A DNA stretch of 64,000 nucleotides from Bacilli bacterium (lineage in GTDB: Bacteria > Bacillota_I > Bacilli_A > RF39 > UBA660): the NCBI GenBank assembly GCA_017511805.1, contig JAFWJA010000021.1, forward strand, positions 1 through 64,000, given 5' to 3'. This document shows positions 1-64,000 of this stretch, one piece after another. Made by a program: the position numbers and the translations under genes. The notes below the pieces were generated by a model, which was given only the letters and a program-made list of their open reading frames with translations, did not search any database and was not told the DNA's origin. Position 1 is the stretch's first letter. Each line of letters starts with the position of its first letter.

Positions 1-117
1 TTGAACAAATTATTAGTAATATTTATAATACAAATAATACTGATAATAATATGTACTAAATGTCTGTAAAATAAGGCTAAAAGCCATAATACTATATGTA
101 CCAAATATAGTGATAAT

Positions 118-177
118 ATGCTCAAAAAGGGAGCATGTGGCAGTGGTAAAAAATATAAACAATGCTGTGGTAAGTAG
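118..177 (+). pseudogene. SEC-C zinc-binding motif remnant
   Basis: The frame from the ATG at 118 encodes a 19-residue peptide ending GACGSGKKYKQCCGK and then TAG. CGSGKKYKxCCG is the core of the SEC-C zinc-binding motif, usually found at the C-terminus of SecA and many other proteins. In-frame stops lie upstream (67-69) and no parent domain is visible, so this looks like the broken tail of a larger protein. A separate short frame ending at 57-59 may be the tail of a gene outside the window. No function can be assigned. Confidence 0.45.
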
Positions 178-202
178 TAGGAAATATTAGGGTTTGTGAG
201 GA

Positions 203-279
203 TTTTGTCCACGTAAATTAAATTTTGTGGACAAAAAGGATGAAAATAGTTTTAAATTTAGTACACGTTTTGTGGACAA
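203..279. repeat. GTGGAC repeat cluster (one inverted, two direct copies)
   Basis: TTTTGTGGACAA occurs at 223-234 and again at 268-279. The reverse complement of its core, TTTTGTCCAC, is at 203-212 and pairs perfectly over 10 bp with 227-236. The cluster lies directly upstream of a terminator and of an ORF with an integrase arm-binding-like N-terminus. The copies could be arm-type recombinase sites or operators; this is inference. Confidence 0.5.
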
Positions 280-291
280 TATAAAAGATAA

Positions 292-318
292 ATGTCATCA
301 TTCGATGGCATTTTTTTT
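292..318 (+). terminator. Rho-independent terminator
   Basis: The 8-bp stem ATGTCATC/GATGGCAT (one G-U pair, loop ATTC) is followed by a run of eight T. It lies upstream of the start at 346, so it either ends upstream transcription or acts as an attenuator. The ATG at 292 is part of the stem and is not a credible start. Confidence 0.75.
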
Positions 319-345
319 ACCAATTTAGAAAAAGGAGAGTATAAA

Positions 346-540
346 ATGGTAAGCGTAAGAAAACGAGGAAAGGTATATGAATACCGATTTGAAACAGCTG
401 AGATTGTCAAAGACTGTTATGATAATAGTGAGTTTGATGTGGGAGATGTTATTAAAATATCAAATGGAACTACAAAACAAGATGAATTATTTGAATATGC
501 AGATATACCAGATTATTATAAAGAAAGAGTTAAAAGCTGA
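346..540 (+). pseudogene. Truncated or chimeric tyrosine-integrase N-terminus
   Basis: The start at 346 is chosen because AAAGGAG at 331-337 precedes it; an in-frame ATG at 292 lies inside a terminator. The first about 20 residues (MVSVRKRGKVYEYRFETAEI) match the usual opening of the arm-DNA-binding domain of Tn916-type tyrosine integrases. The rest (through FDVGDVIKI to YYKERVKS) does not continue that domain, and no core-binding or catalytic R-H-R-Y region follows. At 64 aa it is far shorter than an integrase of about 380 aa. It is best read as a deletion product fusing an integrase start to unrelated sequence, though a genuine small DNA-binding protein is possible. Confidence 0.5.
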
Positions 541-608
541 ATGAATATGAAAAAATAATGATTTTGAAATAAATTTATAAACATATGGTAAAAAATACTA
601 TAAATGTA

Positions 609-637
609 TTGACAACTAACTACTTATGGTGTAATAT
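609..637 (+). promoter_or_regulatory. Promoter of the pnuC-purA operon
   Basis: TTGACA at 609-614 and TAATAT at 632-637 are 17 bp apart, one of the few promoters here with a consensus -35. The TSS would be near 644, giving a leader of about 18 nt with RBS AAGGAGA at 647-653. ATAC at 595-598 and GTAT at 606-609 form a weak dyad touching the -35, a possible operator. Confidence 0.8.
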
Positions 638-661
638 ACTATATGTAAGGAGATGATTTAG

Positions 662-1216
662 ATGATTTTTGAAATAGGAGCTACAGTATTTGGATTGATA
701 CAAGGCGTATTAGTAATGCTTAATAAAAGGAGTAATTGGATATTCTATATTTTACAGATGATATTCTTAATAATATTTTCAACTTTAAACCATTTGTATG
801 GAGATATAGCTAATAATAGTATTTATTTAGTTATGGGCGTAATAGGATTTATACTTTGGAATAATAACAAAGAATCAAACAAAATAACTAAAGCAAGTAC
901 AAAGGAAAGAATAATTTATATTTTGTTAATTGCTTTAGGTACAATTATTTTAAGTACAGTTCTTAAAAATACAGATGACCCATTACCAATACTTGATTCA
1001 TTTACAACAATATCTAGTTTAATTGCTACTTATTATATGATGAAAAAGAAAATAGATACTTGGATAATTTGGTTTATTAATGATATTTTTTATGCAGTAG
1101 AATATTTTATTCTTCCTGATCAAGCATTATACTTATTCGCATTAAATATCATTTGGACATTTATGGCTGTTGGATCGTATATAAATTGGAATAAAATTAT
1201 GAAAGGACAAAATTAA
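662..1216 (+). CDS. pnuC: PnuC-like nicotinamide riboside transporter
   Basis: A 184-aa integral membrane protein with about six or seven hydrophobic segments and short loops, the size and pattern of PnuC facilitators. Family-like features are the early NKRSNWIFYILQ segment and the NNSIYLVMGVIGFILWNN helix, matching the Y..G...W pattern of PnuC. PnuC imports ribosylnicotinamide, which must be phosphorylated inside the cell. It is the first gene of an operon that also contains a nucleoside-glycosidase-like protein, a small kinase and an NrtR-like regulator, all consistent with NAD-precursor or nucleoside salvage. Substrate is inferred; related PnuT and PnuX carriers move thiamine and riboflavin. 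Confidence 0.75.
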   Translation: MIFEIGATVFGLIQGVLVMLNKRSNWIFYILQMIFLIIFSTLNHLYGDIANNSIYLVMGVIGFILWNNNKESNKITKASTKERIIYILLIALGTIILSTVLKNTDDPLPILDSFTTISSLIATYYMMKKKIDTWIIWFINDIFYAVEYFILPDQALYLFALNIIWTFMAVGSYINWNKIMKGQN

Positions 1217-1217
1217 T

Positions 1218-2992
<1,775 letters not shown>

Positions 2993-3006
2993 AAAGGAGA
3001 ATTTAT

Positions 3007-3417
3007 ATGATAATATTAGAAGGTACAGATGCAGTTGGTAAAACAAGTGTAATAAATAATTTAAGTGATTATAAATTACTTGATCGCGATAAAAATATAT
3101 GCGGGTTATTTGATTTTAATGTTTCATTAGTTGATAGAGCAAATAAATTTAAAAAATACCTAGATTCAAATGAAAACTATGTAATATTTCTAGTTAATAA
3201 TGATAAAGATGAATTAGAAAGAAGAATACAATTACGAGAAACAGTTGACGAATATGATAAATATGCTTATCTTTATAATCTTTTATATTTAGAAACATAT
3301 TTATATATGAAACAAAAAAATTTATTGGGTAATAAGTTGTTTATGGTAGATTGCACAGGCTTATCATTGGAAGAGGAAACAATCAAAGTAAAAGAAATAA
3401 TTGATACTATAAAATAA
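3007..3417 (+). CDS. Small thymidylate-kinase-like P-loop kinase
   Basis: A 136-aa protein beginning MIILEGTDAVGKTS, a Walker A of the thymidylate/deoxynucleoside kinase type. A DRDK segment near residue 29 and an Arg-rich stretch (ELERRIQLRETVDEYDKY, near 75-92) resemble the LID region, and a predicted C-terminal helix follows. It is much shorter than canonical Tmk (about 210 aa), so the substrate-binding insert is reduced. It probably phosphorylates a nucleoside or nucleotide supplied by the neighbouring transporter and glycosyltransferase-like protein; dTMP, a deoxynucleoside and nicotinamide riboside are all possible. Preceded by AAAAAGGAG. Confidence 0.55.
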   Translation: MIILEGTDAVGKTSVINNLSDYKLLDRDKNICGLFDFNVSLVDRANKFKKYLDSNENYVIFLVNNDKDELERRIQLRETVDEYDKYAYLYNLLYLETYLYMKQKNLLGNKLFMVDCTGLSLEEETIKVKEIIDTIK

Positions 3418-3439
3418 TTAATGAAAGGAAGTAGATAAT

Positions 3440-4021
3440 ATGCCAAATATTAGTGCACATATGATTGTTGCTAAAGAAGTAGCTAAAAGGTTAAACATTA
3501 ATAGTGATGAATTTATTAAAGGAAATCTACTTCCTGATATTATAGATATGGAAGATAGTCACCACAAAGTACAAAATGGTGTTTATATGGTTCCTGATAT
3601 AGAATATTTTTTACAAAACTTGGATTTTAGTAAAGATTTAAATATTGGCTATCTTACACACTTGCTTTTAGACAAGCATTATTTAAGTGATTATTTGGGG
3701 TCTTTATATCCTAATATAAATATATTCTTAGATGGTACTATTTACAAAGATTATGATTATTTAAATTTTCTACTTGTTGATAGATATGGATTAAATATTG
3801 ATAAATTAGAAAACATATTAAGTCAGTATGATTGCAAAATTTTAGAAGAGAAGTTAAAATATAATATAGAATGTTTAAAGCAAAAGAAAGCCGGGAAAAC
3901 TAAATATCTGAATTTTGAGAGCTTTGCTAACTTCCTTTTAGAAATTTCGGATACTATTAGTAAGGAGTTGTTAGATTATGAAAATAAATCTAGTAAGTTG
4001 TATATTCTTATTAGACAGTGA
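3440..4021 (+). CDS. Zn-dependent phospholipase C-like / HD-like protein
   Basis: A 193-aa protein with His and Asp residues in a metal-binding pattern: SAHMIVAKEV near residue 5, GNLLPDIIDMEDSHH near 29-43, and LTHLLLDKHY near 74-83. The G-x-x-x-P-D ... S-H-H ... L-x-H-x-x-x-D layout is typical of small bacterial members of the zinc-dependent phospholipase C/S1-P1 fold. There is no signal peptide, so it is probably cytoplasmic and need not act on phospholipid. Its end overlaps the next gene by 44 nt. A larger relative is encoded at 23698-24630 in this window. Confidence 0.5.
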   Translation: MPNISAHMIVAKEVAKRLNINSDEFIKGNLLPDIIDMEDSHHKVQNGVYMVPDIEYFLQNLDFSKDLNIGYLTHLLLDKHYLSDYLGSLYPNINIFLDGTIYKDYDYLNFLLVDRYGLNIDKLENILSQYDCKILEEKLKYNIECLKQKKAGKTKYLNFESFANFLLEISDTISKELLDYENKSSKLYILIRQ

Positions 4022-4691
4022 AAAAAATGATAATATTAGAAAAAATGACGTAAAAAAATTAAAAGTGTTAGTTAATAACAATAATGAGTTGCCAACAATT
4101 AGCATTGAAGGTAATGAGATAAAAAAGCAGGTTAGAAAGAGCATTTCTAGTATTATAGGTAGCAATATTTTTCATTTAGAACAAGTATATACTATGGATT
4201 ATAAAAGTGATATAGATATAATCTATTTAGGTGTGACAAATATTGATAATATAAGTAAATTAAAAGAAGATTATAAACTTGTAGATTTTGAAATTAAAGA
4301 TAATAGCTTAATTATTTTAGATAATAAAGAATATGAATATAAAACTATTGAACTAGAAGATAACAATAATATTGAATATATACATGATATAAAAATAAAA
4401 GATGAGCAAGTTAAGAGAACATTAATGAATTTATTAATAAGTTATAAGCGTATTAGAAATAATATTGATAGTACTGATATTATATTTAAGTTTATGGGTT
4501 CTAGTTTCACTTTAGAAGATGTAAGAATTGTATATGAATTAATAAAAGATTGTAGTGTAGATAAGTCTAATTTTAGAAAAAAAATTATTAAATATTGTGA
4601 AAAAGTTGATTCTACCACAAATGAAAAAAACGGATATAGACCAAGCCAAAAATATAAATTTAAACCTTTAAAAGGAGATGTATGGTTATGA
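3978..4691 (+). CDS. NrtR-like regulator (degenerate Nudix plus winged helix)
   Basis: A 237-aa protein with AAGGAG at 3962-3967 for the start at 3978. Residues 1-135 look like a Nudix-fold domain (INLVSCIFLLD strand, later IDIIYLGV), but the Nudix box GX5EX7REUXEE is absent, so hydrolysis is unlikely. The C-terminal part has GSSFTLEDVRIVYELI followed by SNFRKKIIKYCEK, matching the F-T-L-x-x-(V/L) ... Y-E ... N-F-R-(R/K)-K winged helix of NrtR. NrtR proteins sense ADP-ribose-type ligands and repress NAD-synthesis and uptake genes. Position in an operon starting with pnuC fits autoregulation. The last four bases overlap the next start (ATGA). Confidence 0.6.
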   Translation: MKINLVSCIFLLDSEKNDNIRKNDVKKLKVLVNNNNELPTISIEGNEIKKQVRKSISSIIGSNIFHLEQVYTMDYKSDIDIIYLGVTNIDNISKLKEDYKLVDFEIKDNSLIILDNKEYEYKTIELEDNNNIEYIHDIKIKDEQVKRTLMNLLISYKRIRNNIDSTDIIFKFMGSSFTLEDVRIVYELIKDCSVDKSNFRKKIIKYCEKVDSTTNEKNGYRPSQKYKFKPLKGDVWL

Positions 4692-5355
4692 TTTTAGCAA
4701 CAAATAATAAGGTAAAATTAGAAGAAATAAGAAAAATATTAACAGATTATAAAATATACTCTTTAAAAGATAAAAAAATAGATATAGATGTAGAGAAGAT
4801 CAAGACACATTTTTAGGTAATACAACAAAAAAAGCTAAAGAGATATATGAAATTTCTCATGAAGAAACTATTGCTGATGATTCCGGATTATGTATTAATT
4901 GTTTAAATGGATTTCCAGGTGTTATGACACATAGGTTTTTAGGTGATGCTGCTACAGATAGAATGAGGAATGAATATTTAAATAATGAAGTAAATAAACA
5001 TGAAGATAGAAGTGCTCAAGTTGTCTGTAATTTAGTTTACTATGATGGAGAACAAGAAATAATTGGTGAAGGAATACTAAATGGATTTATTTCAAAAGAA
5101 TGTAGATGAAATAATGGATTTGGATTTGATGAAGCTCCTATACTTAATAATGCTGTACCTTGTACTGCATTCAACGAAGGTTTTACTGAGTTTTTTGCTT
5201 CTCTATATGCTAATAATGTATGTAAAACTATGTCTGATTATTATTTAAATATGTTTTTTGTATTACAAGTAATGTCTTTAGTAAGAATTAATACTATTGG
5301 AAAAAAATATTTTGAAACAAATATCAAAAAAAGAACATTAAAGAAGTCTAAATAG
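4688..5355 (+). pseudogene. rdgB: Broken rdgB/HAM1-like NTP pyrophosphatase, chimeric 3' part
   Basis: The start MILATNNKVKLEEIRKIL is the opening of RdgB/HAM1 enzymes that remove ITP, dITP and XTP. The frame stops at 4814-4816. A missing base near 4792-4797 would restore VEEDQDTFLGNTTKKAK, then the active-site segment IADDSGLCI and LNGFPGVMTHRF. An in-frame TGA at 5107-5109 precedes NNGFGFDEA, the family's GFGYD motif. Downstream residues, including AFNEGFTEFFASLYA, no longer resemble RdgB and look like the tail of another protein. So there are two lesions plus a likely fusion. It overlaps the upstream gene (ATGA) and ends in a terminator. An assembly error could explain one lesion, hardly all three. 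Confidence 0.75.
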
Positions 5356-5367
5356 ACTTCTTTTTTT
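5341..5367 (+). terminator. Terminator of the pnuC-purA operon
   Basis: AAGAAGTCTA and TAGACTTCTT form a tight stem followed by a T run to 5367. It closes the first operon and overlaps the last codons of the rdgB-like pseudogene. Confidence 0.85.
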
Positions 5368-5398
5368 GTTTAGAATATGTGATTTTTATGTTGAGTTA

Positions 5399-5407
5399 TG
5401 ATATAAT
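5399..5407 (+). promoter_or_regulatory. Extended -10 promoter of the moxR operon
   Basis: TGATATAAT matches an extended -10 exactly; no good -35 is seen at 16-18 bp. The TSS would be near 5414, leaving a leader of about 36 nt. Confidence 0.65.
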
Positions 5408-5449
5408 GTTTTTATACTAAGGGGATGTAGAAAGATAAGAGGTAGTAAT

Positions 5450-6445
5450 ATGAACAATGAAGTAAAAAGTAACATAACAAATGAAGAAATTGAAAAATCG
5501 ATTAATATAATTAATGGATTATCAACTTATTATGATGAAAGAATAGTAGGTCAAAGAAATTTAAAAAATGCACTTATTATATCTTTTATGATAGGTGGGC
5601 ATATTTTATTAGAATCTGTACCTGGACTAGCAAAAACAACTGGTGCGAAGGTATTAACTGATGCGGTAAACGCTAAGTTCTCAAAAATACAATGTACTCC
5701 AGATTTATTACCTAGTGATATAGTAGGTACTCAAATATTTAATTATAGTACTAATAAGTTTGATACTATTATAGGTCCAATAAATGCAAATTTCGTTCTT
5801 CTAGATGAAGTAAATAGATCTAGTGCAAAAACTCAAAGTGCAATGCTAGAAGTAATGCAAGAAAAGAAAGTAACTATCGCAGGTGTAACTTATAAAATGC
5901 CTGATCCTTTTGTTGTAATAGCTACACAAAATCCAATTGAACAAGAAGGAACTTATTTATTATCAGAAGCTCAAACAGATAGATTTGTTTTAAAGGAAAT
6001 AATAGATTATCCTACACCAGAAGAAGAGGTAACAATTCTGGATAGAATAGAATCTGGAATAATTGATGAAGTTAAGCCTGTAATGAAAGTGGATTCTATC
6101 TTATATTTACAACAAATAGTTAAAAAAGTATATGTCGATGATTCAATAAAAAAATATATTACTTCTATTATTGATGCGACTAGACATCCAGAAAAATATA
6201 TATCACGTGACTTAGTTAAATATATAGAATTAGGTTCTTCTCCAAGAGGTGCAATTGCAATAATGAATGTTGCAAAAGCAATTGCTTTGTGGAATAAAAG
6301 AACATATGTAACTCCAGATGATTGTAAGGCAATGATTCATAGTATTTTAAGACATAGAATAGTTCTTAATTATGCTGCTGTTGCAGATGGAATAAAAGTA
6401 GAACAAGTAATAGATAGTATAATGGGAGCAATTAATACACCATGA
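5450..6445 (+). CDS. moxR: MoxR-family AAA+ ATPase
   Basis: A 331-aa AAA+ chaperone-type ATPase. Near residues 55-62 it has ESVPGLAKTTG, the MoxR form of Walker A (G-x-P-G-x-x-K-T), then Walker B FVLLDEVNRS near 120, and sensor 1 VIATQNPIEQEGTY near 160. The lid domain with the SPRG motif (GSSPRGAIA) is near residue 265. MoxR ATPases act with VWA-domain partners in complex maturation or stress responses, often at the membrane. It leads a six-gene operon whose genes mostly overlap by 4 to 17 nt, strongly suggesting co-translated subunits. The stop overlaps the next start. Confidence 0.92.
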   Translation: MNNEVKSNITNEEIEKSINIINGLSTYYDERIVGQRNLKNALIISFMIGGHILLESVPGLAKTTGAKVLTDAVNAKFSKIQCTPDLLPSDIVGTQIFNYSTNKFDTIIGPINANFVLLDEVNRSSAKTQSAMLEVMQEKKVTIAGVTYKMPDPFVVIATQNPIEQEGTYLLSEAQTDRFVLKEIIDYPTPEEEVTILDRIESGIIDEVKPVMKVDSILYLQQIVKKVYVDDSIKKYITSIIDATRHPEKYISRDLVKYIELGSSPRGAIAIMNVAKAIALWNKRTYVTPDDCKAMIHSILRHRIVLNYAAVADGIKVEQVIDSIMGAINTP

Positions 6446-7317
6446 GACTACAATATATAGAGAAAATAAGAAAAAATATATCTATTCAAGCTTCTAAAAA
6501 AACTGTAAGTTTATTAGAAGGTTTATATAAATCAGTTTTTCATGGGAAAAGTATGGATTTTGATGATCTTAGAGATTATGTAGTAGGTGACAATAGTAAA
6601 GATATAGATTGGAAATCATCTATAAGACATGGATCATTATTAATAAGAAGATATTGTGCATATCGTAGACATAATATGATATTTATAGTTGATTCTGGTA
6701 AAAAAATTAATGGAATTACTGAGTCCGGTGAAAATAAAAGTGATATTGCACTTTATGTATTTGGTACACTTGCTTATCTTATTAATAAAAATGAAGATGA
6801 AATATCTACTGTTTATAATAAAAATGGTAGTATAATGGCTAAACCATTCAAGACTGGTCTACCTAATATTGAAATGACAATAAATGATCTAGAAAAGAAT
6901 ATATTATTAGATAATAGTTTTAGTATAAATGAATTACTAGAATATCCATTAAAACGATTTAAAAGAAAAATGATATTCATAGTTATATCTGATTTAGATG
7001 GCGCGAATAATATTACAGAAAATATGTTGAAAAAAATTACAGCAAGTCATGATTTATTATTTATTAATATAAGTGATGCATCAATTTGTGATAGTGATTT
7101 ATATGATTTGAATGAAGATAAAGATATACCTAGATATATATCTAAGAATAAACTTTTAAAAGAAGAAGAAAAGGAAATTAAAAAAGAATTAATAGATAAA
7201 AATAATAGAAAATTTAAAAAATATAGAATTAGTACAGTTACTATTTCAAGTAAAAAAGAAATAGTAGATAGTATTATAGATTTATTAGAAAGGCATAATC
7301 ATGCAATTAGACATTAG
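6442..7317 (+). CDS. DUF58 domain protein
   Basis: A 291-aa soluble protein that overlaps moxR by 4 nt. Near residues 34-70 it carries the DUF58 signature: DFDDLRDYVVGDNSKDIDWK followed by SSIRHGSLLIRRY. The C-terminal part (MIFIVDSGKKING, MIFIVISDLDG) resembles a VWA-like Rossmann fold whose MIDAS is incomplete. DUF58 proteins are almost always encoded next to MoxR and are thought to bridge the ATPase and its VWA partners. No membrane segment is apparent. Confidence 0.85.
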   Translation: MRLQYIEKIRKNISIQASKKTVSLLEGLYKSVFHGKSMDFDDLRDYVVGDNSKDIDWKSSIRHGSLLIRRYCAYRRHNMIFIVDSGKKINGITESGENKSDIALYVFGTLAYLINKNEDEISTVYNKNGSIMAKPFKTGLPNIEMTINDLEKNILLDNSFSINELLEYPLKRFKRKMIFIVISDLDGANNITENMLKKITASHDLLFINISDASICDSDLYDLNEDKDIPRYISKNKLLKEEEKEIKKELIDKNNRKFKKYRISTVTISSKKEIVDSIIDLLERHNHAIRH

Positions 7318-7756
7318 TTTAAACGAACCATTTACATATTCTTATTTACCATTAATAATATCATTTATATTATTAGTGGTTTTTGTAGTGATATTTTTAT
7401 GCTTTAATATAAAAAGAAAAAAGAAAGTTAGTATCATTAAAGAAGTTATTATTCCTAAAAATATAAATGATATAAAAAATAAATATCTAAAAGAATTGGA
7501 TGAACTACTTAATGATAAATCACTATCAAAAAGAAAAATATATAATAAACTAAGTGTAATAATAAGAAGTTTTGTATTAGAAGCTACTAATATTGATGTT
7601 TTAAAATATAGTTTAGCGGAAATTAAAACTTTAAAAATGGATGAGTTAACTAATCTAGTAGAAGATTATTATGAACCAGAATTTAGTAAAGAATCTAATG
7701 CTGATTCAATTGCCTCAATTAAAAATACAAGGGAGGTAATAGAAAAATGGAAATAA
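7301..7756 (+). CDS. Small membrane protein of the MoxR operon (DUF4381-like)
   Basis: A 151-aa protein with one strong transmembrane helix near residues 17-38, then a basic stretch (IKRKKK) and a cytoplasmic helical domain. The position between DUF58 and VWA genes, and the layout of one helix plus a C-terminal helical domain ending EVIEKWK, match the DUF4381-type subunit of Bat/MRP operons. It overlaps both neighbours (17 nt before, 10 nt after). Assignment rests on context more than sequence. Confidence 0.55.
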   Translation: MQLDISLNEPFTYSYLPLIISFILLVVFVVIFLCFNIKRKKKVSIIKEVIIPKNINDIKNKYLKELDELLNDKSLSKRKIYNKLSVIIRSFVLEATNIDVLKYSLAEIKTLKMDELTNLVEDYYEPEFSKESNADSIASIKNTREVIEKWK

Positions 7757-8733
7757 AATATCCTATTATTATAGTTATTATCCTTGTATTATTTATTGGA
7801 ATTCTGTTTGTTAAAAGTAAGAGAAAAAATGAAAATAAAAAGAAGATAGCAAATACTCAATTTATAAAGAATACAGATATGTATAAGAGTATCATTAAAA
7901 AATATAAGATAATAACATATTCATTATTTGGAATATTATTCTTATGTGTTTTATCATCATCATTTTTATCTTCTAGGCTAATATCAGTTTCTAAGCGTAG
8001 TAATGAAATATATGATAGAGATATTATTTTATGTTTAGATGTTTCAGGTTCTATGACAGGATTAGATAAAGAAATAATTGATATTTATAAAGATATAGTT
8101 AAAGATATGAATGGTGAAAGATTTGGTATTGTATTATTTGATAATTCTTCATATGCAATTCTACCTTTAACTAATGATTATATTTATATAGAAGAGATTG
8201 TTAATGAATTAAGTACTGCTTTTGCAGGAGTAACTGATATAAATAATCTAGATTTTGATGCATTTGATTATATATATGATGGAACTATGGAAGGCGAGGG
8301 ATCATCTGTAATAGGTGATGGATTAGCTACTTGTGTTTTATCATTTCCAAAATTAGATGAAGATAGATCAAGAGCAATAATACTTGCGACAGATAATCAG
8401 GTAGCAGGACCAGAAATAATAACTGTACCAGAAGCAGGAGATTTAGCTAAAAAGTATAAAATATCTATATATCCACTTGATACATATCATTCTAATACTG
8501 CAAAAGAAACTCAAGAATTAAAAGAAATTGCTCAAAAAACAGGTGGAAAATACTTTGCAGTTAATGATACATCCGCAACGAAAGGAATAATAACAGAAAT
8601 TGAAAGTAAAGAGAAAAGTTTAAGAGAAACTAACCCTATTACAATTGAAAAAGATATTCCTACAATTCCTTTTATATTAGTAATGGGAACTTTATTAGTA
8701 TTCTTAATAATGGAAAGGGTGGTTAAATTATGA
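7747..8733 (+). CDS. VWA-domain membrane protein (BatA-like)
   Basis: A 328-aa protein with a helix near residues 4-22, another near 57-78, a VWA domain from about residue 90, and a C-terminal helix near 305-323. The metal site starts with DVSGSMTG (complete D-x-S-x-S, near residues 98-105), and ILATDNQVAG provides the later MIDAS aspartate. This is the BatA arrangement: VWA domain outside or near the membrane, held by helices at both ends. Expected partners are MoxR, DUF58 and the following VWA protein. Overlaps both neighbours. Confidence 0.85.
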   Translation: MEIKYPIIIVIILVLFIGILFVKSKRKNENKKKIANTQFIKNTDMYKSIIKKYKIITYSLFGILFLCVLSSSFLSSRLISVSKRSNEIYDRDIILCLDVSGSMTGLDKEIIDIYKDIVKDMNGERFGIVLFDNSSYAILPLTNDYIYIEEIVNELSTAFAGVTDINNLDFDAFDYIYDGTMEGEGSSVIGDGLATCVLSFPKLDEDRSRAIILATDNQVAGPEIITVPEAGDLAKKYKISIYPLDTYHSNTAKETQELKEIAQKTGGKYFAVNDTSATKGIITEIESKEKSLRETNPITIEKDIPTIPFILVMGTLLVFLIMERVVKL

Positions 8734-9680
8734 AATCTTTTCCAATAATACCAATATGGTTAATGGCTATAATTTCTATAGGCTTTATATTTTTAATATT
8801 AAAAACAAAAAATAAGTTTAAATTAGTAGTAAGAATTTTAATTATTGTTGTTATATTTATTATTAATTTAAGAATAATGACTAACAACGGATCTTCTTCT
8901 TCATATAAATCAAACTATGATGTATTCTTAGTTGTTGATAATACAATTAGTATGGTAGCAGAAGATTATAATGGAACAAGTAGAAGATTAGATGCAGTCA
9001 AGAAAGACTTGATTTATCTTTTAAATGAATTACCTTCTTCAGAATACTGTTTAATAACATATGATAATAAATCATATATTAGATCTCCATTAACAAGTGA
9101 TAGAGATACTATTGATGTTTTAATAGAAACAATGGATGTTAAAATGTCATATTATGCTTCAGGTTCTAGTATAACTAATTTTAAATCTGATCTTAAAAAA
9201 ATGCTTGAGAATTCAAAGAAAAAAGATGGTCATAAAAGAGTAGTATTTATAGTAAGTGATGGTGAAAATAATACTGACGAAAAAATACAATCATTATCAG
9301 ATTTAGAATCTTTAGTTGATGATGGTGCAGTTTTAGGTTATGGAACAACAAAAGGTGGTATGATGAAAGAAAAGAAATGGTCTACATCGACAGAAGAAGA
9401 ATATATAGAAGATAGATCTAGTAGTTATCCATGGCCAAAAGCTGTATCAAAAATAGATGAAACTAATTTAAAGAATATGGCTAGTGATTTAGGTATAGAC
9501 TATGTACATATGGATAAACAAAGTAATATTGATAGTGTGATAAGAAGTATAATTAATAATAGTGATTTAACTGAAGGCGATGATTTAGAAGCATATAGTG
9601 ATACTTATTATCCTTTTGCGATACTATTAACAATATTATTGTTAGCAGAATTATATTTAGATAAGAGGGAATTAGTATGA
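8730..9680 (+). CDS. VWA-domain membrane protein (BatB-like)
   Basis: A 316-aa protein with two N-terminal helices (about 5-23 and 31-48), a VWA domain, and a C-terminal helix near 292-310. The MIDAS motif is DNTISM (D-x-T-x-S, threonine replacing the first serine), and IVSDGENNTDEK forms the later metal loop. It pairs with the upstream VWA gene as BatB does with BatA. The ATGA overlap with the upstream stop implies coupled translation; the downstream start also overlaps. Confidence 0.83.
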   Translation: MKSFPIIPIWLMAIISIGFIFLILKTKNKFKLVVRILIIVVIFIINLRIMTNNGSSSSYKSNYDVFLVVDNTISMVAEDYNGTSRRLDAVKKDLIYLLNELPSSEYCLITYDNKSYIRSPLTSDRDTIDVLIETMDVKMSYYASGSSITNFKSDLKKMLENSKKKDGHKRVVFIVSDGENNTDEKIQSLSDLESLVDDGAVLGYGTTKGGMMKEKKWSTSTEEEYIEDRSSSYPWPKAVSKIDETNLKNMASDLGIDYVHMDKQSNIDSVIRSIINNSDLTEGDDLEAYSDTYYPFAILLTILLLAELYLDKRELV

Positions 9681-10333
9681 AACAAAAGAAGATGATAATA
9701 TTTATAGTAATTGCGCTTATTGCAACAATTAAGTTCGCATACACTATAATAGTTAATGATAATTTTATTAAGAAATATTCAAATGGGGTTTATGATGAAG
9801 AATATGTAAAAAAATTACTAGTATTAAATATACAAGAACCATATATAGCACACTATAATTATGGAAATACACTATATCAATTAAATAAATATAATGAAGC
9901 AAAAACAGAATATGAAGAAGCACTTAAAACAGTATCTTATAACAGAGAATGTGATGTTAGAGTAAATCTTGCTCTTACAGAAATTAATCTTATAGATACT
10001 GAACAAAAAAGCGATGATTTAATTAAAGAAATAGAGAATATCCAAAAAGTATTACTAGAAGATAACTGCGCAACTACTGATCAAAAAGGTAGGGATAAAA
10101 AATCACAAGATCTTTATGATTTACTTGAGCAATTAAAGAATTCCGGTGGTCAATCAGGTCAACAAGGTGGTAGTGAAGGAAATGAACCAGACAACCCTAA
10201 TGGTGAAAATGTAATAGAGAATGAACAAGAAAAAATAGGTAAAATTAAACAAAGTAGACAAAAGGCTTCTCAAGGTAGAAATCCATCAAATGATCATGAT
10301 TATAATTTAGATTATAAAGATAAAGTTTGGTGA
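9677..10333 (+). CDS. TPR-containing membrane protein (BatC-like)
   Basis: A 218-aa protein with an N-terminal helix (about residues 5-24) and a TPR unit with N-Y-G-N-T-L-Y-Q-L-x-K-Y-x-E-A-x-x-x-Y-E-x-A-L near 61-85. A low-complexity Gly/Gln/Asn segment (SGGQSGQQGGSEGNEPDNPN) follows near 158-177, and the tail ends DYKDKVW. TPR plus a Q/G/N-rich linker and a short conserved W-ending tail matches BatC-type partners. Last gene of the operon, closed by a terminator. Confidence 0.7.
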   Translation: MKQKKMIIFIVIALIATIKFAYTIIVNDNFIKKYSNGVYDEEYVKKLLVLNIQEPYIAHYNYGNTLYQLNKYNEAKTEYEEALKTVSYNRECDVRVNLALTEINLIDTEQKSDDLIKEIENIQKVLLEDNCATTDQKGRDKKSQDLYDLLEQLKNSGGQSGQQGGSEGNEPDNPNGENVIENEQEKIGKIKQSRQKASQGRNPSNDHDYNLDYKDKVW

Positions 10334-10345
10334 TATTACATGAAT

Positions 10346-10373
10346 AAAAAGACTAAAATGTAAAGTCTTTTTA
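10346..10373 (+). terminator. Terminator of the moxR operon
   Basis: AAAAAGACT (10346-10354) pairs with AGTCTTTTT (10364-10372) across a 9-nt loop, with a U-rich tail. Confidence 0.85.
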
Positions 10374-10430
10374 TTTTAGGTTTATTTTTGAAAAAAAATA
10401 AAAAAAATACTATTAAATTATGTATTTTTA

Positions 10431-10439
10431 TGATAGAAT
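10431..10439 (+). promoter_or_regulatory. Extended -10 promoter
   Basis: TGATAGAAT, an extended -10 with one departure from consensus, 24 nt upstream of the TTG start at 10464. Confidence 0.5.
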
Positions 10440-10463
10440 GAAATTAGAAGAGAGGTGTTTACG

Positions 10464-10970
10464 TTGAAGCTAAGCAAGAGAAAAGTTTTTAGTATTATTA
10501 TATGTTCTTTAGCATTATTCTTATTTATCAATTCATTCATTCCACACATTAAATATAGTTCATCTTATTACTCATCAAGTAGTAATCTATGGGCTGAAGG
10601 AATGAGAGCTACAGCTATAGTACTATTGTTCTGCTATATCGGAATAATTACTTGCTATTTATTAAATATGTTCAACATATTTAAAGATAAATGGATGGGT
10701 TATGTAAACTATGCTACTGGATTTGTAGTATTACTATATTTAACTTTATTCTTCGGATATATTGAAAATATATACGTAGGAATTTGGTTAGGTTTATTCG
10801 CTGCTTTAGGATTAGGTACTTTAACAGTTCTTTGGAACTTTGTTTCAGACACTCCATTCACTAGTGGAGCTCCAGTTTCTGGATATGATCCAAAAACAGG
10901 AAAACCAATCTATGCTAAAGTAACTGGTTATGATCCAAAAACAGGAAAACCAATTTACGAAGAAAAATAA
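10464..10970 (+). CDS. Four-helix membrane protein with GYDPKTGKPIY tail repeats
   Basis: The start is taken as TTG at 10464 because AGAGGTG (10451-10457) then sits at a proper distance; an in-frame GTG at 10455 lies inside that ribosome site. The product (168 aa) has about four hydrophobic helices, an extracellular-looking Ser/Tyr segment (SSYYSSSSNLW), and a C-terminal tail with two copies of GYDPKTGKPIY. Similar YDPxTGxPIY repeats occur on cytoplasmic tails of small Bacillota membrane proteins of unknown role. Single-gene unit between a promoter and a terminator. Function unknown. Confidence 0.7.
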   Translation: MKLSKRKVFSIIICSLALFLFINSFIPHIKYSSSYYSSSSNLWAEGMRATAIVLLFCYIGIITCYLLNMFNIFKDKWMGYVNYATGFVVLLYLTLFFGYIENIYVGIWLGLFAALGLGTLTVLWNFVSDTPFTSGAPVSGYDPKTGKPIYAKVTGYDPKTGKPIYEEK

Positions 10971-10978
10971 TACTAATA

Positions 10979-11006
10979 AAATATCTACAGAAATGTAGAT
11001 ATTTTT
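10979..11006 (+). terminator. Rho-independent terminator
   Basis: Stem AAATATCTAC/GTAGATATTT with loop AGAAAT and a T run. Confidence 0.85.
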
Positions 11007-11012
11007 ATTTTG

Positions 11013-11021
11013 TGTTATAAT
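11013..11021 (+). promoter_or_regulatory. Extended -10 promoter
   Basis: TGTTATAAT, perfect extended -10, 24 nt upstream of the ATG at 11046 with AAGGGA as RBS. Confidence 0.7.
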
Positions 11022-11045
11022 TAATATAGTAAGGGATGTAGTAAT

Positions 11046-12683
11046 ATGAGAAAGAAAGTATTTATATCAATTTTAAGTCTATTATATTCACTATTCTGTA
11101 TATTTGGTAATTCATTTAAAAAAACAGATAGTTTTAAATACATAGAATCACATAAATTAATTGTTTTTATTACTTTTATAGTATTATTAGTTTTTTTCTA
11201 TTTATTGTTAAGTTTTATATTTAATTTTATAGAAAAGAAACGCAAAAATAGCAATAGATTTAAAAAATTAAAAGATACTAAGTTATATAAATTATTTGAC
11301 AAACATCCTTTTTTATTTAGTTTTATTATTATGATACTATTATGGTTACCTTATATAATTGCTTTTTATCCAATTATATTATCACCAGACCCTTCATTTC
11401 AAATAAAACAATTCTTTGGTATACCAAATAAGTATTCTACTTATTCAGTTATGATAGATCCATTAGTAACAATTACTAATCATCATCCTGTTATTCATAC
11501 TTTATTATTGGGTGGATGTCTAAAATTAGGTACTATAATAAATAATGATAATTTAGGTTTATTCTTTTATAGTATGATCCAGATTACTATATTAGCGTCA
11601 GTTCTTTCTTATACAATTAAATTTTTAAAGAGTTTAGGAATAAGTAATAAGTATTTAATTATAGTGTTATTAATATATGGTTTAGTTCCTGTATTCCCTA
11701 TATATAGTATATCTGCAGTTAAAGATGTTATATTTGGAAGTTTAATAATTTTATATATAATTGCCCTTTATAAAATAGTAAAATCTGATGAATTAAAACC
11801 AAAGTTCATAATTAAATTCTTTATTCTTTTAGTATTAATAGTACTATTTAGAAATAACGGAATACATACAATTTTATTATCGTTACCATTCTTATTATTC
11901 TTAAAAAAAGGTAAAAAAATAAGATTAAAATACTTATGTATTATTATTCTTATATTTGGTTTTAATTATTCATATAACTCAATAATATTACCACATTTTA
12001 AAATAACTCCTACTAGTGTTCGTGAGAAACTATCTGTACCTTTTCAACAAACTGCTAGATATGTTAAAGAACACGGTGATGAAGTATCATTAAAAGAGAA
12101 GACCGTAATAGATAAAATACTAGGATATGAAACATTAGCAAGTAGATATAATCCAGAACTAGCAGACCCTGTTAAGAATGAATATAATAAATACGCAACA
12201 AATGAAGATCTTAAAGATTATTTCGGTGTCTGGTTTGATGAATTTAAAAAACATCCTAAAACTTATGTAGAAGCAACAATTAATAATACATATGGATATT
12301 TTTATCCATTAAAAACAAGTTGGTATTATCATTCTAGATTGGATACTAGAATTGTAGAAGATGGTTTTGATTATCATTACAATGGGTTAAAAAATACCAG
12401 AAAAGTATTAGATTCAATTGGTCAAGCTTATCCATATATTCCTATACTAGGATTACTTATTAATATAGCATTTAATGTCTGGGTAATATTATTTATGTTT
12501 ATGTATTTTTTATATAAGAAAAAATATAGTTCAAATATATATTTATTACCATCATTGGTATTAATACTAGTATGTTTCGCATCACCTGCAAATACTTATT
12601 TTAGATATGCTTTACCATTTGTATTTGCATTACCATTAAATATTGGTATTTTTATAAAAGAAAATAAATTGAAAAAAGATTAA
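11046..12683 (+). CDS. DUF6020-like polytopic membrane protein
   Basis: A 545-aa protein with about 10-12 transmembrane helices. An acidic/aromatic motif after the third helix (YPIILSPDPSFQIKQFFG) and the following TNHHPVIHTLLLGG are characteristic of the DUF6020 family, a GT-C-like group of membrane proteins suspected in cell-surface glycan synthesis. Residues about 320-440 form a large soluble loop (CREKLSVPFQQTARYV-like segment through NTYGYFYPL), as expected for a GT-C ectodomain. Catalytic role is not demonstrated by the sequence. It may be transcribed alone, because a promoter-like sequence precedes the next gene. Confidence 0.65.
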   Translation: MRKKVFISILSLLYSLFCIFGNSFKKTDSFKYIESHKLIVFITFIVLLVFFYLLLSFIFNFIEKKRKNSNRFKKLKDTKLYKLFDKHPFLFSFIIMILLWLPYIIAFYPIILSPDPSFQIKQFFGIPNKYSTYSVMIDPLVTITNHHPVIHTLLLGGCLKLGTIINNDNLGLFFYSMIQITILASVLSYTIKFLKSLGISNKYLIIVLLIYGLVPVFPIYSISAVKDVIFGSLIILYIIALYKIVKSDELKPKFIIKFFILLVLIVLFRNNGIHTILLSLPFLLFLKKGKKIRLKYLCIIILIFGFNYSYNSIILPHFKITPTSVREKLSVPFQQTARYVKEHGDEVSLKEKTVIDKILGYETLASRYNPELADPVKNEYNKYATNEDLKDYFGVWFDEFKKHPKTYVEATINNTYGYFYPLKTSWYYHSRLDTRIVEDGFDYHYNGLKNTRKVLDSIGQAYPYIPILGLLINIAFNVWVILFMFMYFLYKKKYSSNIYLLPSLVLILVCFASPANTYFRYALPFVFALPLNIGIFIKENKLKKD

Positions 12684-12697
12684 AAAAATGATATTAT
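12669..12697 (+). promoter_or_regulatory. Promoter for the 106-aa membrane protein
   Basis: TTGAAA at 12669-12674 and TATTAT at 12692-12697 are 17 bp apart, and TGA precedes the -10, giving an extended element too. Confidence 0.6.
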
Positions 12698-12716
12698 TAA
12701 AATAGAGGTAAGAAAT

Positions 12717-13037
12717 ATGTATGTAGATTTAATTTTATTATTAGCAATCGTACTTGCGGTATTCTTTTTCTTTAAAAGATTTTCAAGTTTTATTTATTTA
12801 ATATGTTCTTTAGATATATTATATAGATTATTACATTTTTTAGCCGATAATTTAAAAGTACCAGAATTATCTACTTTAATAAGAAAATATATACCAGCTA
12901 GTATTCCAAATGCAATAGGAAATTATGTTGGAACTAATTCTATTATTTATACAATAGTTCTTTGGTGTATGTTTTTTGCTTATTGTGCATTATTATTTTA
13001 TATTATTAGAATTCTTGCGAAAAGAAAATATAGATAA
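12717..13037 (+). CDS. Small three-helix membrane protein
   Basis: A 106-aa protein with about three or four hydrophobic helices, a short polar loop (KVPELSTLIRKYIPASIPN) and a basic C-terminus (RILAKRKYR), so the tail is probably cytoplasmic. RBS GAGGTA precedes the ATG. No family is recognised. It sits between a DUF6020-like protein and prfB with its own promoter and terminator. Confidence 0.65.
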   Translation: MYVDLILLLAIVLAVFFFFKRFSSFIYLICSLDILYRLLHFLADNLKVPELSTLIRKYIPASIPNAIGNYVGTNSIIYTIVLWCMFFAYCALLFYIIRILAKRKYR

Positions 13038-13040
13038 AAA

Positions 13041-13074
13041 AAGTCCTAATTTTGTTATTAGGATTTTATTTTTT
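13041..13074 (+). terminator. Rho-independent terminator
   Basis: AAGTCCTAAT/ATTAGGATTT stem (one G-U pair), loop TTTGTT, T-rich tail that runs into the prfB promoter. Confidence 0.8.
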
Positions 13075-13083
13075 GACAAATTA

Positions 13084-13092
13084 TGTTATAAT
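13084..13092 (+). promoter_or_regulatory. Extended -10 promoter of the prfB operon
   Basis: TGTTATAAT, perfect extended -10. The predicted TSS near 13099 leaves only about 9 nt before the prfB ATG at 13108, an unusually short leader. A TTGACA at 13073-13078 is too close (8 bp) to serve as its -35. Confidence 0.65.
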
Positions 13093-13107
13093 TTTTATGG
13101 TGAAAAT

Positions 13108-14191
13108 ATGGATAATAAAGATGTTTTAAATAAAATTGATATTTTAAGTGACAAAGTAAATACAATATGGAGGTTACTTTGACATTGACTTAAAGAAAGA
13201 ACAAGTTAGTAATTTAGAAAAAGAAACCTTAGATCCTAATTTTTGGAATAGAGATGATTCATCAGATGTTCTAAAAATAATTGGTGATAATAAAAGAACA
13301 ATTGATAATATAACTAATATTAAAAATGAGTTAGATTCATATAAAGAATTAATTGAAATTGATGATTCATACGTAAATGATATAAGCGAATCAATAGTTA
13401 AATTAGAACAAGATATAGAAAAACTAGAATTAGAAACAAAATTATCAGGCGAGTATGATAAGAATAACGCTATATTAGAATTACATTCAGGAGCAGGTGG
13501 AACTGAAAGTTGTGACTGGGTTAGTATGCTTCTTAGAATGTATGAAAGATGGTGTGAAAGAAATAATTATAAATATGAAATATTAGATCAGTTAGATGGA
13601 GAAGAAGCTGGAATTAAAAGAGTAACTGTTCTAGTTAAAGGGATAAATGCATATGGTTATTTAAAATGTGAAAGAGGAGTTCATAGATTAGTTAGAATTT
13701 CACCATTTGATTCAAATAAAAGAAGACATACTTCATTTGCTTCAGTAGAAGTAACACCTGAAGTAGATGATAGTATAAATATTGATATTAAAGAGCAAGA
13801 TCTTAGAATTGATGTATATAGAAGTACAGGGGCAGGTGGACAAGGAGTTAATACAACAGATTCCGCTGTTAGAATAACTCATCTACCTACTGGAATAGTA
13901 GTTACTTGTCAGAATGAAAGAAGTCAATTAAAGAATAAAGAACTTGCTATGAAAGTATTAAAGGCAAAGTTATTTGCCTTAGAGGAAGAAAAAAAGAATA
14001 AAGAAAAAGCTAACTTAATTGATAATCAAAGTGATATTAATTTTGGTTCTCAAATAAGAAGTTATGTAATGCATCCATACTCAATGGTAAAAGATCATAG
14101 AACAAACTATGAAAAAGGTGATGTATATAAAGTTATGGATGGTTATATTGATGAGTTTATTGAAGAATATTTAAAGGGAGGTGCAAAATAA
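13108..14191 (+). CDS. prfB: Peptide chain release factor 2 (programmed +1 frameshift)
   Basis: RF2 releases peptides at UGA and UAA. The first frame runs 13108-13182: 24 codons and TGA. The site is GGAGG-TTA-CTT-TGA-C, the classic autoregulatory signal: internal Shine-Dalgarno three bases before CTT, slippery CTT, weak UGA-C. Shifting +1 at CTT continues as DIDLKKEQVSNLEKE through to 14191, giving about 360 aa, normal for RF2. The GGQ loop STGAGGQGVNTTDSAVRITH is intact. The ATG at 13108 begins MDNKDVLNKIDIL. Low RF2 favours the shift and so raises RF2. First gene of the prfB-yitT-ftsEX-pcsB operon; its stop overlaps the next start by one base. Confidence 0.95.
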
Positions 14192-15087
14192 TGAAGATAC
14201 TAGATAAAGCAAAAGAAAATATTTTAGACGAAATTGAAAATAAAAACTTAGTACAAAGATATATTATGTTGATAATTGGAATACTTATATACGCAGTTGG
14301 TTATAATGCTTTCTTTGTACCAAACAATTTAGTATTTGGTGGATCTGGAGGTATAGCTCTTATATTAAAAGATTACATTGATCCATCTATTACAATAATG
14401 GCTATATCTATTATCGCTTTAATATTAGGAATAATATTTTTAGGAAAGAGATTTGCTTTTAATTCAATTATTGGATCTGTATTATTTCCATTATTTGTTG
14501 AATTAACAAAAGATGTATCTTTACCTGTTCCAAAAGATGACATGATGTTAATAGTTATATGTGGAGCAGTTATGATTGGGGTTGGAACTGGACTTGTTGG
14601 AAGAGCAGGACTTAGTTCTGGTGGTGTAGATACAATTATCCAAATATTAGTTAGTAAACTAAAGATATCATTTGGGACAGCATTTATGATTGTTAATGGA
14701 TTAATAGTTATTCTAGGTGGATATACATTTGGAAGGAGAATATTACTATATGCTTTAATTATAATTTATATTATTAATATAGTTACTGATAAAGTATTGT
14801 TATCAATATCAATGAATAAGACGTTCTTTATAGTAACAACTGAAGTAGATAAAGTAAAAGAATACATATTAAATAATTTATCTAGAGGTGTTACAATTAT
14901 TGATGCACATGGTGGATTCTCTGATGATAAAAAGAAATTAATAATGACAGTTATACCTACTGCAGAATATTTTAAAGCTAAAGAAGGAATACTGGAAATT
15001 GATAAAAATGCATTCTTTACTATAACTGACTCATATCAGGTTTATGGTCAAGACTCACATAGAAATGATAAAGGAGGAATGATTTAA
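14191..15087 (+). CDS. YitT-family membrane protein (DUF161/DUF2179)
   Basis: A 298-aa protein with five or six helices, including LGxG/GSGGIALIL and GLSSGGVDTI loops typical of the YitT_membrane family. The C-terminal cytoplasmic DUF2179 domain is seen in TTEVDKVKEYILNNLSRGVTIIDAHGGFS and the following beta-strands. The function of the family is unknown; members often sit near prfB and ftsEX in Bacilli. Starts on the last base of the prfB stop and ends on the first base of the ftsE start. Confidence 0.85.
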   Translation: MKILDKAKENILDEIENKNLVQRYIMLIIGILIYAVGYNAFFVPNNLVFGGSGGIALILKDYIDPSITIMAISIIALILGIIFLGKRFAFNSIIGSVLFPLFVELTKDVSLPVPKDDMMLIVICGAVMIGVGTGLVGRAGLSSGGVDTIIQILVSKLKISFGTAFMIVNGLIVILGGYTFGRRILLYALIIIYIINIVTDKVLLSISMNKTFFIVTTEVDKVKEYILNNLSRGVTIIDAHGGFSDDKKKLIMTVIPTAEYFKAKEGILEIDKNAFFTITDSYQVYGQDSHRNDKGGMI

Positions 15088-15785
15088 TGGAATTTATAAA
15101 AATGACGAATGTAGAAAAAGTATATAAAACTGGTGTTACAGCTATTTATGGACTTAATCTACATATAAAGAAAGGAGACTTTGCTTTTATTATAGGTGCT
15201 TCTGGTTCAGGTAAATCTACATTAATAAAAATGCTATATAGAGAAGAAAGACCTAGTAAAGGTGAAATTCTTATTGGTGGAGTAAATGTGGGTAAACTTA
15301 GAAATAGAAAAGTATATAAATTAAGAAGAAAGTTAGGAATAGTATTCCAAGACTTTAAATTATTACCTAAGTTAACAGTATTTGAAAATGTAGCATTTGC
15401 TCTTGAAATGTATGGATTACCAAAATCAGAAATTAGACAAAAGACATTAAAAGCAATTGAACTAGTAGGGCTTAAAGAAAAGGCAAAGAGTTATCCACAT
15501 CAATTATCTGGTGGAGAACAACAAAGAGTTTCAATAGCAAGAGCAATTGTTAATTCTCCTAAATTATTAATATGTGACGAACCTACTGGAAACCTAGATC
15601 CTGATACTTCTATGGAAATTATGAAAGTACTAGAAGTAATTAATAATTTAGGTACTACAATAATAGTAGTTACACATGATAGAGACATAGTTAATAAACT
15701 TAAGAAAAGAGTTATTCTACTTGATAAAGGTAGATTAAAGAAAGACTATGAGAAAGGAACTTACGATAAGAATGAGAAACTTTAG
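15087..15785 (+). CDS. ftsE: Cell-division ABC transporter ATPase FtsE
   Basis: A 232-aa ATPase with Walker A GASGSGKST, the ABC signature LSGGEQQR, and Walker B LLICDEPTGNLD. The Q-loop segment IVFQDFKLLP matches FtsE particularly well. FtsE works with FtsX to switch on a cell-wall hydrolase at the division site or sidewall, rather than moving a solute. ftsX and the hydrolase follow directly. Its last codons overlap ftsX. Confidence 0.95.
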   Translation: MEFIKMTNVEKVYKTGVTAIYGLNLHIKKGDFAFIIGASGSGKSTLIKMLYREERPSKGEILIGGVNVGKLRNRKVYKLRRKLGIVFQDFKLLPKLTVFENVAFALEMYGLPKSEIRQKTLKAIELVGLKEKAKSYPHQLSGGEQQRVSIARAIVNSPKLLICDEPTGNLDPDTSMEIMKVLEVINNLGTTIIVVTHDRDIVNKLKKRVILLDKGRLKKDYEKGTYDKNEKL

Positions 15786-16671
15786 AATATTAGCCAGAAA
15801 TGTAAGAGATGGCTTTAAAAATGTATTTAGAAATTTTAGTTTAGCATTTGCATCTATTTCATGTATCACAGTTACACTTGTTATAGTAGCAGCGTCTATT
15901 GTAGGTTCTTGGAATGTTCAAAACTTTACTAAATTAATAAGAGATGATTTTACAATTGTAGTATTTGTTCAAAACAAAGCTACTGAAGAAGATTTAACTA
16001 AAATAAAATCCGAAATAGAAACTATTAAAAATGTTGAATCTATAGATTTTAAATCCAAAAAAGAAGTAATGGACGAGATGAAGAAATCAAGTCAAACATT
16101 TAATAATGTAATGTCCTCTTGGGATGAAACAGAAAATCCATTAGATGATACTTATCAAGTAAGAGTAAAGAACGATGAAAAGATAAGTGAAACAGCAGAT
16201 AGGATTAAAAAGATAGAAAATGTTGAAAGTGTTAAATATGGTGAAGGAATGGTAGAATCCATGGTTTCCATATTTAAGATTATTAGATATATATTAATTA
16301 TTATGGTTGTAGGATTGATAGTAGTAACAGCATTCTTAATTGTTAATACTATTAAGATAACAATATTTAGTAGACAAGAAGAAATAGAAATTAAAAGACT
16401 TGTTGGAGCATCAAATATGTCTATTAAACAACCATTTATTATTGAAGGTTTAATTATTGGAACATTAGGTTCTATAATTCCAATTATAATAACTATATAT
16501 GGTTATTCTATATTATATGAAAAAACTGGTGGAAAAATATTCTCTCAATTTATTAAATTAGTTAAACCTTTCCCATTCTCCTTATATGTATCAGGTATAT
16601 TATTACTAATAGGTGTTATCGTAGGTATGTACGGTAGTAGTAAAGCTGTAAGAAAGTACTTAAAGATATAA
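15772..16671 (+). CDS. ftsX: Cell-division protein FtsX
   Basis: About 299 aa with the FtsX pattern: a short cytoplasmic N-terminus (RNVRDGFKNVFRNF), TM1 near residues 20-42, an extracellular domain with beta-alpha repeats, and three C-terminal helices. EIEIKRLVGASNMSIKQPF is the conserved cytoplasmic loop. The ATG at 15772 is preferred because it lies 13 nt after AAAGGA; an in-frame ATG at 15748 has only a weak site. It overlaps ftsE by 14 nt, and the stop overlaps the next ATG. The extracellular domain should contact the downstream coiled-coil hydrolase. Confidence 0.92.
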   Translation: MRNFRILARNVRDGFKNVFRNFSLAFASISCITVTLVIVAASIVGSWNVQNFTKLIRDDFTIVVFVQNKATEEDLTKIKSEIETIKNVESIDFKSKKEVMDEMKKSSQTFNNVMSSWDETENPLDDTYQVRVKNDEKISETADRIKKIENVESVKYGEGMVESMVSIFKIIRYILIIMVVGLIVVTAFLIVNTIKITIFSRQEEIEIKRLVGASNMSIKQPFIIEGLIIGTLGSIIPIIITIYGYSILYEKTGGKIFSQFIKLVKPFPFSLYVSGILLLIGVIVGMYGSSKAVRKYLKI

Positions 16672-17858
16672 TGAAGAAGAGAATAGTAGTATTATTGCTA
16701 GCAATAGCATTATTAATACCAATTAATATAAAGGCCAAAACATTAGGAGAATATAGGGCAGAACTTGAAGCATTAGAGCAATCTTATAATGAGAACCAAG
16801 CTAGTATAGCTAGAACTGATGAAGAGATAGCAGCAGCTAATGCAAGAGTTCAAGAGATATATATAGAAATTGATACTATTGAAAGTGATATGATAGATAT
16901 CAATAAAGAGATAGCTAAGTTAAATGAACAAATTATAGGAAAAGATAAAGAATTAAAAGATTTAATTAGATACTATGAGTTTTCTAATGGAGAATCTGTT
17001 TATCTTGAATATTTATTTAGTGCTGATTCAATAACTGATTTTATATATAGATATTCAGTTACTGAACAATTAAGTAAATATAATGATCAATTAATTACTG
17101 AAATGCATGATTTGATTGAAAGAAATAATCAAAATATAAAAGATTTACAAGAAAAAGAAGAATCTTTAAAAGGATTACAAGTTGAATTAAACGAACAACT
17201 AGTTATACTTGGAAATCAAAGACAAGCTCTAGGTGATGAATCAATTGATATAATGGATGAAATAGAAGCACAAAAGGCAATAGTTCAACATTATGAAGAT
17301 ATTGGTTGTAGTGAAGATCAAGATGTTACTACATGTGGAAAAGCATCATTACCAATGGGAACTAAATTCTATAGACCACTAGATACTGGTTATATAACAG
17401 ATGAATATGGTTATAGATATGATCCATTTACTGGAGTATGGGGTAACTTCCATACAGGTACAGATATGTCTACATATAGTTCTTGTTGGGATTGTATGGA
17501 AATTAAATCAGTAGCAACAGGTGTTGTAGGAACAGCTGGATATAGTTCATCTATGGGTAATTATGTTGTAATTTGGCATAACATAAATGGACAAGATTAT
17601 TCTAGTATGTACATGCACTTATCTGATACTTATGTTTCAATAGGTCAAGATGTTACAAAAGATACAGTAATAGGTCATATGGGTAATACTGGATGGTCTA
17701 CTGCAACTCATTTACATTTAACTATGTTAACATGTCATTTGTGGGAACCAGGTTCTAATTGTTCATATCCTTCTGATACAGTAGATTCAAGAGGATATAT
17801 TAATTATCCATCTAGTTTCTATGTTGACTGGACAGATAGAACTAGTTATTATGATTAA
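16671..17858 (+). CDS. Coiled-coil M23 peptidase (PcsB/EnvC-like)
   Basis: A 395-aa secreted protein with a signal peptide (MKKRIVVLLLAIALLIPINIKA, about residues 1-22), a long coiled coil (about 25-210), and a C-terminal LytM/M23 domain. Zinc ligands are visible as H261 and D265 in FHTGTDMS and H349 in HLHLT (H347 also present). The coiled coil plus hydrolase layout matches proteins switched on by FtsEX (PcsB, CwlO, EnvC). However, PcsB and CwlO carry NlpC/P60 or CHAP domains, whereas EnvC carries LytM. The intact zinc site suggests an active hydrolase, unlike EnvC. Starts on the last base of ftsX; followed by a terminator. Confidence 0.88.
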   Translation: MKKRIVVLLLAIALLIPINIKAKTLGEYRAELEALEQSYNENQASIARTDEEIAAANARVQEIYIEIDTIESDMIDINKEIAKLNEQIIGKDKELKDLIRYYEFSNGESVYLEYLFSADSITDFIYRYSVTEQLSKYNDQLITEMHDLIERNNQNIKDLQEKEESLKGLQVELNEQLVILGNQRQALGDESIDIMDEIEAQKAIVQHYEDIGCSEDQDVTTCGKASLPMGTKFYRPLDTGYITDEYGYRYDPFTGVWGNFHTGTDMSTYSSCWDCMEIKSVATGVVGTAGYSSSMGNYVVIWHNINGQDYSSMYMHLSDTYVSIGQDVTKDTVIGHMGNTGWSTATHLHLTMLTCHLWEPGSNCSYPSDTVDSRGYINYPSSFYVDWTDRTSYYD

Positions 17859-17860
17859 AG

Positions 17861-17893
17861 AATTGTGATTATTAATTAATCACAATTTTTTTT
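17861..17893 (+). terminator. Terminator of the prfB-ftsEX operon
   Basis: AATTGTGATT/AATCACAATT stem, loop ATTAATT, run of eight T. Confidence 0.9.
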
Positions 17894-17961
17894 ATTTCAT
17901 ATTTTATATTAGTAGGAGATTTTGTTCTGATAATTATACTAATAAAAAACTACTAATTCAT

Positions 17962-17990
17962 AAAAATAATCAAATATTTGATTATTTTTT
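17962..17990. terminator. Second palindromic hairpin with T run
   Basis: A perfect dyad around CAAATATTTG extends to AAAATAATC/GATTATTTT and is followed by T. It lies about 70 bp beyond the operon terminator with no gene between, so it is either a backup terminator or a protein-binding dyad upstream of the next promoter. Confidence 0.5.
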
Positions 17991-18035
17991 AATTTAAGAA
18001 AAGATTAAAAACCCCTATATTTATAATTAAAAATA

Positions 18036-18044
18036 TGTTATAAT
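18036..18044 (+). promoter_or_regulatory. Extended -10 promoter of the cdaA operon
   Basis: TGTTATAAT, perfect extended -10, 32 nt before the ATG at 18077; RBS GGAGG at 18066-18070. Confidence 0.7.
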
Positions 18045-18076
18045 CTTATAGTACCTATTATAATTGGAGGTATAAA

Positions 18077-18775
18077 ATGAAAAGAATAAAAGTATTGTTA
18101 GTTTTACTTCTAGTATTAATAACAGCCGGTTGTTCTGTAGAATATGAATTAACTATTAATAAAGATAATTCAGTTAGTGAAAAGGTAGTAGCTATAGATA
18201 ATACTGAGAGGCTTTTAGTTAATACTAATTTGAATGAAAAAGACGCTGTAAACTATCTTTATCAGATGTTTGATAGAGATGGATTATCTACTAAAATATC
18301 TTATGTTTCAAAAGATGGAAATACAGTAGCAACAGTTACAGGTAATCATAATACATTGCAAGATTATGTTGATAATTTTACTTCTGATTTATTTAGTAAT
18401 GCCGAATTAGTTGAAGATGGAGATAAGGTTACTTTAGTATTTAATCAAGTAGCAAGACTTGGAAAAGATAATTCAAGATCATTGATATATGACAATATAA
18501 CAGTTAGAATAAAAGTACCATTTAAAGTTTTAGATCATAATGCAGATGAAGCTAGATATGGTGTTTATACATGGAATATAAAAGAAAATGATAATTTAAG
18601 AACTTTGAGTATTACTTATGATAAGGGTAATATGAGAGACGAACAAAAAATAACTATTGGTAACTTTTCATTTAGTATTAAGTACCAATATATAGCATTT
18701 ACAATATTAGGATTAATAGTAGCTGCAATTATTATTATAGTTATTATTAATAATAGAAAAAATAATAAAATGTAG
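18077..18775 (+). CDS. LppM-like lipoprotein with C-terminal helix
   Basis: A 232-aa protein with a signal peptide and lipobox (LITAGC, Cys at about residue 19), then the ECGS-type opening CSVEYELTINKDNSVS of an LppM-like beta domain. A transmembrane helix lies near residues 205-225, followed by a basic tail (NNRKNNKM). It is anchored at both ends. It starts the operon with cdaA and cdaR, so it may act in cell-envelope processes linked to c-di-AMP, but nothing in the sequence proves this. Confidence 0.75.
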   Translation: MKRIKVLLVLLLVLITAGCSVEYELTINKDNSVSEKVVAIDNTERLLVNTNLNEKDAVNYLYQMFDRDGLSTKISYVSKDGNTVATVTGNHNTLQDYVDNFTSDLFSNAELVEDGDKVTLVFNQVARLGKDNSRSLIYDNITVRIKVPFKVLDHNADEARYGVYTWNIKENDNLRTLSITYDKGNMRDEQKITIGNFSFSIKYQYIAFTILGLIVAAIIIIVIINNRKNNKM

Positions 18776-18785
18776 GAGGAGTAAT

Positions 18786-19610
18786 ATGAATTTTACTACG
18801 TTAATAGGTCTAATTAAAAAGATTGTAGATATTTGTTTTGTATGGATAGTAATTTACTATGTATTAAAAAATATAAGAAAAAATGTTAAATTTTCGATGA
18901 TTTTTAAAGGAATAATTGTCGTTATTCTTATTAAAATAATAAGTGATTATTTTGGATTTGTTACTGTTGGTTTATTATTAGAATATGTAATAACTTGGGG
19001 TCCATTAGCTTTAATAATAATCTTCCAACCAGAAATAAGAACAGCATTAGAACAATTAGGAAAAGCTAACTTACTTGGAAGACATAAGACATTAACAGTT
19101 AATGAAAGAGAAAAAGTAGTAACTGAATTAGGAGTGTCACTAGAATATCTAAGAAAAAATAGAATTGGTGCTTTAATTGTATTTGAAAGAGACACTAGTT
19201 TATTAAATTATATAGAAAAAGCAAAGAAATTATATGCTGAATTATCTAATGAATTACTTTGCTCTATATTTTTTCCAGAGAATCCATTACATGATGGTGG
19301 AGTAATAATTCAAGGTGATAAGATAACATGTGCAGGTGCAGTATTTCCTACAACTGTAGATATGAAATTTAGTAAGAGATTGGGAACAAGACATAGAGCT
19401 GCAATTGGAATAACAGAAGAAAGTGATGCTATTGCGGTAGTTGTATCAGAAGAAACAGGAAGAATATCTGTTGCTATAGGTGGTAAATTAAACTACAATC
19501 TATCAATAGATGAAGTTAAATTAATGATTCTAGAAGAATTAATGCCTAAATCTGAAACATTTATTGTAGAAAATGATGAAGAGGAGGATGACATAGATGA
19601 AATTAATTAA
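18786..19610 (+). CDS. cdaA: Membrane diadenylate cyclase CdaA
   Basis: A 274-aa enzyme making c-di-AMP from two ATP. Three N-terminal helices lie in about residues 8-80, followed by a DisA_N domain. The RHR motif is intact (GTRHRAAIGIT, R202-H-R204). The other catalytic motif, normally D-G-A, reads LHDGGVII, so it is D170-G-G172. Asp, the metal ligand, is kept. Length is typical. The next gene, cdaR, overlaps by 14 nt, matching the conserved cdaA-cdaR pair; the glmM gene that often follows is absent here. Confidence 0.93.
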   Translation: MNFTTLIGLIKKIVDICFVWIVIYYVLKNIRKNVKFSMIFKGIIVVILIKIISDYFGFVTVGLLLEYVITWGPLALIIIFQPEIRTALEQLGKANLLGRHKTLTVNEREKVVTELGVSLEYLRKNRIGALIVFERDTSLLNYIEKAKKLYAELSNELLCSIFFPENPLHDGGVIIQGDKITCAGAVFPTTVDMKFSKRLGTRHRAAIGITEESDAIAVVVSEETGRISVAIGGKLNYNLSIDEVKLMILEELMPKSETFIVENDEEEDDIDEIN

Positions 19611-21006
19611 GAGTATATATAAGTTCTTTGATAAAAGAGTAATAGTACCAGTTACAAGATTTATCACATTTATAGGTGGTAAATTAAAGACATTTAATAA
19701 ACCATTAGAAATGTTATTAAAGACTAAAAGTAGTACTATTATAATTTCATTGATAGTAGCTGTAATTATATTTATATTAGTTGATAGAAGTAATTTAACA
19801 CTAGAAAATAATGCTGAAGTACTATATAATCAACCAGTTACTGCAGTATATAATAATGAAGAATATGTTATAGAAGGTCTTCCAGAGACAGTTGATATTA
19901 CAATGATAGGTAGTAGAGCTAATTTATATTTAGCAAAACAATTATCTAATCAAACTATTACAGTTGATTTAAGTGATTTAGGAGTAGGTACACATCAAGT
20001 TAATCTACATTATAAACAAGCAATATCTAGTGTTCAATATAAACTAGATCCATCATCAGTAAGTGTAACTATTTCAACAAAACAATCATTAACTAAAGAT
20101 ATAGATAATGAAGTTATTAATTTAGAAAAACTAAATTCTAAGTTTGCCATTAATAATATTAAGTTAGTTACTGCAAAAGAAGTAAAAGAAGTAGTTGACA
20201 ATAAAGAAGAAATTAAAGAAACATATGAAGAATTATCAACAGTAATCGTTAAAGGAAAAGAAGAAACAATAAAGAAAGTAGCTATAGTTAAAGCTTTAAT
20301 TAATATGGATCAATTATCTGGTTCTAATGCTAAAGATGGTGAAAATACAGTTGTAGATGTACCACTAGTAGCGTATGATTCAGAAGGACAAAAAATGAAT
20401 ATAGAACTTGTTCCATCTAAAGTAAGAGCAATTGTTTCGTTAGAATCTTCATCAAAAGAAGTTCCAATTAACGTAGTAGTTAAAAATATTGAAAACATAG
20501 AATTTGGTAAAGCAATATCATCAATTGAACCAAGTATAGAAAAAGTAACATTATATGGTAGTGCTGAAGTATTAGATGGAATAAATAAATTAGATGTAGA
20601 AATTGATATTCCAAAAGACTTAAAGAATGATAAGAAATATACAATAGCAATTAAGAAACCATCTGGTGTTAGAGAATTATCTGAAAGAACAATTAGTGTT
20701 AATGTTGAATTAGGTGATCAAGCTTCTACTGAAGTACCTGGAGTTAAGATTAGTTATAGAAACTTACCAAGTGGATTCTTAGTTCAAGCTACACAAGATA
20801 GTACGACTGAAGTACCAGTAATACTAAAAGGTGTTGAAGATGTTATTTCAAATATTTCAGCATCAGATATTGAAGCATATGTTGATTTAAAAGATATAAC
20901 TGCTGAAGGTGAAGTAACTGTTAAATTATATGCAACAGGTAAAGATAGCAGAGTTACTTATGAACCAAGAGTAAGTGAAGTTAAATTATTAATAATTAAG
21001 AAATAA
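19597..21006 (+). CDS. cdaR: CdaA regulatory protein CdaR (YbbR domains)
   Basis: A 469-aa protein with an N-terminal helix near residues 47-65 (TIIISLIVAVIIFILV) followed by several extracellular YbbR repeats of about 80-90 residues, recognisable by V-x-L-x-G-x-x-x-x-(V/I) strands such as ITMIGSRANLYL, VTLYGSAEVLDGI and VILKGVEDVIS. CdaR binds CdaA and adjusts its activity. RBS GAGGAGG at 19580-19586. Ends at a strong terminator. Confidence 0.9.
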   Translation: MKLIKSIYKFFDKRVIVPVTRFITFIGGKLKTFNKPLEMLLKTKSSTIIISLIVAVIIFILVDRSNLTLENNAEVLYNQPVTAVYNNEEYVIEGLPETVDITMIGSRANLYLAKQLSNQTITVDLSDLGVGTHQVNLHYKQAISSVQYKLDPSSVSVTISTKQSLTKDIDNEVINLEKLNSKFAINNIKLVTAKEVKEVVDNKEEIKETYEELSTVIVKGKEETIKKVAIVKALINMDQLSGSNAKDGENTVVDVPLVAYDSEGQKMNIELVPSKVRAIVSLESSSKEVPINVVVKNIENIEFGKAISSIEPSIEKVTLYGSAEVLDGINKLDVEIDIPKDLKNDKKYTIAIKKPSGVRELSERTISVNVELGDQASTEVPGVKISYRNLPSGFLVQATQDSTTEVPVILKGVEDVISNISASDIEAYVDLKDITAEGEVTVKLYATGKDSRVTYEPRVSEVKLLIIKK

Positions 21007-21007
21007 A

Positions 21008-21046
21008 AAAATAATCTCTAGATTTTCTAGAGATTATTTATTTTTC
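21008..21046. terminator. Bidirectional terminator between cdaR and a minus-strand small gene
   Basis: AATAATCTCTAG (21010-21021) pairs with CTAGAGATTATT (21027-21038), loop ATTTT, AT-rich on both flanks. The minus-strand gene's stop lies inside it. Confidence 0.75.
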
Positions 21047-21147
21047 TTTTTACAATATTTTTTATTAACTAATTTAACTTTTTTACCTATTCTTGTTTCA
21101 AATTTCTTTCTTACTCCATCTGGCAAGTTTGCTTTTATTACTTTCAT
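21034..21147 (-). CDS. 37-residue basic protein (unannotated small gene)
   Basis: Read on the minus strand from an ATG at 21147, this encodes a Lys-rich 37-residue protein opening MKVIKANLPDGVRKKFETRI and ending YCKKKNK. A good RBS (GGAGGG) lies just upstream on that strand, and a promoter with -35 TTGCTA and -10 TATAAT at 17 bp spacing precedes it. The composition suggests RNA or ribosome binding, and the divergent neighbour is rplM, but function is unknown. It is too short for usual cut-offs. Confidence 0.7.
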   Translation of the reverse strand: MKVIKANLPDGVRKKFETRIGKKVKLVNKKYCKKKNK

Positions 21148-21171
21148 TTGATTCCCTCCGTTTGCAATATA

Positions 21172-21200
21172 ATTATATCTTTTTTATTGTATAATAGCAA
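21172..21200 (-). promoter_or_regulatory. Promoter of the 37-residue minus-strand gene
   Basis: On the minus strand, TTGCTA (21195-21200) and TATAAT (21172-21177) are separated by exactly 17 bp. Confidence 0.7.
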
Positions 21201-21218
21201 GTTTTTTCTTTATAAATA

Positions 21219-21247
21219 TTGACTTTATTGACAAAATTTAGTATTAT
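21219..21247 (+). promoter_or_regulatory. Promoter of rplM-rpsI
   Basis: TTGACT (21219-21224) and TATTAT (21242-21247) with a 17-bp spacer. The TSS near 21254 gives a leader of about 65 nt. Confidence 0.7.
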
Positions 21248-21253
21248 TAATCA

Positions 21254-21318
21254 CGGTACATTTAAAAACCCCACATATGAATTGACTATGGGAAAGTTGA
21301 TTCTATAAGGAAAGGGAA
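21254..21318 (+). promoter_or_regulatory. Possible L13 ribosomal-protein leader
   Basis: The leader contains AACCCCACATATG and, 9 nt on, CTATGGGAAAG. CATA/TATG and CCC/GGG can pair with a small bulge. Many Bacillota have a structured L13 leader here that binds L13 for feedback control. The match is by position and stem plan only; no covariance check was possible. Confidence 0.45.
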
Positions 21319-21753
21319 ATGAAAATGAGTACATTTATGGCAAAAAAGTCAGATGTAAAGCGTGAATGGTTCGTAATTGATGCTGCAGACAAGAGTCTTG
21401 GACGTGTAGCTTCAAAAGCCGCAACTATCTTACGTGGAAAACACAAAGCAATTTATACACCAAATGTAGATTGTGGAGATTATGTAATTATAATCAATGC
21501 TTCAAAAGTTAATTTAACTGGTAGAAAACTTGATAATAAAATGTATTATAATCACAGTGACTACCCAGGAGGATTAAGAGAAAGAACTGCTAGAGAAATG
21601 AGAGAAAACTATCCTGAAGAAATGCTTCAAAGAGCTATCAAAGGAATGCTTCCAAAAGGAAGATTAGGTAGAGCTATGAATAAGAAATTATTCGTTTATG
21701 CTGGTAGTGAACATAAACAACAAGCTCAACAACCTAAAGAACTAAAGTTATAG
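21319..21753 (+). CDS. rplM: Ribosomal protein L13 (uL13)
   Basis: A 144-aa large-subunit protein. Family motifs include [41 protein letters not shown] and [16 protein letters not shown]. Ordinary length. RBS AAGGA at 21307-21311; a second ATG at 21325 is also possible. Paired with rpsI 11 nt downstream, the standard L13-S9 operon. Confidence 0.97.
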
Positions 21754-21764
21754 GAGGATATTAA

Positions 21765-22181
21765 ATGGCAAATAAAGTATATCAAGGCACAGGACATCGT
21801 AAATCTTCAATTGCTAAAGTTACTTTAGTTTCCGGTAAAGGTAACATTACAGTAAATGGAAGAGATGTTAATGAATATTTTCCATTCCCAACTTTGGTTA
21901 TGGATTTAAAACAACCATTAACTTTTACAAATACTGAAGAAAAATTCGATATTACAGTAGAAGTTAAAGGTGGCGGATTCTCAGGACAAGCAGGAGCAGT
22001 TAGATTAGGTATTACTAAAGCATTATTAGAATATGATAAGAATACTGATCCAACTTCTGATTCTTCTTTCAGAAAAATTCTAAAAGCTAAAGGTATGATT
22101 ACTAGAGACTCTAGAATTAAAGAAAGAAAGAAACCAGGATTAAAGAAAGCAAGAAAAGCACCACAATTCTCAAAGAGATAA
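21765..22181 (+). CDS. rpsI: Ribosomal protein S9 (uS9)
   Basis: A 138-aa small-subunit protein, with [12 protein letters not shown] near the N-terminus, [15 protein letters not shown] in the middle and the C-terminal tail [17 protein letters not shown] that reaches the tRNA in the P site. Ends KR as expected. RBS AGGAGG. Confidence 0.97.
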
Positions 22182-22194
22182 TACATTGTGTTTC

Positions 22195-22222
22195 AAAAAG
22201 TTCGATTATTCGAACTTTTTTT
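22195..22222 (+). terminator. Terminator of rplM-rpsI
   Basis: AAAAAGTTCG/CGAACTTTTT stem, loop ATTATT, T run. Confidence 0.9.
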
Positions 22223-22230
22223 GTTTTATG

Positions 22231-22239
22231 TGATATAAT
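22231..22239 (+). promoter_or_regulatory. Extended -10 promoter
   Basis: TGATATAAT, perfect extended -10, 9 nt beyond the preceding terminator and 20 nt before the ATG at 22260. Confidence 0.7.
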
Positions 22240-22259
22240 AATTAATCGTTGGTGATAAT

Positions 22260-22913
22260 ATGACATACTATAATAAAAATAATGAAGAGTTTGATTTATC
22301 AGGATTTCAATACTATTCCTCTGGAGTATGCGCTAATGTATATACTGATAATGAAATAGCTTTTAAAATATATAATCATGATTGTAAATATAGATTATAT
22401 TTATCAAGAAAGATTTTTACTATATTAAAAAATATTAAAACAGTAGGGTTAGTTGAGCTAATTGATTATTATCATGAATATGAATCTCACTTCTTACCAA
22501 TGGATGCATATTCAATGAAATTTGTTAAAGGAAAAGACGTAGATATACTTCATGCTGATAAAAAATATCTATGTGATTGCATTGATCAATTAGATGAAAC
22601 TATAAAAAAACTAAGTGAAAATAAAATAGTAATGTTTGATACTCATGCTGATAATATTTTGTTTAAAGAAAATGGTCCTACTATTATTGATCCTGATCAA
22701 TTCTATCAATCTAAGTTATTATCCAAAAGAGAAATATATGAAAGAAATAAGATGCATATACTTGAATACTTTGTGTCTACTATAATGGATAGTATGAAAT
22801 CAAATACTGAATCTTATGTTATAATTAATCCATACCATAGAAGATTGAGTCTTAAAAAGTGTCTTATGGATTGTGTTAAAGAAGATACTATATATGATTC
22901 AATAGTTTTATAA
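22260..22913 (+). CDS. Protein-kinase-like protein
   Basis: A 217-aa protein with a kinase-fold pattern: a short Gly-poor N-lobe (SSGVCANVYTDNEIAFKIY, with a candidate Lys), a catalytic loop FDTHADNILF (D-x-H-x-x-N) near residues 125-134, and IIDPDQF near 142 in place of DFG. This resembles small RIO/aminoglycoside-phosphotransferase-type kinases rather than Hanks-type receptor kinases. No membrane helix. It forms a likely operon with the YfiH/PgeF-like gene 12 nt downstream. Substrate unknown. Confidence 0.65.
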   Translation: MTYYNKNNEEFDLSGFQYYSSGVCANVYTDNEIAFKIYNHDCKYRLYLSRKIFTILKNIKTVGLVELIDYYHEYESHFLPMDAYSMKFVKGKDVDILHADKKYLCDCIDQLDETIKKLSENKIVMFDTHADNILFKENGPTIIDPDQFYQSKLLSKREIYERNKMHILEYFVSTIMDSMKSNTESYVIINPYHRRLSLKKCLMDCVKEDTIYDSIVL

Positions 22914-22925
22914 TAAGGAGGATAT

Positions 22926-23675
22926 ATGATTGAAAAAGATAATTATATTCAATTTGAAATATTAAATAAATATAATGATATAGCTCATTTATCTACAAAG
23001 AAACCATTTGATTTTAATAATAAAAAAATAGATTCTAATAAAATAGAATCAGAGTATGAAGAATTAAACAACATCTTAAACATAAATCCTAGAAAAATAT
23101 CAATATCATTTCAAAAGCATACTAATATAGTTAAAGTTGTTACCGAAGATAATCTTGATGAGTTTTTTAATCCTGCTGATGGTTTAATAACTAATTTAAA
23201 AAATGTTGCTTTATCAATAAGAACTGCTGATTGTCAGGGTATACTTATTTATGATAAAGAAAAGAAAATAATAGGTAATATACATTCTGGTTGGAGAGGT
23301 ACTTTAGGAAGAATAATAGTTAATGCTATTGAATTAATGAAGAGTACTTTTAATTCAGATCCTAAAGATTTAATAGTATGTTTTTGTCCTAGTATATTGG
23401 AATGTTGTTTTGAAGTGGATGAAGATTTAGCACTAGATTTTAAAAAGGAATTTAGTGATATAAATATAGATAATTATATAAGAAAAGGTGATAATAATAA
23501 GTACTATATAGATACAATAGGTATTAATAATGAGTTGCTAATTAATCTAGGTTTATTAAAAGAAAATATTATTAATTCTAATATCTGTACTAAATGTAAT
23601 AAAGATATATATCATTCTTATAGAGGAGAACCTGATATAAACGGAAGAAATGTATCATATATAATGTTAAAATAA
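22926..23675 (+). CDS. YfiH/PgeF family purine nucleoside phosphorylase
   Basis: A 249-aa protein of the multicopper-polyphenol-oxidase-like (laccase domain, LACC1) family. Conserved metal ligands appear in order: FQKHTNIV (His), IRTADCQGIL (Cys) and GNIHSGWRGT (His). These bind zinc; characterised members phosphorolyse or deaminate adenosine and inosine, and E. coli PgeF (YfiH) helps keep peptidoglycan precursors correct. Ends in a bidirectional terminator. Confidence 0.85.
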   Translation: MIEKDNYIQFEILNKYNDIAHLSTKKPFDFNNKKIDSNKIESEYEELNNILNINPRKISISFQKHTNIVKVVTEDNLDEFFNPADGLITNLKNVALSIRTADCQGILIYDKEKKIIGNIHSGWRGTLGRIIVNAIELMKSTFNSDPKDLIVCFCPSILECCFEVDEDLALDFKKEFSDINIDNYIRKGDNNKYYIDTIGINNELLINLGLLKENIINSNICTKCNKDIYHSYRGEPDINGRNVSYIMLK

Positions 23676-23701
23676 AAAAGATAGTTCAACTATCTTTTTA
23701 A
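23675..23701. terminator. Bidirectional terminator
   Basis: AAAAAGATAGTT/AACTATCTTTTT palindrome between two converging genes. Confidence 0.85.
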
Positions 23702-24630
23702 TATTCAAAATATTTTGGTTTTTCTTTTATTTTGCAATCTTTTCCAGTTGTATATGAAGAATTATCAAATACTTTTTTTAAATCTACTTTTTTACCATTA
23801 AAATAATCAGTTACTTTATTAATAATAGAATAAGCTTCTTCAACAGAATCATTATATATATCTATAACAGAAGTATTATATTTTTCATTTTTATCCATAG
23901 GATGATTCCATGTTTTATGTTCCAAGTTTAAATAATAATCTTTGTTTTCTTTATATGCAAGTGATATAGGAGAAAACTTATATGCGTATTTAGGTGTTAT
24001 TTTATCCACAGCATTATACATAGTTTTTTTGATTTTAAATCTATCATATCTAAGTAATCTATATAAGAATTTCATATGCTTAATACCTTTATAATAAGTC
24101 TTACTTCTTTTATCTTCATTATATGTTTCTTTAAAAGTATAATTTATTAAATCATTTAATTCATCTGAAAACTTATTTGCATTACAACAAAAATAATGTA
24201 CTTTTAATTTACCTGGCTCAATATTATCTTTTTCTTTTATCATATATGTATCAATATATGTTTCTATATCAGCATGTTTACCTTTATACTTTATAGTATT
24301 CTTGTCTTTTTTATCATATTTTCCACCTTTATATGTAACATAAGGGTGAATATTCTTATCTAGTGTATAGTGACATATATAACCATATAAATATGATAAT
24401 ATCTCTCCGTTATTATATAGTTTCTTATCTTCTATATAATTGATCATATTAATAAAAAAATCTTGAGTTTTTGTATTGTGATAATAATGACTTTTTCTAT
24501 TTGAAAAAGTAAATATATCATGTCCTTGGGCAAAAGTTCTATAATTATCTAAATAATTATCAATCTTTTTATTATCAAGTTTATTATATACATCCATAGC
24601 GAAGTATGAATGAGTAACAGTTCCAGCCAT
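23698..24630 (-). CDS. Zinc-dependent phospholipase C-like protein
   Basis: A 310-aa protein. The start is set at 24630 (MAGTVTHSYF) because GGGAAGTG just upstream can be its RBS; an in-frame ATG at 24645 lies at the expected TSS. His/Asp ligands fit the Zn_dep_PLPC fold: THSYFAMDV, AQGHDIFTFS, SHYYHN, YLYGYICHYTLDKNIHPYV and GKHADIETYID. No signal peptide is evident, which is unlike secreted PLC toxins, so the substrate is open. Lone minus-strand gene, divergent from parA. Confidence 0.7.
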   Translation of the reverse strand: MAGTVTHSYFAMDVYNKLDNKKIDNYLDNYRTFAQGHDIFTFSNRKSHYYHNTKTQDFFINMINYIEDKKLYNNGEILSYLYGYICHYTLDKNIHPYVTYKGGKYDKKDKNTIKYKGKHADIETYIDTYMIKEKDNIEPGKLKVHYFCCNANKFSDELNDLINYTFKETYNEDKRSKTYYKGIKHMKFLYRLLRYDRFKIKKTMYNAVDKITPKYAYKFSPISLAYKENKDYYLNLEHKTWNHPMDKNEKYNTSVIDIYNDSVEEAYSIINKVTDYFNGKKVDLKKVFDNSSYTTGKDCKIKEKPKYFEY

Positions 24631-24649
24631 AATATCACTTCCCATAAGA

Positions 24650-24658
24650 ATTATATCA
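24650..24658 (-). promoter_or_regulatory. Extended -10 promoter of the minus-strand PLC-like gene
   Basis: Minus-strand TGATATAAT; its TSS would fall near 24643, supporting the downstream ATG at 24630. Confidence 0.65.
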
Positions 24659-24716
24659 TAATAAAAAAATATTATTACTTTTTTATGATAAAACCATTTA
24701 AAAAAAATAGTATTTT

Positions 24717-24725
24717 TGGTAAAAT
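24717..24725 (+). promoter_or_regulatory. Extended -10 promoter of parAB
   Basis: TGGTAAAAT at 24717-24725, one mismatch to the extended -10. The ATG of parA is at 24763, with AGGTG as RBS. Confidence 0.55.
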
Positions 24726-24762
24726 ATATATTAGCAATTGAAAATAAGTAGGTGTTATATAT

Positions 24763-25566
24763 ATGGGAAAAATAATTTCGTTAGTAAATCAAAAAGGTGG
24801 TGTAGGTAAAACTACTACAAGTATCAATTTAGCATCGTCTTTAGGGTTATTAGGTAAAAAAGTTTTATTAGTTGATTTTGATCCACAAGGTAATGCCACT
24901 ACTGGAGTAGGAGTAGAAAAGGGTGGTTTAACTTCAACTATATATGAAGCTTTAATAGGAGAAAAAACTACTAAAGAAATAATTAAGAAAACTAAGTTTA
25001 AGAATTTAGATTTAATACCTGCGAACGTTAATTTAGCAGTTTTAGATACTAAGTTTAGTAATCTTAAAAAAGCAGATCCTACTTTTTCAAGAAGTATACA
25101 ATTAAAAAGAGTACTTGAAGAAGCAAGAGATAATTATGACTATATATTAATAGATTGTCCACCTAGTTTAGGTACATTAATAACTAATGCATTAACAGCA
25201 TCTGATTCAGTAATAATACCTGTTCAATGTGAGTTCTTTGCATTAGAAGGAATAATGCAACTACTTAATACAATTAGAGTAGCTAGAACTACTACAAATC
25301 CTAATCTTGAAATAGAAGGTGTTGTTCTTACAATGTTAGATTCTAGAACAATATTAGGATTAGATGTAGTAGAAAACATTAGAAGTTTCTTTAAAGAGAA
25401 AGTTTATGATACAATAATACCAAGATTAATAGTACTTGCTGAAGCACCATCTCATGGAAAACCAATAGCAAATTATAATTCTAAGAGTAAGGGTACAACG
25501 GCATACATTAACTTAGCAAAGGAGGTTATTGAGAGAAATGCAAGAGAAGAGGAAAGCACTAGGTAG
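24763..25566 (+). CDS. parA: Chromosome-partitioning ATPase ParA (Soj)
   Basis: A 267-aa ATPase with the deviant Walker A KGGVGKTT near residues 10-17, LLVDFDPQGNATTG near 36-48, and YILIDCPPSLG near 123. Residue pattern and length match chromosomal Soj rather than plasmid ParA, which has an extra N-terminal HTH. Soj and Spo0J load SMC and position the origin; Soj also controls DnaA. parB follows with overlap. The cluster with rpsF-ssb-rpsR further on places this near oriC in Bacilli-type order. Confidence 0.95.
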   Translation: MGKIISLVNQKGGVGKTTTSINLASSLGLLGKKVLLVDFDPQGNATTGVGVEKGGLTSTIYEALIGEKTTKEIIKKTKFKNLDLIPANVNLAVLDTKFSNLKKADPTFSRSIQLKRVLEEARDNYDYILIDCPPSLGTLITNALTASDSVIIPVQCEFFALEGIMQLLNTIRVARTTTNPNLEIEGVVLTMLDSRTILGLDVVENIRSFFKEKVYDTIIPRLIVLAEAPSHGKPIANYNSKSKGTTAYINLAKEVIERNAREEESTR

Positions 25567-26422
25567 GGGTTTAGAAGCTTTATTTAGTGATGATAATTTA
25601 ACATTTGAAGAAATAGAAGAAACTATTGTTGATGAAGCTAAAAAGAATAATGAAATAGTTGAATTAAATCTATCTGATTTAAGACCTAATCCATACCAAC
25701 CTAGAAAGAAATTTGATGATGAAGCACTTAATGAATTAGCTGCATCTATTAAAGAAAATGGTGTATTTCAACCAATAATAGTTAAGAAGACAGTTAAAGG
25801 TTATGATATAGTAGCAGGTGAAAGAAGATTTAGAGCTTCTAAAAAAGCAGGTAAGACTACTATACCCGCTATTATAAAAGAGTTTACTGATGAAGAAATG
25901 ATGAATATATCATTACTAGAAAACTTACAAAGAGAAGATTTAACTGCTATAGAAGAAGCAAATGCTTATAAAGCTATGCTTGATTCATTAAATATTACAC
26001 AAGATGAATTAGCTAATAAAGTAGGTAAGAGTAGAAGTCATATTACTAATACATTAGGTTTATTAAAGTTACCTAAATCAGTTCAAGATATGGTTTTATA
26101 CAATAAAATAAGTATGGGACACGCTAGAGTTCTTAGTAAGTTAGAAGATAAAGAACAAGTTGAAGATTTAGCAGAAAAAGTAGTAAAAGATGATCTTAGT
26201 GTTAGAGAGTTAGAAGAATTATCTAAAGATAAAGATCTAAAGAGAGTATTCCCTATAAATAGAACTGAAAAGAATAATGAATATAAAGATGTAGAAAAGA
26301 TGTTAAAAGAAAAACTAGGTACTAAAGTTAAAATTAGTAATAATAAGATGACAATTAGTTTTTCAACAGTACAAGATTTAAATAGAATACTTGAAATTAT
26401 GAATTTTGATATTAATGAATAA
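25538..26422 (+). CDS. parB: Chromosome-partitioning protein ParB (Spo0J)
   Basis: About 294 aa. N-terminal KALGRGLEALF, then the CTPase core ELNLSDLRPNPYQPRKKFD, GVFQPIIVKK and the C-motif AGERRFRASKKAG, followed by the HTH domain with SLLENLQREDLTAIEEA and VGKSRSHITNTLGLLKLP. It binds parS and slides as a CTP clamp. RBS GGAGG at 25521-25525 lies 12 nt before this ATG; an upstream in-frame TTG at 25529 is only 3 nt away. Overlaps parA. No parS consensus is seen in the window. Confidence 0.94.
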   Translation: MQEKRKALGRGLEALFSDDNLTFEEIEETIVDEAKKNNEIVELNLSDLRPNPYQPRKKFDDEALNELAASIKENGVFQPIIVKKTVKGYDIVAGERRFRASKKAGKTTIPAIIKEFTDEEMMNISLLENLQREDLTAIEEANAYKAMLDSLNITQDELANKVGKSRSHITNTLGLLKLPKSVQDMVLYNKISMGHARVLSKLEDKEQVEDLAEKVVKDDLSVRELEELSKDKDLKRVFPINRTEKNNEYKDVEKMLKEKLGTKVKISNNKMTISFSTVQDLNRILEIMNFDINE

Positions 26423-26434
26423 CAGGAGGTCAAA

Positions 26435-26620
26435 ATGAATAATGAATATAAAGTAGGCACTAAAGTAGTTATGAAGAAACAACATCCATGTGGAACTAAT
26501 TTATTTGAAATAACAAGACTTGGTGTTGATGTTAAGATTAAATGTGTTAACTGTGGAAGAACTATAATGCTTCCTAGAATAGATTTTAATAAAAAGATTA
26601 AAAAGGTTATGGAGGATTAA
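26435..26620 (+). CDS. DUF951 zinc-finger-like protein
   Basis: A 61-aa protein with KKQHPCGTNLFEITRLGVDVK, then KCVNCGRTIMLPR, the two cysteine pairs and Arg patch that define DUF951. It is often encoded between parB and ychF or rpsF in Bacilli. Likely nucleic-acid or ribosome associated, but the role is unknown. RBS AGGAGGT. Confidence 0.88.
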   Translation: MNNEYKVGTKVVMKKQHPCGTNLFEITRLGVDVKIKCVNCGRTIMLPRIDFNKKIKKVMED

Positions 26621-26621
26621 T

Positions 26622-28136
26622 ATGGATGAGAAAGTAAAGAAAAGGGGTCTGCATCCAGTCTGGTTTTTTATACTATTAAGCGGAATAACAATTGTATTAA
26701 GTGTTGTATTATCACTACTTAAATTACAAGGAAACATGTATACTGTATCTCAAAATGGTAAAGTAGTTTCTACTATAATGACTGTTAAGTCATTATTAAG
26801 TGCGGATGGTATAAGATTTATATTTGGTGAAGGAATTAATAACCTTCTAAAATATATACCATTTGGTACTATAATAGTTGGATTACTTGGAATGGGTATG
26901 GTTATCAAGACTGGACTTTTAAAAGAAGTATTTAGAAGACTAAGTAAGAAAATACCTAGAAGAGTAATGTTTTTCTTATTTTCATTATTATGTATTGTAT
27001 TAGGATTTAGTCAAGATTTAGCATTTGTTATTATGATTCCAGTATCAATAGCATTATTTACTGAATATAAACGAAGTCAGGTAGTTGGTATGACAATGGC
27101 ATTTGTTTCAGTAGCAGCGGGTGCTAATATCAATTTATTTATTACATCATTAGATTATAGTTTAATTGAAATAGCAAAGAATTCAGTTAAAATTGTTGAT
27201 AAAGACTATACTTATGGTTATAGTGGAAATATATTTATAATAGTTATAGCTTCATTATTATTAGCGTTCTTAATTAGTGTCATTACAGAAATAATATCTA
27301 AAAAGATGCCAGTTAGAATTACTGAAGAAGAAGAGACTATTGATGAAAAAACAAAGAGTAAAGCTCTTAAAAAAGCAGGATTATGTTTATTAATACTTGG
27401 AGGTTTATTAGCTTATTCCCTAATACCTAATTTACCATTATCAGGATTATTATTAGATAATACTCAACCATTATATGTTAATAAGTTATTTGGTGCTAAT
27501 TCACCATTTGTAAATGGTATATTATTCATTGTTTCATTTATATCATTAGTAACAGGTTTAGTATATGGTATTAGTATTAAAGAGATAAAAGGTGAAAAAG
27601 ACATTGTTAAGATATTATCAGGTAGTTTAAATAATATTGGAGAATTACTATTAATTATATTCTTCGCTGCTCAATTTGTAGCATTATTTAAATATACTAA
27701 TATAGGTGAAGTTTTAACATCAATTATGTTTGACGCTATAAAGAATGGTAATTTCTCATTTATATTACTAATATTATTCTCATTTATAGCATTGGTTCTA
27801 TCAGGAGTATTATTAACTTCAGTAGCGACTAAATGGTCTATGTTTTCATCAAGTGTCATGTCATCATTTATGAAATCAAATATAACTCCAGAATATGCAG
27901 GTGGATTATTTAGATTATCATCAAGTGTATCTAATACAGTAACTCCATTATTCCCATATTTCTCTATTTATGTAGGATTTATGACACTATATAGTAGACA
28001 TGATTTTAGTATTAAAAAATGCTATAGTTTATTAATTATATATTTTATAGCAATAACTATTTTATGGTTATTTATAATATTTGGATTCTATATATTAGGA
28101 ACTCCAATTGGAGTACAAACATATCCAACAATATAA
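26622..28136 (+). CDS. AbgT-family transporter
   Basis: A 504-aa protein with about 11-13 transmembrane helices. N-terminal HPVWFFILLSG, then LLGMGMVIKTGLLKEVFRRL, and later VTPLFPYFSIYVGFM match the AbgT fold (p-aminobenzoyl-glutamate importer, or sulfonamide/antimetabolite efflux in MtrF). Substrate not predictable; folate-precursor transport is one possibility. It is one base after the DUF951 stop and closed by a terminator, so it is an insertion into the conserved parB-DUF951-ychF order. Confidence 0.82.
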   Translation: MDEKVKKRGLHPVWFFILLSGITIVLSVVLSLLKLQGNMYTVSQNGKVVSTIMTVKSLLSADGIRFIFGEGINNLLKYIPFGTIIVGLLGMGMVIKTGLLKEVFRRLSKKIPRRVMFFLFSLLCIVLGFSQDLAFVIMIPVSIALFTEYKRSQVVGMTMAFVSVAAGANINLFITSLDYSLIEIAKNSVKIVDKDYTYGYSGNIFIIVIASLLLAFLISVITEIISKKMPVRITEEEETIDEKTKSKALKKAGLCLLILGGLLAYSLIPNLPLSGLLLDNTQPLYVNKLFGANSPFVNGILFIVSFISLVTGLVYGISIKEIKGEKDIVKILSGSLNNIGELLLIIFFAAQFVALFKYTNIGEVLTSIMFDAIKNGNFSFILLILFSFIALVLSGVLLTSVATKWSMFSSSVMSSFMKSNITPEYAGGLFRLSSSVSNTVTPLFPYFSIYVGFMTLYSRHDFSIKKCYSLLIIYFIAITILWLFIIFGFYILGTPIGVQTYPTI

Positions 28137-28162
28137 AGTTAATGATTTCATTAACTTTTTTC
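28135..28162 (+). terminator. Rho-independent terminator
   Basis: AAAGTTAATGA/TCATTAACTTT stem and T run. Confidence 0.85.
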
Positions 28163-28170
28163 TTTTCTTA

Positions 28171-28179
28171 TGATATACT
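28171..28179 (+). promoter_or_regulatory. Extended -10 promoter of ychF
   Basis: TGATATACT, one mismatch from TGnTATAAT. Confidence 0.6.
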
Positions 28180-28202
28180 ATTAAAGGAAATGAGGTTTTA
28201 TT

Positions 28203-29300
28203 ATGGGATTAACCGCAGGAATTGTAGGACTACCTAATGTAGGTAAATCTACATTATTTAATGCAATTACAAAGAAGAATATTTTAGCAGCTAACTATCC
28301 ATTTGCGACAATAGATCCAAATGTAGGTATAGTTACTGTTCCAGATAAGAGATTTGACTATTTAGTAGAAAAAGAAATACCAGAAAAAGTTGTACCAACT
28401 TCATATGAATTTATTGATATTGCTGGTTTAGTTAAAGGGGCATCAAAAGGAGAGGGTTTAGGTAATAAATTCTTATCTCATATTAGAGAAGTTGATGCGA
28501 TTTGTGAAGTAGTTAGATGTTTTGAAGATTCAAATATAACTCACGTAGAGGGTAATGTAGATCCAGTTAGAGATATAGAAATAATAGACTTAGAATTAAT
28601 ATTCTGTGATTTAGAAGTAATAGAAAATAGAATAGGTAAAATTGAAAAGAAAGCAATTTCTACAAAGGATAAAGAAGCTCTTCAAGAATTAGAAGTACTA
28701 AAGAAAGTAAAATCTGCACTTGAAAATAATATTCCAGCTAGAAGATTAGAATATACTGAAGATGAAGATAAAATACTTAAAAACTTTAGTTTACTTACTA
28801 AAAAGCCAATTATATTTATGGCAAATGTATCTGAATCAGATATAACAACAGGTAATAAATATGTAGAAGAAGTAAAAGAATATGCTGCTAAAGAAAATGC
28901 TAAAGTTGTTATGCTTAGTGCTAAAGTAGAAAGTGAACTTAGTGAATTAAATGATGAAGATAAGATGTTATTCTTAGAAGATCTTGGTATAGAAGAAAGT
29001 GGTCTAGATAAATTAATAAATGCTACATATGATTTACTTGGTCTAGCTACATTCTTTACTGTAGGTAAAGATGAATGTAGAGCGTGGACTTTTAAAAAAG
29101 GAATGAAAGCTCCAGAATGTGCCGGAATAATACATACAGACTTTGAAAAAGGGTTCATAAGAGCGGAAGTAACTTCATTTGAAGATTATGAAAAGTTTGG
29201 TGGAGAAAAAGGCGCTAAAGAACAAGGCAAAATGAGACTTGAAGGTAAAGATTATCTTATGCAAGATGGAGATATTGTTTATTTCAGATTTAACGTATAA
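28203..29300 (+). CDS. ychF: Redox-regulated ATPase YchF (OLA1/EngD)
   Basis: A 365-aa Obg-family P-loop protein with G1 GLPNVGKST, G2 region YPFATIDPNVG, G3 DIAGLVKGASKGEGLG, and a C-terminal TGS-like domain (AWTFKKGMKAPECAGIIHTDFE). The G4 motif lacks NKxD (it reads FMANVSESD), as expected for an ATP- rather than GTP-preferring enzyme. YchF binds ribosomes and is linked to stress responses. Full length. Confidence 0.96.
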   Translation: MGLTAGIVGLPNVGKSTLFNAITKKNILAANYPFATIDPNVGIVTVPDKRFDYLVEKEIPEKVVPTSYEFIDIAGLVKGASKGEGLGNKFLSHIREVDAICEVVRCFEDSNITHVEGNVDPVRDIEIIDLELIFCDLEVIENRIGKIEKKAISTKDKEALQELEVLKKVKSALENNIPARRLEYTEDEDKILKNFSLLTKKPIIFMANVSESDITTGNKYVEEVKEYAAKENAKVVMLSAKVESELSELNDEDKMLFLEDLGIEESGLDKLINATYDLLGLATFFTVGKDECRAWTFKKGMKAPECAGIIHTDFEKGFIRAEVTSFEDYEKFGGEKGAKEQGKMRLEGKDYLMQDGDIVYFRFNV

Positions 29301-29328
29301 AAAAACACTCGGATGAGTGTTTTTATTT
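29301..29328. terminator. Bidirectional terminator
   Basis: AAAAACACTC/GAGTGTTTTT stem with loop GGAT between two converging genes. Confidence 0.88.
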
Positions 29329-29620
29329 ACCATTCTTTTTTCTTTGATAAAAATGCATAGAATATTAATAAACCAAAGAATGACATAGTAGAAAATAATA
29401 TAATTGCAAAATAATGATTTTGTGCATAATCTATAATATTATCATCAGTTTTAGCTTCTACATAAGTATTATTAGTATCAGTACTATTATTACTAATTGT
29501 TACAGTACTTCTATTTCCTTGAGAATTATCTGTATTCGATTTAACAATAAATACAACAGTAACTATTACTGCGATTATCATTAAGCATAGTATTATTCCT
29601 CTTAATGCACCTTTATTCAT
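29327..29620 (-). CDS. Small two-helix membrane protein
   Basis: A 97-aa protein: helix 1 near residues 7-27 (GIILCLMIIAVIVTVVFIV), a polar Asn/Thr-rich extracellular loop (DNSQGNRSTVTISNNSTD), helix 2 near 69-89, and a basic tail (SKKKEW). RBS GGTGA on the minus strand. No family recognised. A lone minus-strand gene inside the ychF-rpsF interval. Confidence 0.7.
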   Translation of the reverse strand: MNKGALRGIILCLMIIAVIVTVVFIVKSNTDNSQGNRSTVTISNNSTDTNNTYVEAKTDDNIIDYAQNHYFAIILFSTMSFFGLLIFYAFLSKKKEW

Positions 29621-29642
29621 CTTTTATCACCTTGTTAATATG

Positions 29643-29651
29643 AGTATATCA
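29643..29651 (-). promoter_or_regulatory. Extended -10 promoter of the 97-aa protein
   Basis: Minus-strand TGATATACT at 29643-29651. Confidence 0.55.
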
Positions 29652-29680
29652 AATAATATTGTAAAAATCAATTTCTTTTA

Positions 29681-29709
29681 TTTACATTTACATAATGTTT
29701 TGCTATAAT
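29681..29709 (+). promoter_or_regulatory. Promoter of rpsF-ssb-rpsR
   Basis: TTTACA (29681-29686), 17-bp spacer, TATAAT (29704-29709), with TG one base before the -10. Among the strongest in the window, fitting a ribosomal operon. Confidence 0.8.
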
Positions 29710-29716
29710 ACTATTC

Positions 29717-29754
29717 GAGTAATTATTACTCTCTGTCTATTCTTAGAAATAGAC
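29717..29754 (+). promoter_or_regulatory. Structured rpsF leader (possible S6:S18 site)
   Basis: Two hairpins follow the promoter: GAGTA/TACTC (29717-29731) and GTCTATT/AATAGAC (29735-29754). Bacterial rpsF operons often carry a leader bound by the S6:S18 pair for feedback. The position fits; whether the loops match the known motif was not established. Confidence 0.45.
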
Positions 29755-29779
29755 CATTAGTCCAAAGGGAGGTGTAAGG

Positions 29780-30061
29780 ATGAAAAAATATGAAATTTCG
29801 TTCATTGTAAGACCTGATTTAGAAAAAGAAGCAGTTGATAAGATTGTTAAGGAACTTGAAAAAGTATTAGTAGACAAGAAAGCTAATATATTAAGTTCAA
29901 AAGAAATGGGTCAAAAAGAGTTAGCTTATCCTATAAAAGGTCATAAGACTGGTTTTTATTACTTAGTTAATATTGAATCAGATAACAAAGCAATTGATGA
30001 ATTTAATCGTGTTGCTACAATTAATGAAAATATTTTAAGACATATTATTATTAAGTTATAA
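29780..30061 (+). CDS. rpsF: Ribosomal protein S6 (bS6)
   Basis: A 93-aa protein with [39 protein letters not shown] and a C-terminal ILRHIIIKL strand, standard for bS6. RBS GGGAGGTG. First gene of the conserved rpsF-ssb-rpsR operon, in which S6 and S18 bind each other in the 30S platform. Confidence 0.97.
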
Positions 30062-30071
30062 GGAGAACAAT

Positions 30072-30539
30072 ATGAATAGAGTAGAATTAATAGGAAGAAT
30101 AACAAGAGATCCAGAACTTAGATATACTAGTAGTAATATTGCTACTACAAGATTTACATTAGCAGTTAATAGACCTTTTCAAGGTCAAAATGGAGAACAA
30201 GGTACTGATTTTATTAACATTGTTGTTTGGAGAAAACAAGCAGAAAATGTTAAGAAATTTGTTTCAAAAGGTAGTTTAGTTGCTGTTGAAGGAAGAATTC
30301 AAACAGGTAGTTATGAAAAAGATGGACAAAGAATTTATACTACTGATGTAGTTGCGGATTCAGTTCAATTCTTAGAAAGTAAGGCACAAAGTCAAACTAG
30401 ACAATCTTCAGATGATAATATGACTCCAGCTGATTTTGTTAATCAAGATAATGGTTCAAGTGAATCGGATATGTCTGATGAAGTATTTGCTAATTTCGGT
30501 GACTCAATTGAAATTAGTGATGATGACATCGCATTTTAA
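30072..30539 (+). CDS. ssb: Single-stranded DNA-binding protein
   Basis: A 155-aa protein with an N-terminal OB fold ([56 protein letters not shown]), a flexible Gln/Ser-rich linker and the acidic tip SDDDIAF that recruits replication partners. Length is normal. Between rpsF and rpsR as in most Bacillota. Confidence 0.97.
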
Positions 30540-30561
30540 TAATTAATAAGGAGGGAATTAC

Positions 30562-30780
30562 ATGGCAGAATTTAGACCAAGAAGAAAGAAAAAAGTATGT
30601 CAATTATGCGCAGGAAAAGAATTAGATTTCATGAATGCTGAAGACATGCGTAAATATATAAATGAAAAAGGTAGAATTTTACCTAGAAGAGTTACAGGAA
30701 CATGTGCTAAACATCAAAGAGAAGTAGCTAAAATGGTAAAAAGATCAAGAATGATGGCAGTTACACCATTCACTAAATAA
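30562..30780 (+). CDS. rpsR: Ribosomal protein S18 (bS18), cysteine-containing form
   Basis: A 72-aa protein with RRKKKVCQLCAGKE, YINEKGRILPRRVTGTCAKHQR and the basic C-terminus KRSRMMAVTPFTK. It retains C-x-x-C and a later C-x-x-H, so it is the zinc-binding (C+) form; many bacteria carry a C- paralogue. RBS AAGGAGGG. Confidence 0.97.
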   Translation: MAEFRPRRKKKVCQLCAGKELDFMNAEDMRKYINEKGRILPRRVTGTCAKHQREVAKMVKRSRMMAVTPFTK

Positions 30781-30782
30781 TC

Positions 30783-30812
30783 AAAGGGATTAATTAATAT
30801 TAATCTCTTTTT
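30783..30812 (+). terminator. Terminator of rpsF-ssb-rpsR
   Basis: AAAGGGATTAAT/ATTAATCTCTTT stem (one G-U pair), loop TAAT, T-rich tail. Confidence 0.85.
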
Positions 30813-30830
30813 CTTTATCAAAAAATATAG

Positions 30831-30836
30831 TATAAT
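30831..30836 (+). promoter_or_regulatory. -10 box of the rplI-dnaB operon
   Basis: TATAAT at 30831-30836, 30 nt before the ATG; no clear -35. Confidence 0.5.
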
Positions 30837-30866
30837 ATTATATATATTATTAAAGAAGGTGTATTC

Positions 30867-31307
30867 ATGAAAGTAATATTTTTAAAAGATCTTAAGGGGC
30901 AAGGAAAAAAAGATGAAATTAAAGAAGTTAAAGATGGATATGCAGAAAACTTCTTAATAAAAAATGGTTATGCAATTAAATATACATCTAGAAGTAAAGA
31001 AATATTAGATAACCAAATAGAGAATAGAAATGAAAATGAAAAGAAATTAATAGAAGAATGTAATAAAATAAAGAAAGAATTAGAAAAGAAAGAATATTCA
31101 TTTAAAGTTAATACTGGAAAAGAAGATAAAGTATTTGGTTCTGTTTCTAGTAAAGCTATTGCTGAAGAACTAAGTAAAAATGGATATAAAGTAGATAAGA
31201 AAAAGATTAAAATAGAGGAAAGTTTAACTAGTTTAGGAACACATATAGTAAAGATAGAATTACATCCTAAAGTAATAGTAGATTTAAAAATTAAATTAAC
31301 AAAGTAG
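30867..31307 (+). CDS. rplI: Ribosomal protein L9 (bL9)
   Basis: A 146-aa protein: N-terminal domain [36 protein letters not shown], then a long helix (about residues 42-75) and a C-terminal RNA-binding domain. Usual length. RBS AGAAGG. Next to dnaB as in Bacillus. Confidence 0.96.
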
Positions 31308-31317
31308 GAGGTGCATT

Positions 31318-32661
31318 ATGGATAAAAGAAATATTCCATATAGTAGTGAAGCAGAGCAATCTGTATTAGGTGCTGGTTTTTTATCAAAGAGTGCACTTCA
31401 AAAGATATGTGATTCTTTAACTGAAGATGACTTTTATTTAGATGCACATAAAAAGATATATAATGTTTTAAGTGATTTAAATAGTGAAGGAATACCAGTA
31501 GATATAACAATAGTTACTGATAGATTAGAAAGTTCAAAAGAATTATCTAGTGTTGGTAATATTGAATACTTACTAGAAATAGCAAATTTTGTACCAAGTG
31601 CAGCTAATGTAGATTATTATATAAATATAGTACATGATAAATCAGTACTTAGAAAATTAATTGAGGCTTCTAATGAAATAACAAATGCTTCTTATACAGC
31701 AGATGGACCTGTTAATGAAGTATTAGATGAAGCAGAACAAAAGATATTTAATGTAGTACAAAAAAGAAAAACAAGTGAATTTAGAAATATACAAGATGTA
31801 GTATTTAAAGCACAATCTGATTTAGAAAAATTAAGTGAAAATAAGAATGAGATAACAGGTGTTGCTACAGGATTTTATGAATTTGATAAAGTAACAAGTG
31901 GATTACATGAAAATGAATTAATTATACTCGCTGCTCGTCCTGGTATGGGTAAAACAGCATTTGCACTTAATATAGCTACTAATGTTGCTAAGAATACTAA
32001 AAAGAATGTAGCTATATTCAACTTTGAAATGAGTGCAGAACAATTAGTTAATCGTATGTTTTCATCATTAGGTCAAATTAACTTTTCTAAATTTAGGAAT
32101 GGTAACTTTAATAATGATGAATGGGTAAAATTAAGTGAAGCTGTTAGTATTTTAGCGGATACTAATATAAAAATAGATGATACTCCAGGTAGTACAATAT
32201 CAGATATTAGAAGTAAATGTAGAAGATTAGCTTCAACAGAAGAAGGATTAGCGTTAGTAGTAATCGACTACTTACAGTTAATAACTGGATCAGCAAAGAA
32301 TGCAAATAATAGACAACAAGAAGTATCTGAAATATCTAGAGGTTTAAAGATGATGGCAATGGAATTACATGTTCCAGTAATTGCTTTAGCGCAATTATCA
32401 CGTGCTGTTGAAGGTAGACCTGACAAGAGACCTATGATGAGTGACTTAAGAGAATCTGGTTCTATAGAACAAGATGCAGATATGGTAGGTTTCTTATATA
32501 GAGATGATTATTATAATAAAGAAGCAATGAATAATGATGTTGGTATAACTGAATTTATTATTGGTAAAAACAGAAGCGGTCCTACAAAGACTGTAGAGTT
32601 CTTATTTAAAGGTAGTACAGTTACTTTTGCTAACTATCAAAAAGAGGAGAATGAAGAATAA
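31318..32661 (+). CDS. dnaB: Replicative DNA helicase DnaB (Bacillus DnaC)
   Basis: A 447-aa RecA-fold hexameric helicase. N-terminal domain opens NIPYSSEAEQSVLGAGFL; Walker A is LAARPGMGKTAFALN near residue 205-219; Walker B is LVVIDYLQLITG; and the SREIS-type EISRGLKMMAMELHVPVIALAQLSR segment is followed by the DnaB-typical SGSIEQDADMVGFLYRDDYY. RBS AGGAGGTGC. Preceded by rplI and followed by an overlapping-spacing peptidase gene. Confidence 0.97.
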   Translation: MDKRNIPYSSEAEQSVLGAGFLSKSALQKICDSLTEDDFYLDAHKKIYNVLSDLNSEGIPVDITIVTDRLESSKELSSVGNIEYLLEIANFVPSAANVDYYINIVHDKSVLRKLIEASNEITNASYTADGPVNEVLDEAEQKIFNVVQKRKTSEFRNIQDVVFKAQSDLEKLSENKNEITGVATGFYEFDKVTSGLHENELIILAARPGMGKTAFALNIATNVAKNTKKNVAIFNFEMSAEQLVNRMFSSLGQINFSKFRNGNFNNDEWVKLSEAVSILADTNIKIDDTPGSTISDIRSKCRRLASTEEGLALVVIDYLQLITGSAKNANNRQQEVSEISRGLKMMAMELHVPVIALAQLSRAVEGRPDKRPMMSDLRESGSIEQDADMVGFLYRDDYYNKEAMNNDVGITEFIIGKNRSGPTKTVEFLFKGSTVTFANYQKEENEE

Positions 32662-32671
32662 AGGAGGATTT

Positions 32672-34207
32672 ATGGGGAAGATTAAATCGTTAGTTCCTGT
32701 ATTTATATCAGTAATACTCGCAGTATCTATTATATTCTTAATGGGTATGCAAAAGTCTGATGATAATAAAAATCCAAGGGAAATATATAAAGTTTATATA
32801 GATGGTGAACTAGTTGGTGCTATTAAATCTAAAAAAGCATTGGAAGAGTATATAGATAAAGAACAAGAACAATTAAAAGAAGAATATGATGTTGATAATG
32901 TTTATATACCTAATGGTATAGATATTCAAAAAGATATATCTTATGATGGTGAAATATTAGATGAAAGAGAAATATATAAATTAATTAAATCTAAAAAGAG
33001 TTTTACTATAAAGGGATACATTATTAACATTGCTAAAGAAGGGGAAAAAGAAGTTAATATCTATACATTAGATAAAGACTTATTTGATAAAGCAGTTCAA
33101 AATGTATTAAATGCATTTGTATCTGAAGAAGAAGTATCTAATTATAAGAATGATACTCAACCAGAGATTAAAACAACAGGTAGTACAATAGAAAATATAT
33201 ATTTATCACAAGATGTAACTATTAAACAAGCATTTATATCTACTGATGAATTAATATTTACTAATGAAACAGATTTAACTAAATATTTATTATTTGGTAC
33301 ATTAGATGCTGGTGAAGAATATGAGGTAAAACTTGGTGATACTATTGAAACAGTAGCATTTAATAATAAGTTATCTACTAAGGAATTTTTAATAGTTAAT
33401 CCAGAATTTACTAGTGCAAATAATATATTAAGTGTTGGACAAAAAGTTAGTGTTGCTTTAATTAAACCTCAATTAGAAGTAGTAGTTGAAAAGAATGTTG
33501 TTGAAGATGTTGATAAACCATATGAAACAATAGAAAAAGAAGATGCTAACTTAGATAAAGGTACTGAACAAGTAGAAGTTGAGGGTGTTAACGGAACTCA
33601 AAGAGTATATGAAAAGATTCAATATTTAAATGGTCAACCACAAAATGCGTATGTTACTAATGCAGTAACATTAAAAGAACCTGTTAACAAAGTAGTAGTA
33701 AAAGGAACAAAAGAAACATATTCTGGAGGTTCATATTATTCAGGTGGTGGAACACCAGCAGTTACTTCAGGTAGATGGGGATGGCCAACTATATCTCCAT
33801 ATATCATAACAAGTTACTTTGAATGGCGTTGGGGACGTCTACATGAAGGTATAGATATATCTGGTTGTGGATTTGGTTCTCCAATATATGCAATAGAAGA
33901 TGGTACTGTATTATCAACAGTTTCTTACTGTGCTAACTATGGTTCATATAATGATAGTTGTGGAGACTATTATGGTAACCATGTTTGGATTGCGCATCCG
34001 GATAATGTTTATGTAGTATATGCACACTTAGTTAATTCAGTATTAGTTTCACCTGGACAAACAGTTACTAAAGGACAAATAATAGGCTACATGGGAGATA
34101 GTGGATCATCAACAGGTACTCACTTACACTTAGGTACATTCTATGGTGGAACTAAGTATGGTAATCCAAGTGGTGGTACTCCATTTGATCCATATGCATT
34201 ATACTAA
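32672..34207 (+). CDS. LysM-G5-M23 cell-wall peptidase
   Basis: About 511 aa; the ATG at 32672 is chosen because AAGGAGG (32661-32667) precedes it, while an ORF start at 32627 lies inside dnaB. A signal-anchor helix lies near residues 8-27. Then come a LysM-like domain near 215-265 (EVKLGDTIETVAFNN... GQKVSVAL), a G5 domain near 270-350 (ending NKVVVKGTK), a Ser/Gly linker, and a LytM/M23 domain. Zinc ligands are H391 and D395 (HEGIDIS), and H486 in HLHLG with H484. It sits beside walJ, where Bacillus has walRKHI. Confidence 0.9.
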   Translation: MGKIKSLVPVFISVILAVSIIFLMGMQKSDDNKNPREIYKVYIDGELVGAIKSKKALEEYIDKEQEQLKEEYDVDNVYIPNGIDIQKDISYDGEILDEREIYKLIKSKKSFTIKGYIINIAKEGEKEVNIYTLDKDLFDKAVQNVLNAFVSEEEVSNYKNDTQPEIKTTGSTIENIYLSQDVTIKQAFISTDELIFTNETDLTKYLLFGTLDAGEEYEVKLGDTIETVAFNNKLSTKEFLIVNPEFTSANNILSVGQKVSVALIKPQLEVVVEKNVVEDVDKPYETIEKEDANLDKGTEQVEVEGVNGTQRVYEKIQYLNGQPQNAYVTNAVTLKEPVNKVVVKGTKETYSGGSYYSGGGTPAVTSGRWGWPTISPYIITSYFEWRWGRLHEGIDISGCGFGSPIYAIEDGTVLSTVSYCANYGSYNDSCGDYYGNHVWIAHPDNVYVVYAHLVNSVLVSPGQTVTKGQIIGYMGDSGSSTGTHLHLGTFYGGTKYGNPSGGTPFDPYALY

Positions 34208-34974
34208 TGAAAGTATGTGTATTATCTAGTGGAAGTAAAGGTAACTCTTGTCTAGTAATAACTAATGAAACAAAGATATTAATAGATATAGGAACTACTT
34301 CTCAATATGTTGTAAATGAACTTGATAAATTAGGTATAAAACCAGGTGAGATAGAAGCAATTCTTATAACACATAACCACGCAGATCATATACATGGTCT
34401 TAAAACATTTATTCATAAATATAAGACTAAAGTATATGTTACTGAAAAACTATATTCTTTATTAGAAAATGAAATAGGTAGTTTTGATTATGAGTTATAT
34501 CAGGATAAGCAAGCAATAATAAAAGATTTAAGAATTAATACAATAAGAACTAGTCATGATGCTGGTGAACAAATGGGATTTATAATTAAGAATCATAGTA
34601 AGTCTATGGTGTATATAACAGATACTGGTTATATAAATAATAGATATTATGAAGAATTATCTAATAGAAATCTATATGTTTTAGAAAGTAATCATGATGT
34701 TCTTATGTTAAAGAATGGTCCTTATCCATACTTCTTACAACAAAGAGTATTAAGTGATAAAGGACACTTATCTAATGAACAAGCTAGTAATTATCTATGT
34801 AAGTTCATAGGTGATGAAACAAAGACTATTGTTCTAGCGCATCTAAGTGAAAAGAATAATACACCTGAAAAGGCGTTAGAAACATTAAATAAGAATTTAG
34901 ATGAGAATAATATTAAGTTTAAGAATATAATAGTTGCGAAACAAAATGAAGCAACAAAGGTGATTGAAGTATGA
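34207..34974 (+). CDS. walJ: MBL-fold hydrolase WalJ (YycJ)
   Basis: A 255-aa metallo-beta-lactamase-fold exonuclease-like protein. The metal motif is ITHNHADHIHGL (H-x-H-x-D-H), with further ligands in RTSHDAGEQMGF, YITDTGY, SNHD and AHLSEKN. In Bacillus walJ ends the walRKHIJ operon. Starts on the last base of the upstream stop; overlaps rlmH by 4 nt. Confidence 0.92.
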   Translation: MKVCVLSSGSKGNSCLVITNETKILIDIGTTSQYVVNELDKLGIKPGEIEAILITHNHADHIHGLKTFIHKYKTKVYVTEKLYSLLENEIGSFDYELYQDKQAIIKDLRINTIRTSHDAGEQMGFIIKNHSKSMVYITDTGYINNRYYEELSNRNLYVLESNHDVLMLKNGPYPYFLQQRVLSDKGHLSNEQASNYLCKFIGDETKTIVLAHLSEKNNTPEKALETLNKNLDENNIKFKNIIVAKQNEATKVIEV

Positions 34975-35423
34975 TTAAGATTATTACTGTGGGAAAATTA
35001 AAAGAAGATTACTTTAAAGATGCAGTTAATGAATATCTAAAAAGATTATCTAAATATACTAAGATTGATTTAATTGAAGTATCTGATGAGAATTATGATA
35101 TTCAAAAGACTCTAGAAAAAGAAAAAGATAGTATTCTTAAACATGTTAATGATAAAGATTATGTTATTACTATGGAGATAGAAGGTATAGAAATTACATC
35201 TATTGAACTATCTAAGAAATTAAATGAAACATTAATTAATTGTAGTGATATTACATTTATAATTGGTGGATCATATGGATTACATGATGATATAAAATCA
35301 AGAAGTAATTATGCATTATCTTTCTCTAAATTAACTTTTCCACATCAATTATTTAGAGTTATGCTTTTAGAACAAATATATAGATCATATAAGATCTTAA
35401 ATAATGAAACTTATCACAAATAA
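34971..35423 (+). CDS. rlmH: 23S rRNA pseudouridine-1915 N3-methyltransferase RlmH
   Basis: A 150-aa SPOUT-fold enzyme. MIKIITVGKLKEDYFKDAVNEYLKRL, FIIGGSYGLHDDIKSR and the C-terminal trefoil knot LTFPHQLFRVMLLEQIYRSYKIL match RlmH. Usual length near 155. The last gene of the run, as in Bacillus walJ-htrA-rlmH, with htrA missing. Confidence 0.95.
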   Translation: MIKIITVGKLKEDYFKDAVNEYLKRLSKYTKIDLIEVSDENYDIQKTLEKEKDSILKHVNDKDYVITMEIEGIEITSIELSKKLNETLINCSDITFIIGGSYGLHDDIKSRSNYALSFSKLTFPHQLFRVMLLEQIYRSYKILNNETYHK

Positions 35424-35451
35424 AAAGACCAACTATTCAGTTGGTTTTTTT
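35423..35451. terminator. Terminator of the rplI-rlmH operon
   Basis: AAAAGACCAACT pairs with AGTTGGTTTTTT (one G-U pair), loop ATTC, T run; also serves the converging minus-strand gene. Confidence 0.85.
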
Positions 35452-36284
35452 AATACTTTCTTTTTAGGTTCATTAAGTAATGGTTTTTTTCTAGATACTT
35501 CTTCTACTTTTTTCATTATCTTATTAACTATTTTTAAATGAGTTTTATTTAAATGTCTATAAATAAGAAGATAATTTATCATATAAATAGTATCATCTAT
35601 ATATTTTTCATTGAAGTCATCATCTACATATGCTAATCCACACACATTATCATATCTATCACATAGTTTAACTATTAATGTATTATCATCCATATCTACC
35701 ATTTTTTCTGCTAGATATACTGCTTTACCTACTTCTTCTATTTTATTTCTATCGTTAGTTAGACTTAATACTATATTAGCAATATCTTCACCAACTAGTT
35801 CTACTTCTTCTTCATAAGTAGCGTCTGTATCTTCTAATGTATCATGTAATACTGCTGCTGTTCTATAATCTTCTCTTTTTTTATTCTTTTTCATATATTT
35901 TCCAACAAGTTCTGATACTCTTATTGGATGATTAATATATGGTTCTGGAACAATACCATCTCTTTTTTGACCTTCATGTTTTTTTGTGGCATATTCTAGT
36001 GCCTTTTCATAATTTGTTTTATACTTTTTACTTGGCTCAAAATGATTAGGTTTTAGTTCATTTAATTGTTCTTCTAAATCTAAATCATAATTATATATAG
36101 CTTGAACTCTATATTTACTTCCAAACTTTATAACTGAATTAACTACTTCTTGAACAGTTTGACCTGGTTTAACATATTTACTAACAGTTGAGCCTTCTCT
36201 TGGTTCAAAGAATATAATAAGATGTGTCGCATCTATTGTACTTCCAAAATCTAATAATTTTTTTATTTCAGTTTTTGCTATCAT
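35433..36284 (-). CDS. Single HD-domain phosphohydrolase, SpoT-like
   Basis: A 283-aa protein. The N-terminal 90 residues are unassigned. Then a SpoT/MESH1-type HD domain: ATKKHEGQKRDGIVPEPYINH (first His), VLHDTLEDTDATYEE (HD-x-x-E-D pair) and VKLCDRYDNVCG (last Asp). A Lys-rich tail follows. No synthetase, TGS or ACT domain is present, so it resembles a stand-alone alarmone hydrolase. The substrate is inferred. Lone minus-strand gene with RBS TAGGAGG, divergent from ung. Confidence 0.75.
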   Translation of the reverse strand: MIAKTEIKKLLDFGSTIDATHLIIFFEPREGSTVSKYVKPGQTVQEVVNSVIKFGSKYRVQAIYNYDLDLEEQLNELKPNHFEPSKKYKTNYEKALEYATKKHEGQKRDGIVPEPYINHPIRVSELVGKYMKKNKKREDYRTAAVLHDTLEDTDATYEEEVELVGEDIANIVLSLTNDRNKIEEVGKAVYLAEKMVDMDDNTLIVKLCDRYDNVCGLAYVDDDFNEKYIDDTIYMINYLLIYRHLNKTHLKIVNKIMKKVEEVSRKKPLLNEPKKKVLKKPTE

Positions 36285-36336
36285 ACAAACCTCCTAACAT
36301 ATTCTATTGTAAATAAAAATAAGTGAAAGGTCAATA

Positions 36337-36365
36337 TTGACTTAGTAAAAAGAATATAAGATAAT
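36337..36365 (+). promoter_or_regulatory. Promoter of ung
   Basis: TTGACT (36337-36342) and GATAAT (36360-36365) with a 17-bp spacer. Confidence 0.5.
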
Positions 36366-36381
36366 TAGATTAGGTGATATT

Positions 36382-37038
36382 ATGTTAGAATTTCATAATG
36401 ATTGGGATAGTATTTTATATGAAGAAGTAAATAAAGACTATTTTAATGATATTTTAAGTAAAGTAAATAAGTTATATCAAGAAAAGATAATTTATCCACC
36501 TAAGAAAGATGTTTTTAATGCATTCAGATTATCTTATAAAGATGTTAAAGTAGTTATACTTGGTCAAGATCCATATCATGGTGAAGGAGAAGCACACGGA
36601 TTTGCTTTTTCATGTTTAAAAACACCAATTCCACCATCACTAAAGAATATATATAAAGAATTATATTCAGACTTACACATCCAAAAGGACATGGTAGATG
36701 GTAATTTACTACCTTGGGTAAAACAAGGCGTAATGCTTTTAAATACAGGTTTAACTGTAGAAAAAGATAAACCTAATTCTCATAAAGATATTGGATGGCA
36801 TACATTTACTGACGCTGTTATAGAAAAGTTAAATGAAAGAGAAAAACCAGTTGTATTTATTTTATGGGGAAATAATGCAAGGGAAAAGAAAAAACTAATT
36901 ACTAATCCACAGCATTTAGTAATTGAATCACCGCATCCATCTCCATTTTCCGCAAATAATGGATTCTTTGGTAGTAAACCATTTTCTAAAACTAATGACT
37001 TTTTAGTTAAAAATGGTATGACAAAAATCAACTGGTAA
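36382..37038 (+). CDS. ung: Uracil-DNA glycosylase
   Basis: A 218-aa family 1 UDG that removes uracil from DNA. Catalytic water-activating motif GQDPYHGEGEAHGFAFS (Asp in GQDPY), LLLNTGLTV near 125, and the leucine/DNA-intercalation loop ESPHPSPFSANNGFFGSKPF with the catalytic His. Full length. RBS AGGTGA. Confidence 0.97.
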   Translation: MLEFHNDWDSILYEEVNKDYFNDILSKVNKLYQEKIIYPPKKDVFNAFRLSYKDVKVVILGQDPYHGEGEAHGFAFSCLKTPIPPSLKNIYKELYSDLHIQKDMVDGNLLPWVKQGVMLLNTGLTVEKDKPNSHKDIGWHTFTDAVIEKLNEREKPVVFILWGNNAREKKKLITNPQHLVIESPHPSPFSANNGFFGSKPFSKTNDFLVKNGMTKINW

Positions 37039-37040
37039 TT

Positions 37041-37069
37041 TTGACTTTTATCACTATTTGTAATATAAT
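37041..37069 (+). promoter_or_regulatory. Promoter of ssrA
   Basis: TTGACT (37041-37046), 17-bp spacer, TATAAT (37064-37069). The TSS near 37076 nearly coincides with the mature 5' end at 37079. Confidence 0.85.
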
Positions 37070-37078
37070 TACATCCAC

Positions 37079-37456
37079 GGGGCTGTAATTGGTTTCGACA
37101 GGAATATTAAGTACTAAACTGCAAGTCGGAGGAACACGTTACGAACAACAAGCAATAAATGCTAATAAAGTTAAAAACGTATTTGCTAATCTATTCAGAA
37201 GCAATAGTTTAGCTTTAGCCTAATAATAAGGTAAATACACTTTCTATTGATTATTTTCTACGTGATCTTTAGAAGGTTCGATTTTAGTAGAATATATTAT
37301 TACTATGCCTATGTGTAATAATGAATTTTTTAGGCTTACTAAATATTTTAGTTGTTAATTAATTTAGTATTTAGGACATTTTATAATTAACTAAACTTGT
37401 AGATGTTTTTTATAAGATATTTTTGGACAGGAGTTCAATTCTCCTCAGCTCCACCA
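37079..37456 (+). ncRNA. ssrA: Transfer-messenger RNA (tmRNA)
   Basis: The RNA frees stalled ribosomes and tags the truncated peptide. The 5' end GGGGCUG pairs with 3' CAGCUCC (one G-U pair) to form the acceptor, and the 3' CCA is encoded (ends 37456). The T arm reads GGAGTTCAATTCTCC. The tag frame ends LFRSNSLALA before the two stops TAATAA at 37221-37226. The resume codon is either GCA at 37152 or GCT at 37161, giving a 23- or 20-residue tag. The tag ends ALA rather than the common ALAA. It is one-piece and of ordinary length (378 nt). Confidence 0.97.
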
Positions 37457-37470
37457 AATGTAAACGAGGC

Positions 37471-37508
37471 GAACCCTGCCATATATTATGGTATAAGGTT
37501 CTTTTTTT
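37471..37508 (+). terminator. Terminator of ssrA
   Basis: GAACC/GGTTC outer stem with TGCCATA/TATGGTA inner stem and a run of seven T. Confidence 0.85.
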
Positions 37509-37509
37509 A

Positions 37510-37518
37510 TGTTATAAT
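37510..37518 (+). promoter_or_regulatory. Extended -10 promoter
   Basis: TGTTATAAT begins only 2 nt after the ssrA terminator; perfect extended -10. Confidence 0.7.
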
Positions 37519-37536
37519 TTGTATAGAGGTGAATTT

Positions 37537-38502
37537 ATGAAAAGAAAGAGTTTATTATTACTAGTTGTTTTAATGATAATATCATTATTTACTGTTGTAG
37601 GATGTGGTAAAGAAACAAAGAAAGAAGATAAAAAAGAGGTTATAACACCACTTTTATATAAAGTAACTAAGGAAGGTAGTTCAAATAAAATATATATTCT
37701 TGGTACAATTCATATTGGTAGTTTAAAGAATACTAAGTTTGCAGATTATGTAACAAAAGCGTTTGATGAAAGTCATTATGTAGCTGCAGAAGTTGATAAT
37801 GAAGATGAAAATGATGATCCAGAAGAATCATTAAACGAAATGATGAAAATGCTATATAGTGATGGTGATAATATCAAAAATCATATGTCTTCTGAAAACT
37901 ATGATAAGTTAATGAAATTTATTGATGATAACAAATTAGATGATGGTATGTTTAATAAAGATAATTATAAATTAGAATACTATTCTAGAGTACTAACCCA
38001 ATTTGTTATTGAAAAATCTGGATTAAGTGTAGAAGAAGGAATAGATGAGTACTTTGTTAATAAAGCTAAAAAAGAAAATAAAGAACTATTAATAGTTGAA
38101 GGAGATTCATATCAAGAAGAAGTACTATCTAGTTTACCTGATAAATTATATGAGAACATGATAATAAGTTCGATTGATGATTTAGATGGTCAAATAAAAG
38201 AAGCAGAAGATTCCTTTAAAGAATGGAAAAGAGGAGATGAAAAAGAAATCTGGAAAGATGATGGATCATCTATTAAAGAAGAAGACAAAGCTAATTATAG
38301 TGAAGAAGATTTAAAATTAGCAGAAGAATTTGATGAGAAAATATTATATTCTAGAAATATTACAATGACTGATAAATTAGAAGAATACTTTAATAATAAT
38401 TATGATGTATTCTTTATGGTAGGTCAAGATCATGTTAAAGGTGATAAAGGAATTGTTACATATTTAAGACAAAGAGGATATACTGTTAAAGTAGTAAAAT
38501 AA
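37537..38502 (+). CDS. TraB/GumN-family lipoprotein
   Basis: About 321 aa; the ATG at 37537 follows GAGGTGA, while longer in-frame starts lie inside the tmRNA. A signal peptide with lipobox VVGC (Cys near residue 25) precedes a charged linker. The TraB/GumN domain shows KIYILGTIHIG (G-x-x-H), YVAAEVDNE, a later GIDEYFVNKAKKENKELLIVE and a terminal FFMVGQDHVKGDKGIVTYL. This fold is a Tiki/EreA-like metal-dependent protease superfamily. Likely a surface-anchored hydrolase; substrate unknown. Confidence 0.82.
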   Translation: MKRKSLLLLVVLMIISLFTVVGCGKETKKEDKKEVITPLLYKVTKEGSSNKIYILGTIHIGSLKNTKFADYVTKAFDESHYVAAEVDNEDENDDPEESLNEMMKMLYSDGDNIKNHMSSENYDKLMKFIDDNKLDDGMFNKDNYKLEYYSRVLTQFVIEKSGLSVEEGIDEYFVNKAKKENKELLIVEGDSYQEEVLSSLPDKLYENMIISSIDDLDGQIKEAEDSFKEWKRGDEKEIWKDDGSSIKEEDKANYSEEDLKLAEEFDEKILYSRNITMTDKLEEYFNNNYDVFFMVGQDHVKGDKGIVTYLRQRGYTVKVVK

Positions 38503-38525
38503 AGGAAATTAGATTTCCTTTTTTT
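38501..38525 (+). terminator. Rho-independent terminator
   Basis: AAAGGAAAT/ATTTCCTTT stem, loop TAG, T run. Confidence 0.85.
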
Positions 38526-38526
38526 G

Positions 38527-38535
38527 TGATATAAT
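38527..38535 (+). promoter_or_regulatory. Extended -10 promoter of the ABC operon
   Basis: TGATATAAT right after the terminator. The transcript has a leader of about 84 nt, the longest unexplained leader among the short transcription units. Confidence 0.65.
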
Positions 38536-38625
38536 AGTAAATGTTATGATTGGGTGACAAATTTCCAGTGTTAGTTGGTAGTGCGCAACCATAAAAAATG
38601 TTATTATTTATGTCGAGGTGAAAAA

Positions 38626-39567
38626 ATGGAAAAAGTTATTGAAGTAAAAAACTTAACTAAAGAATATAAAAAAGGTACAAAAGCAGTAGATGACTTAAGC
38701 CTAGAAGTATATAAGGGTGAAATAGTTGGTTTACTAGGTCCAAATGGATCAGGTAAGTCTACTACTATTAACTGTATCTTATCATTACTTAAATATAGTA
38801 GTGGCTCTATTAAAGTATTTGGAAAAGAAATGAATCCAGATAGTTATGATATTAAATCAAAAATAGGAGTAGTATTTCAAGATGTATCAGTTTTTGATGA
38901 ATTAACTGTATATGAGAATCTAGATTATTTCTGTGGTCTTTATATTAAGGATAAGGCTAAGAGAAAAGAACTAGTTGAAGAAGCTATTGAGTTAGTTGGA
39001 TTACAAGACTTTAAAAAATATAGACCAAAACAATTATCAGGAGGTCTATTAAGAAGATTAAATATAGCTTGTGGTATAGCTCATAAACCTAAGCTAATTT
39101 TCTTTGATGAACCAACTGTTGCAGTTGATCCACAAAGTAGAAATAATATATTATCAGGAATTGAAAAACTAAGAGAAGAAGGAGCAACTATTGTTTATAC
39201 AACTCATTATATGGAAGAAGCAGAAATATTATGTGATAGAATTATTATCTTAGATAAAGGTACTGTTTTAGCAAGTGGAACAAGTGATGAACTAAAAGAA
39301 CTGGCAGATATAGAAGAAAAAGTAACAGTAGAAGTAAATGATTTAGATGAAAAATATATAGCTAAGATTAGTGATCTTAAAAATGTAGATGTAGTAACTT
39401 ATAGTGGTAACATATTACTTATTACTTATAAAAAAGGCAAAAACAATATATCAGATATGGTTGAGTTCTTAAAGAATAATAGAATTAAATATAATAAAAT
39501 ATTCTCAGAAAGACCAACATTAAACGATGTATTTTTAGAGTTAACAGGTAAGGAATTAAGAGACTAA
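38626..39567 (+). CDS. ABC-2 type exporter ATPase
   Basis: About 313 aa, start at 38626 after GAGGTGA. An upstream in-frame start at 38575 is weaker. Walker A GPNGSGKST, Q-loop IGVVFQDVSVF, signature LSGGLLRRL, Walker B LIFFDEPTVAVDP and H-loop TTHYMEEAE. The C-terminal 80 residues form the accessory domain of DrrA-type ATPases. Two permease genes follow, overlapping or adjoining, making a heterodimeric exporter. Confidence 0.9.
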   Translation: MEKVIEVKNLTKEYKKGTKAVDDLSLEVYKGEIVGLLGPNGSGKSTTINCILSLLKYSSGSIKVFGKEMNPDSYDIKSKIGVVFQDVSVFDELTVYENLDYFCGLYIKDKAKRKELVEEAIELVGLQDFKKYRPKQLSGGLLRRLNIACGIAHKPKLIFFDEPTVAVDPQSRNNILSGIEKLREEGATIVYTTHYMEEAEILCDRIIILDKGTVLASGTSDELKELADIEEKVTVEVNDLDEKYIAKISDLKNVDVVTYSGNILLITYKKGKNNISDMVEFLKNNRIKYNKIFSERPTLNDVFLELTGKELRD

Positions 39568-40718
39568 TGTTCTTACATAACTTTAAATATACACTAAAGA
39601 CATTATTTAGAAATAGGTCATTATTGTTTTGGACATTTGCCTTTCCATTAATAATGGCAACTTTCTTTCATATGGCTTTCGCAGATATTACAGAAGATGA
39701 ACAATTAAAAACAATAGATATAGCGATAGTTAATAATAATGAATTTAATAATAATATGTTATATAAACAAACATTTAATACTTTAAGTGATGATAATAAT
39801 GAGGATAAATTATTTAATATTACTTATACAGATAGAGAAGACGCTAAAAAGTTATTAGAAGATAAGAAAATAGAGGGTTATTTAGAATTAAATAATAATA
39901 CACCAAAACTTACTTTTCAATCTAATGGTATAAATCAAACAATAATAAAATATGTAGTTGATGAAATACATGATACTGAAAAGATGATATCTAGTATGAA
40001 AACAGATATGAAGTCAGGCATGAATTCAATTAATACTAATGTATGTAATTATGTTGAAGCTAAAGAAATAGAATTAAAAGATACAGCAAATGATAATTTA
40101 AACTATATTATAATTGAATACTTTACTTTAATTGCTATGACATGTTTATATGCAGGTAGTGTTAGTATGGTATCAATTAATAAAACATTACCTTATTTAA
40201 CTGGTAAAGGTAAGAGAGTAACAGTTGCTCCTACTAAAAGATCTATTATTATATTTAGTAGTTTACTAGCTAGTTTCTTAGTTCAATTATTAACACTAGG
40301 ATTACTATTTGTATATCTATTAGGAGTTCTTAACGTAGAATTTGGATGTAATGTAGGATTAATGGTTTTATTATCATTAGTTGGTTCCTTAGCAGGTGTT
40401 GCACTAGGATTACTAGTAGGTACATTTGTTAAAGCAACTGAAAACTCTAAAACAGGTATAATGATAGCAATCACTATGGCTGGATCATTCTTATCAGGTA
40501 TGATGGGTGTAGGTATGAAATATCAAATAGATAAAAATCTACCTTTACTAAATAAAATAAATCCTGCGAATATGATTACAGATGGATTCTATGCATTATA
40601 TTATTATACTGATTATAGTAGATTTTGGTTTAATATAGGTAGCTTGTTAATATTTATTTCAATCGCAGTAATATTATCAAGTAGAAAGATAGGGAGGGCT
40701 AGATATGACAGTATTTAA
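39567..40718 (+). CDS. ABC-2 permease subunit A
   Basis: A 383-aa protein starting on the last base of the ATPase stop. TM1 near residues 20-37 is followed by a large outer domain (about 40-190), then five helices. TLFRNRSLLFWTFAFPLIMATFF at the start is typical of the ABC-2/YhgE-like family. It partners with the next gene. Overlaps it by 14 nt. Confidence 0.85.
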   Translation: MFLHNFKYTLKTLFRNRSLLFWTFAFPLIMATFFHMAFADITEDEQLKTIDIAIVNNNEFNNNMLYKQTFNTLSDDNNEDKLFNITYTDREDAKKLLEDKKIEGYLELNNNTPKLTFQSNGINQTIIKYVVDEIHDTEKMISSMKTDMKSGMNSINTNVCNYVEAKEIELKDTANDNLNYIIIEYFTLIAMTCLYAGSVSMVSINKTLPYLTGKGKRVTVAPTKRSIIIFSSLLASFLVQLLTLGLLFVYLLGVLNVEFGCNVGLMVLLSLVGSLAGVALGLLVGTFVKATENSKTGIMIAITMAGSFLSGMMGVGMKYQIDKNLPLLNKINPANMITDGFYALYYYTDYSRFWFNIGSLLIFISIAVILSSRKIGRARYDSI

Positions 40719-41853
40719 AACTTTCCTAAAAATATTACGTAAGAACTTAGTAATAGTAATTATATTCTCAATATTACTTGTTATGTTCGCAGCATTACGT
40801 TCTGAAACAGATGATAAGACTATGTCATTTAACGCAGTTAAACCTGATGTAGTAATAATTAATAATGATGAAGAAATAGGTATAACAAAGGGATTAATTG
40901 ATTATATAAAAGATAATAGTAATACACCAGAAGTAAAAACAGATGTAGATTCATTAAATGATGCATTATTCTATAATGATACAGATTATATTATTTATAT
41001 ACCTAAAGGTTTTAATCAAGACTTTATGAATGGTAATATAGATAATCTTGAAGTAAAAAAGGGTAATAATTATAATGCTAGTTTTGCAGAAATGATGATA
41101 AGTAGATATCTTAAATTAGCAGTTAATTATAGATCAAGAGTTACTAGTCAAGATGAATTAGTTAGAACTATTAAAAACTCATTAGATAATAATACAGAAA
41201 TAGAAATAACTACTAAACTAGATACAGATAAAGTAGAAGCTGCACAGTTCTTCTTTGATTTTGAAACTTATAGTTTATTAGTTAGTTTAGTATTTATAAT
41301 TGGATTAATGCTTTCTATATTTAATGATCCTAAAGTAAAAAAGAGAACTATTATTAGTAGTACAGATTATAGAAAGAATAATAGAATTCTATTACTTGCA
41401 AATATGCTTTATGCATTTACTTTATGGTTAATATATTTAATACTAGGAATAGTATTAATTGGAGATGTTCTATGGACAAGTAATGGTTTATTATTTATAT
41501 TAAACTCATTTATCCATTTAATAACTGTAACAAGTTTTGCATTCTTTATAGGTAACCTAATAAATAATAAAGATTCTATGAGTGGTATTACTCATGTAAT
41601 AAGTATTGGTACATGTTTCTTATGTGGAGTATTTGTTCCACTTGCATATTTACCAGATAGTGTTATAGCGCTTGGACATGCTCTTCCAACATATTACTAT
41701 GTTGAAGGAAATAGTTTCATTGCTAAACTAGAAGAGATTAATTTTGATACATTACAACCAGTATTAATTAATATGGGAGTATTATTAGGTAGTGCAATCG
41801 TATTTATTATATTAAGTAATATTATTTCTAAAAAAAGAAGAAGAATAGGATAA
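40705..41853 (+). CDS. ABC-2 permease subunit B
   Basis: A 382-aa protein with the same layout: TM1 near residues 11-30, an outer domain, and five or six helices (FLCGVFVPLAYLPDSVIALGHALP is the conserved ABC-2 loop). The tail KKRRRIG is basic. Together with subunit A and the ATPase it would form an exporter with paired unlike permeases. Substrate unknown. Confidence 0.85.
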   Translation: MTVFKTFLKILRKNLVIVIIFSILLVMFAALRSETDDKTMSFNAVKPDVVIINNDEEIGITKGLIDYIKDNSNTPEVKTDVDSLNDALFYNDTDYIIYIPKGFNQDFMNGNIDNLEVKKGNNYNASFAEMMISRYLKLAVNYRSRVTSQDELVRTIKNSLDNNTEIEITTKLDTDKVEAAQFFFDFETYSLLVSLVFIIGLMLSIFNDPKVKKRTIISSTDYRKNNRILLLANMLYAFTLWLIYLILGIVLIGDVLWTSNGLLFILNSFIHLITVTSFAFFIGNLINNKDSMSGITHVISIGTCFLCGVFVPLAYLPDSVIALGHALPTYYYVEGNSFIAKLEEINFDTLQPVLINMGVLLGSAIVFIILSNIISKKRRRIG

Positions 41854-41879
41854 AAAAAATACACATATGTGTATTTTTT
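41854..41879. terminator. Bidirectional terminator
   Basis: Perfect palindrome centred on ACACATATGTGT with A/T flanks, between converging genes. Confidence 0.85.
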
Positions 41880-42324
41880 ATTTTATTTCATTAAAGAAAT
41901 TTTGTAATGCTTCTTTTACTTTATCATAGTCATCTGGGAATTTATTACTTCCACTAGCTTTTACAGTAGTTCCATCTTCATATATGATTTCTAGATAAAA
42001 ACCATCTCCATCTAGAACATCATCATTTCTTTCATCATAACCATCCCAGTCTTGTAGATCTTTATCATCAACTACTTTTTTTAGTTTATCTAGATATGAA
42101 GTATCAATTTTCTTATCTATATTTAAATCAACTCCATTGTATCCACTAGCAGTATAATGAACTTTGTCTCCTTCTTTATATAAGTTATATTCTGTTTGTC
42201 CCCAGAACCCACCAAAACTGAATCTAAATGATGTAATATCACTATCTGTTTTAGATTTACCACAACCTGTTAATGTAACTAAACCTACTATTAATAATAG
42301 AACTAATAATAATTTCTTTTTCAT
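41878..42324 (-). CDS. Small lipoprotein
   Basis: A 148-aa protein with signal peptide and lipobox LTGC (Cys near residue 21). A beta-rich domain follows (FRFSFGGFWGQTEYNLYKEGDKVHY), then a Cys-free region with acidic loops (DWDGYDERNDDVLDGDG). No family recognised. Minus strand, with its own extended -10 promoter and RBS GGAAAGGAAA. Confidence 0.75.
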   Translation of the reverse strand: MKKKLLLVLLLIVGLVTLTGCGKSKTDSDITSFRFSFGGFWGQTEYNLYKEGDKVHYTASGYNGVDLNIDKKIDTSYLDKLKKVVDDKDLQDWDGYDERNDDVLDGDGFYLEIIYEDGTTVKASGSNKFPDDYDKVKEALQNFFNEIK

Positions 42325-42353
42325 AATAATTTCCTTTCCATTTTTCTATTTTT

Positions 42354-42362
42354 ATTATAACA
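42354..42362 (-). promoter_or_regulatory. Extended -10 promoter of the small lipoprotein
   Basis: Minus-strand TGTTATAAT at 42354-42362. Confidence 0.65.
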
Positions 42363-42377
42363 TAAATAATATTGTTA

Positions 42378-42386
42378 TGGTATAAT
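42378..42386 (+). promoter_or_regulatory. Extended -10 promoter of the flavodoxin operon
   Basis: TGGTATAAT on the plus strand, back to back with the minus-strand promoter 16 bp away. Confidence 0.65.
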
Positions 42387-42402
42387 TTAACTAGGTGATG
42401 CT

Positions 42403-42837
42403 ATGAAAAAATTATTTATATATTATTCATTAACTGGCAATGGTAATATTGTTGCTAAAGAGTTTAAGAAGAGAAACTATGATATAAGAGAAATAAAGGT
42501 AAAGAAATCACTTCCAAAACCATTCTTTTTAAGAATGATGGTTGGAGGATTTAAAGCGTTAATTAAAAAGAAAGAAAAGTTAATTAATTTTAATGAAAAG
42601 GTTGATAGTTATGCTGAAATAGTAATTGGATCTCCAATTTGGTTTGATAGATTATGTTCACCAGTAATGACAGCTTTAAGAAAACTAAATCTTGATGATA
42701 AAAAAGTAAGATTTGTTTTATATAGTGGTAGTGGAAATGCTAATAAGGCTGAAGAATATATCAAAGCTAATTATAAAGCTAAAATAACAGTTTTAGAACA
42801 ACCAAAGAAAAATGAAAAAGAACTTAAAAAAATATAA
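42403..42837 (+). CDS. Flavodoxin-like protein
   Basis: A 144-aa protein with an FMN phosphate-binding loop YYSLTGNGNIVA near residues 7-18, followed by EIVIGSPIWFDRLCSPVM near 72-89 and FVLYSGSGNA near 105-114, the three FMN-contact loops of flavodoxins. It may carry electrons for the flavoenzyme encoded next (15 nt downstream), or have another role. RBS AGGTGA. Confidence 0.8.
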   Translation: MKKLFIYYSLTGNGNIVAKEFKKRNYDIREIKVKKSLPKPFFLRMMVGGFKALIKKKEKLINFNEKVDSYAEIVIGSPIWFDRLCSPVMTALRKLNLDDKKVRFVLYSGSGNANKAEEYIKANYKAKITVLEQPKKNEKELKKI

Positions 42838-42852
42838 ATTCAGGAGGGTATT

Positions 42853-44043
42853 ATGGAAAGTATGACAGTTAAGGTAGTAGGTTTAACTACTACAGATGAA
42901 GAACAAATAAAAAAGATTACTAAGGAAGACTACGAATTAAATGGAGGACATTCAGCAAATATATGTTATACACAAAAGAGTTATGATGAAATACTTGCAG
43001 AACCTATAGAAAAGACTATAGAAAGAGCAAATGGTAATAAAGAGAATAAACATCATTCTGTATTTGGTCATGATAACATCGAATTATATTTTGAAGGAAT
43101 ACCTAAAATAATTGCAATGCTTATTAATAATGAAAAAGAATATAATACATCAGAAAAATCAGGTAGATATACTACTATGTTTGGTAGTGAAAAAGAAAAT
43201 GAATTATATAATAAATGGAAAGAGATTTTTATAAATGAAATAAAAAGAGAATATCCTAATGAAGCTTATTTAACTGATAAAATGATTACAAAGAAAGCTA
43301 TGGAAAACTCTAGATATTTATTATCAGTATTCATGAGAACTAAAATGAAGTACACAACTAGCTTTAGACAATTAAATTATTTATATGATTTTACTTGTAA
43401 GATGATTAGTGAAGATACAACTAATCCTTTGAAGTGTGAATTAAAACCATATTTAGAAGAATTTAGAGATACACTTTTATCCACAGGATTTATATCTGAA
43501 GGAATAAGAGAATACAGAAATAGATCATTCTCACTAATACAAGATGATAATAGTTTTGATGATCAATTTGGTAGATGCTATTCAGTTAATTATGATTCAA
43601 CATTCCCAGCACTTGCTGATCTTCAAAGACATAGAAGTTTAGATTATTCATTATCTTTAAAAGAAGATAGAGATTTCTATGTACCTAAAATTATTAGCGA
43701 TAAATCTGATTTAGTAAGAGAGTGGAAAGATGATATGAATTCAGTTTCTACTTTTCCACAGGGATTACTAGTTAATGTTAATGAAACAGGTAAATATGAA
43801 GACTTTATAATGAAATTATATGAAAGATTATGTACTGCTGCTCAACTAGAGGTATGTGATATTACTAAAGAAACATTAACTAAATATGTTAAATCTCTTG
43901 AATTATCAGAGTTAAAAAGTAATAAAAAGATATTAGAAGAAATGAAAAAATTTACTATAGGAGCAAGATGTACTTTTGAAGAATTTGATTGCCCTAGTCC
44001 TTGTAAGTTTGTAAAAGGAATAATATTAACAAGAAAAATATAG
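42853..44043 (+). CDS. ThyX-like flavin-dependent protein with two half-domains
   Basis: A 396-aa protein, about twice the size of most ThyX. The first half has HHSVFGHDNIELYFEGIPKI and then NTSEKSGRYTTM, like the H...EH...F and N-E-x-S-x-R-Y parts of ThyX, but without RHR. The second half has ALADLQRHRSLDYSLS near residue 260-275, which supplies an RHR. So the usual R-H-R-x(7)-S-R-Y signature seems split over two copies. ThyX makes dTMP using FAD and methylene-THF; whether this does is unknown. In operon with flavodoxin upstream and DHH protein downstream. Confidence 0.55.
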   Translation: MESMTVKVVGLTTTDEEQIKKITKEDYELNGGHSANICYTQKSYDEILAEPIEKTIERANGNKENKHHSVFGHDNIELYFEGIPKIIAMLINNEKEYNTSEKSGRYTTMFGSEKENELYNKWKEIFINEIKREYPNEAYLTDKMITKKAMENSRYLLSVFMRTKMKYTTSFRQLNYLYDFTCKMISEDTTNPLKCELKPYLEEFRDTLLSTGFISEGIREYRNRSFSLIQDDNSFDDQFGRCYSVNYDSTFPALADLQRHRSLDYSLSLKEDRDFYVPKIISDKSDLVREWKDDMNSVSTFPQGLLVNVNETGKYEDFIMKLYERLCTAAQLEVCDITKETLTKYVKSLELSELKSNKKILEEMKKFTIGARCTFEEFDCPSPCKFVKGIILTRKI

Positions 44044-44050
44044 GTGAATT

Positions 44051-45034
44051 ATGAAAATACTATTATTAAGTCACGAAAGCGATATAGATGGAATGGGAAG
44101 TGTAGTTCTATCTAAAATAGTTTTTGGGGATATTGAATATGAATTATTTCCAAATGTAGATGAACTTGAATTAAAGGTTCGTAAATATATAGAGGATAAT
44201 TATTTTGATGATTTTGATACTGTTTATATTACAGATTTATCACTTTTAAGACCAGCAATTGATATGGTTAATGATAATGAATCATTAAAGAAAAAAATAA
44301 AGATATTTGATCATCATCAAAGAGCAATAGATGATGGTTTAGATAAATATGACTTTTCCACAGTAATAGAAAGAGATGAATTAGGTAATAAAACTTGTGC
44401 AACTTCTATCTTCTATAACTATTTAGTTAAGAATAAATATTTAGATGAAAATGACACACTAAAAGAGTTCTGTGAACTTACAAGATTAGAAGACACTTGG
44501 TCTTGGGAAGAAAAAGGAGACTTTGGATTTAAAGCTCATGACTTAGCAATACTATTTAGTGCTATTGGAAAAGAGAAATATATAGAAAAAATGGTGAATA
44601 AAATAAAAAATAATTCACTTGATTTTGATACAGAAGATTTAGATAATATTATTAACAAAAAAACTGAATATGAAAATAAAGTAAGGGAATATATTAATGA
44701 TTCTATCTACTTATATGATGAAGATAATAATAAATTTGGAATAACATATGCACCATATGAATATAGAAACGAAATTACCCACAAGATAATTAATGATGGT
44801 AATAAAAATGATATTAGTTACATGATAGTGGTCGCTTTAGATAAAGGAGACTTTGGTCAAAAATCATATAGAAAAGTAAAAGATGATTTTGATGTTAATG
44901 AAGTAGCTAAAAAATATGGTGGTGGAGGACATCCAGGAGCAGCAGGTGTTTATATAACAAAAGACCAAAATGAGAAATCATCAACTATGCCAAAAGAAGA
45001 TGCACTAAAATATTTATCGACTTGTTCTCAATAA
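44051..45034 (+). CDS. DHH-family phosphoesterase
   Basis: A 327-aa protein with an N-terminal DHH domain (SHESDIDGMGSVVL, VYITDLS, KIFDHHQRAID) and the C-terminal DHHA1 motif GGGGHPGAAGVYI. Members include NrnA/NrnB nanoRNases and c-di-AMP phosphodiesterases (which add sensory domains, absent here). It could degrade pApA or short oligonucleotides, relevant because cdaA is in this window. Starts 8 nt after the ThyX-like gene. Confidence 0.82.
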   Translation: MKILLLSHESDIDGMGSVVLSKIVFGDIEYELFPNVDELELKVRKYIEDNYFDDFDTVYITDLSLLRPAIDMVNDNESLKKKIKIFDHHQRAIDDGLDKYDFSTVIERDELGNKTCATSIFYNYLVKNKYLDENDTLKEFCELTRLEDTWSWEEKGDFGFKAHDLAILFSAIGKEKYIEKMVNKIKNNSLDFDTEDLDNIINKKTEYENKVREYINDSIYLYDEDNNKFGITYAPYEYRNEITHKIINDGNKNDISYMIVVALDKGDFGQKSYRKVKDDFDVNEVAKKYGGGGHPGAAGVYITKDQNEKSSTMPKEDALKYLSTCSQ

Positions 45035-45065
45035 AGATGATAAATTGAAATTTATCATTTTTTTT
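45035..45065 (+). terminator. Rho-independent terminator
   Basis: TGATAAATT/AATTTATCA stem with loop GA and a long T run. Confidence 0.85.
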
Positions 45066-45077
45066 ATCATAATTTTA

Positions 45078-45086
45078 TGATAGAAT
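45078..45086 (+). promoter_or_regulatory. Extended -10 promoter of dacA
   Basis: TGATAGAAT, one mismatch; ATG at 45112 with RBS AAGGAG. Confidence 0.55.
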
Positions 45087-45111
45087 ATTACATAGCATAA
45101 GGAGTTCAAAT

Positions 45112-46308
45112 ATGAAAAAAATATTTAAATTTTTACTATTTTTAATACTATTTCTTATTCCGTTTTATGTTAGAGCAGAAGCTGTTGAAATAGATTCTAC
45201 ACATGCAATAATGTATAATTTAAAAGATCACAGCATAATATATGAAAAGAATAAAGATGAACCTATTAAGGTAGCAAGTATGCAAAAGATAATGACTACA
45301 ATCGTAGCTATTGAACATATAAATAACTATGAAGAGAGTTTTATTCTAGATACTTCCATTTTTGCAGGTATGGATCCAGATGCAGCAGTAGTAGGTTTTT
45401 ATAATGGAGAAAGATTAACATATAATGATTTATTATATGGAACTATGATTAGATCTGGTGCGGATGCTGCCTATGGATTAGGTGTAATGGTTTCTGGTAA
45501 TGAAGCAGATTTCGTAGAATTAATGAATGAAAAAGCAAGACAACTAGGTCTAAAAAATACTGTATTTAAAAATACAATAGGATTAGATGATGAAGAACAA
45601 TACTCAACTGTATCTGATATAGCAACTTTACTTGAATATGCTATGAAAAATGAAAAGTTTAAAGAAATAGTTAATACTCCTAGATATACAACATCAGATG
45701 GTGAAATTACTTTTGGTGGTCCTGTTGAAAAATCTAGAAAATATGGAATGGATTATTTCATTGGAGGAAAAACTGGTTATACTGAAGGCGCAGGTTTATG
45801 CTTAGCTTCCTATGCGTCAAAGGATGATATTGATTATTTACTTGTAACTGCCGGAGCTAATTACCATCTTGAAGATCAAAATTTCATAGATCAAAAAACA
45901 TTATATGATTACTTTATGGAAAATTATTCATATAAACAAATATTGAAAAAGGGTAAAGTAATTAAGAAAATAAAAACTATATATGCTGATGAAGTTGAAA
46001 TAAAAGCAGCTAGAGATGTAACAATGTATTTAGAAAATGAAATCACTAATGATGAACTAAAATATGAATATATTGGAAAAGAAGAACTAGATAGGTCAAT
46101 AAAGGAAGGAGATAAAATAGGTAAGATTACAGTATCATATAATGATACAGTATTATATGAAGAAGATGTATTATCTCCAATTACAGTAACATTTAAACTT
46201 AAACCAATTTTTATAATAATCTTATTAGTATTAGTTTTAAGTATACTTTTACATTTGTGTTTAAGAAGACGTAGAAAAATAAGAAGAATGAGAAGAAATA
46301 GAAGATAA
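45112..46308 (+). CDS. dacA: D-alanyl-D-alanine carboxypeptidase
   Basis: A 398-aa low-molecular-weight penicillin-binding protein. Signal peptide about residues 1-22; S56-x-x-K59 in ASMQKIM; KTG at 220-222 in GGKTGYTEGAG. The middle S-x-N motif reads S115-G-A117 (RSGADAAYGLG) and so lacks the usual Asn. A C-terminal beta domain follows, then a real transmembrane helix near 362-384 and a very basic tail, instead of the amphipathic anchor of PBP5. Trims pentapeptides in peptidoglycan. Confidence 0.9.
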   Translation: MKKIFKFLLFLILFLIPFYVRAEAVEIDSTHAIMYNLKDHSIIYEKNKDEPIKVASMQKIMTTIVAIEHINNYEESFILDTSIFAGMDPDAAVVGFYNGERLTYNDLLYGTMIRSGADAAYGLGVMVSGNEADFVELMNEKARQLGLKNTVFKNTIGLDDEEQYSTVSDIATLLEYAMKNEKFKEIVNTPRYTTSDGEITFGGPVEKSRKYGMDYFIGGKTGYTEGAGLCLASYASKDDIDYLLVTAGANYHLEDQNFIDQKTLYDYFMENYSYKQILKKGKVIKKIKTIYADEVEIKAARDVTMYLENEITNDELKYEYIGKEELDRSIKEGDKIGKITVSYNDTVLYEEDVLSPITVTFKLKPIFIIILLVLVLSILLHLCLRRRRKIRRMRRNRR

Positions 46309-46322
46309 TTCTTCTTTTTTTT
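46298..46322 (+). terminator. Weak terminator after dacA
   Basis: AGAAG/CTTCT stem and a run of about eight T; short stem. Confidence 0.6.
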
Positions 46323-46331
46323 ATTTGTTTA

Positions 46332-46340
46332 TGTTATTAT
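46332..46340 (+). promoter_or_regulatory. Extended -10 promoter
   Basis: TGTTATTAT, extended -10 with one mismatch. Confidence 0.5.
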
Positions 46341-46360
46341 TAGAATAGTAGAGGGTTTGT

Positions 46361-47863
46361 ATGGATAAGAAACAGAAATTATTATTACATTATATTGATT
46401 TTTTGTATGAAAATGTTAAGGATGATTATGAAGAAGCACTTGGTTTAATTGATATAGATAACTTAAAAAAACAAGTGATAGATTCTAATGAACCTTGTCA
46501 TAAATTAAAGAAAAAAATAGATAATCAGTTTAAGAAAGAATTGATATCTTTATTAAATAAGAAATATCAATTAATTAAAGACAGTGCTTATTATAATATG
46601 ACTGATTATGATGAATTTGGATATGATTATGAATTATGTAAGATGATATTGAGTATGTTTAACAACAATATCATTGTTTATGATGAAATATCTAGAAAAC
46701 TAAATAGTGAACTAAGTATAGACGACTGTAAGAAGATAGTATTAGAGTTTTACGATGACCTATTGCATGGAGAGGATATAGACCTGATAAAGGATTTACT
46801 TGATAATGTAATACTAGAGAAAGATGAAATAAGATCATATACTAATATTAGTAATCTAGAAATTCATATTGGAAAAAATGATAACTATGATTTTATAATA
46901 GTTCTTGCTCATGAATTAGCTCATGCATATGTTTTAACTAAGACAAAAAGTCCATACAAGTCTGTTAGTTTAATAGAAATGGATTCTTCTTGTGTAGAAA
47001 TATTATTATTAAAATATTTAATGAAGAATAATATAAAAGTAATTGAAGATGAGGCTGGTCCAAGAGGACTAAATAAAGAAGACATTATTTGTTATTTTAT
47101 AAATACATATAGTATGTTTTTATTCTTTGCTAAAGATGTAGTAGATGAAATGAACTTAGTTTATTGTATTAGTGAGAATAATGATGAAATAAATGAAGAT
47201 ACATTTGATGATTTTAATTATCTAAGTCAGTATAGTAATCATTATTTAGTTACTTTTAATATTATAAATAGTTTCATAGAACGTTTTTTAAATCATGAGA
47301 TGGCATTATTATGTGGAAAAAAGACTGATTCTGCGATAGATACTTTTACAAATAATGTTTCTTATATACGTTGTTTATTATTCACAACATATTTCTATTA
47401 CTTAAAAGATTATGAAAGAGAGAAAGATAAGTTCTCATATTATTTAAAACACGCTGATGAGTTTGAATTCTCTCAATTTATAAATCTATTTGGAATTACA
47501 AATGATGAATTTGTTTCATTAGTAGGTCCTTTTGTGCAAAAATATTCTGAGACTTTAAAAGAAGATAATAATAACGTTTATATAAATGATTTTTATAGAG
47601 AAGTTATAAATAAATGTCTTAATACATATAATGAATTAATGGAAAAAGAGAATTCAGGTAAAGATTTTTATTTAGAAAGATTTAAAGTAATTAGAGAGAT
47701 TGCATTATTATTAAATAGAAATAATTTTGATATAGATTTATATCCTTTTGATATTGAATTACAACTGGAAGATGAGGAAGTAGATCAGTATGAAGTACAC
47801 AAGAAAAAGTTGTTAAAACTAGAAAAAGAGATTAAAAATAATAATATTGAGTATGATTTCTAA
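46361..47863 (+). CDS. HExxH zinc-metallopeptidase-like protein
   Basis: A 500-aa protein, no signal peptide, largely helical. The zinc motif is H184-E-L-A-H188 (VLAHELAHAYVL). Downstream EMDSSCVEILLLKYL supplies a glutamate (E206 or E213) as third ligand, the gluzincin spacing of M3-type peptidases. The rest does not match M3 closely by eye. Likely cytoplasmic peptidase; substrate unknown. Single-gene unit. RBS AGAGGG. Confidence 0.65.
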   Translation: MDKKQKLLLHYIDFLYENVKDDYEEALGLIDIDNLKKQVIDSNEPCHKLKKKIDNQFKKELISLLNKKYQLIKDSAYYNMTDYDEFGYDYELCKMILSMFNNNIIVYDEISRKLNSELSIDDCKKIVLEFYDDLLHGEDIDLIKDLLDNVILEKDEIRSYTNISNLEIHIGKNDNYDFIIVLAHELAHAYVLTKTKSPYKSVSLIEMDSSCVEILLLKYLMKNNIKVIEDEAGPRGLNKEDIICYFINTYSMFLFFAKDVVDEMNLVYCISENNDEINEDTFDDFNYLSQYSNHYLVTFNIINSFIERFLNHEMALLCGKKTDSAIDTFTNNVSYIRCLLFTTYFYYLKDYEREKDKFSYYLKHADEFEFSQFINLFGITNDEFVSLVGPFVQKYSETLKEDNNNVYINDFYREVINKCLNTYNELMEKENSGKDFYLERFKVIREIALLLNRNNFDIDLYPFDIELQLEDEEVDQYEVHKKKLLKLEKEIKNNNIEYDF

Positions 47864-47871
47864 TTTTTCTA

Positions 47872-47900
47872 TTGAAAAAATTAAATAATAATGATAAAAT
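47872..47900 (+). promoter_or_regulatory. Promoter of the acidic membrane protein
   Basis: TTGAAA (47872-47877) and TAAAAT (47895-47900) with a 17-bp spacer; TGA before the -10. Confidence 0.7.
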
Positions 47901-47930
47901 GTCTATAGAATAAGAAGTGAGGGTCAAAAA

Positions 47931-48977
47931 ATGAATAAGATTTTAAATGATATTATGGGATTTATAAATGAAAATACTACATTATTAATAATAATATGTG
48001 TATTTTTAATATTTGTTTTAATCGGTTACCTAATAGATAATAGTATTAAAGCTAGAAAACTAGCTAAAATTAAAAGTGCTGGTAATGATTTAACTATAGA
48101 AGAAACAGGAGTTCCTGAATCAGTAGTTGAAGAAGAACCTAAAATTGAGTTAGAACCTAGTGTTGAAGTTGAACCAACACCTGTAGAAGAACCAGTAACA
48201 CCAGTTGTTCCAATTGAAGAACCAGAAGAAGATATCAATTTAGAACCAGATGTTGTTATTAATTCAAATGAAGAAGTTACTTCACAAGTAGTTGAAGATA
48301 CTCCAAGTATGGATAATGCAGTAGAAGTACCAGAAATAAATCCATTAGATGATATTAAAACTGTTAATTTTGATGAAATAGAATTAGAAAATGCTATAGA
48401 ACAAGAACAATCATATGATGAACCAGAAGTAGAAGTTCCATTTACTGATGATATATCAGAACCAACATCTGTATCTGGTAATGAAATGACTATTGATCCT
48501 GCTATAAACGAATTATTAAATAGAGATTTCACTGCTGAAAATCCAGTAGAAGAAAGTCCAGTAGATAATCCAGCTAGTAGATTAGATGAATTATTATTAA
48601 ATAATAAAGTTGAAGAACCAACTCCAGCACCTGTAGAAGAATCTAAATATAAGAATTCTAAGTCTTTAGCGGAAATTCTTGGTAGTAAAAAGTCATCAGA
48701 AAGTAATGAACCAATTGTTACTAGAGTAGATGATAATCCAGAATTAATGAATACTGTTGAATTTCAACATGAATTAGATAAGATTCTAAAGAAAATAAAT
48801 GAAGAAGAAGATAAAAAAGTAGTTAATGAAGTAAAAGAAAATCCAGAATTAATGAATACTATAGATTTCCAAAATGAATTAGATAGAATTCTTAAAAAAA
48901 TAAATGAAGAATCTATAGATTCATCAGAAAAAAATAGTACATTAGATGAAACTACAGATTTTAATAATATGTTTTAA
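47931..48977 (+). CDS. Acidic membrane-anchored protein with C-terminal repeats
   Basis: A 348-aa protein: one helix near residues 16-36 (TLLIIICVFLIFVLIGYLI), a basic start (KARKLAKIKSAG), then about 200 residues rich in Glu/Pro/Val with no fold evident. Two repeats, NPELMNTVEFQ and NPELMNTIDFQ, each continue to ILKKINEE, near residues 268 and 304. The helix plus long disordered acidic tail resembles cytoplasmic scaffold proteins of the ZipA/EzrA size class, but no homology is claimed. Function unknown. Confidence 0.7.
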   Translation: MNKILNDIMGFINENTTLLIIICVFLIFVLIGYLIDNSIKARKLAKIKSAGNDLTIEETGVPESVVEEEPKIELEPSVEVEPTPVEEPVTPVVPIEEPEEDINLEPDVVINSNEEVTSQVVEDTPSMDNAVEVPEINPLDDIKTVNFDEIELENAIEQEQSYDEPEVEVPFTDDISEPTSVSGNEMTIDPAINELLNRDFTAENPVEESPVDNPASRLDELLLNNKVEEPTPAPVEESKYKNSKSLAEILGSKKSSESNEPIVTRVDDNPELMNTVEFQHELDKILKKINEEEDKKVVNEVKENPELMNTIDFQNELDRILKKINEESIDSSEKNSTLDETTDFNNMF

Positions 48978-49007
48978 AAAATAGAATGAAATCATTCTAT
49001 TTTTTTT
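48976..49007 (+). terminator. Rho-independent terminator
   Basis: AAAAATAGAATGA/TCATTCTATTTTT stem and T run. Confidence 0.88.
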
Positions 49008-49036
49008 ATTCCTTTTAGTAGAATAAATATTACTTT

Positions 49037-49042
49037 TATAAT
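49037..49042 (+). promoter_or_regulatory. Likely -10 box of the ABC fusion gene
   Basis: TATAAT at 49037-49042 in a TATAATATAATATATAATG stretch; more than one register is possible. Confidence 0.45.
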
Positions 49043-49070
49043 ATAATATATAATGTGCGAGGTATTAAAA

Positions 49071-51404
49071 ATGTTAGAATTAAAGAATATAAAGAAAAGT
49101 TATAAAACTGGAGATTTTATACAACATGCCTTAAAGGGTGTTGATCTTAGTTTTAGAAAGAATGAGTTTGTTGCGATATTAGGTCCATCTGGATCAGGTA
49201 AAACAACATTATTAAATATTATAGGTGGTCTAGATAGATATGATTCTGGAGATCTTATAATCAATAATAGAAGTACTAAGAAGTTTAAAGATAAGAACTG
49301 GGATGCTTATAGAAATAACTGTATTGGATTTATATTCCAATCATATAATTTAATAGGGCATATATCAGTTTTAAAGAACGTTGAGATGTCTATTACTCTT
49401 AGTGGATATTCTAAGTCTAGAAGAAAGAATATGGCTATTAAAGCGCTTGAAAAAGTAGGTTTAAAAGATCATATACATAAGAGACCTAATCAATTATCTG
49501 GTGGACAAATGCAAAGGGTTGCTATAGCAAGAGCATTAGTTAATAATCCAGATATTATATTAGCAGATGAACCAACAGGAGCATTGGATACTAAAACTAG
49601 TAAACAAATAATGGAACTTATTAAAGAAGTAGCTTCTGATAAATTAGTTATTATGGTTACTCATAATCCAGAACTAGCTAATAAGTATGCAAATAGAATA
49701 ATAGAGTTTAAAGATGGAGAAGTAATTAGTGATTCAAATCCAGTAAAAGATAGTGATAAAGATACTGAATCTATTAGTATAAAGAAAACAAAAATGAGTT
49801 ACTGGAATGCAATAGGTTTATCATTTAACAACTTAAGAACTAAAAAGGGTAGAACTCTTTTAACAGCATTTGCTTCTTCAATAGGTATAATTGGTATATC
49901 ATTAATATTATCATTATCAAATGGTTTCCAGAAACAAATAGATAAGTTTGAAAGAGATACATCTGATGCTATGCCAGTAGTAGTATCATCTACTAAAGTA
50001 AGCACTGAAATAATAGCCAATTCATTAGATAGTGTGTCAGCAAAAACTGAGTTTAAAAAGAATAATGATTTAGTATTAGCTACTAAAGAAGAAAAGAGTA
50101 AATATAATAATTTAAGTGAAGATTTTATTAATTATTTAAAAGATATGAAACAAGATTACTTATCATCACTTAATGTTCAATATCTAGCTAATTTAAACTT
50201 AATACAAACTGATGGAGAATCTTATTATTCATTAGATAGTCTAGAAAAAGAAACTGTAATGAGTAGATTAAATCCTAGTATCAAGAAGCAAATTATTCCA
50301 TATAAGAACTTTGAAAATAATGAAATAAGTAATATTCTTACTGGATATTATGATATAGTCGCAGGTAGATTACCTGAATCTAAAGATGAAATATTAGTGG
50401 AAGTAAAAACAGATAATTCAGTTACTGAAGAATTTTCTAAAGCACTAAATATTACAAGTGAAGATAAAAAGATAGAAAATCTATTAAATAAAACAATAAA
50501 ACTTGTTTTAAATAATGATTATTATAATAATTATGGTAATTATTTTATACCTAATAAAATAGATTCAGATCTATATAATAATGAAAACAATCTAGAGTTA
50601 AAAGTAGTTGGAGTAATTAAAGTAAAAGAAGATAAGACTAATTATGTTACTTCAGGTAATGGAATATTCTATTTATCAGAATTACAACAATATGTATTAG
50701 ATGTTAATAATGAATCTGATATAGTTAAGAAACAAAGTGAAGTAGATTATAATGTTATGACTCAAGAACCATTTGATTTATCTACTGAAGAAGGTAATAA
50801 AACAAAAGAACAAATACTTGGTTATTTAGGAGCTAAAACATCACCTAGTGTTATATATTTATATCCAAAAGATTTTGATAATAAAGATAATATAACTAAT
50901 TATTTAGATAAATATAATAAAGGTAAATCTGATAATGATAAAATAGATTATCTAGATCAAGCAGATTTAATAACAAGTATGTCTAGTGGTATTATGGATG
51001 GAATAACAGCAGTACTAATTGCATTCTCATCTATATCATTAATAGTTTCTTCTATTATGATTGGAATAATAACTTATATCTCAGTATTAGAAAGAACTAA
51101 AGAAATAGGTATATTAAGAAGTTTAGGTGCTAGAAAGAAAGATATTAGAAGAGTATTTAATGCTGAAACATTTATAATAGGTTTAACATCAGGTTTATTA
51201 GGTATATTAATATCAAGATTATTATTAATACCAATAAATATATTATTAAAGAATTTAACAGATTTAGATAATGTTGCAGTAATGGATGTTTGGTATTCAA
51301 TTATATTAATAGTAATTAGTATTACATTAACATTAATAGGTGGATTTATACCAAGTAATATAGCATCTAAAAAAGATCCAGTTGAAGCTTTAAGAACTGA
51401 ATAG
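49071..51404 (+). CDS. MacB-like ABC transporter, ATPase fused to permease
   Basis: About 777 aa, start at 49071 (MLELKNIKKSYKTGD) after GAGG at 49059-49062; an in-frame ATG at 49053 precedes that site. ATPase: Walker A GPSGSGKTT, signature LSGGQMQRV, Walker B ILADEPTGALD. A TM helix near 255-275 leads into a large outer domain (about 280-630) and three C-terminal helices in an FtsX fold (ERTKEIGILRSLGARKKDIRRVF). Ends in PVEALRTE. A mechanotransmission-type exporter; cargo unknown. Likely transcribed with the next gene. Confidence 0.88.
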   Translation: MLELKNIKKSYKTGDFIQHALKGVDLSFRKNEFVAILGPSGSGKTTLLNIIGGLDRYDSGDLIINNRSTKKFKDKNWDAYRNNCIGFIFQSYNLIGHISVLKNVEMSITLSGYSKSRRKNMAIKALEKVGLKDHIHKRPNQLSGGQMQRVAIARALVNNPDIILADEPTGALDTKTSKQIMELIKEVASDKLVIMVTHNPELANKYANRIIEFKDGEVISDSNPVKDSDKDTESISIKKTKMSYWNAIGLSFNNLRTKKGRTLLTAFASSIGIIGISLILSLSNGFQKQIDKFERDTSDAMPVVVSSTKVSTEIIANSLDSVSAKTEFKKNNDLVLATKEEKSKYNNLSEDFINYLKDMKQDYLSSLNVQYLANLNLIQTDGESYYSLDSLEKETVMSRLNPSIKKQIIPYKNFENNEISNILTGYYDIVAGRLPESKDEILVEVKTDNSVTEEFSKALNITSEDKKIENLLNKTIKLVLNNDYYNNYGNYFIPNKIDSDLYNNENNLELKVVGVIKVKEDKTNYVTSGNGIFYLSELQQYVLDVNNESDIVKKQSEVDYNVMTQEPFDLSTEEGNKTKEQILGYLGAKTSPSVIYLYPKDFDNKDNITNYLDKYNKGKSDNDKIDYLDQADLITSMSSGIMDGITAVLIAFSSISLIVSSIMIGIITYISVLERTKEIGILRSLGARKKDIRRVFNAETFIIGLTSGLLGILISRLLLIPINILLKNLTDLDNVAVMDVWYSIILIVISITLTLIGGFIPSNIASKKDPVEALRTE

Positions 51405-51412
51405 GAGTATTT

Positions 51413-52231
51413 ATGAGAGTAAATATTAGTAAAAAAGATTTAGAAACATTATTTGATGAAGGTAGATTTGATGATATTAGAAAACTAGTTAATTATTGTT
51501 ATTCATTAAGTGCTTCTTCAACTATAGTTGAATTCTTAAAAGATAATAATGGTAGAAGAAGTACTGAAGAATTAAAAGAACATGTTATTAAATCTACTAT
51601 GAAAGCTATTAGAAGTCATAATGCATTATTTGATCAAGAGAACTTTGTACCTTTTTATGAAAAAAGATCTTTCTTTAAAAAGAAATTAGAAGCTCCATTG
51701 ACATATGAAGAATCTCGTTATTTAAAACTATTTCCTTCTGAAGAAAAATCAATAAAAAAAGAAACAAAGGGTAAGATAAATAAAGAATCATATGATGCTT
51801 TAAAAAGAATATATGAATTTGATAAAGATAATTATTATACATATATACATAGAACAGCAGGTGAAGTAGATCCAATTGAAGAGAATGGTATTAGATTTGG
51901 TTCTTCAACTTCAATAGATGATATGTGTCAAAGAATGGATAACTTTTACTTTATGTTAAGAGAAATATCTAATTGTAATAATTATAAGTTTAGTTCGGGT
52001 TGCTTTATTATAAAGATACCTAAAACCGCTATTACAGAAAACAGTGAACCTATATTCTATAATAAAGATGAAGATATATATTTAAATCCTAAATATGTAG
52101 TAGCGTACGCTACAGTTAGAGGAACAAATATAGTTTCTGTAGAATTAAATGAAGATTTTAATATAGTACAATCTAAGTATTATAATGAAGAAAACGTTAT
52201 TACAAACGTCAGATCAAATCCATATAAGTAA
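51413..52231 (+). CDS. Uncharacterised protein, possible ART-like fold
   Basis: A 272-aa soluble protein 8 nt after the ABC gene with RBS TAGGAG. Residues 1-110 are helical and basic. The C-terminal half has YYTYIHRTAGEVDPIEENGIRFGSSTSI-like sequence near 142-170: an aromatic/His-Arg-Thr strand, then E-x-x-x-E-x-G-I, reminiscent of ADP-ribosyltransferase folds (H-x-T ... G-(I/L)). A later KYVVAYATV strand and SVELNEDFNIV supply a possible Glu. This is resemblance, not proof. Could be an effector, but no secretion signal is seen. Confidence 0.4.
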   Translation: MRVNISKKDLETLFDEGRFDDIRKLVNYCYSLSASSTIVEFLKDNNGRRSTEELKEHVIKSTMKAIRSHNALFDQENFVPFYEKRSFFKKKLEAPLTYEESRYLKLFPSEEKSIKKETKGKINKESYDALKRIYEFDKDNYYTYIHRTAGEVDPIEENGIRFGSSTSIDDMCQRMDNFYFMLREISNCNNYKFSSGCFIIKIPKTAITENSEPIFYNKDEDIYLNPKYVVAYATVRGTNIVSVELNEDFNIVQSKYYNEENVITNVRSNPYK

Positions 52232-52239
52232 GTGTAAAG

Positions 52240-52263
52240 AAAGATGTAATACATCTTTTTTTA
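52240..52263 (+). terminator. Rho-independent terminator
   Basis: AAAGATGT/ACATCTTT stem, loop AAT, T run. Confidence 0.85.
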
Positions 52264-52267
52264 TTTT

Positions 52268-52290
52268 TCTCCCATATTTCTCCCATATTT
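52268..52290. repeat. Tandem TCTCCCATATT repeat, 11-bp period
   Basis: TCTCCCATATT occurs twice head to tail (52268-52278 and 52279-52289), with a trailing T. The C-run is unusual in this AT-rich sequence. A period of about one helical turn would place both copies on the same DNA face. Could be an operator or recombination site. Confidence 0.5.
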
Positions 52291-52446
52291 ATATTTTATA
52301 CTTAAATTAGTAAAGGAGATGATAGATGATCCAATTGAAATAAAACAACGAATTTAAAATAACATGAAAATAACAATTATATATAAATATAAAACATAAA
52401 GTATATATACTTTTCCCTATCTTCATATATACTTTATAATACAATT

Positions 52447-52545
52447 ATTAACTTTTCTTATAAACTCTTTAGTTTATTTAATACTCTCTTTTTAACTCTA
52501 TAGTTTATAAGAAGACCCTATAAGTTAATATAATAATTTTTTTTA
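52447..52545 (+). ncRNA. Candidate small RNA with nested stems and U tail
   Basis: TATAAT at 52435-52440 would start transcription near 52447. TTAACTT (52448-52454) pairs with AAGTTAA (52522-52528). CTTATAAACT (52457-52466) pairs with AGTTTATAAG (52502-52511), or alternatively its ATAAACT part pairs with AGTTTAT at 52471-52477. A run of eight T is at 52537-52544, but about 8 nt from the outer stem. Stems of this length arise by chance in AT-rich DNA, so this is a hypothesis. Confidence 0.35.
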
Positions 52546-52556
52546 ATCGATACTGA

Positions 52557-52588
52557 AAATAAGATGTCATATGACATCTTATTTTTTT
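52557..52588. terminator. Bidirectional terminator of the methyltransferase gene
   Basis: A long perfect palindrome centred on GTCATATGAC with AAATAAGAT arms and T run; the minus-strand stop lies inside. Confidence 0.85.
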
Positions 52589-53349
52589 ACTATATCCAAA
52601 ATATGTCTACCAGCACCAATTAATTCTTTTCTTTCACAAGTACTATAATGGTATTTTAAAAAGAGTTCAAATGTTTCATTATCCATCTTATTTATTTCCT
52701 TTTTTAAATATTCAGCTGGTCCATCTTGTGATAATACTTTTTCTCTTTTTAAACTAGTTTCCTTATTTAATAAGTCTATATCATCTAATCTAACAAAAGA
52801 ATATAAATCAGTATCCTTACTAATAACTTTATAATCAGAATCTAATTCATTATTCTTAACTGATTCTTTTATATAATTATCTTTAAAACCATGTGCTATA
52901 ACTGCATATTCATTTGCGCAATAACTAATAAAAATATAACCTGTTTCTTTTACAATTCTTTTAGCTTCTTTTAAAGCTTTAATCTTATCTTCAGTACTTA
53001 TTAAATGATACATAGGACCAAATAATAAAACTATATCATAACTATCATTTTCTATCTTTTTTAAATCAGTCGCATTACCTAATATAGTTTTAATATCAGG
53101 TCTTTTCTTTTCAATTACTCTAATATTATGTTTAACTAGTTCAACTGAAGTAACATCATAACCTAAATCGTGATAATAAATTGAGTACGCTCCTGTTCCT
53201 GCGCCAATATCTAGTATTCTATATCCCTTTTTTAGATACATATCTATATATTTAATCGCAGTTAAAAATTCTACTTTTCCATGTTTAGTAGTTAGTCTTT
53301 TATCTTCATTAAATTTATTATAATAGTTAATTAATTCTTTTTCATTCAT
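52579..53349 (-). CDS. Class I SAM-dependent methyltransferase
   Basis: About 256 aa; the start is placed at 53349 (MNEKELINYY) because GTGA lies 6 nt before it; a GTG at 53358 is the alternative. Motif I ILDIGAGTGAYS near residues 45-56, motif II VTSVELV, motif IV YDIVLLFGPMYHL and later FISYCANEYAVIAHG match Methyltransf_11/25. The target is unknown. Lone minus-strand gene. Confidence 0.85.
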   Translation of the reverse strand: MNEKELINYYNKFNEDKRLTTKHGKVEFLTAIKYIDMYLKKGYRILDIGAGTGAYSIYYHDLGYDVTSVELVKHNIRVIEKKRPDIKTILGNATDLKKIENDSYDIVLLFGPMYHLISTEDKIKALKEAKRIVKETGYIFISYCANEYAVIAHGFKDNYIKESVKNNELDSDYKVISKDTDLYSFVRLDDIDLLNKETSLKREKVLSQDGPAEYLKKEINKMDNETFELFLKYHYSTCERKELIGAGRHILDIVKK

Positions 53350-53379
53350 AAAAATCACATTAATATATTACAATAAAAA

Positions 53380-53408
53380 TTGCAAATAAACAACTTTTTT
53401 TATATAAT
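53380..53408 (+). promoter_or_regulatory. Promoter of the 189-aa membrane protein
   Basis: TTGCAA (53380-53385), 17-bp spacer, TATAAT (53403-53408). Confidence 0.65.
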
Positions 53409-53425
53409 ATATTTGAGGTATGCTT

Positions 53426-53995
53426 ATGAAAAAAAGAATAATAATAATTATAGGAGTTGTAGTAATATGTGTTTCTGTTTTAATATTAATACTATGCAAC
53501 TACAATTCAAGTGGTTATAGTAAAGAGTTGAAAGAATTAATTGATACTAAAGTAGAAAGAGATGAATTAACATCTATTACTTGTTCAAAAGAATTAGATG
53601 AGAGTAAGATTGATAGTATTGAAATAGATGTTAAGGAATTAAGTATAAAAAAATATAAGGGAGATTCTAATTCTGTTACTGTTGATGAGTATAAAATAAC
53701 TGATTCAGATGTAAAGAAACTAAAGAAATATATAGATGAGTATAATTTACCTGCTTGGACTAATCTTCCTGTAGACGACATTGAAGTAATAAATGAAGAT
53801 AAAGAGTCAATAATATTAAAATATGATAATAGTAAAGTAAATGATCATCCTTTTGAATTCTATATTATTGATATTAATAAAGGAACAAAAAAAGAATATT
53901 ATAATATAGTAATCAAATTTAAAGATAAGATAGAATCATTAATGAATGAAGATAATAAAGTAAAAACATATAATGAAAAAAATGGTGAAAATTAA
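53426..53995 (+). CDS. Membrane-anchored or lipid-anchored protein of unknown function
   Basis: About 189 aa; the ATG at 53426 is preferred since GAGG (53415-53418) lies 7 nt before it, whereas the ATG at 53420 is too close. N-terminal helix KRIIIIIGVVVICVSVLILILC ends in Cys, so lipidation is possible though LILC is a weak lipobox. The rest is a charged, beta/alpha domain (ESIILKYDNSKVNDHPFEFYII). No family recognised. Confidence 0.65.
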   Translation: MKKRIIIIIGVVVICVSVLILILCNYNSSGYSKELKELIDTKVERDELTSITCSKELDESKIDSIEIDVKELSIKKYKGDSNSVTVDEYKITDSDVKKLKKYIDEYNLPAWTNLPVDDIEVINEDKESIILKYDNSKVNDHPFEFYIIDINKGTKKEYYNIVIKFKDKIESLMNEDNKVKTYNEKNGEN

Positions 53996-54020
53996 TATTG
54001 TTTGAATTTTAAATTTTATT

Positions 54021-54029
54021 TGATATAAT
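54021..54029 (+). promoter_or_regulatory. Extended -10 promoter
   Basis: TGATATAAT, perfect; RBS AAAGGAGG at 54046-54053 precedes the ATG at 54062. Confidence 0.7.
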
Positions 54030-54061
54030 ATAAATAACTATTAAGAAAGGAGGAAGTAAAT

Positions 54062-54484
54062 ATGAAAAAATCTACTTTGTTTGGACTTTTAGCAGTTGCA
54101 TCTTTATGTTTAGGTTTATTCTTTTGTGGAGTATTCGTTAAAGATATTAATGGTATTTGTACATTTAATTTAATTACTTGTATTGCTGCTGTTGTATTTG
54201 CTATTATTGGTATAGTTAGTGCTTCAAAAGAAAAGTCTTCTAAGGCATTATCAATTGTTATGTTAGTACTTGGTATATTAGGTACTTTAGCATTCTTAGC
54301 TATATTTGGTTTCATTGCTATAGCAAAAGATCCAAAAAATACTAAAGATATTTGTAAAGACGTAGTTCAATGTAAAAAAGATAAAGATGGTGTTAGTACT
54401 TGTCATATTAAAGGTGATGACAAAGGATTATTAGATATTAAGTGCTACGATTCTGTATTAAAAGAAGATCAATATAAAGATTAA
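54062..54484 (+). CDS. DUF4190-like small membrane protein
   Basis: A 140-aa protein with three hydrophobic helices (about residues 5-25, 35-52, 60-83); IAAVVFAIIGIVSASKEK followed by SSKALSIVMLVLGILG is the DUF4190-style helix-loop-helix. The C-terminal 50 residues are charged with four Cys (ICKDVVQCKKDKDGVSTCH, KCYD), perhaps an oxidised outer domain. Function unknown. Confidence 0.65.
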   Translation: MKKSTLFGLLAVASLCLGLFFCGVFVKDINGICTFNLITCIAAVVFAIIGIVSASKEKSSKALSIVMLVLGILGTLAFLAIFGFIAIAKDPKNTKDICKDVVQCKKDKDGVSTCHIKGDDKGLLDIKCYDSVLKEDQYKD

Positions 54485-54485
54485 T

Positions 54486-54513
54486 AAAAAACTGTTAGAG
54501 ATAACAGTTTTTT
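54486..54513 (+). terminator. Rho-independent terminator
   Basis: AAAAACTGTTA/TAACAGTTTTT stem, loop GAGA, T run. Confidence 0.9.
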
Positions 54514-54515
54514 CG

Positions 54516-54524
54516 TGATATAAT
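54516..54524 (+). promoter_or_regulatory. Extended -10 promoter
   Basis: TGATATAAT begins 3 nt after the terminator's T run. Confidence 0.7.
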
Positions 54525-54541
54525 TTATATAGGTGAGGAAT

Positions 54542-55036
54542 ATGAATAGATGTCCAGAATGTAATAGAACAGTAGGTATTAATGATAATTATTGTGATGA
54601 ATGTGGTTCAAAAATAATAAAGAATAATGTATTAAACTATTTAGAAGCTGGTATATCATTCTTTGCGATTGGTTTTTCAGTACTAGCCGTAATAATATCT
54701 TGTTTTTCTTCTGCTTCTGATCCTTCAACTGATCAAAGTGTAACAGGTCTTTATATTATTTTTGGTATACCAATAGGTATTTGTTTCTGTATACCTCAAG
54801 TATTTTTACCTATATTATCAGGATTATCATTAATGTATAAAAAAAATTATTTATCAATATTAAAAATAGTAGCGTGTTTTATATCATATTTTTCTATGAG
54901 ATTTATTAAAACAGAATTTACCTCAAATACTTCTACTATTAATATAATGTTTTATATATTTACAGGATTAATAATAGCAGTCACAGTATTAATTATAATT
55001 AATACTATTATATTAATAATAAAAAAGAAGAAGTAA
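54542..55036 (+). CDS. Zinc-ribbon membrane protein
   Basis: About 164 aa; the ATG at 54542 (MNRCPECNRTVG) is preferred over a GTG at 54533 because GAGG precedes it. N-terminal zinc ribbon CPEC...YCDECGSKI, then four helices, and a basic end (IKKKK). The ribbon-plus-helices plan is common in Bacillota membrane proteins of unknown role. A similar ribbon starts the DUF4352 protein at 58456. Confidence 0.7.
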   Translation: MNRCPECNRTVGINDNYCDECGSKIIKNNVLNYLEAGISFFAIGFSVLAVIISCFSSASDPSTDQSVTGLYIIFGIPIGICFCIPQVFLPILSGLSLMYKKNYLSILKIVACFISYFSMRFIKTEFTSNTSTINIMFYIFTGLIIAVTVLIIINTIILIIKKKK

Positions 55037-55048
55037 TATTCTTTTTTT

Positions 55049-55093
55049 TTGACAAAATGTTCTATTGTTTTATATTAGTAAAAATGATAAAAT
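55049..55093 (+). promoter_or_regulatory. Promoter region of uvrB
   Basis: TTGACA at 55049-55054 with TATATT at 55071-55076 (16 bp), or the extended -10 TGATAAAAT at 55085-55093. The two cannot be told apart here. A GACAAAATGTTC at 55051-55062 is a poor match to the Bacillota LexA box. Confidence 0.5.
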
Positions 55094-55117
55094 ACTCATT
55101 ATGAGAGGAGGAATAAT

Positions 55118-57070
55118 ATGTTTAAATTAGTTTCTAAATATGAACCTTCTGGTGATCAACCAAAAGCTATTAAAGAGTTAGTAGATGGTATAAATGAAGG
55201 TAAAAAAGAACAAGTACTTTTAGGAGCAACAGGTACAGGTAAAACATTTACTATCGCAAACGTAATTAAAGAGGTAAATAAGCCTACTTTAGTACTAGCT
55301 CATAATAAGACTTTAGCAGGTCAATTATATTCAGAATTAAAGGAATTATTTCCAGAAAACAGAGTAGAATACTTTGTATCTTATTATGATTATTATCAAC
55401 CAGAAGCATATGTTCCTTCGTCAGATACTTATATTGAAAAAGATGCTTCAATTAATGATGAAATAGATGAACTAAGACATAGTGCAACATCTGCGCTTAT
55501 TTCAAGAAGGGATACTATAGTAGTAGCATCTGTTTCATGTATTTATGGTTTAGGTGAAAAAGAAGAATATGAAAAGAATACATTAACTTTAAATGTAGGA
55601 GATACTTTAGATAAGAATGAAATTCTTAAGAAGTTAGTAGATATGCTTTATGAAAGAAATGATATGGACTTAGTAAGAGGTACATTTAGATCAAGAGGAG
55701 ATACAATTGAAGTAGTACCAGCTTATTCTAAATCTAAAGGTTATAAGATAGAACTATTTGGAGATGAAGTAGAAGCTATTATAGAATTTGATACTTTAAC
55801 AGGTTCAGTTATTGAAAGAAAGAAGACTATAACTATATTTGCTGCGTCTCACTTTGTTACATCAGAAGATAAATTAAAGATGGCATGTAAGAGTATAAGA
55901 GAAGAACTAAATGAAAGATTAGTTGAGTTAAAAAGTCAAAATAAATTACTAGAATATCAAAGATTAAATGAAAGAACTAATTATGATTTAGAGTTACTTG
56001 AAGAAACAGGTTTTTGTAAAGGAATAGAGAACTATTCAAGACATTTAACATTTAGAAAAGCAGGAGAAGCACCTCCTACATTAATAGATTTCTTTCCAAA
56101 AGATTTTCTTTTAGTTATAGATGAATCTCACGTAACTATTCCACAAGTTCGTGCAATGTATAATGGTGATAGAATGAGAAAATCAGTACTAGTAGAGTAT
56201 GGATTTAGATTACCAAGTGCATTAGATAATAGACCACTTAAATTTGATGAATTTAATGAAAGAATTAATAAAGTGATTTATGTTTCAGCAACACCAGGTG
56301 ATTATGAGCTAGAAGAAGTTAATAATAAAGTTGTTGAACAAATTATTAGACCTACTGGATTACTAGATCCAACTATTGAAGTAAGACCAAGTGAGGGTCA
56401 AATAGATGATCTTATTTATGAGATTAAAGAACGTATTAAGAAAAATGAAAGAACTTTAATAACTACTCTTACTATTCGAATGAGTGAAGAACTAACTAAT
56501 TATTTAAAGAATGCGGATATAAAGGTTGCATATTTACATAATGAAGTTAAGACTTTAGAAAGACTAGAAATAGTTCATGATTTAAGAGCTGGTAAATATG
56601 ATGTAGTTGTAGGAGTTAACTTATTAAGAGAAGGTATAGATATACCAGAAGTATCATTAATTGCGATACTAGATGCGGATAAACAAGGATTTTTAAGAAG
56701 TACAAGATCACTTATTCAAACAATAGGAAGAGCAGCTAGAAACGCAAATGGTAAAGTAATAATGTATGCAGATACTATGTCTGATTCCATGAAAGATGCT
56801 ATTAAAGAAACAAATAGAAGAAGAGAAATACAAGAAGAATATAATGAAGAACATAATATTGTACCTAAAACTATTATTAAACCTATTCAAGATGTTATTA
56901 AGAATGTTGATAAATCAATTAGCGATAGATCAAGTGTTACTATGACTAAGAAAGAAAAAGAAAAATTAATGAAAGATCTTGAAAAAGAAATGATGGAAGC
57001 AGCTAGAGAACTAGACTTTGAAAGAGCAACTGAACTAAGAAATGCTTTATTTGAATTAAGAAGTAATTAA
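55118..57070 (+). CDS. uvrB: Excinuclease ABC subunit B
   Basis: A 650-aa nucleotide-excision-repair helicase-like protein. Walker [12 protein letters not shown] near residues 36-46; the beta-hairpin region [21 protein letters not shown] near 92-112; Walker [11 protein letters not shown]; motif [19 protein letters not shown]; and a C-terminal UVR domain ([22 protein letters not shown]). Full length. RBS GAGAGGAGG. uvrA follows at 60511 with other genes between, unlike the adjacent uvrBA of Bacillus. Confidence 0.97.
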
Positions 57071-57105
57071 AAAGCAAATGTATAATTTACATTTGCTTTC
57101 TTATT
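57070..57105. terminator. Bidirectional terminator after uvrB
   Basis: AAAGCAAATGTA/TACATTTGCTTT stem between converging genes. Confidence 0.85.
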
Positions 57106-57401
57106 TCTATATATGTAATAATATCTTTTTTTTGTTCTTTATTTAATTGATGATATAAATTCAATAATTTATCATCTTCATTTATGTTATTATTAGTATT
57201 GATTATAGGATTATCTGTTCTATCTAATAAATAATCAATAGATACATCTAAAAAATCTGCTATTTTTATTAAAGTATCAGCACTTGGTAATGCTTTTCCT
57301 GATTCATATGCACTTATTGTTTCTTGAGATACTTCAGCAGCTATTGATAATCTTACTTGTGTAATATTTCTTTCATTTCTTAATTTTTTTAAATTTTCCA
57401 T
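57087..57401 (-). CDS. XRE-family transcriptional regulator
   Basis: A 104-aa protein with an N-terminal HTH (residues about 4-58): LRNERNITQVRLSIAAEVSQ, ETISAYESGKALPSADTLIKIADFLDVSIDYLL. The tail is helical and may dimerise. It is divergent from the PASTA/Ltp protein with 133 bp between, the usual layout of a repressor controlling its neighbour. A dyad in that gap is a likely operator. Confidence 0.88.
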   Translation of the reverse strand: MENLKKLRNERNITQVRLSIAAEVSQETISAYESGKALPSADTLIKIADFLDVSIDYLLDRTDNPIINTNNNINEDDKLLNLYHQLNKEQKKDIITYIEIRKQM

Positions 57402-57425
57402 TTATATCAATCCTTTATATTAATT

Positions 57426-57444
57426 TTACAAAAAGTATTTGTAA
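57426..57444. promoter_or_regulatory. Candidate operator dyad
   Basis: TTACAAA-N5-TTTGTAA, a perfect 7-bp dyad 25 bp from the XRE start, overlapping AT-rich promoter-like sequence on the minus strand. Confidence 0.5.
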
Positions 57445-57534
57445 TTTATAGATATGTGTTCTATAATTAATATAAATACAATCTATATTAAATATACATA
57501 ATATTTGTGAAGATTGGGAAAGGAGGTATAAATT

Positions 57535-58377
57535 ATGTCAAAAAAAGTAGATATTGTAGAGGCAAATTCAATTCAAAAAAATAATAAAAAGGCATTTGCT
57601 ATTATCGGTATTATTATTTCAGCAGTTATATTGATTTCAGGTGTTATTCTATTAGTATGTTTCTTACCAAAAGATAAATCATCAGATAATAGTTCTTATA
57701 GTAGTAATTCAGAGTCTATTAAGAAAACAGAGAAACAAAAGAAAAAAGTAACTGTAATAGATTTTAGTACAATCTCAAAGAGTGAAGTAGAAACATGGTG
57801 TTCTTCTAACAATGTAAATTGTAGTTATTATACTTCTTATTCTGATATAGTTGAAAAAGATGGATTTATTTCTCAGTCAGAAAAAGTAGGATCAATAATA
57901 GAAGAAGGAGATAGAATAACAATTACCTATTCCCTAGGTAAAGAACCTACTTTAAGTCAAAAGAATGCATTATCTGAAGCTAATTCATATTTAAGATCAT
58001 CTGCATTTTCAAGAGACGGCCTTATTGAGCAATTAGAATATGAAGGTTATTCTCATGAAGATTCAGTTTACGCAGTTGATAATTGTAATGCAGATTGGTT
58101 TGAACAAGCTGTTAAAGAGGCAAAATCATATTTAAGACATTCATCATTTTCAAGAGATGGTCTTATTGAACAATTAGAATATGAAGGTTTTACTAATGAA
58201 CAAGCTGTTCATGGGACTGATAGTGCAGGGGCAGATTGGAATGAGCAAGCAAAGAAATCAGCAGCTTCATATTTAAGACATTCATCATTTTCAAGAGATG
58301 GTCTTATTGAACAATTAGAATATGAAGGTTTTACTCATGAACAAGCAGTATATGGAGTAGAACAAAATGGTCTATAA
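57535..58377 (+). CDS. Membrane-anchored PASTA plus three Ltp repeats
   Basis: A 280-aa protein: short basic cytoplasmic part (1-19), helix 20-43, Ser/Lys linker, then a PASTA-like domain (about 71-135; DFSTISKSEVETWCSSNNV ... SEKVGSIIEEGDRITITYSLG). Three repeats follow at about 145-192, 193-240 and 241-280 with YLR(S/H)S(A/S)FSRDGLIEQLEYEG, the Ltp repeat (PF07553-type, host-surface lipoprotein). In phage TP-J34, a protein with such repeats blocks DNA injection of other phages. This one is held by a helix, not lipid. RBS AAAGGAGG. Divergent from an XRE regulator. Confidence 0.82.
   Translation: MSKKVDIVEANSIQKNNKKAFAIIGIIISAVILISGVILLVCFLPKDKSSDNSSYSSNSESIKKTEKQKKKVTVIDFSTISKSEVETWCSSNNVNCSYYTSYSDIVEKDGFISQSEKVGSIIEEGDRITITYSLGKEPTLSQKNALSEANSYLRSSAFSRDGLIEQLEYEGYSHEDSVYAVDNCNADWFEQAVKEAKSYLRHSSFSRDGLIEQLEYEGFTNEQAVHGTDSAGADWNEQAKKSAASYLRHSSFSRDGLIEQLEYEGFTHEQAVYGVEQNGL
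58126..58335 (+). repeat. 69-bp exact direct repeat in the Ltp region
   Basis: 58126-58194 and 58267-58335 are identical over 69 bp, with a 141-bp offset equal to one 47-codon Ltp repeat. The first repeat of the gene is more diverged. This indicates recent internal duplication or gene conversion. Confidence 0.85.
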
Positions 58378-58421
58378 TATATAATTTATTAAAAAATATG
58401 TATTAATTTGTATTATTTTTT

Positions 58422-58430
58422 TGATATAAA
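58422..58430 (+). promoter_or_regulatory. Extended -10-like promoter
   Basis: TGATATAAA, one mismatch; supports a start at 58456 for the next gene. Confidence 0.45.
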
Positions 58431-58455
58431 ATCTATTATGGAAGAAGGTTTTGTA

Positions 58456-59055
58456 ATGAATGAAGCAAATAAGAATTTAACAAAAAAATGTCAGTATTGC
58501 CAAACTGATATACCTATTAAAGCAACAAAATGTCCTAATTGTTATGGCAAGCAAGGTAATTTTATTCAAAAACATCCAGTATTATTTGTATTCTTAATAT
58601 TAATAGGAATAGGAATGATAGGAGGAATAATCAATTCTATAAAAAAAGCTAATTTTCAAAAAGATTATAAACAATTAGATGTTGTAACATATGAGGATGT
58701 TAAATATTCAATTACTAACGTAGAAAAAACAGAAAAAGATACAATTTATTCTAATGCACCATCAGGATATGAATATGTTAAGGTAACAATTAAAATAGAA
58801 AACAAATCAAACAAAAAAATATCATATAATACTTATAATTATAAGATGATTAATGCTGATGGCCAAGAAACTAGTTCAGATGTATATATCGGTGATGATA
58901 GTGATAAACAATTACATTCTGGGAAATTAGAACCAGATGGAATAGTAGAAGGATATATAGTATGGAAACAAAAAAAGGAAGACTCTAATTTAAGAGTAAG
59001 ATTTTATGATAATATGTTTAATAGTGAATATACCTTCCAATGGACATTAGACTAA
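58456..59055 (+). CDS. Zinc-ribbon, DUF4352-like membrane protein
   Basis: About 199 aa; the ATG at 58456 follows GAAGG by 7 nt, while the ATG at 58438 has no RBS. N-terminal zinc ribbon CQYCQTDIPIKATKCPNCYG, helix near residues 37-58, then a DUF4352-type outer beta domain (YEYVKVTIKIENKSNKKISY ... GKLEPDGIVEGYIVW). DUF4352 domains occur on Gram-positive surface proteins. It may be a partner of the upstream Ltp protein, but it has its own possible promoter. Confidence 0.72.
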   Translation: MNEANKNLTKKCQYCQTDIPIKATKCPNCYGKQGNFIQKHPVLFVFLILIGIGMIGGIINSIKKANFQKDYKQLDVVTYEDVKYSITNVEKTEKDTIYSNAPSGYEYVKVTIKIENKSNKKISYNTYNYKMINADGQETSSDVYIGDDSDKQLHSGKLEPDGIVEGYIVWKQKKEDSNLRVRFYDNMFNSEYTFQWTLD

Positions 59056-59077
59056 AAGACCTATATGGTCTTTTTTT
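59054..59077 (+). terminator. Rho-independent terminator
   Basis: AAAAGACC/GGTCTTTT stem, loop TATAT, T run. Confidence 0.88.
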
Positions 59078-59098
59078 ATTGCTAATAACAATAAAAAG

Positions 59099-59107
59099 TG
59101 TTAATAT
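59099..59107 (+). promoter_or_regulatory. Extended -10 promoter
   Basis: TGTTAATAT, one mismatch to the extended -10. Confidence 0.5.
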
Positions 59108-59131
59108 ATTAAATCATTGAGAGTGAGAAAT

Positions 59132-60442
59132 ATGAGAAAATTAATTAAAAAAAGTATGTTATTATGTTCACTAGGTTTTGCTTTATTATCCGGATGTTCT
59201 AAAAGAGGTCTAGGTTCTAATAGAGTGGAATTATTAAATGAACAAGATATTTATAATTTTGATAAGCATGATGGATATGATAAAGTTGTTACTTTTTATG
59301 ATGAAAACTTAAAATTAGATGAAGATAAAGTAATAGAAATACCATCTGACTATAAATTATTTGTACTGGATTCATTATGTAAAAATAAAGATGAATCAGT
59401 TACAGTTCATGAACTTAGTTTAATATCTTCATTAGAAATATCTGTTACTGAACAAGATTTATCTTGGATTAATTATTGTACTAATTTAAGAGATTTAACT
59501 TTAAAATATGCATATAGAACTGATGTAGCTAAATATATAAAAGAACTTCCTTCATTAAGAATTTTAACTATTAAAAGTAGTAGTGAAATTCCAGTTGAAT
59601 TAACTGAGCAAAATTTCTCATTTATTAATAATATAGAATCATTAAATATATATAAAAATATAGATCTAGATATTGATTATTTAAAAAGAACAAGAATAAA
59701 TAAAATGAGTATTGTTTCAACTGAATTAAATAGAATTGAATATAAAGAATTAGATTTTTTAAAGAGTTTGACTGTGGATAAAAATGATGTTTCTCCATAT
59801 GATACTGTGATTTATTTTAGTACTGAAGATAAGAATTATCTAGAGTCAAAGGGAATTTCTATTGAAACAGGTAAAAAGGTAGATGAAATTAATTCTAGAT
59901 TAGATGTTATTAATAGTATGCTTGGTATTGAAGAAAATGATTTAGATCTTGTTAAATATAAAAAAATATCTTCATATGTAATTAAGAAATTATATTATGG
60001 TGATGTAGATGAAGAATTAGGTGCTAAACCATTTTATCAAGGTGGTCAATTATATGGTGCTTTAGAAGGAAATGGTTCTATATGTGGAAACTATGCTGCT
60101 CTAGTTGAGAGTCTTTGTTTAAGAAATAATATAGATGCTTATATATTAACATCTGGTAAATATGGTAGACATGCTTGGAACTTAGTTAAAATAGCAAATA
60201 AGTATTATCATTCAGATATAACTAATGTAGATCATTTTGATTATATAGACCCAGAAACTAAAAAAATGATTAGTTCAGAAGAATATGTAGATAGATATGG
60301 TGTTAGAGATATGGATATGAAGTTTTTCTTATTTAAAACTGGTGAAATAAAAGATGAAATGTTCAATTATGTTTATTTACCTATGAATTATAAAAAAGAA
60401 AGAAATGAATCATCTATTAAGAAATTAGTACTAAATATATAA
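59132..60442 (+). CDS. LRR-like, transglutaminase-like lipoprotein
   Basis: About 436 aa; start at 59132 after GAGAGTGAG, with a TTG at 59117 as alternative. Lipobox LLSGC (Cys near residue 22). Residues about 95-230 contain short leucine-rich-like repeats (CTNLRDLTLKYAY, LPSLRILTIKSS, INNIESLNIYKN). The C-terminal half is a transglutaminase-like domain with a catalytic triad pattern: GNGSICGNYAALVESLC (Cys), GRHAWNLVKI (His) and YHSDITNVD (Asp). Likely an extracytoplasmic peptidase or cross-linking enzyme. Confidence 0.78.
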   Translation: MRKLIKKSMLLCSLGFALLSGCSKRGLGSNRVELLNEQDIYNFDKHDGYDKVVTFYDENLKLDEDKVIEIPSDYKLFVLDSLCKNKDESVTVHELSLISSLEISVTEQDLSWINYCTNLRDLTLKYAYRTDVAKYIKELPSLRILTIKSSSEIPVELTEQNFSFINNIESLNIYKNIDLDIDYLKRTRINKMSIVSTELNRIEYKELDFLKSLTVDKNDVSPYDTVIYFSTEDKNYLESKGISIETGKKVDEINSRLDVINSMLGIEENDLDLVKYKKISSYVIKKLYYGDVDEELGAKPFYQGGQLYGALEGNGSICGNYAALVESLCLRNNIDAYILTSGKYGRHAWNLVKIANKYYHSDITNVDHFDYIDPETKKMISSEEYVDRYGVRDMDMKFFLFKTGEIKDEMFNYVYLPMNYKKERNESSIKKLVLNI

Positions 60443-60471
60443 AAATATAGTCTGTTCGCTATATTTTTTTT
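60441..60471 (+). terminator. Rho-independent terminator
   Basis: AAAAATATAG/CTATATTTTT stem, loop TCTGTTCG, T run. Confidence 0.88.
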
Positions 60472-60478
60472 AATTTTT

Positions 60479-60487
60479 TGGTATAAT
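60479..60487 (+). promoter_or_regulatory. Extended -10 promoter of uvrA
   Basis: TGGTATAAT, perfect extended -10. The TSS would be near 60494, so the ATG at 60493 cannot be the start. Confidence 0.7.
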
Positions 60488-60510
60488 AACAAATGTTTGG
60501 AAGTGATATT

Positions 60511-63324
60511 GTGAACGATAAAATAATAATCAGAGGGGCAAGAGAGAATAATTTAAAGAATATAGACTTAGATTTACCTAAAAATAAACTTATTGTTATG
60601 ACAGGAGTTTCTGGTTCAGGTAAGTCTTCTTTAGCGTTTGATACTATATATGCCGAAGGTCAAAGAAGATATGTAGAAAGTCTATCTAGTTATGCTAGAC
60701 AGTTCTTAGGTGTATCAGAAAAACCTGATGTTGATTCTATTGAGGGATTAAGTCCAGCTATAAGTATAGATCAAAAGACAACTAATAATAATCCTAGATC
60801 AACAGTCGGTACAGTAACTGAAATATATGATTATTTAAGACTATTATTCTCTAGAATTGGTGTTCCATATTGTCCTAATCATAATATTCCAATTACTAGT
60901 CAAACTATTGAGGAAATGACTAATAAAGTACTTAATTTAGAAGAAGGTACTAAGATAATGGTTATGTCTCCAATTGTACATGGTGAAAAAGGTACTCATA
61001 AAGACTTATTTGAGGATTTAAGAAAAGAAGGATATGCTAGAGTAAGAGTTAATGGAGAGATAAGAGATTTATCTGAGGATATAGTACTAGAAAAGAATAC
61101 TAAAGATAATATAGATGTTGTTATAGATAGATTAATAATAAAAAATGATATTAGAAGTAGATTATTTGAGTCACTTGAAACTGCTTCTAAATTATCTGGT
61201 GGAAAAGTAGTAATAGATGTAATTGGTAAAGAAGAAATAGTATTATCAGAGAACTTTGCTTGTCCACATTGTGATTTTTCTTTACCGGAATTAGAACCAA
61301 GAATATTTAGTTTTAATGCTCCATATGGTGCATGTCCATCTTGTAAAGGATTAGGTTTTAAAGAAAAAATAGATGCTGATTTAATAATTCCAGATGATTC
61401 AAAAAGTTTGAATCAAGGATGTATTGTTCCATATAAAAATATGGATGATGATAATATAATTATTCAAAAACTAGGTATACTTTGTGATAAATATAAAATT
61501 GATATGGATAAACCATGGTCTAAACTAACTAAGAAAGAAAAAGACTTAATACTAAATGGTAATGGTGAAGTTATTCATTATAATTTTAAAACTAGAAGTG
61601 GTAATATAATGAATAATTTTGAAGAAAATGTTGGAGTACTTGCTTATTTAGAAAGAAGATATGCTGAAACTACAAGTGATTTTGTTAGAGAATGGTTAGG
61701 TAACTACGCAGTTGAATCTCCTTGTGAAATATGTCATGGATCTAGATTACAAGAACATGTTCTAAATATATTTATAAAGAAAAAGAACATAGATGATTTA
61801 TGTAAAATGAGTATTAAAGATTTATATGAATTTATATGTAATTTAAAATTAAATAAAGAGGAAGAAGAAATAAGTAGATTACTTATAAAAGATATTAAAG
61901 ATAGATTAAGTTTCTTAATAAATGTTGGTCTAGACTATCTATCATTAGCAAGATCAGCTTCATCACTTTCTGGTGGAGAAAGTCAAAGAATCAGACTTGC
62001 TACTCAAATAGGTTCTAGATTATCAGGAATTCTATATGTTCTAGATGAACCTAGTATAGGACTACACCAAAGAGATAATGAAAGATTAATTAATTCTCTT
62101 ATTCAAATGAGAGATTTAGGTAATACACTTATCGTAGTAGAACACGATACTGATACAATGCTTGCGGCAGATTATTTAGTAGATATTGGTCCAGAAGCGG
62201 GAGTAAATGGTGGTTATGTTATCGCAAAAGGTACTCCAAAAGAAGTAATGGATAATCCTGCTTCTCTAACTGGTAGATATTTAAAAGGTATTGAAAAGAT
62301 AGAGACTCCAAAGAAGAGAAGAAAGGGAAATGGACTTAATATAGAAGTTAAAGGTGCTACCGAAAATAATCTTAAGTCTATTGATGTTAAGTTCCCTCTT
62401 GGTAAGTTTATTTGTGTAACAGGGGTATCTGGTTCTGGTAAGAGTACACTTGTTAATGAGATATTATATAAGACATTAAAGAATAATTTATATAAAGCTA
62501 AAGAAAAACCAGGTAAATGTAAGAAAGTAACTGGTATAGATAATATAGATAAAGTAATAAATATATCACAAGATCCAATTGGTAAGAGTCCAAGAAGTAA
62601 TCCTGCGACTTATGTTGGTGTATTTGATGATATAAGAGATGTATTTGCGCAAACTAAAGAAGCCAAGATCAGGGGCTACGAAAAGGGTAGATTCTCATTT
62701 AATGTTAAAGGTGGTCGTTGTGAAGCATGTTGGGGTGATGGTGTTAAGAAGATTGAGATGCACTTTCTACCAGACGTATATGTACCTTGTGAAGTTTGTC
62801 ACGGGTCAAGGTATAATAGTGAAACACTTCAAATTAAGTTTAAGGGTAAGACTATCGCAGATGTACTTGATATGACAGTAGATGAAGGACTTCTATTTTT
62901 TGAGAATATTCCTAAAGTTAAAAATAAATTACAAACTATGAAGGATGTAGGATTAGGTTATATTAAATTAGGTCAAAGTGCTACTACATTATCTGGTGGA
63001 GAAGCAGCTAGAGTTAAGTTATCTAAAGAGTTACAAAAAAGACCAACAGGTAAGAGCTTATTCATTCTTGATGAACCAACTACAGGACTTCATACACATG
63101 ATATTAAAAAGCTACTAGTTATTTTAAATAGAATAGTAGATAATGGGGACACTGTTATAGTAATAGAACATAATTTAGATGTTATTAAGATGGCAGATCA
63201 TATCATAGATTTAGGCCCAGAAGGTGGAGATAATGGTGGAACAGTTGTATTTACTGGAACACCAGAAAAGATTGTACAAGATAGCGTTAGTTATACAGGA
63301 AAATTTTTAAAAGATATTTTATAA
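60511..63324 (+). CDS. uvrA: Excinuclease ABC subunit A
   Basis: About 937 aa. GTG at 60511 ([20 protein letters not shown]) is chosen: GGAAGTGA lies just upstream, and the ATG at 60493 is at the TSS. Two ABC modules: Walker [13 protein letters not shown] and [12 protein letters not shown]; signatures [12 protein letters not shown] and [15 protein letters not shown]. Zinc fingers include CPHCDFS...CPSCKGLG and CEACWGDG...CEVCHGSR, and an additional CEICHGSR. UvrA finds DNA damage and loads UvrB. Confidence 0.96.
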
Positions 63325-63335
63325 AATATCTTTTT
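63309..63335 (+). terminator. Terminator of uvrA
   Basis: AAAGATATTTTATAAAATATCTTT palindrome, overlapping the last uvrA codons, then a T-rich tail. Confidence 0.8.
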
Positions 63336-63350
63336 ATTTTTGACTTTTTT

Positions 63351-63359
63351 TGATATAAT
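63351..63359 (+). promoter_or_regulatory. Extended -10 promoter of the yvlD-lgt unit
   Basis: TGATATAAT, perfect; ATG at 63377. Confidence 0.7.
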
Positions 63360-63376
63360 TTATACGAGATGATGAT

Positions 63377-63784
63377 ATGAAAAAAATATTTAATGATAGA
63401 AATATAAATAAATTTTTAGATTGGTTAATATATATAATCGCATATACATTAACATTCTTCTTAGTAGATATATTATTTAATGCTTTTGAAGTAGATAATC
63501 CAGTTTATTATTTTGTAGCGTCTTTAATTATGTATGGTCTTAATATTGCTATAAGACCAATTGTATTTAGGCTTACATTACCATTAATAGGATATACATA
63601 TGGACTATTTTATTTTGTTATTGATTTCTTAATGCTTTTAATAATTGATTTTGTACTAAGTAGACATTTTGATATATATGGAATGTTCTGGGGATTATTT
63701 ATAGCGTTTGTTATTAGTATTACTCATGTATTAATAGAGGAAATAATATTAAAACCACTAGCTAAGGGAAGTGATAAAAAATGA
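63377..63784 (+). CDS. YvlD-like membrane protein (phage-holin-4 superfamily)
   Basis: A 135-aa protein with four hydrophobic helices. Helix 3 region NIAIRPIVFRLTLPLIGYTYGLFYF matches the N-x-x-(I/L)-(K/R)-P-(I/L) signature of the YvlD/Phage_holin_4_2 family. In B. subtilis, yvlD lies between uvrA and lgt, the same order as here. Role unknown despite the holin name. Overlaps lgt by 4 nt (ATGA). Confidence 0.8.
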   Translation: MKKIFNDRNINKFLDWLIYIIAYTLTFFLVDILFNAFEVDNPVYYFVASLIMYGLNIAIRPIVFRLTLPLIGYTYGLFYFVIDFLMLLIIDFVLSRHFDIYGMFWGLFIAFVISITHVLIEEIILKPLAKGSDKK

Positions 63785-64000
63785 TAAATTCTTTTACTTT
63801 ATTTGGTATAACAATTCATTTTTATTCACTATGTATTTTGTTAGGAATTATTTTGGCATACTTTATAATAACAAAAGAAGCTGTTAAAAGAGGAATAGAT
63901 AAGAATACTATGTCAGATATAATATTCTATGGATTATTATGTGGAATAGTAGGAGCTAGACTTTATTATGTAATATTTAACTTTGATTACTATTCATCTA
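63781..64000 (+). CDS. lgt: Prolipoprotein diacylglyceryl transferase (5' part only)
   Basis: The frame opens at ATG 63781, overlapping the previous stop, and runs off the window after 73 codons. MINSFTLFGITIHFYSLCIL, then GLLCGIVGARLYYVIFNF, matches the first two helices of Lgt, including the G-A-R-x-x-Y motif. Lgt attaches diacylglycerol to the lipobox Cys of prolipoproteins, several of which are encoded in this window (18077, 37537, 41878, 59132). Confidence 0.9.
   Translation, partial: MINSFTLFGITIHFYSLCILLGIILAYFIITKEAVKRGIDKNTMSDIIFYGLLCGIVGARLYYVIFNFDYYSS

Follow-up and report, generated by a model that had tools for sequence, protein, structure and literature searches.

The window analysed here, a 64,000-nt stretch of DNA from a member of the Bacilli, contains a gene that is probably the organism's thymidylate synthase, encoding a fused ThyX pseudo-dimer in which the labour of the active site is divided between the two halves of one chain (Table 1). 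Its product most probably functions in the manner of ThyX, forming a pseudo-tetramer with two sites. On a broader scale, we lean slightly towards the view that many uncultured Bacilli make thymidylate de novo with an obligately asymmetric ThyX that arose by an old fusion, with split roles, two working and two dead sites, and an N-N-E loop that has taken on a new function, structural or regulatory.

Table 1. Features of the putative tandem thyX gene and its upstream neighbour, in window coordinates
Feature	Position	Strand	Evidence
Tandem (double-domain) ThyX-like protein, 396 aa	42853..44043	+	ORF; RBS aggaggg at 42842-42848; PF02511, 43.9 bits; AlphaFold2 model
N half (residues 1-207), with a ThyX fold suited to subunit roles B and C	42853..43473	+	Z 12.2 against T. 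maritima ThyX by VIA-align (model residues 1-225)
C half (residues 208-396), with a shortened ThyX fold suited to role A	43474..44040	+	Modelled alone, pLDDT 90.0; Z 12.1 against M. tuberculosis ThyX by VIA-align
S-x-R-Y, residues 103-106 (T. maritima S88, G89, R90, Y91)	43159..43170	+	S103, R105 and Y106 each in 81/82
R154 (T. maritima R147)	43312..43314	+	82/82
RHR, residues 259-261 (T. maritima 78-80)	43627..43635	+	81/82, 80/82, 81/82
R325 (T. maritima R174)	43825..43827	+	81/82
Flavodoxin-like gene, judged outside the system	42403..42837	+	Weak flavodoxin matches below cut-off

Two predicted ThyX folds in one chain

The 396-codon ORF opens with an ATG preceded by a ribosome-binding site, and Pfam and NCBIfam models detect the N half alone in its product. 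The PF02511 (Thy1) match covers residues 33-181 and passes its gathering cut-off (43.9 versus 24.8 bits), and the NCBI equivalog model for ThyX, TIGR02170, falls below its own (27.1 versus 87.9 bits). The RHR-x7-S-x-R signature is not contiguous within one domain, RHR lying in the C half and S-x-R in the N half. The original prediction had placed these motif parts on two half-domains, which is borne out, at a spacing of about 140 residues, which the ORF positions (SGRY at residues 103-106, RHR at 259-261) revise to about 155. Because both the contiguous signature and a score above the equivalog cut-off are lacking, we do not class the protein as ThyX proper.

In the AlphaFold2 model, built with an alignment of 79 family members (pLDDT 90.4, pTM 0.88), the protein consists of two consecutive ThyX folds. 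The least confident stretches are residues 11-20 (mean 49), followed by residues 101-110 (63), which contain the active-site loop; this loop is described as flexible in ThyX (PMC11940539). The structure search with the whole model covered residues 1-225, and the C half was hence modelled and searched by itself. Structure prediction, which had been suggested as a check, returned a ThyX fold in either half: residues 1-225 aligned with T. maritima ThyX over 167 residues (rmsd 2.9) and residues 208-396 with M. tuberculosis ThyX over 132 residues (rmsd 2.3), both at the Z scores given in Table 1, and the top match outside the ThyX fold in either list had a Z of 4.1. Profile comparison to single ThyX gave 97.2% for the N half and 91.5% for the C half. 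A PDB sequence search with the window protein returned nothing up to E 1, and the family profile reached PBCV-1 ThyX, by the N half only.

A scan of GTDB species genomes recovered 138 relatives (type A below). Of the 80 listed, 78 are full length (386-415 aa); by their titles, these records come from uncultured Bacilli, Tenericutes and Erysipelotrichaceae, with some from Clostridia. Comparison of the protein of locus L018 with an even phylum sample gave matches in 4 of 392 genomes: the one that holds the window, two others from its family, and a fourth from elsewhere whose match is weak and partial. The window protein, L003, L005, L006 and 78 others make up the 82-sequence alignment used below, from which L066 and L084 were excluded because they are truncated where their contigs end; L004 and L018 denote a single gene. 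One assembly, JAQVZV01, carries two differing type-A copies (L071 and L080), and loci L101-L106, from another family of the class, encode a ThyX of about 293-296 aa whose match is broken in two by a long insertion separating RHR from the H53 region.

Division of the active-site residues between the halves

In the alignment (n = 82, T. maritima numbering), the N half keeps H53 (81), S/T55 (82), E86 (82), S88 (81), R90 (81), Y91 (81), R147 (82) and R165 (78), and the C half keeps Q75 (79), R78 (81), H79 (80), R80 (81) and R174 (81). At the positions kept by the C half, the N half carries V/I/L/F at 75, N at 78 (82/82), E at 79 (81/82), mostly H/K at 80 and mostly M/I/L/F at 174. Conversely, the C half presents M/I/L/F at 86, mostly M/I/L/R at 88, mostly D/E/K/N at 90, mostly E/D/N/K at 91 and V/L/I/T at 147, and the H53 and S55 stretch has no conserved counterpart there. 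All eleven tested residues are present in 77 of the 82 sequences. The window protein has ten of them, with D at Q75, a change shared with L003; the other incomplete members are L063 (Y91 to F), L087 (H79 to S) and L089. In the last of these (L089:1449-2642) eight of the eleven are gone, and their joint loss from both halves fits one joint site; its genome has no detected ThyA or other Thy1. Since both sets are kept, and the opposite positions replaced, across 82 members, the split cannot be put down to chance in a single sequence. The earlier impression that each half retains the residues missing from the other is thus upheld as complementary conservation, and the partition tracks the subunit that supplies each residue.

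In the M. tuberculosis ThyX site, according to PMC6514825, subunit A gives RHR and R199, subunit B gives S71 and R190, and subunit C gives S105, R107, Y108 and R87, the last being a further dUMP contact. In our own alignment R199 corresponds to T. maritima R174, S71 to T55, R190 to R165, and S105/R107/Y108 to S88/R90/Y91; R87 falls in register with K85 of the N half, which is invariant (82/82) and is F, L, Y or I in the C half. Two further accounts report that in PBCV-1 ThyX one monomer supplies Q75 and R182 and another S88 and Q89 (PMC3498832), and that H53 is contributed by a third monomer (PMC11940539). Sorted by subunit in this way, the site residues leave the C halves suited to role A only and the N halves to roles B and C.

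We propose that two chains would assemble like the canonical ThyX tetramer, with N1, C1, N2 and C2 in place of its four subunits. The C half would bring RHR and R174, with their FAD and dUMP contacts, to each working site, and two N halves would contribute the S-x-R-Y/R147 dUMP loop together with the FAD-phosphate and folate-side residues (S55, R165, H53). In a D2 tetramer with C halves as subunits A and D, a single pair of N halves would serve both of them as partners B and C, with roles swapped; D2 symmetry would then give exactly two complete sites, and the two mirror sites, without RHR and R174, would be dead. The chemistry would be that of ThyX, methylation of dUMP to dTMP by methylene-THF and reduced FAD, presumably with NADPH as reductant by analogy. 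We infer the assembly, FAD binding and activity alike; the halves meeting in one site may belong to one chain or to different chains. The loop that replaces RHR in the N half, N-N-E at residues 92-94 (window positions 43126-43134), is itself conserved, in 81, 82 (N93) and 81 (E94) of 82 sequences. This conservation counts against the two-site account, because a dead site should not need such a loop, which has not decayed and may serve something beyond that account.

Thymidylate supply, gene context and alternative readings

Among the 80 relatives listed of the 138, tmk lies within 20 nt of thyX on the same strand at 35 loci (27 after, 8 before), glyA precedes thyX by 20 nt or less at 7, and folD is found within 1.8 kb at 6, with the order folD, glyA, thyX, tmk in L069, L070, L076 and L082. 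The 386-aa product of the ORF 3' of thyX in L082 (approximately 6221-7400) matches Tmk, and its start coincides with a DHFR match (G468:C28:9517-9981); this ORF is apparently a DHFR-Tmk fusion adjoining thyX.

The search for other thymidylate synthases, likewise proposed as a check, detected neither ThyA nor a second ThyX, nor DHFR, in the window's 1.45-Mb, 91%-complete source genome; a thymidine kinase is present, so salvage is possible too. Genome searches for other synthases and DHFR covered 50 of the 80 listed loci. The type-A protein was the sole synthase found in 44 of these 50 genomes, including that of L089 and one with two type-A copies. ThyA accompanied it in four, so its exclusion is not absolute, and two genomes without ThyA (G444 and G464) have, besides type A, a ThyX of one domain and a partial match to Thy1. 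DHFR was undetected in 46 of the 50, an absence expected of ThyX users. Among 60 relatives, ThyA was found in 36 and Thy1 in 12 without a single co-occurrence (chance 1.9e-6, treating related genomes as independent), and within the family (n = 37) the counts were 16 and 12, again with none harbouring both (chance 1.6e-4, on the same treatment of related genomes as independent). Eight genomes of the window's genus (G002, G004, G006-G011), several of them incomplete, have a divergent ThyA match and no DHFR match, which is odd because the dihydrofolate produced by ThyA must be reduced. Nine family genomes (G001, G005, G015, G021, G022, G024, G028, G031 and G035) have no ThyA or Thy1 match, and may reflect salvage, gaps or another synthase.

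The reading of the protein as a fused ThyX is favoured because the ThyX matches of the two halves far outscore the best match outside the fold, conservation is complementary (K85 included), tmk, glyA or folD lie near the gene in a number of relatives, ThyA is nearly excluded, most type-A genomes have no other synthase or DHFR detected and dN/dS is low (0.10, see below); it is weakened by the D at Q75 in the window protein and L003, the retained N-N-E, the thymidine kinase, the L089 genome with only its degenerate copy and no ThyA detected, the four genomes with ThyA and the missed equivalog cut-off. A ThyX-derived methylase or flavoprotein acting on another substrate, comparable to PolB, with thymidine obtained by salvage, would likewise explain the divergent sequence below that cut-off, the thymidine kinase and the presence of PolB among the structural matches; we consider it unlikely, however, given that the dUMP-binding arginines and serine are retained and that both the gene context and the near-exclusion with ThyA run against it.

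That the gene is decaying, or its product structural only, is more doubtful still: the losses in L089 and the Q75 change in the window point that way, but the full set of residues persists in nearly all members, and comparison of the window's thyX with that of its 90%-identical relative L003 gives a dN/dS of 0.10, which on these sequences places the window's own double gene under purifying selection. The least probable alternative, to which we give very little credence, is a ThyX variant driven by the upstream flavodoxin as dedicated electron donor, which the same strand and a 15-nt gap would suit and which the L003 locus and the 83 loci searched speak against.

The 144-codon flavodoxin-like ORF does end 15 nt 5' of the thyX ATG, as originally noted, and it is the electron-donor role that is not supported. 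In L003, the closest relative found among the matches listed, an ABC permease gene lies 92 nt upstream of thyX, a gap that leaves no room for the flavodoxin and small lipoprotein-like genes of the window. Phmmer (E 1e-3) found no flavodoxin homologue adjoining thyX at 83 loci, a search that may overlook a highly divergent one and in which 7 of the 80 main loci offer 700 bp or less upstream of thyX; its three matches lie about 3.4-4.6 kb from thyX, in L054 and L081. As the link is not conserved, the flavodoxin was rejected as a partner, and its proximity to thyX looks incidental. On the other side, 7 nt 3' of thyX, a DHH/DHHA1-domain protein is encoded at 44051-45034, and its homologue adjoins thyX only in L003 among the 83 loci; the window also holds a tmRNA gene at 37079-37456.

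Origin and relation to known ThyX proteins

A second group of tandem ThyX proteins (type B) comprises ten sequences of 446-574 aa from the same bacterial family. As in type A, the N half keeps H53, S88, R90 and R147 (10/10 each) and the C half R78, R80 and R174 (10/10) and H79 (9/10). Unlike type A, type B has a full-length C half that Pfam recognises, and its N half keeps R80, has mostly E at Y91 and I/V at E86, and retains R165 in 2 of 10. The C halves of both types are sisters, with support of 100/99, or 100/93 without motif columns. Type-A N halves group with single ThyX in the first tree (94/85), where a single clade with type B is not rejected (p-AU 0.47), and join type-B N halves without motif columns at 66/87, which is not significant. 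The PBCV-1 fragment was omitted from both trees, and L107 and L110 from the second. Separate origins for the two types are not favoured, the C halves being sisters with and without motif columns; the simplest history suggested by the trees, in which long branches call for care, is one duplication and role division, followed by shortening of the type-A C half. A viral origin was set aside, as a scan of viral contigs confirmed no relative and PHROGs gave nothing better than E 0.05 for the window protein.

ThyX, a target for antibacterials, has its site at the junction of three identical subunits, and a residue change in one role therefore hits the other roles too. In proteins of the window type, evolution appears to have separated these roles, leaving most site residues in a single one, and such proteins could reveal the residues required in each role, the behaviour of a ThyX with two sites and the importance, if any, of the additional sites in ordinary ThyX. 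A divided ThyX would also account for dTMP synthesis in many Bacilli that have small genomes and neither ThyA nor DHFR detectable.

We found no description of a divided ThyX active site in the open-access literature searched, nor, in the same literature, support for Chlamydia ThyX as a double-length relative. The divided site thus appears undescribed within that literature, and duplication of ThyX is already in print: Valas and Bourne 2009 (PMC3224940) note a domain-duplicated ThyX of Chloroflexi as uncharacterised, and this protein, compared here by description only, shares with the window protein two ThyX domains per chain. PolB of Streptomyces cacaoi (4p5a, 4p5b), a UMP/dUMP methylase (PMC5003785), puts the ThyX fold to altered use and is among the structural matches; it is a single-domain chain of 239 residues, and nothing points to another substrate for the window protein. 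With the canonical ThyX/FDTS enzymes (T. maritima TM0449 and those of M. tuberculosis, PBCV-1 and H. pylori) the fold of both halves and the residue set are held in common, whereas the window protein carries two domains per chain, a split signature and a predicted two, rather than four, complete sites.
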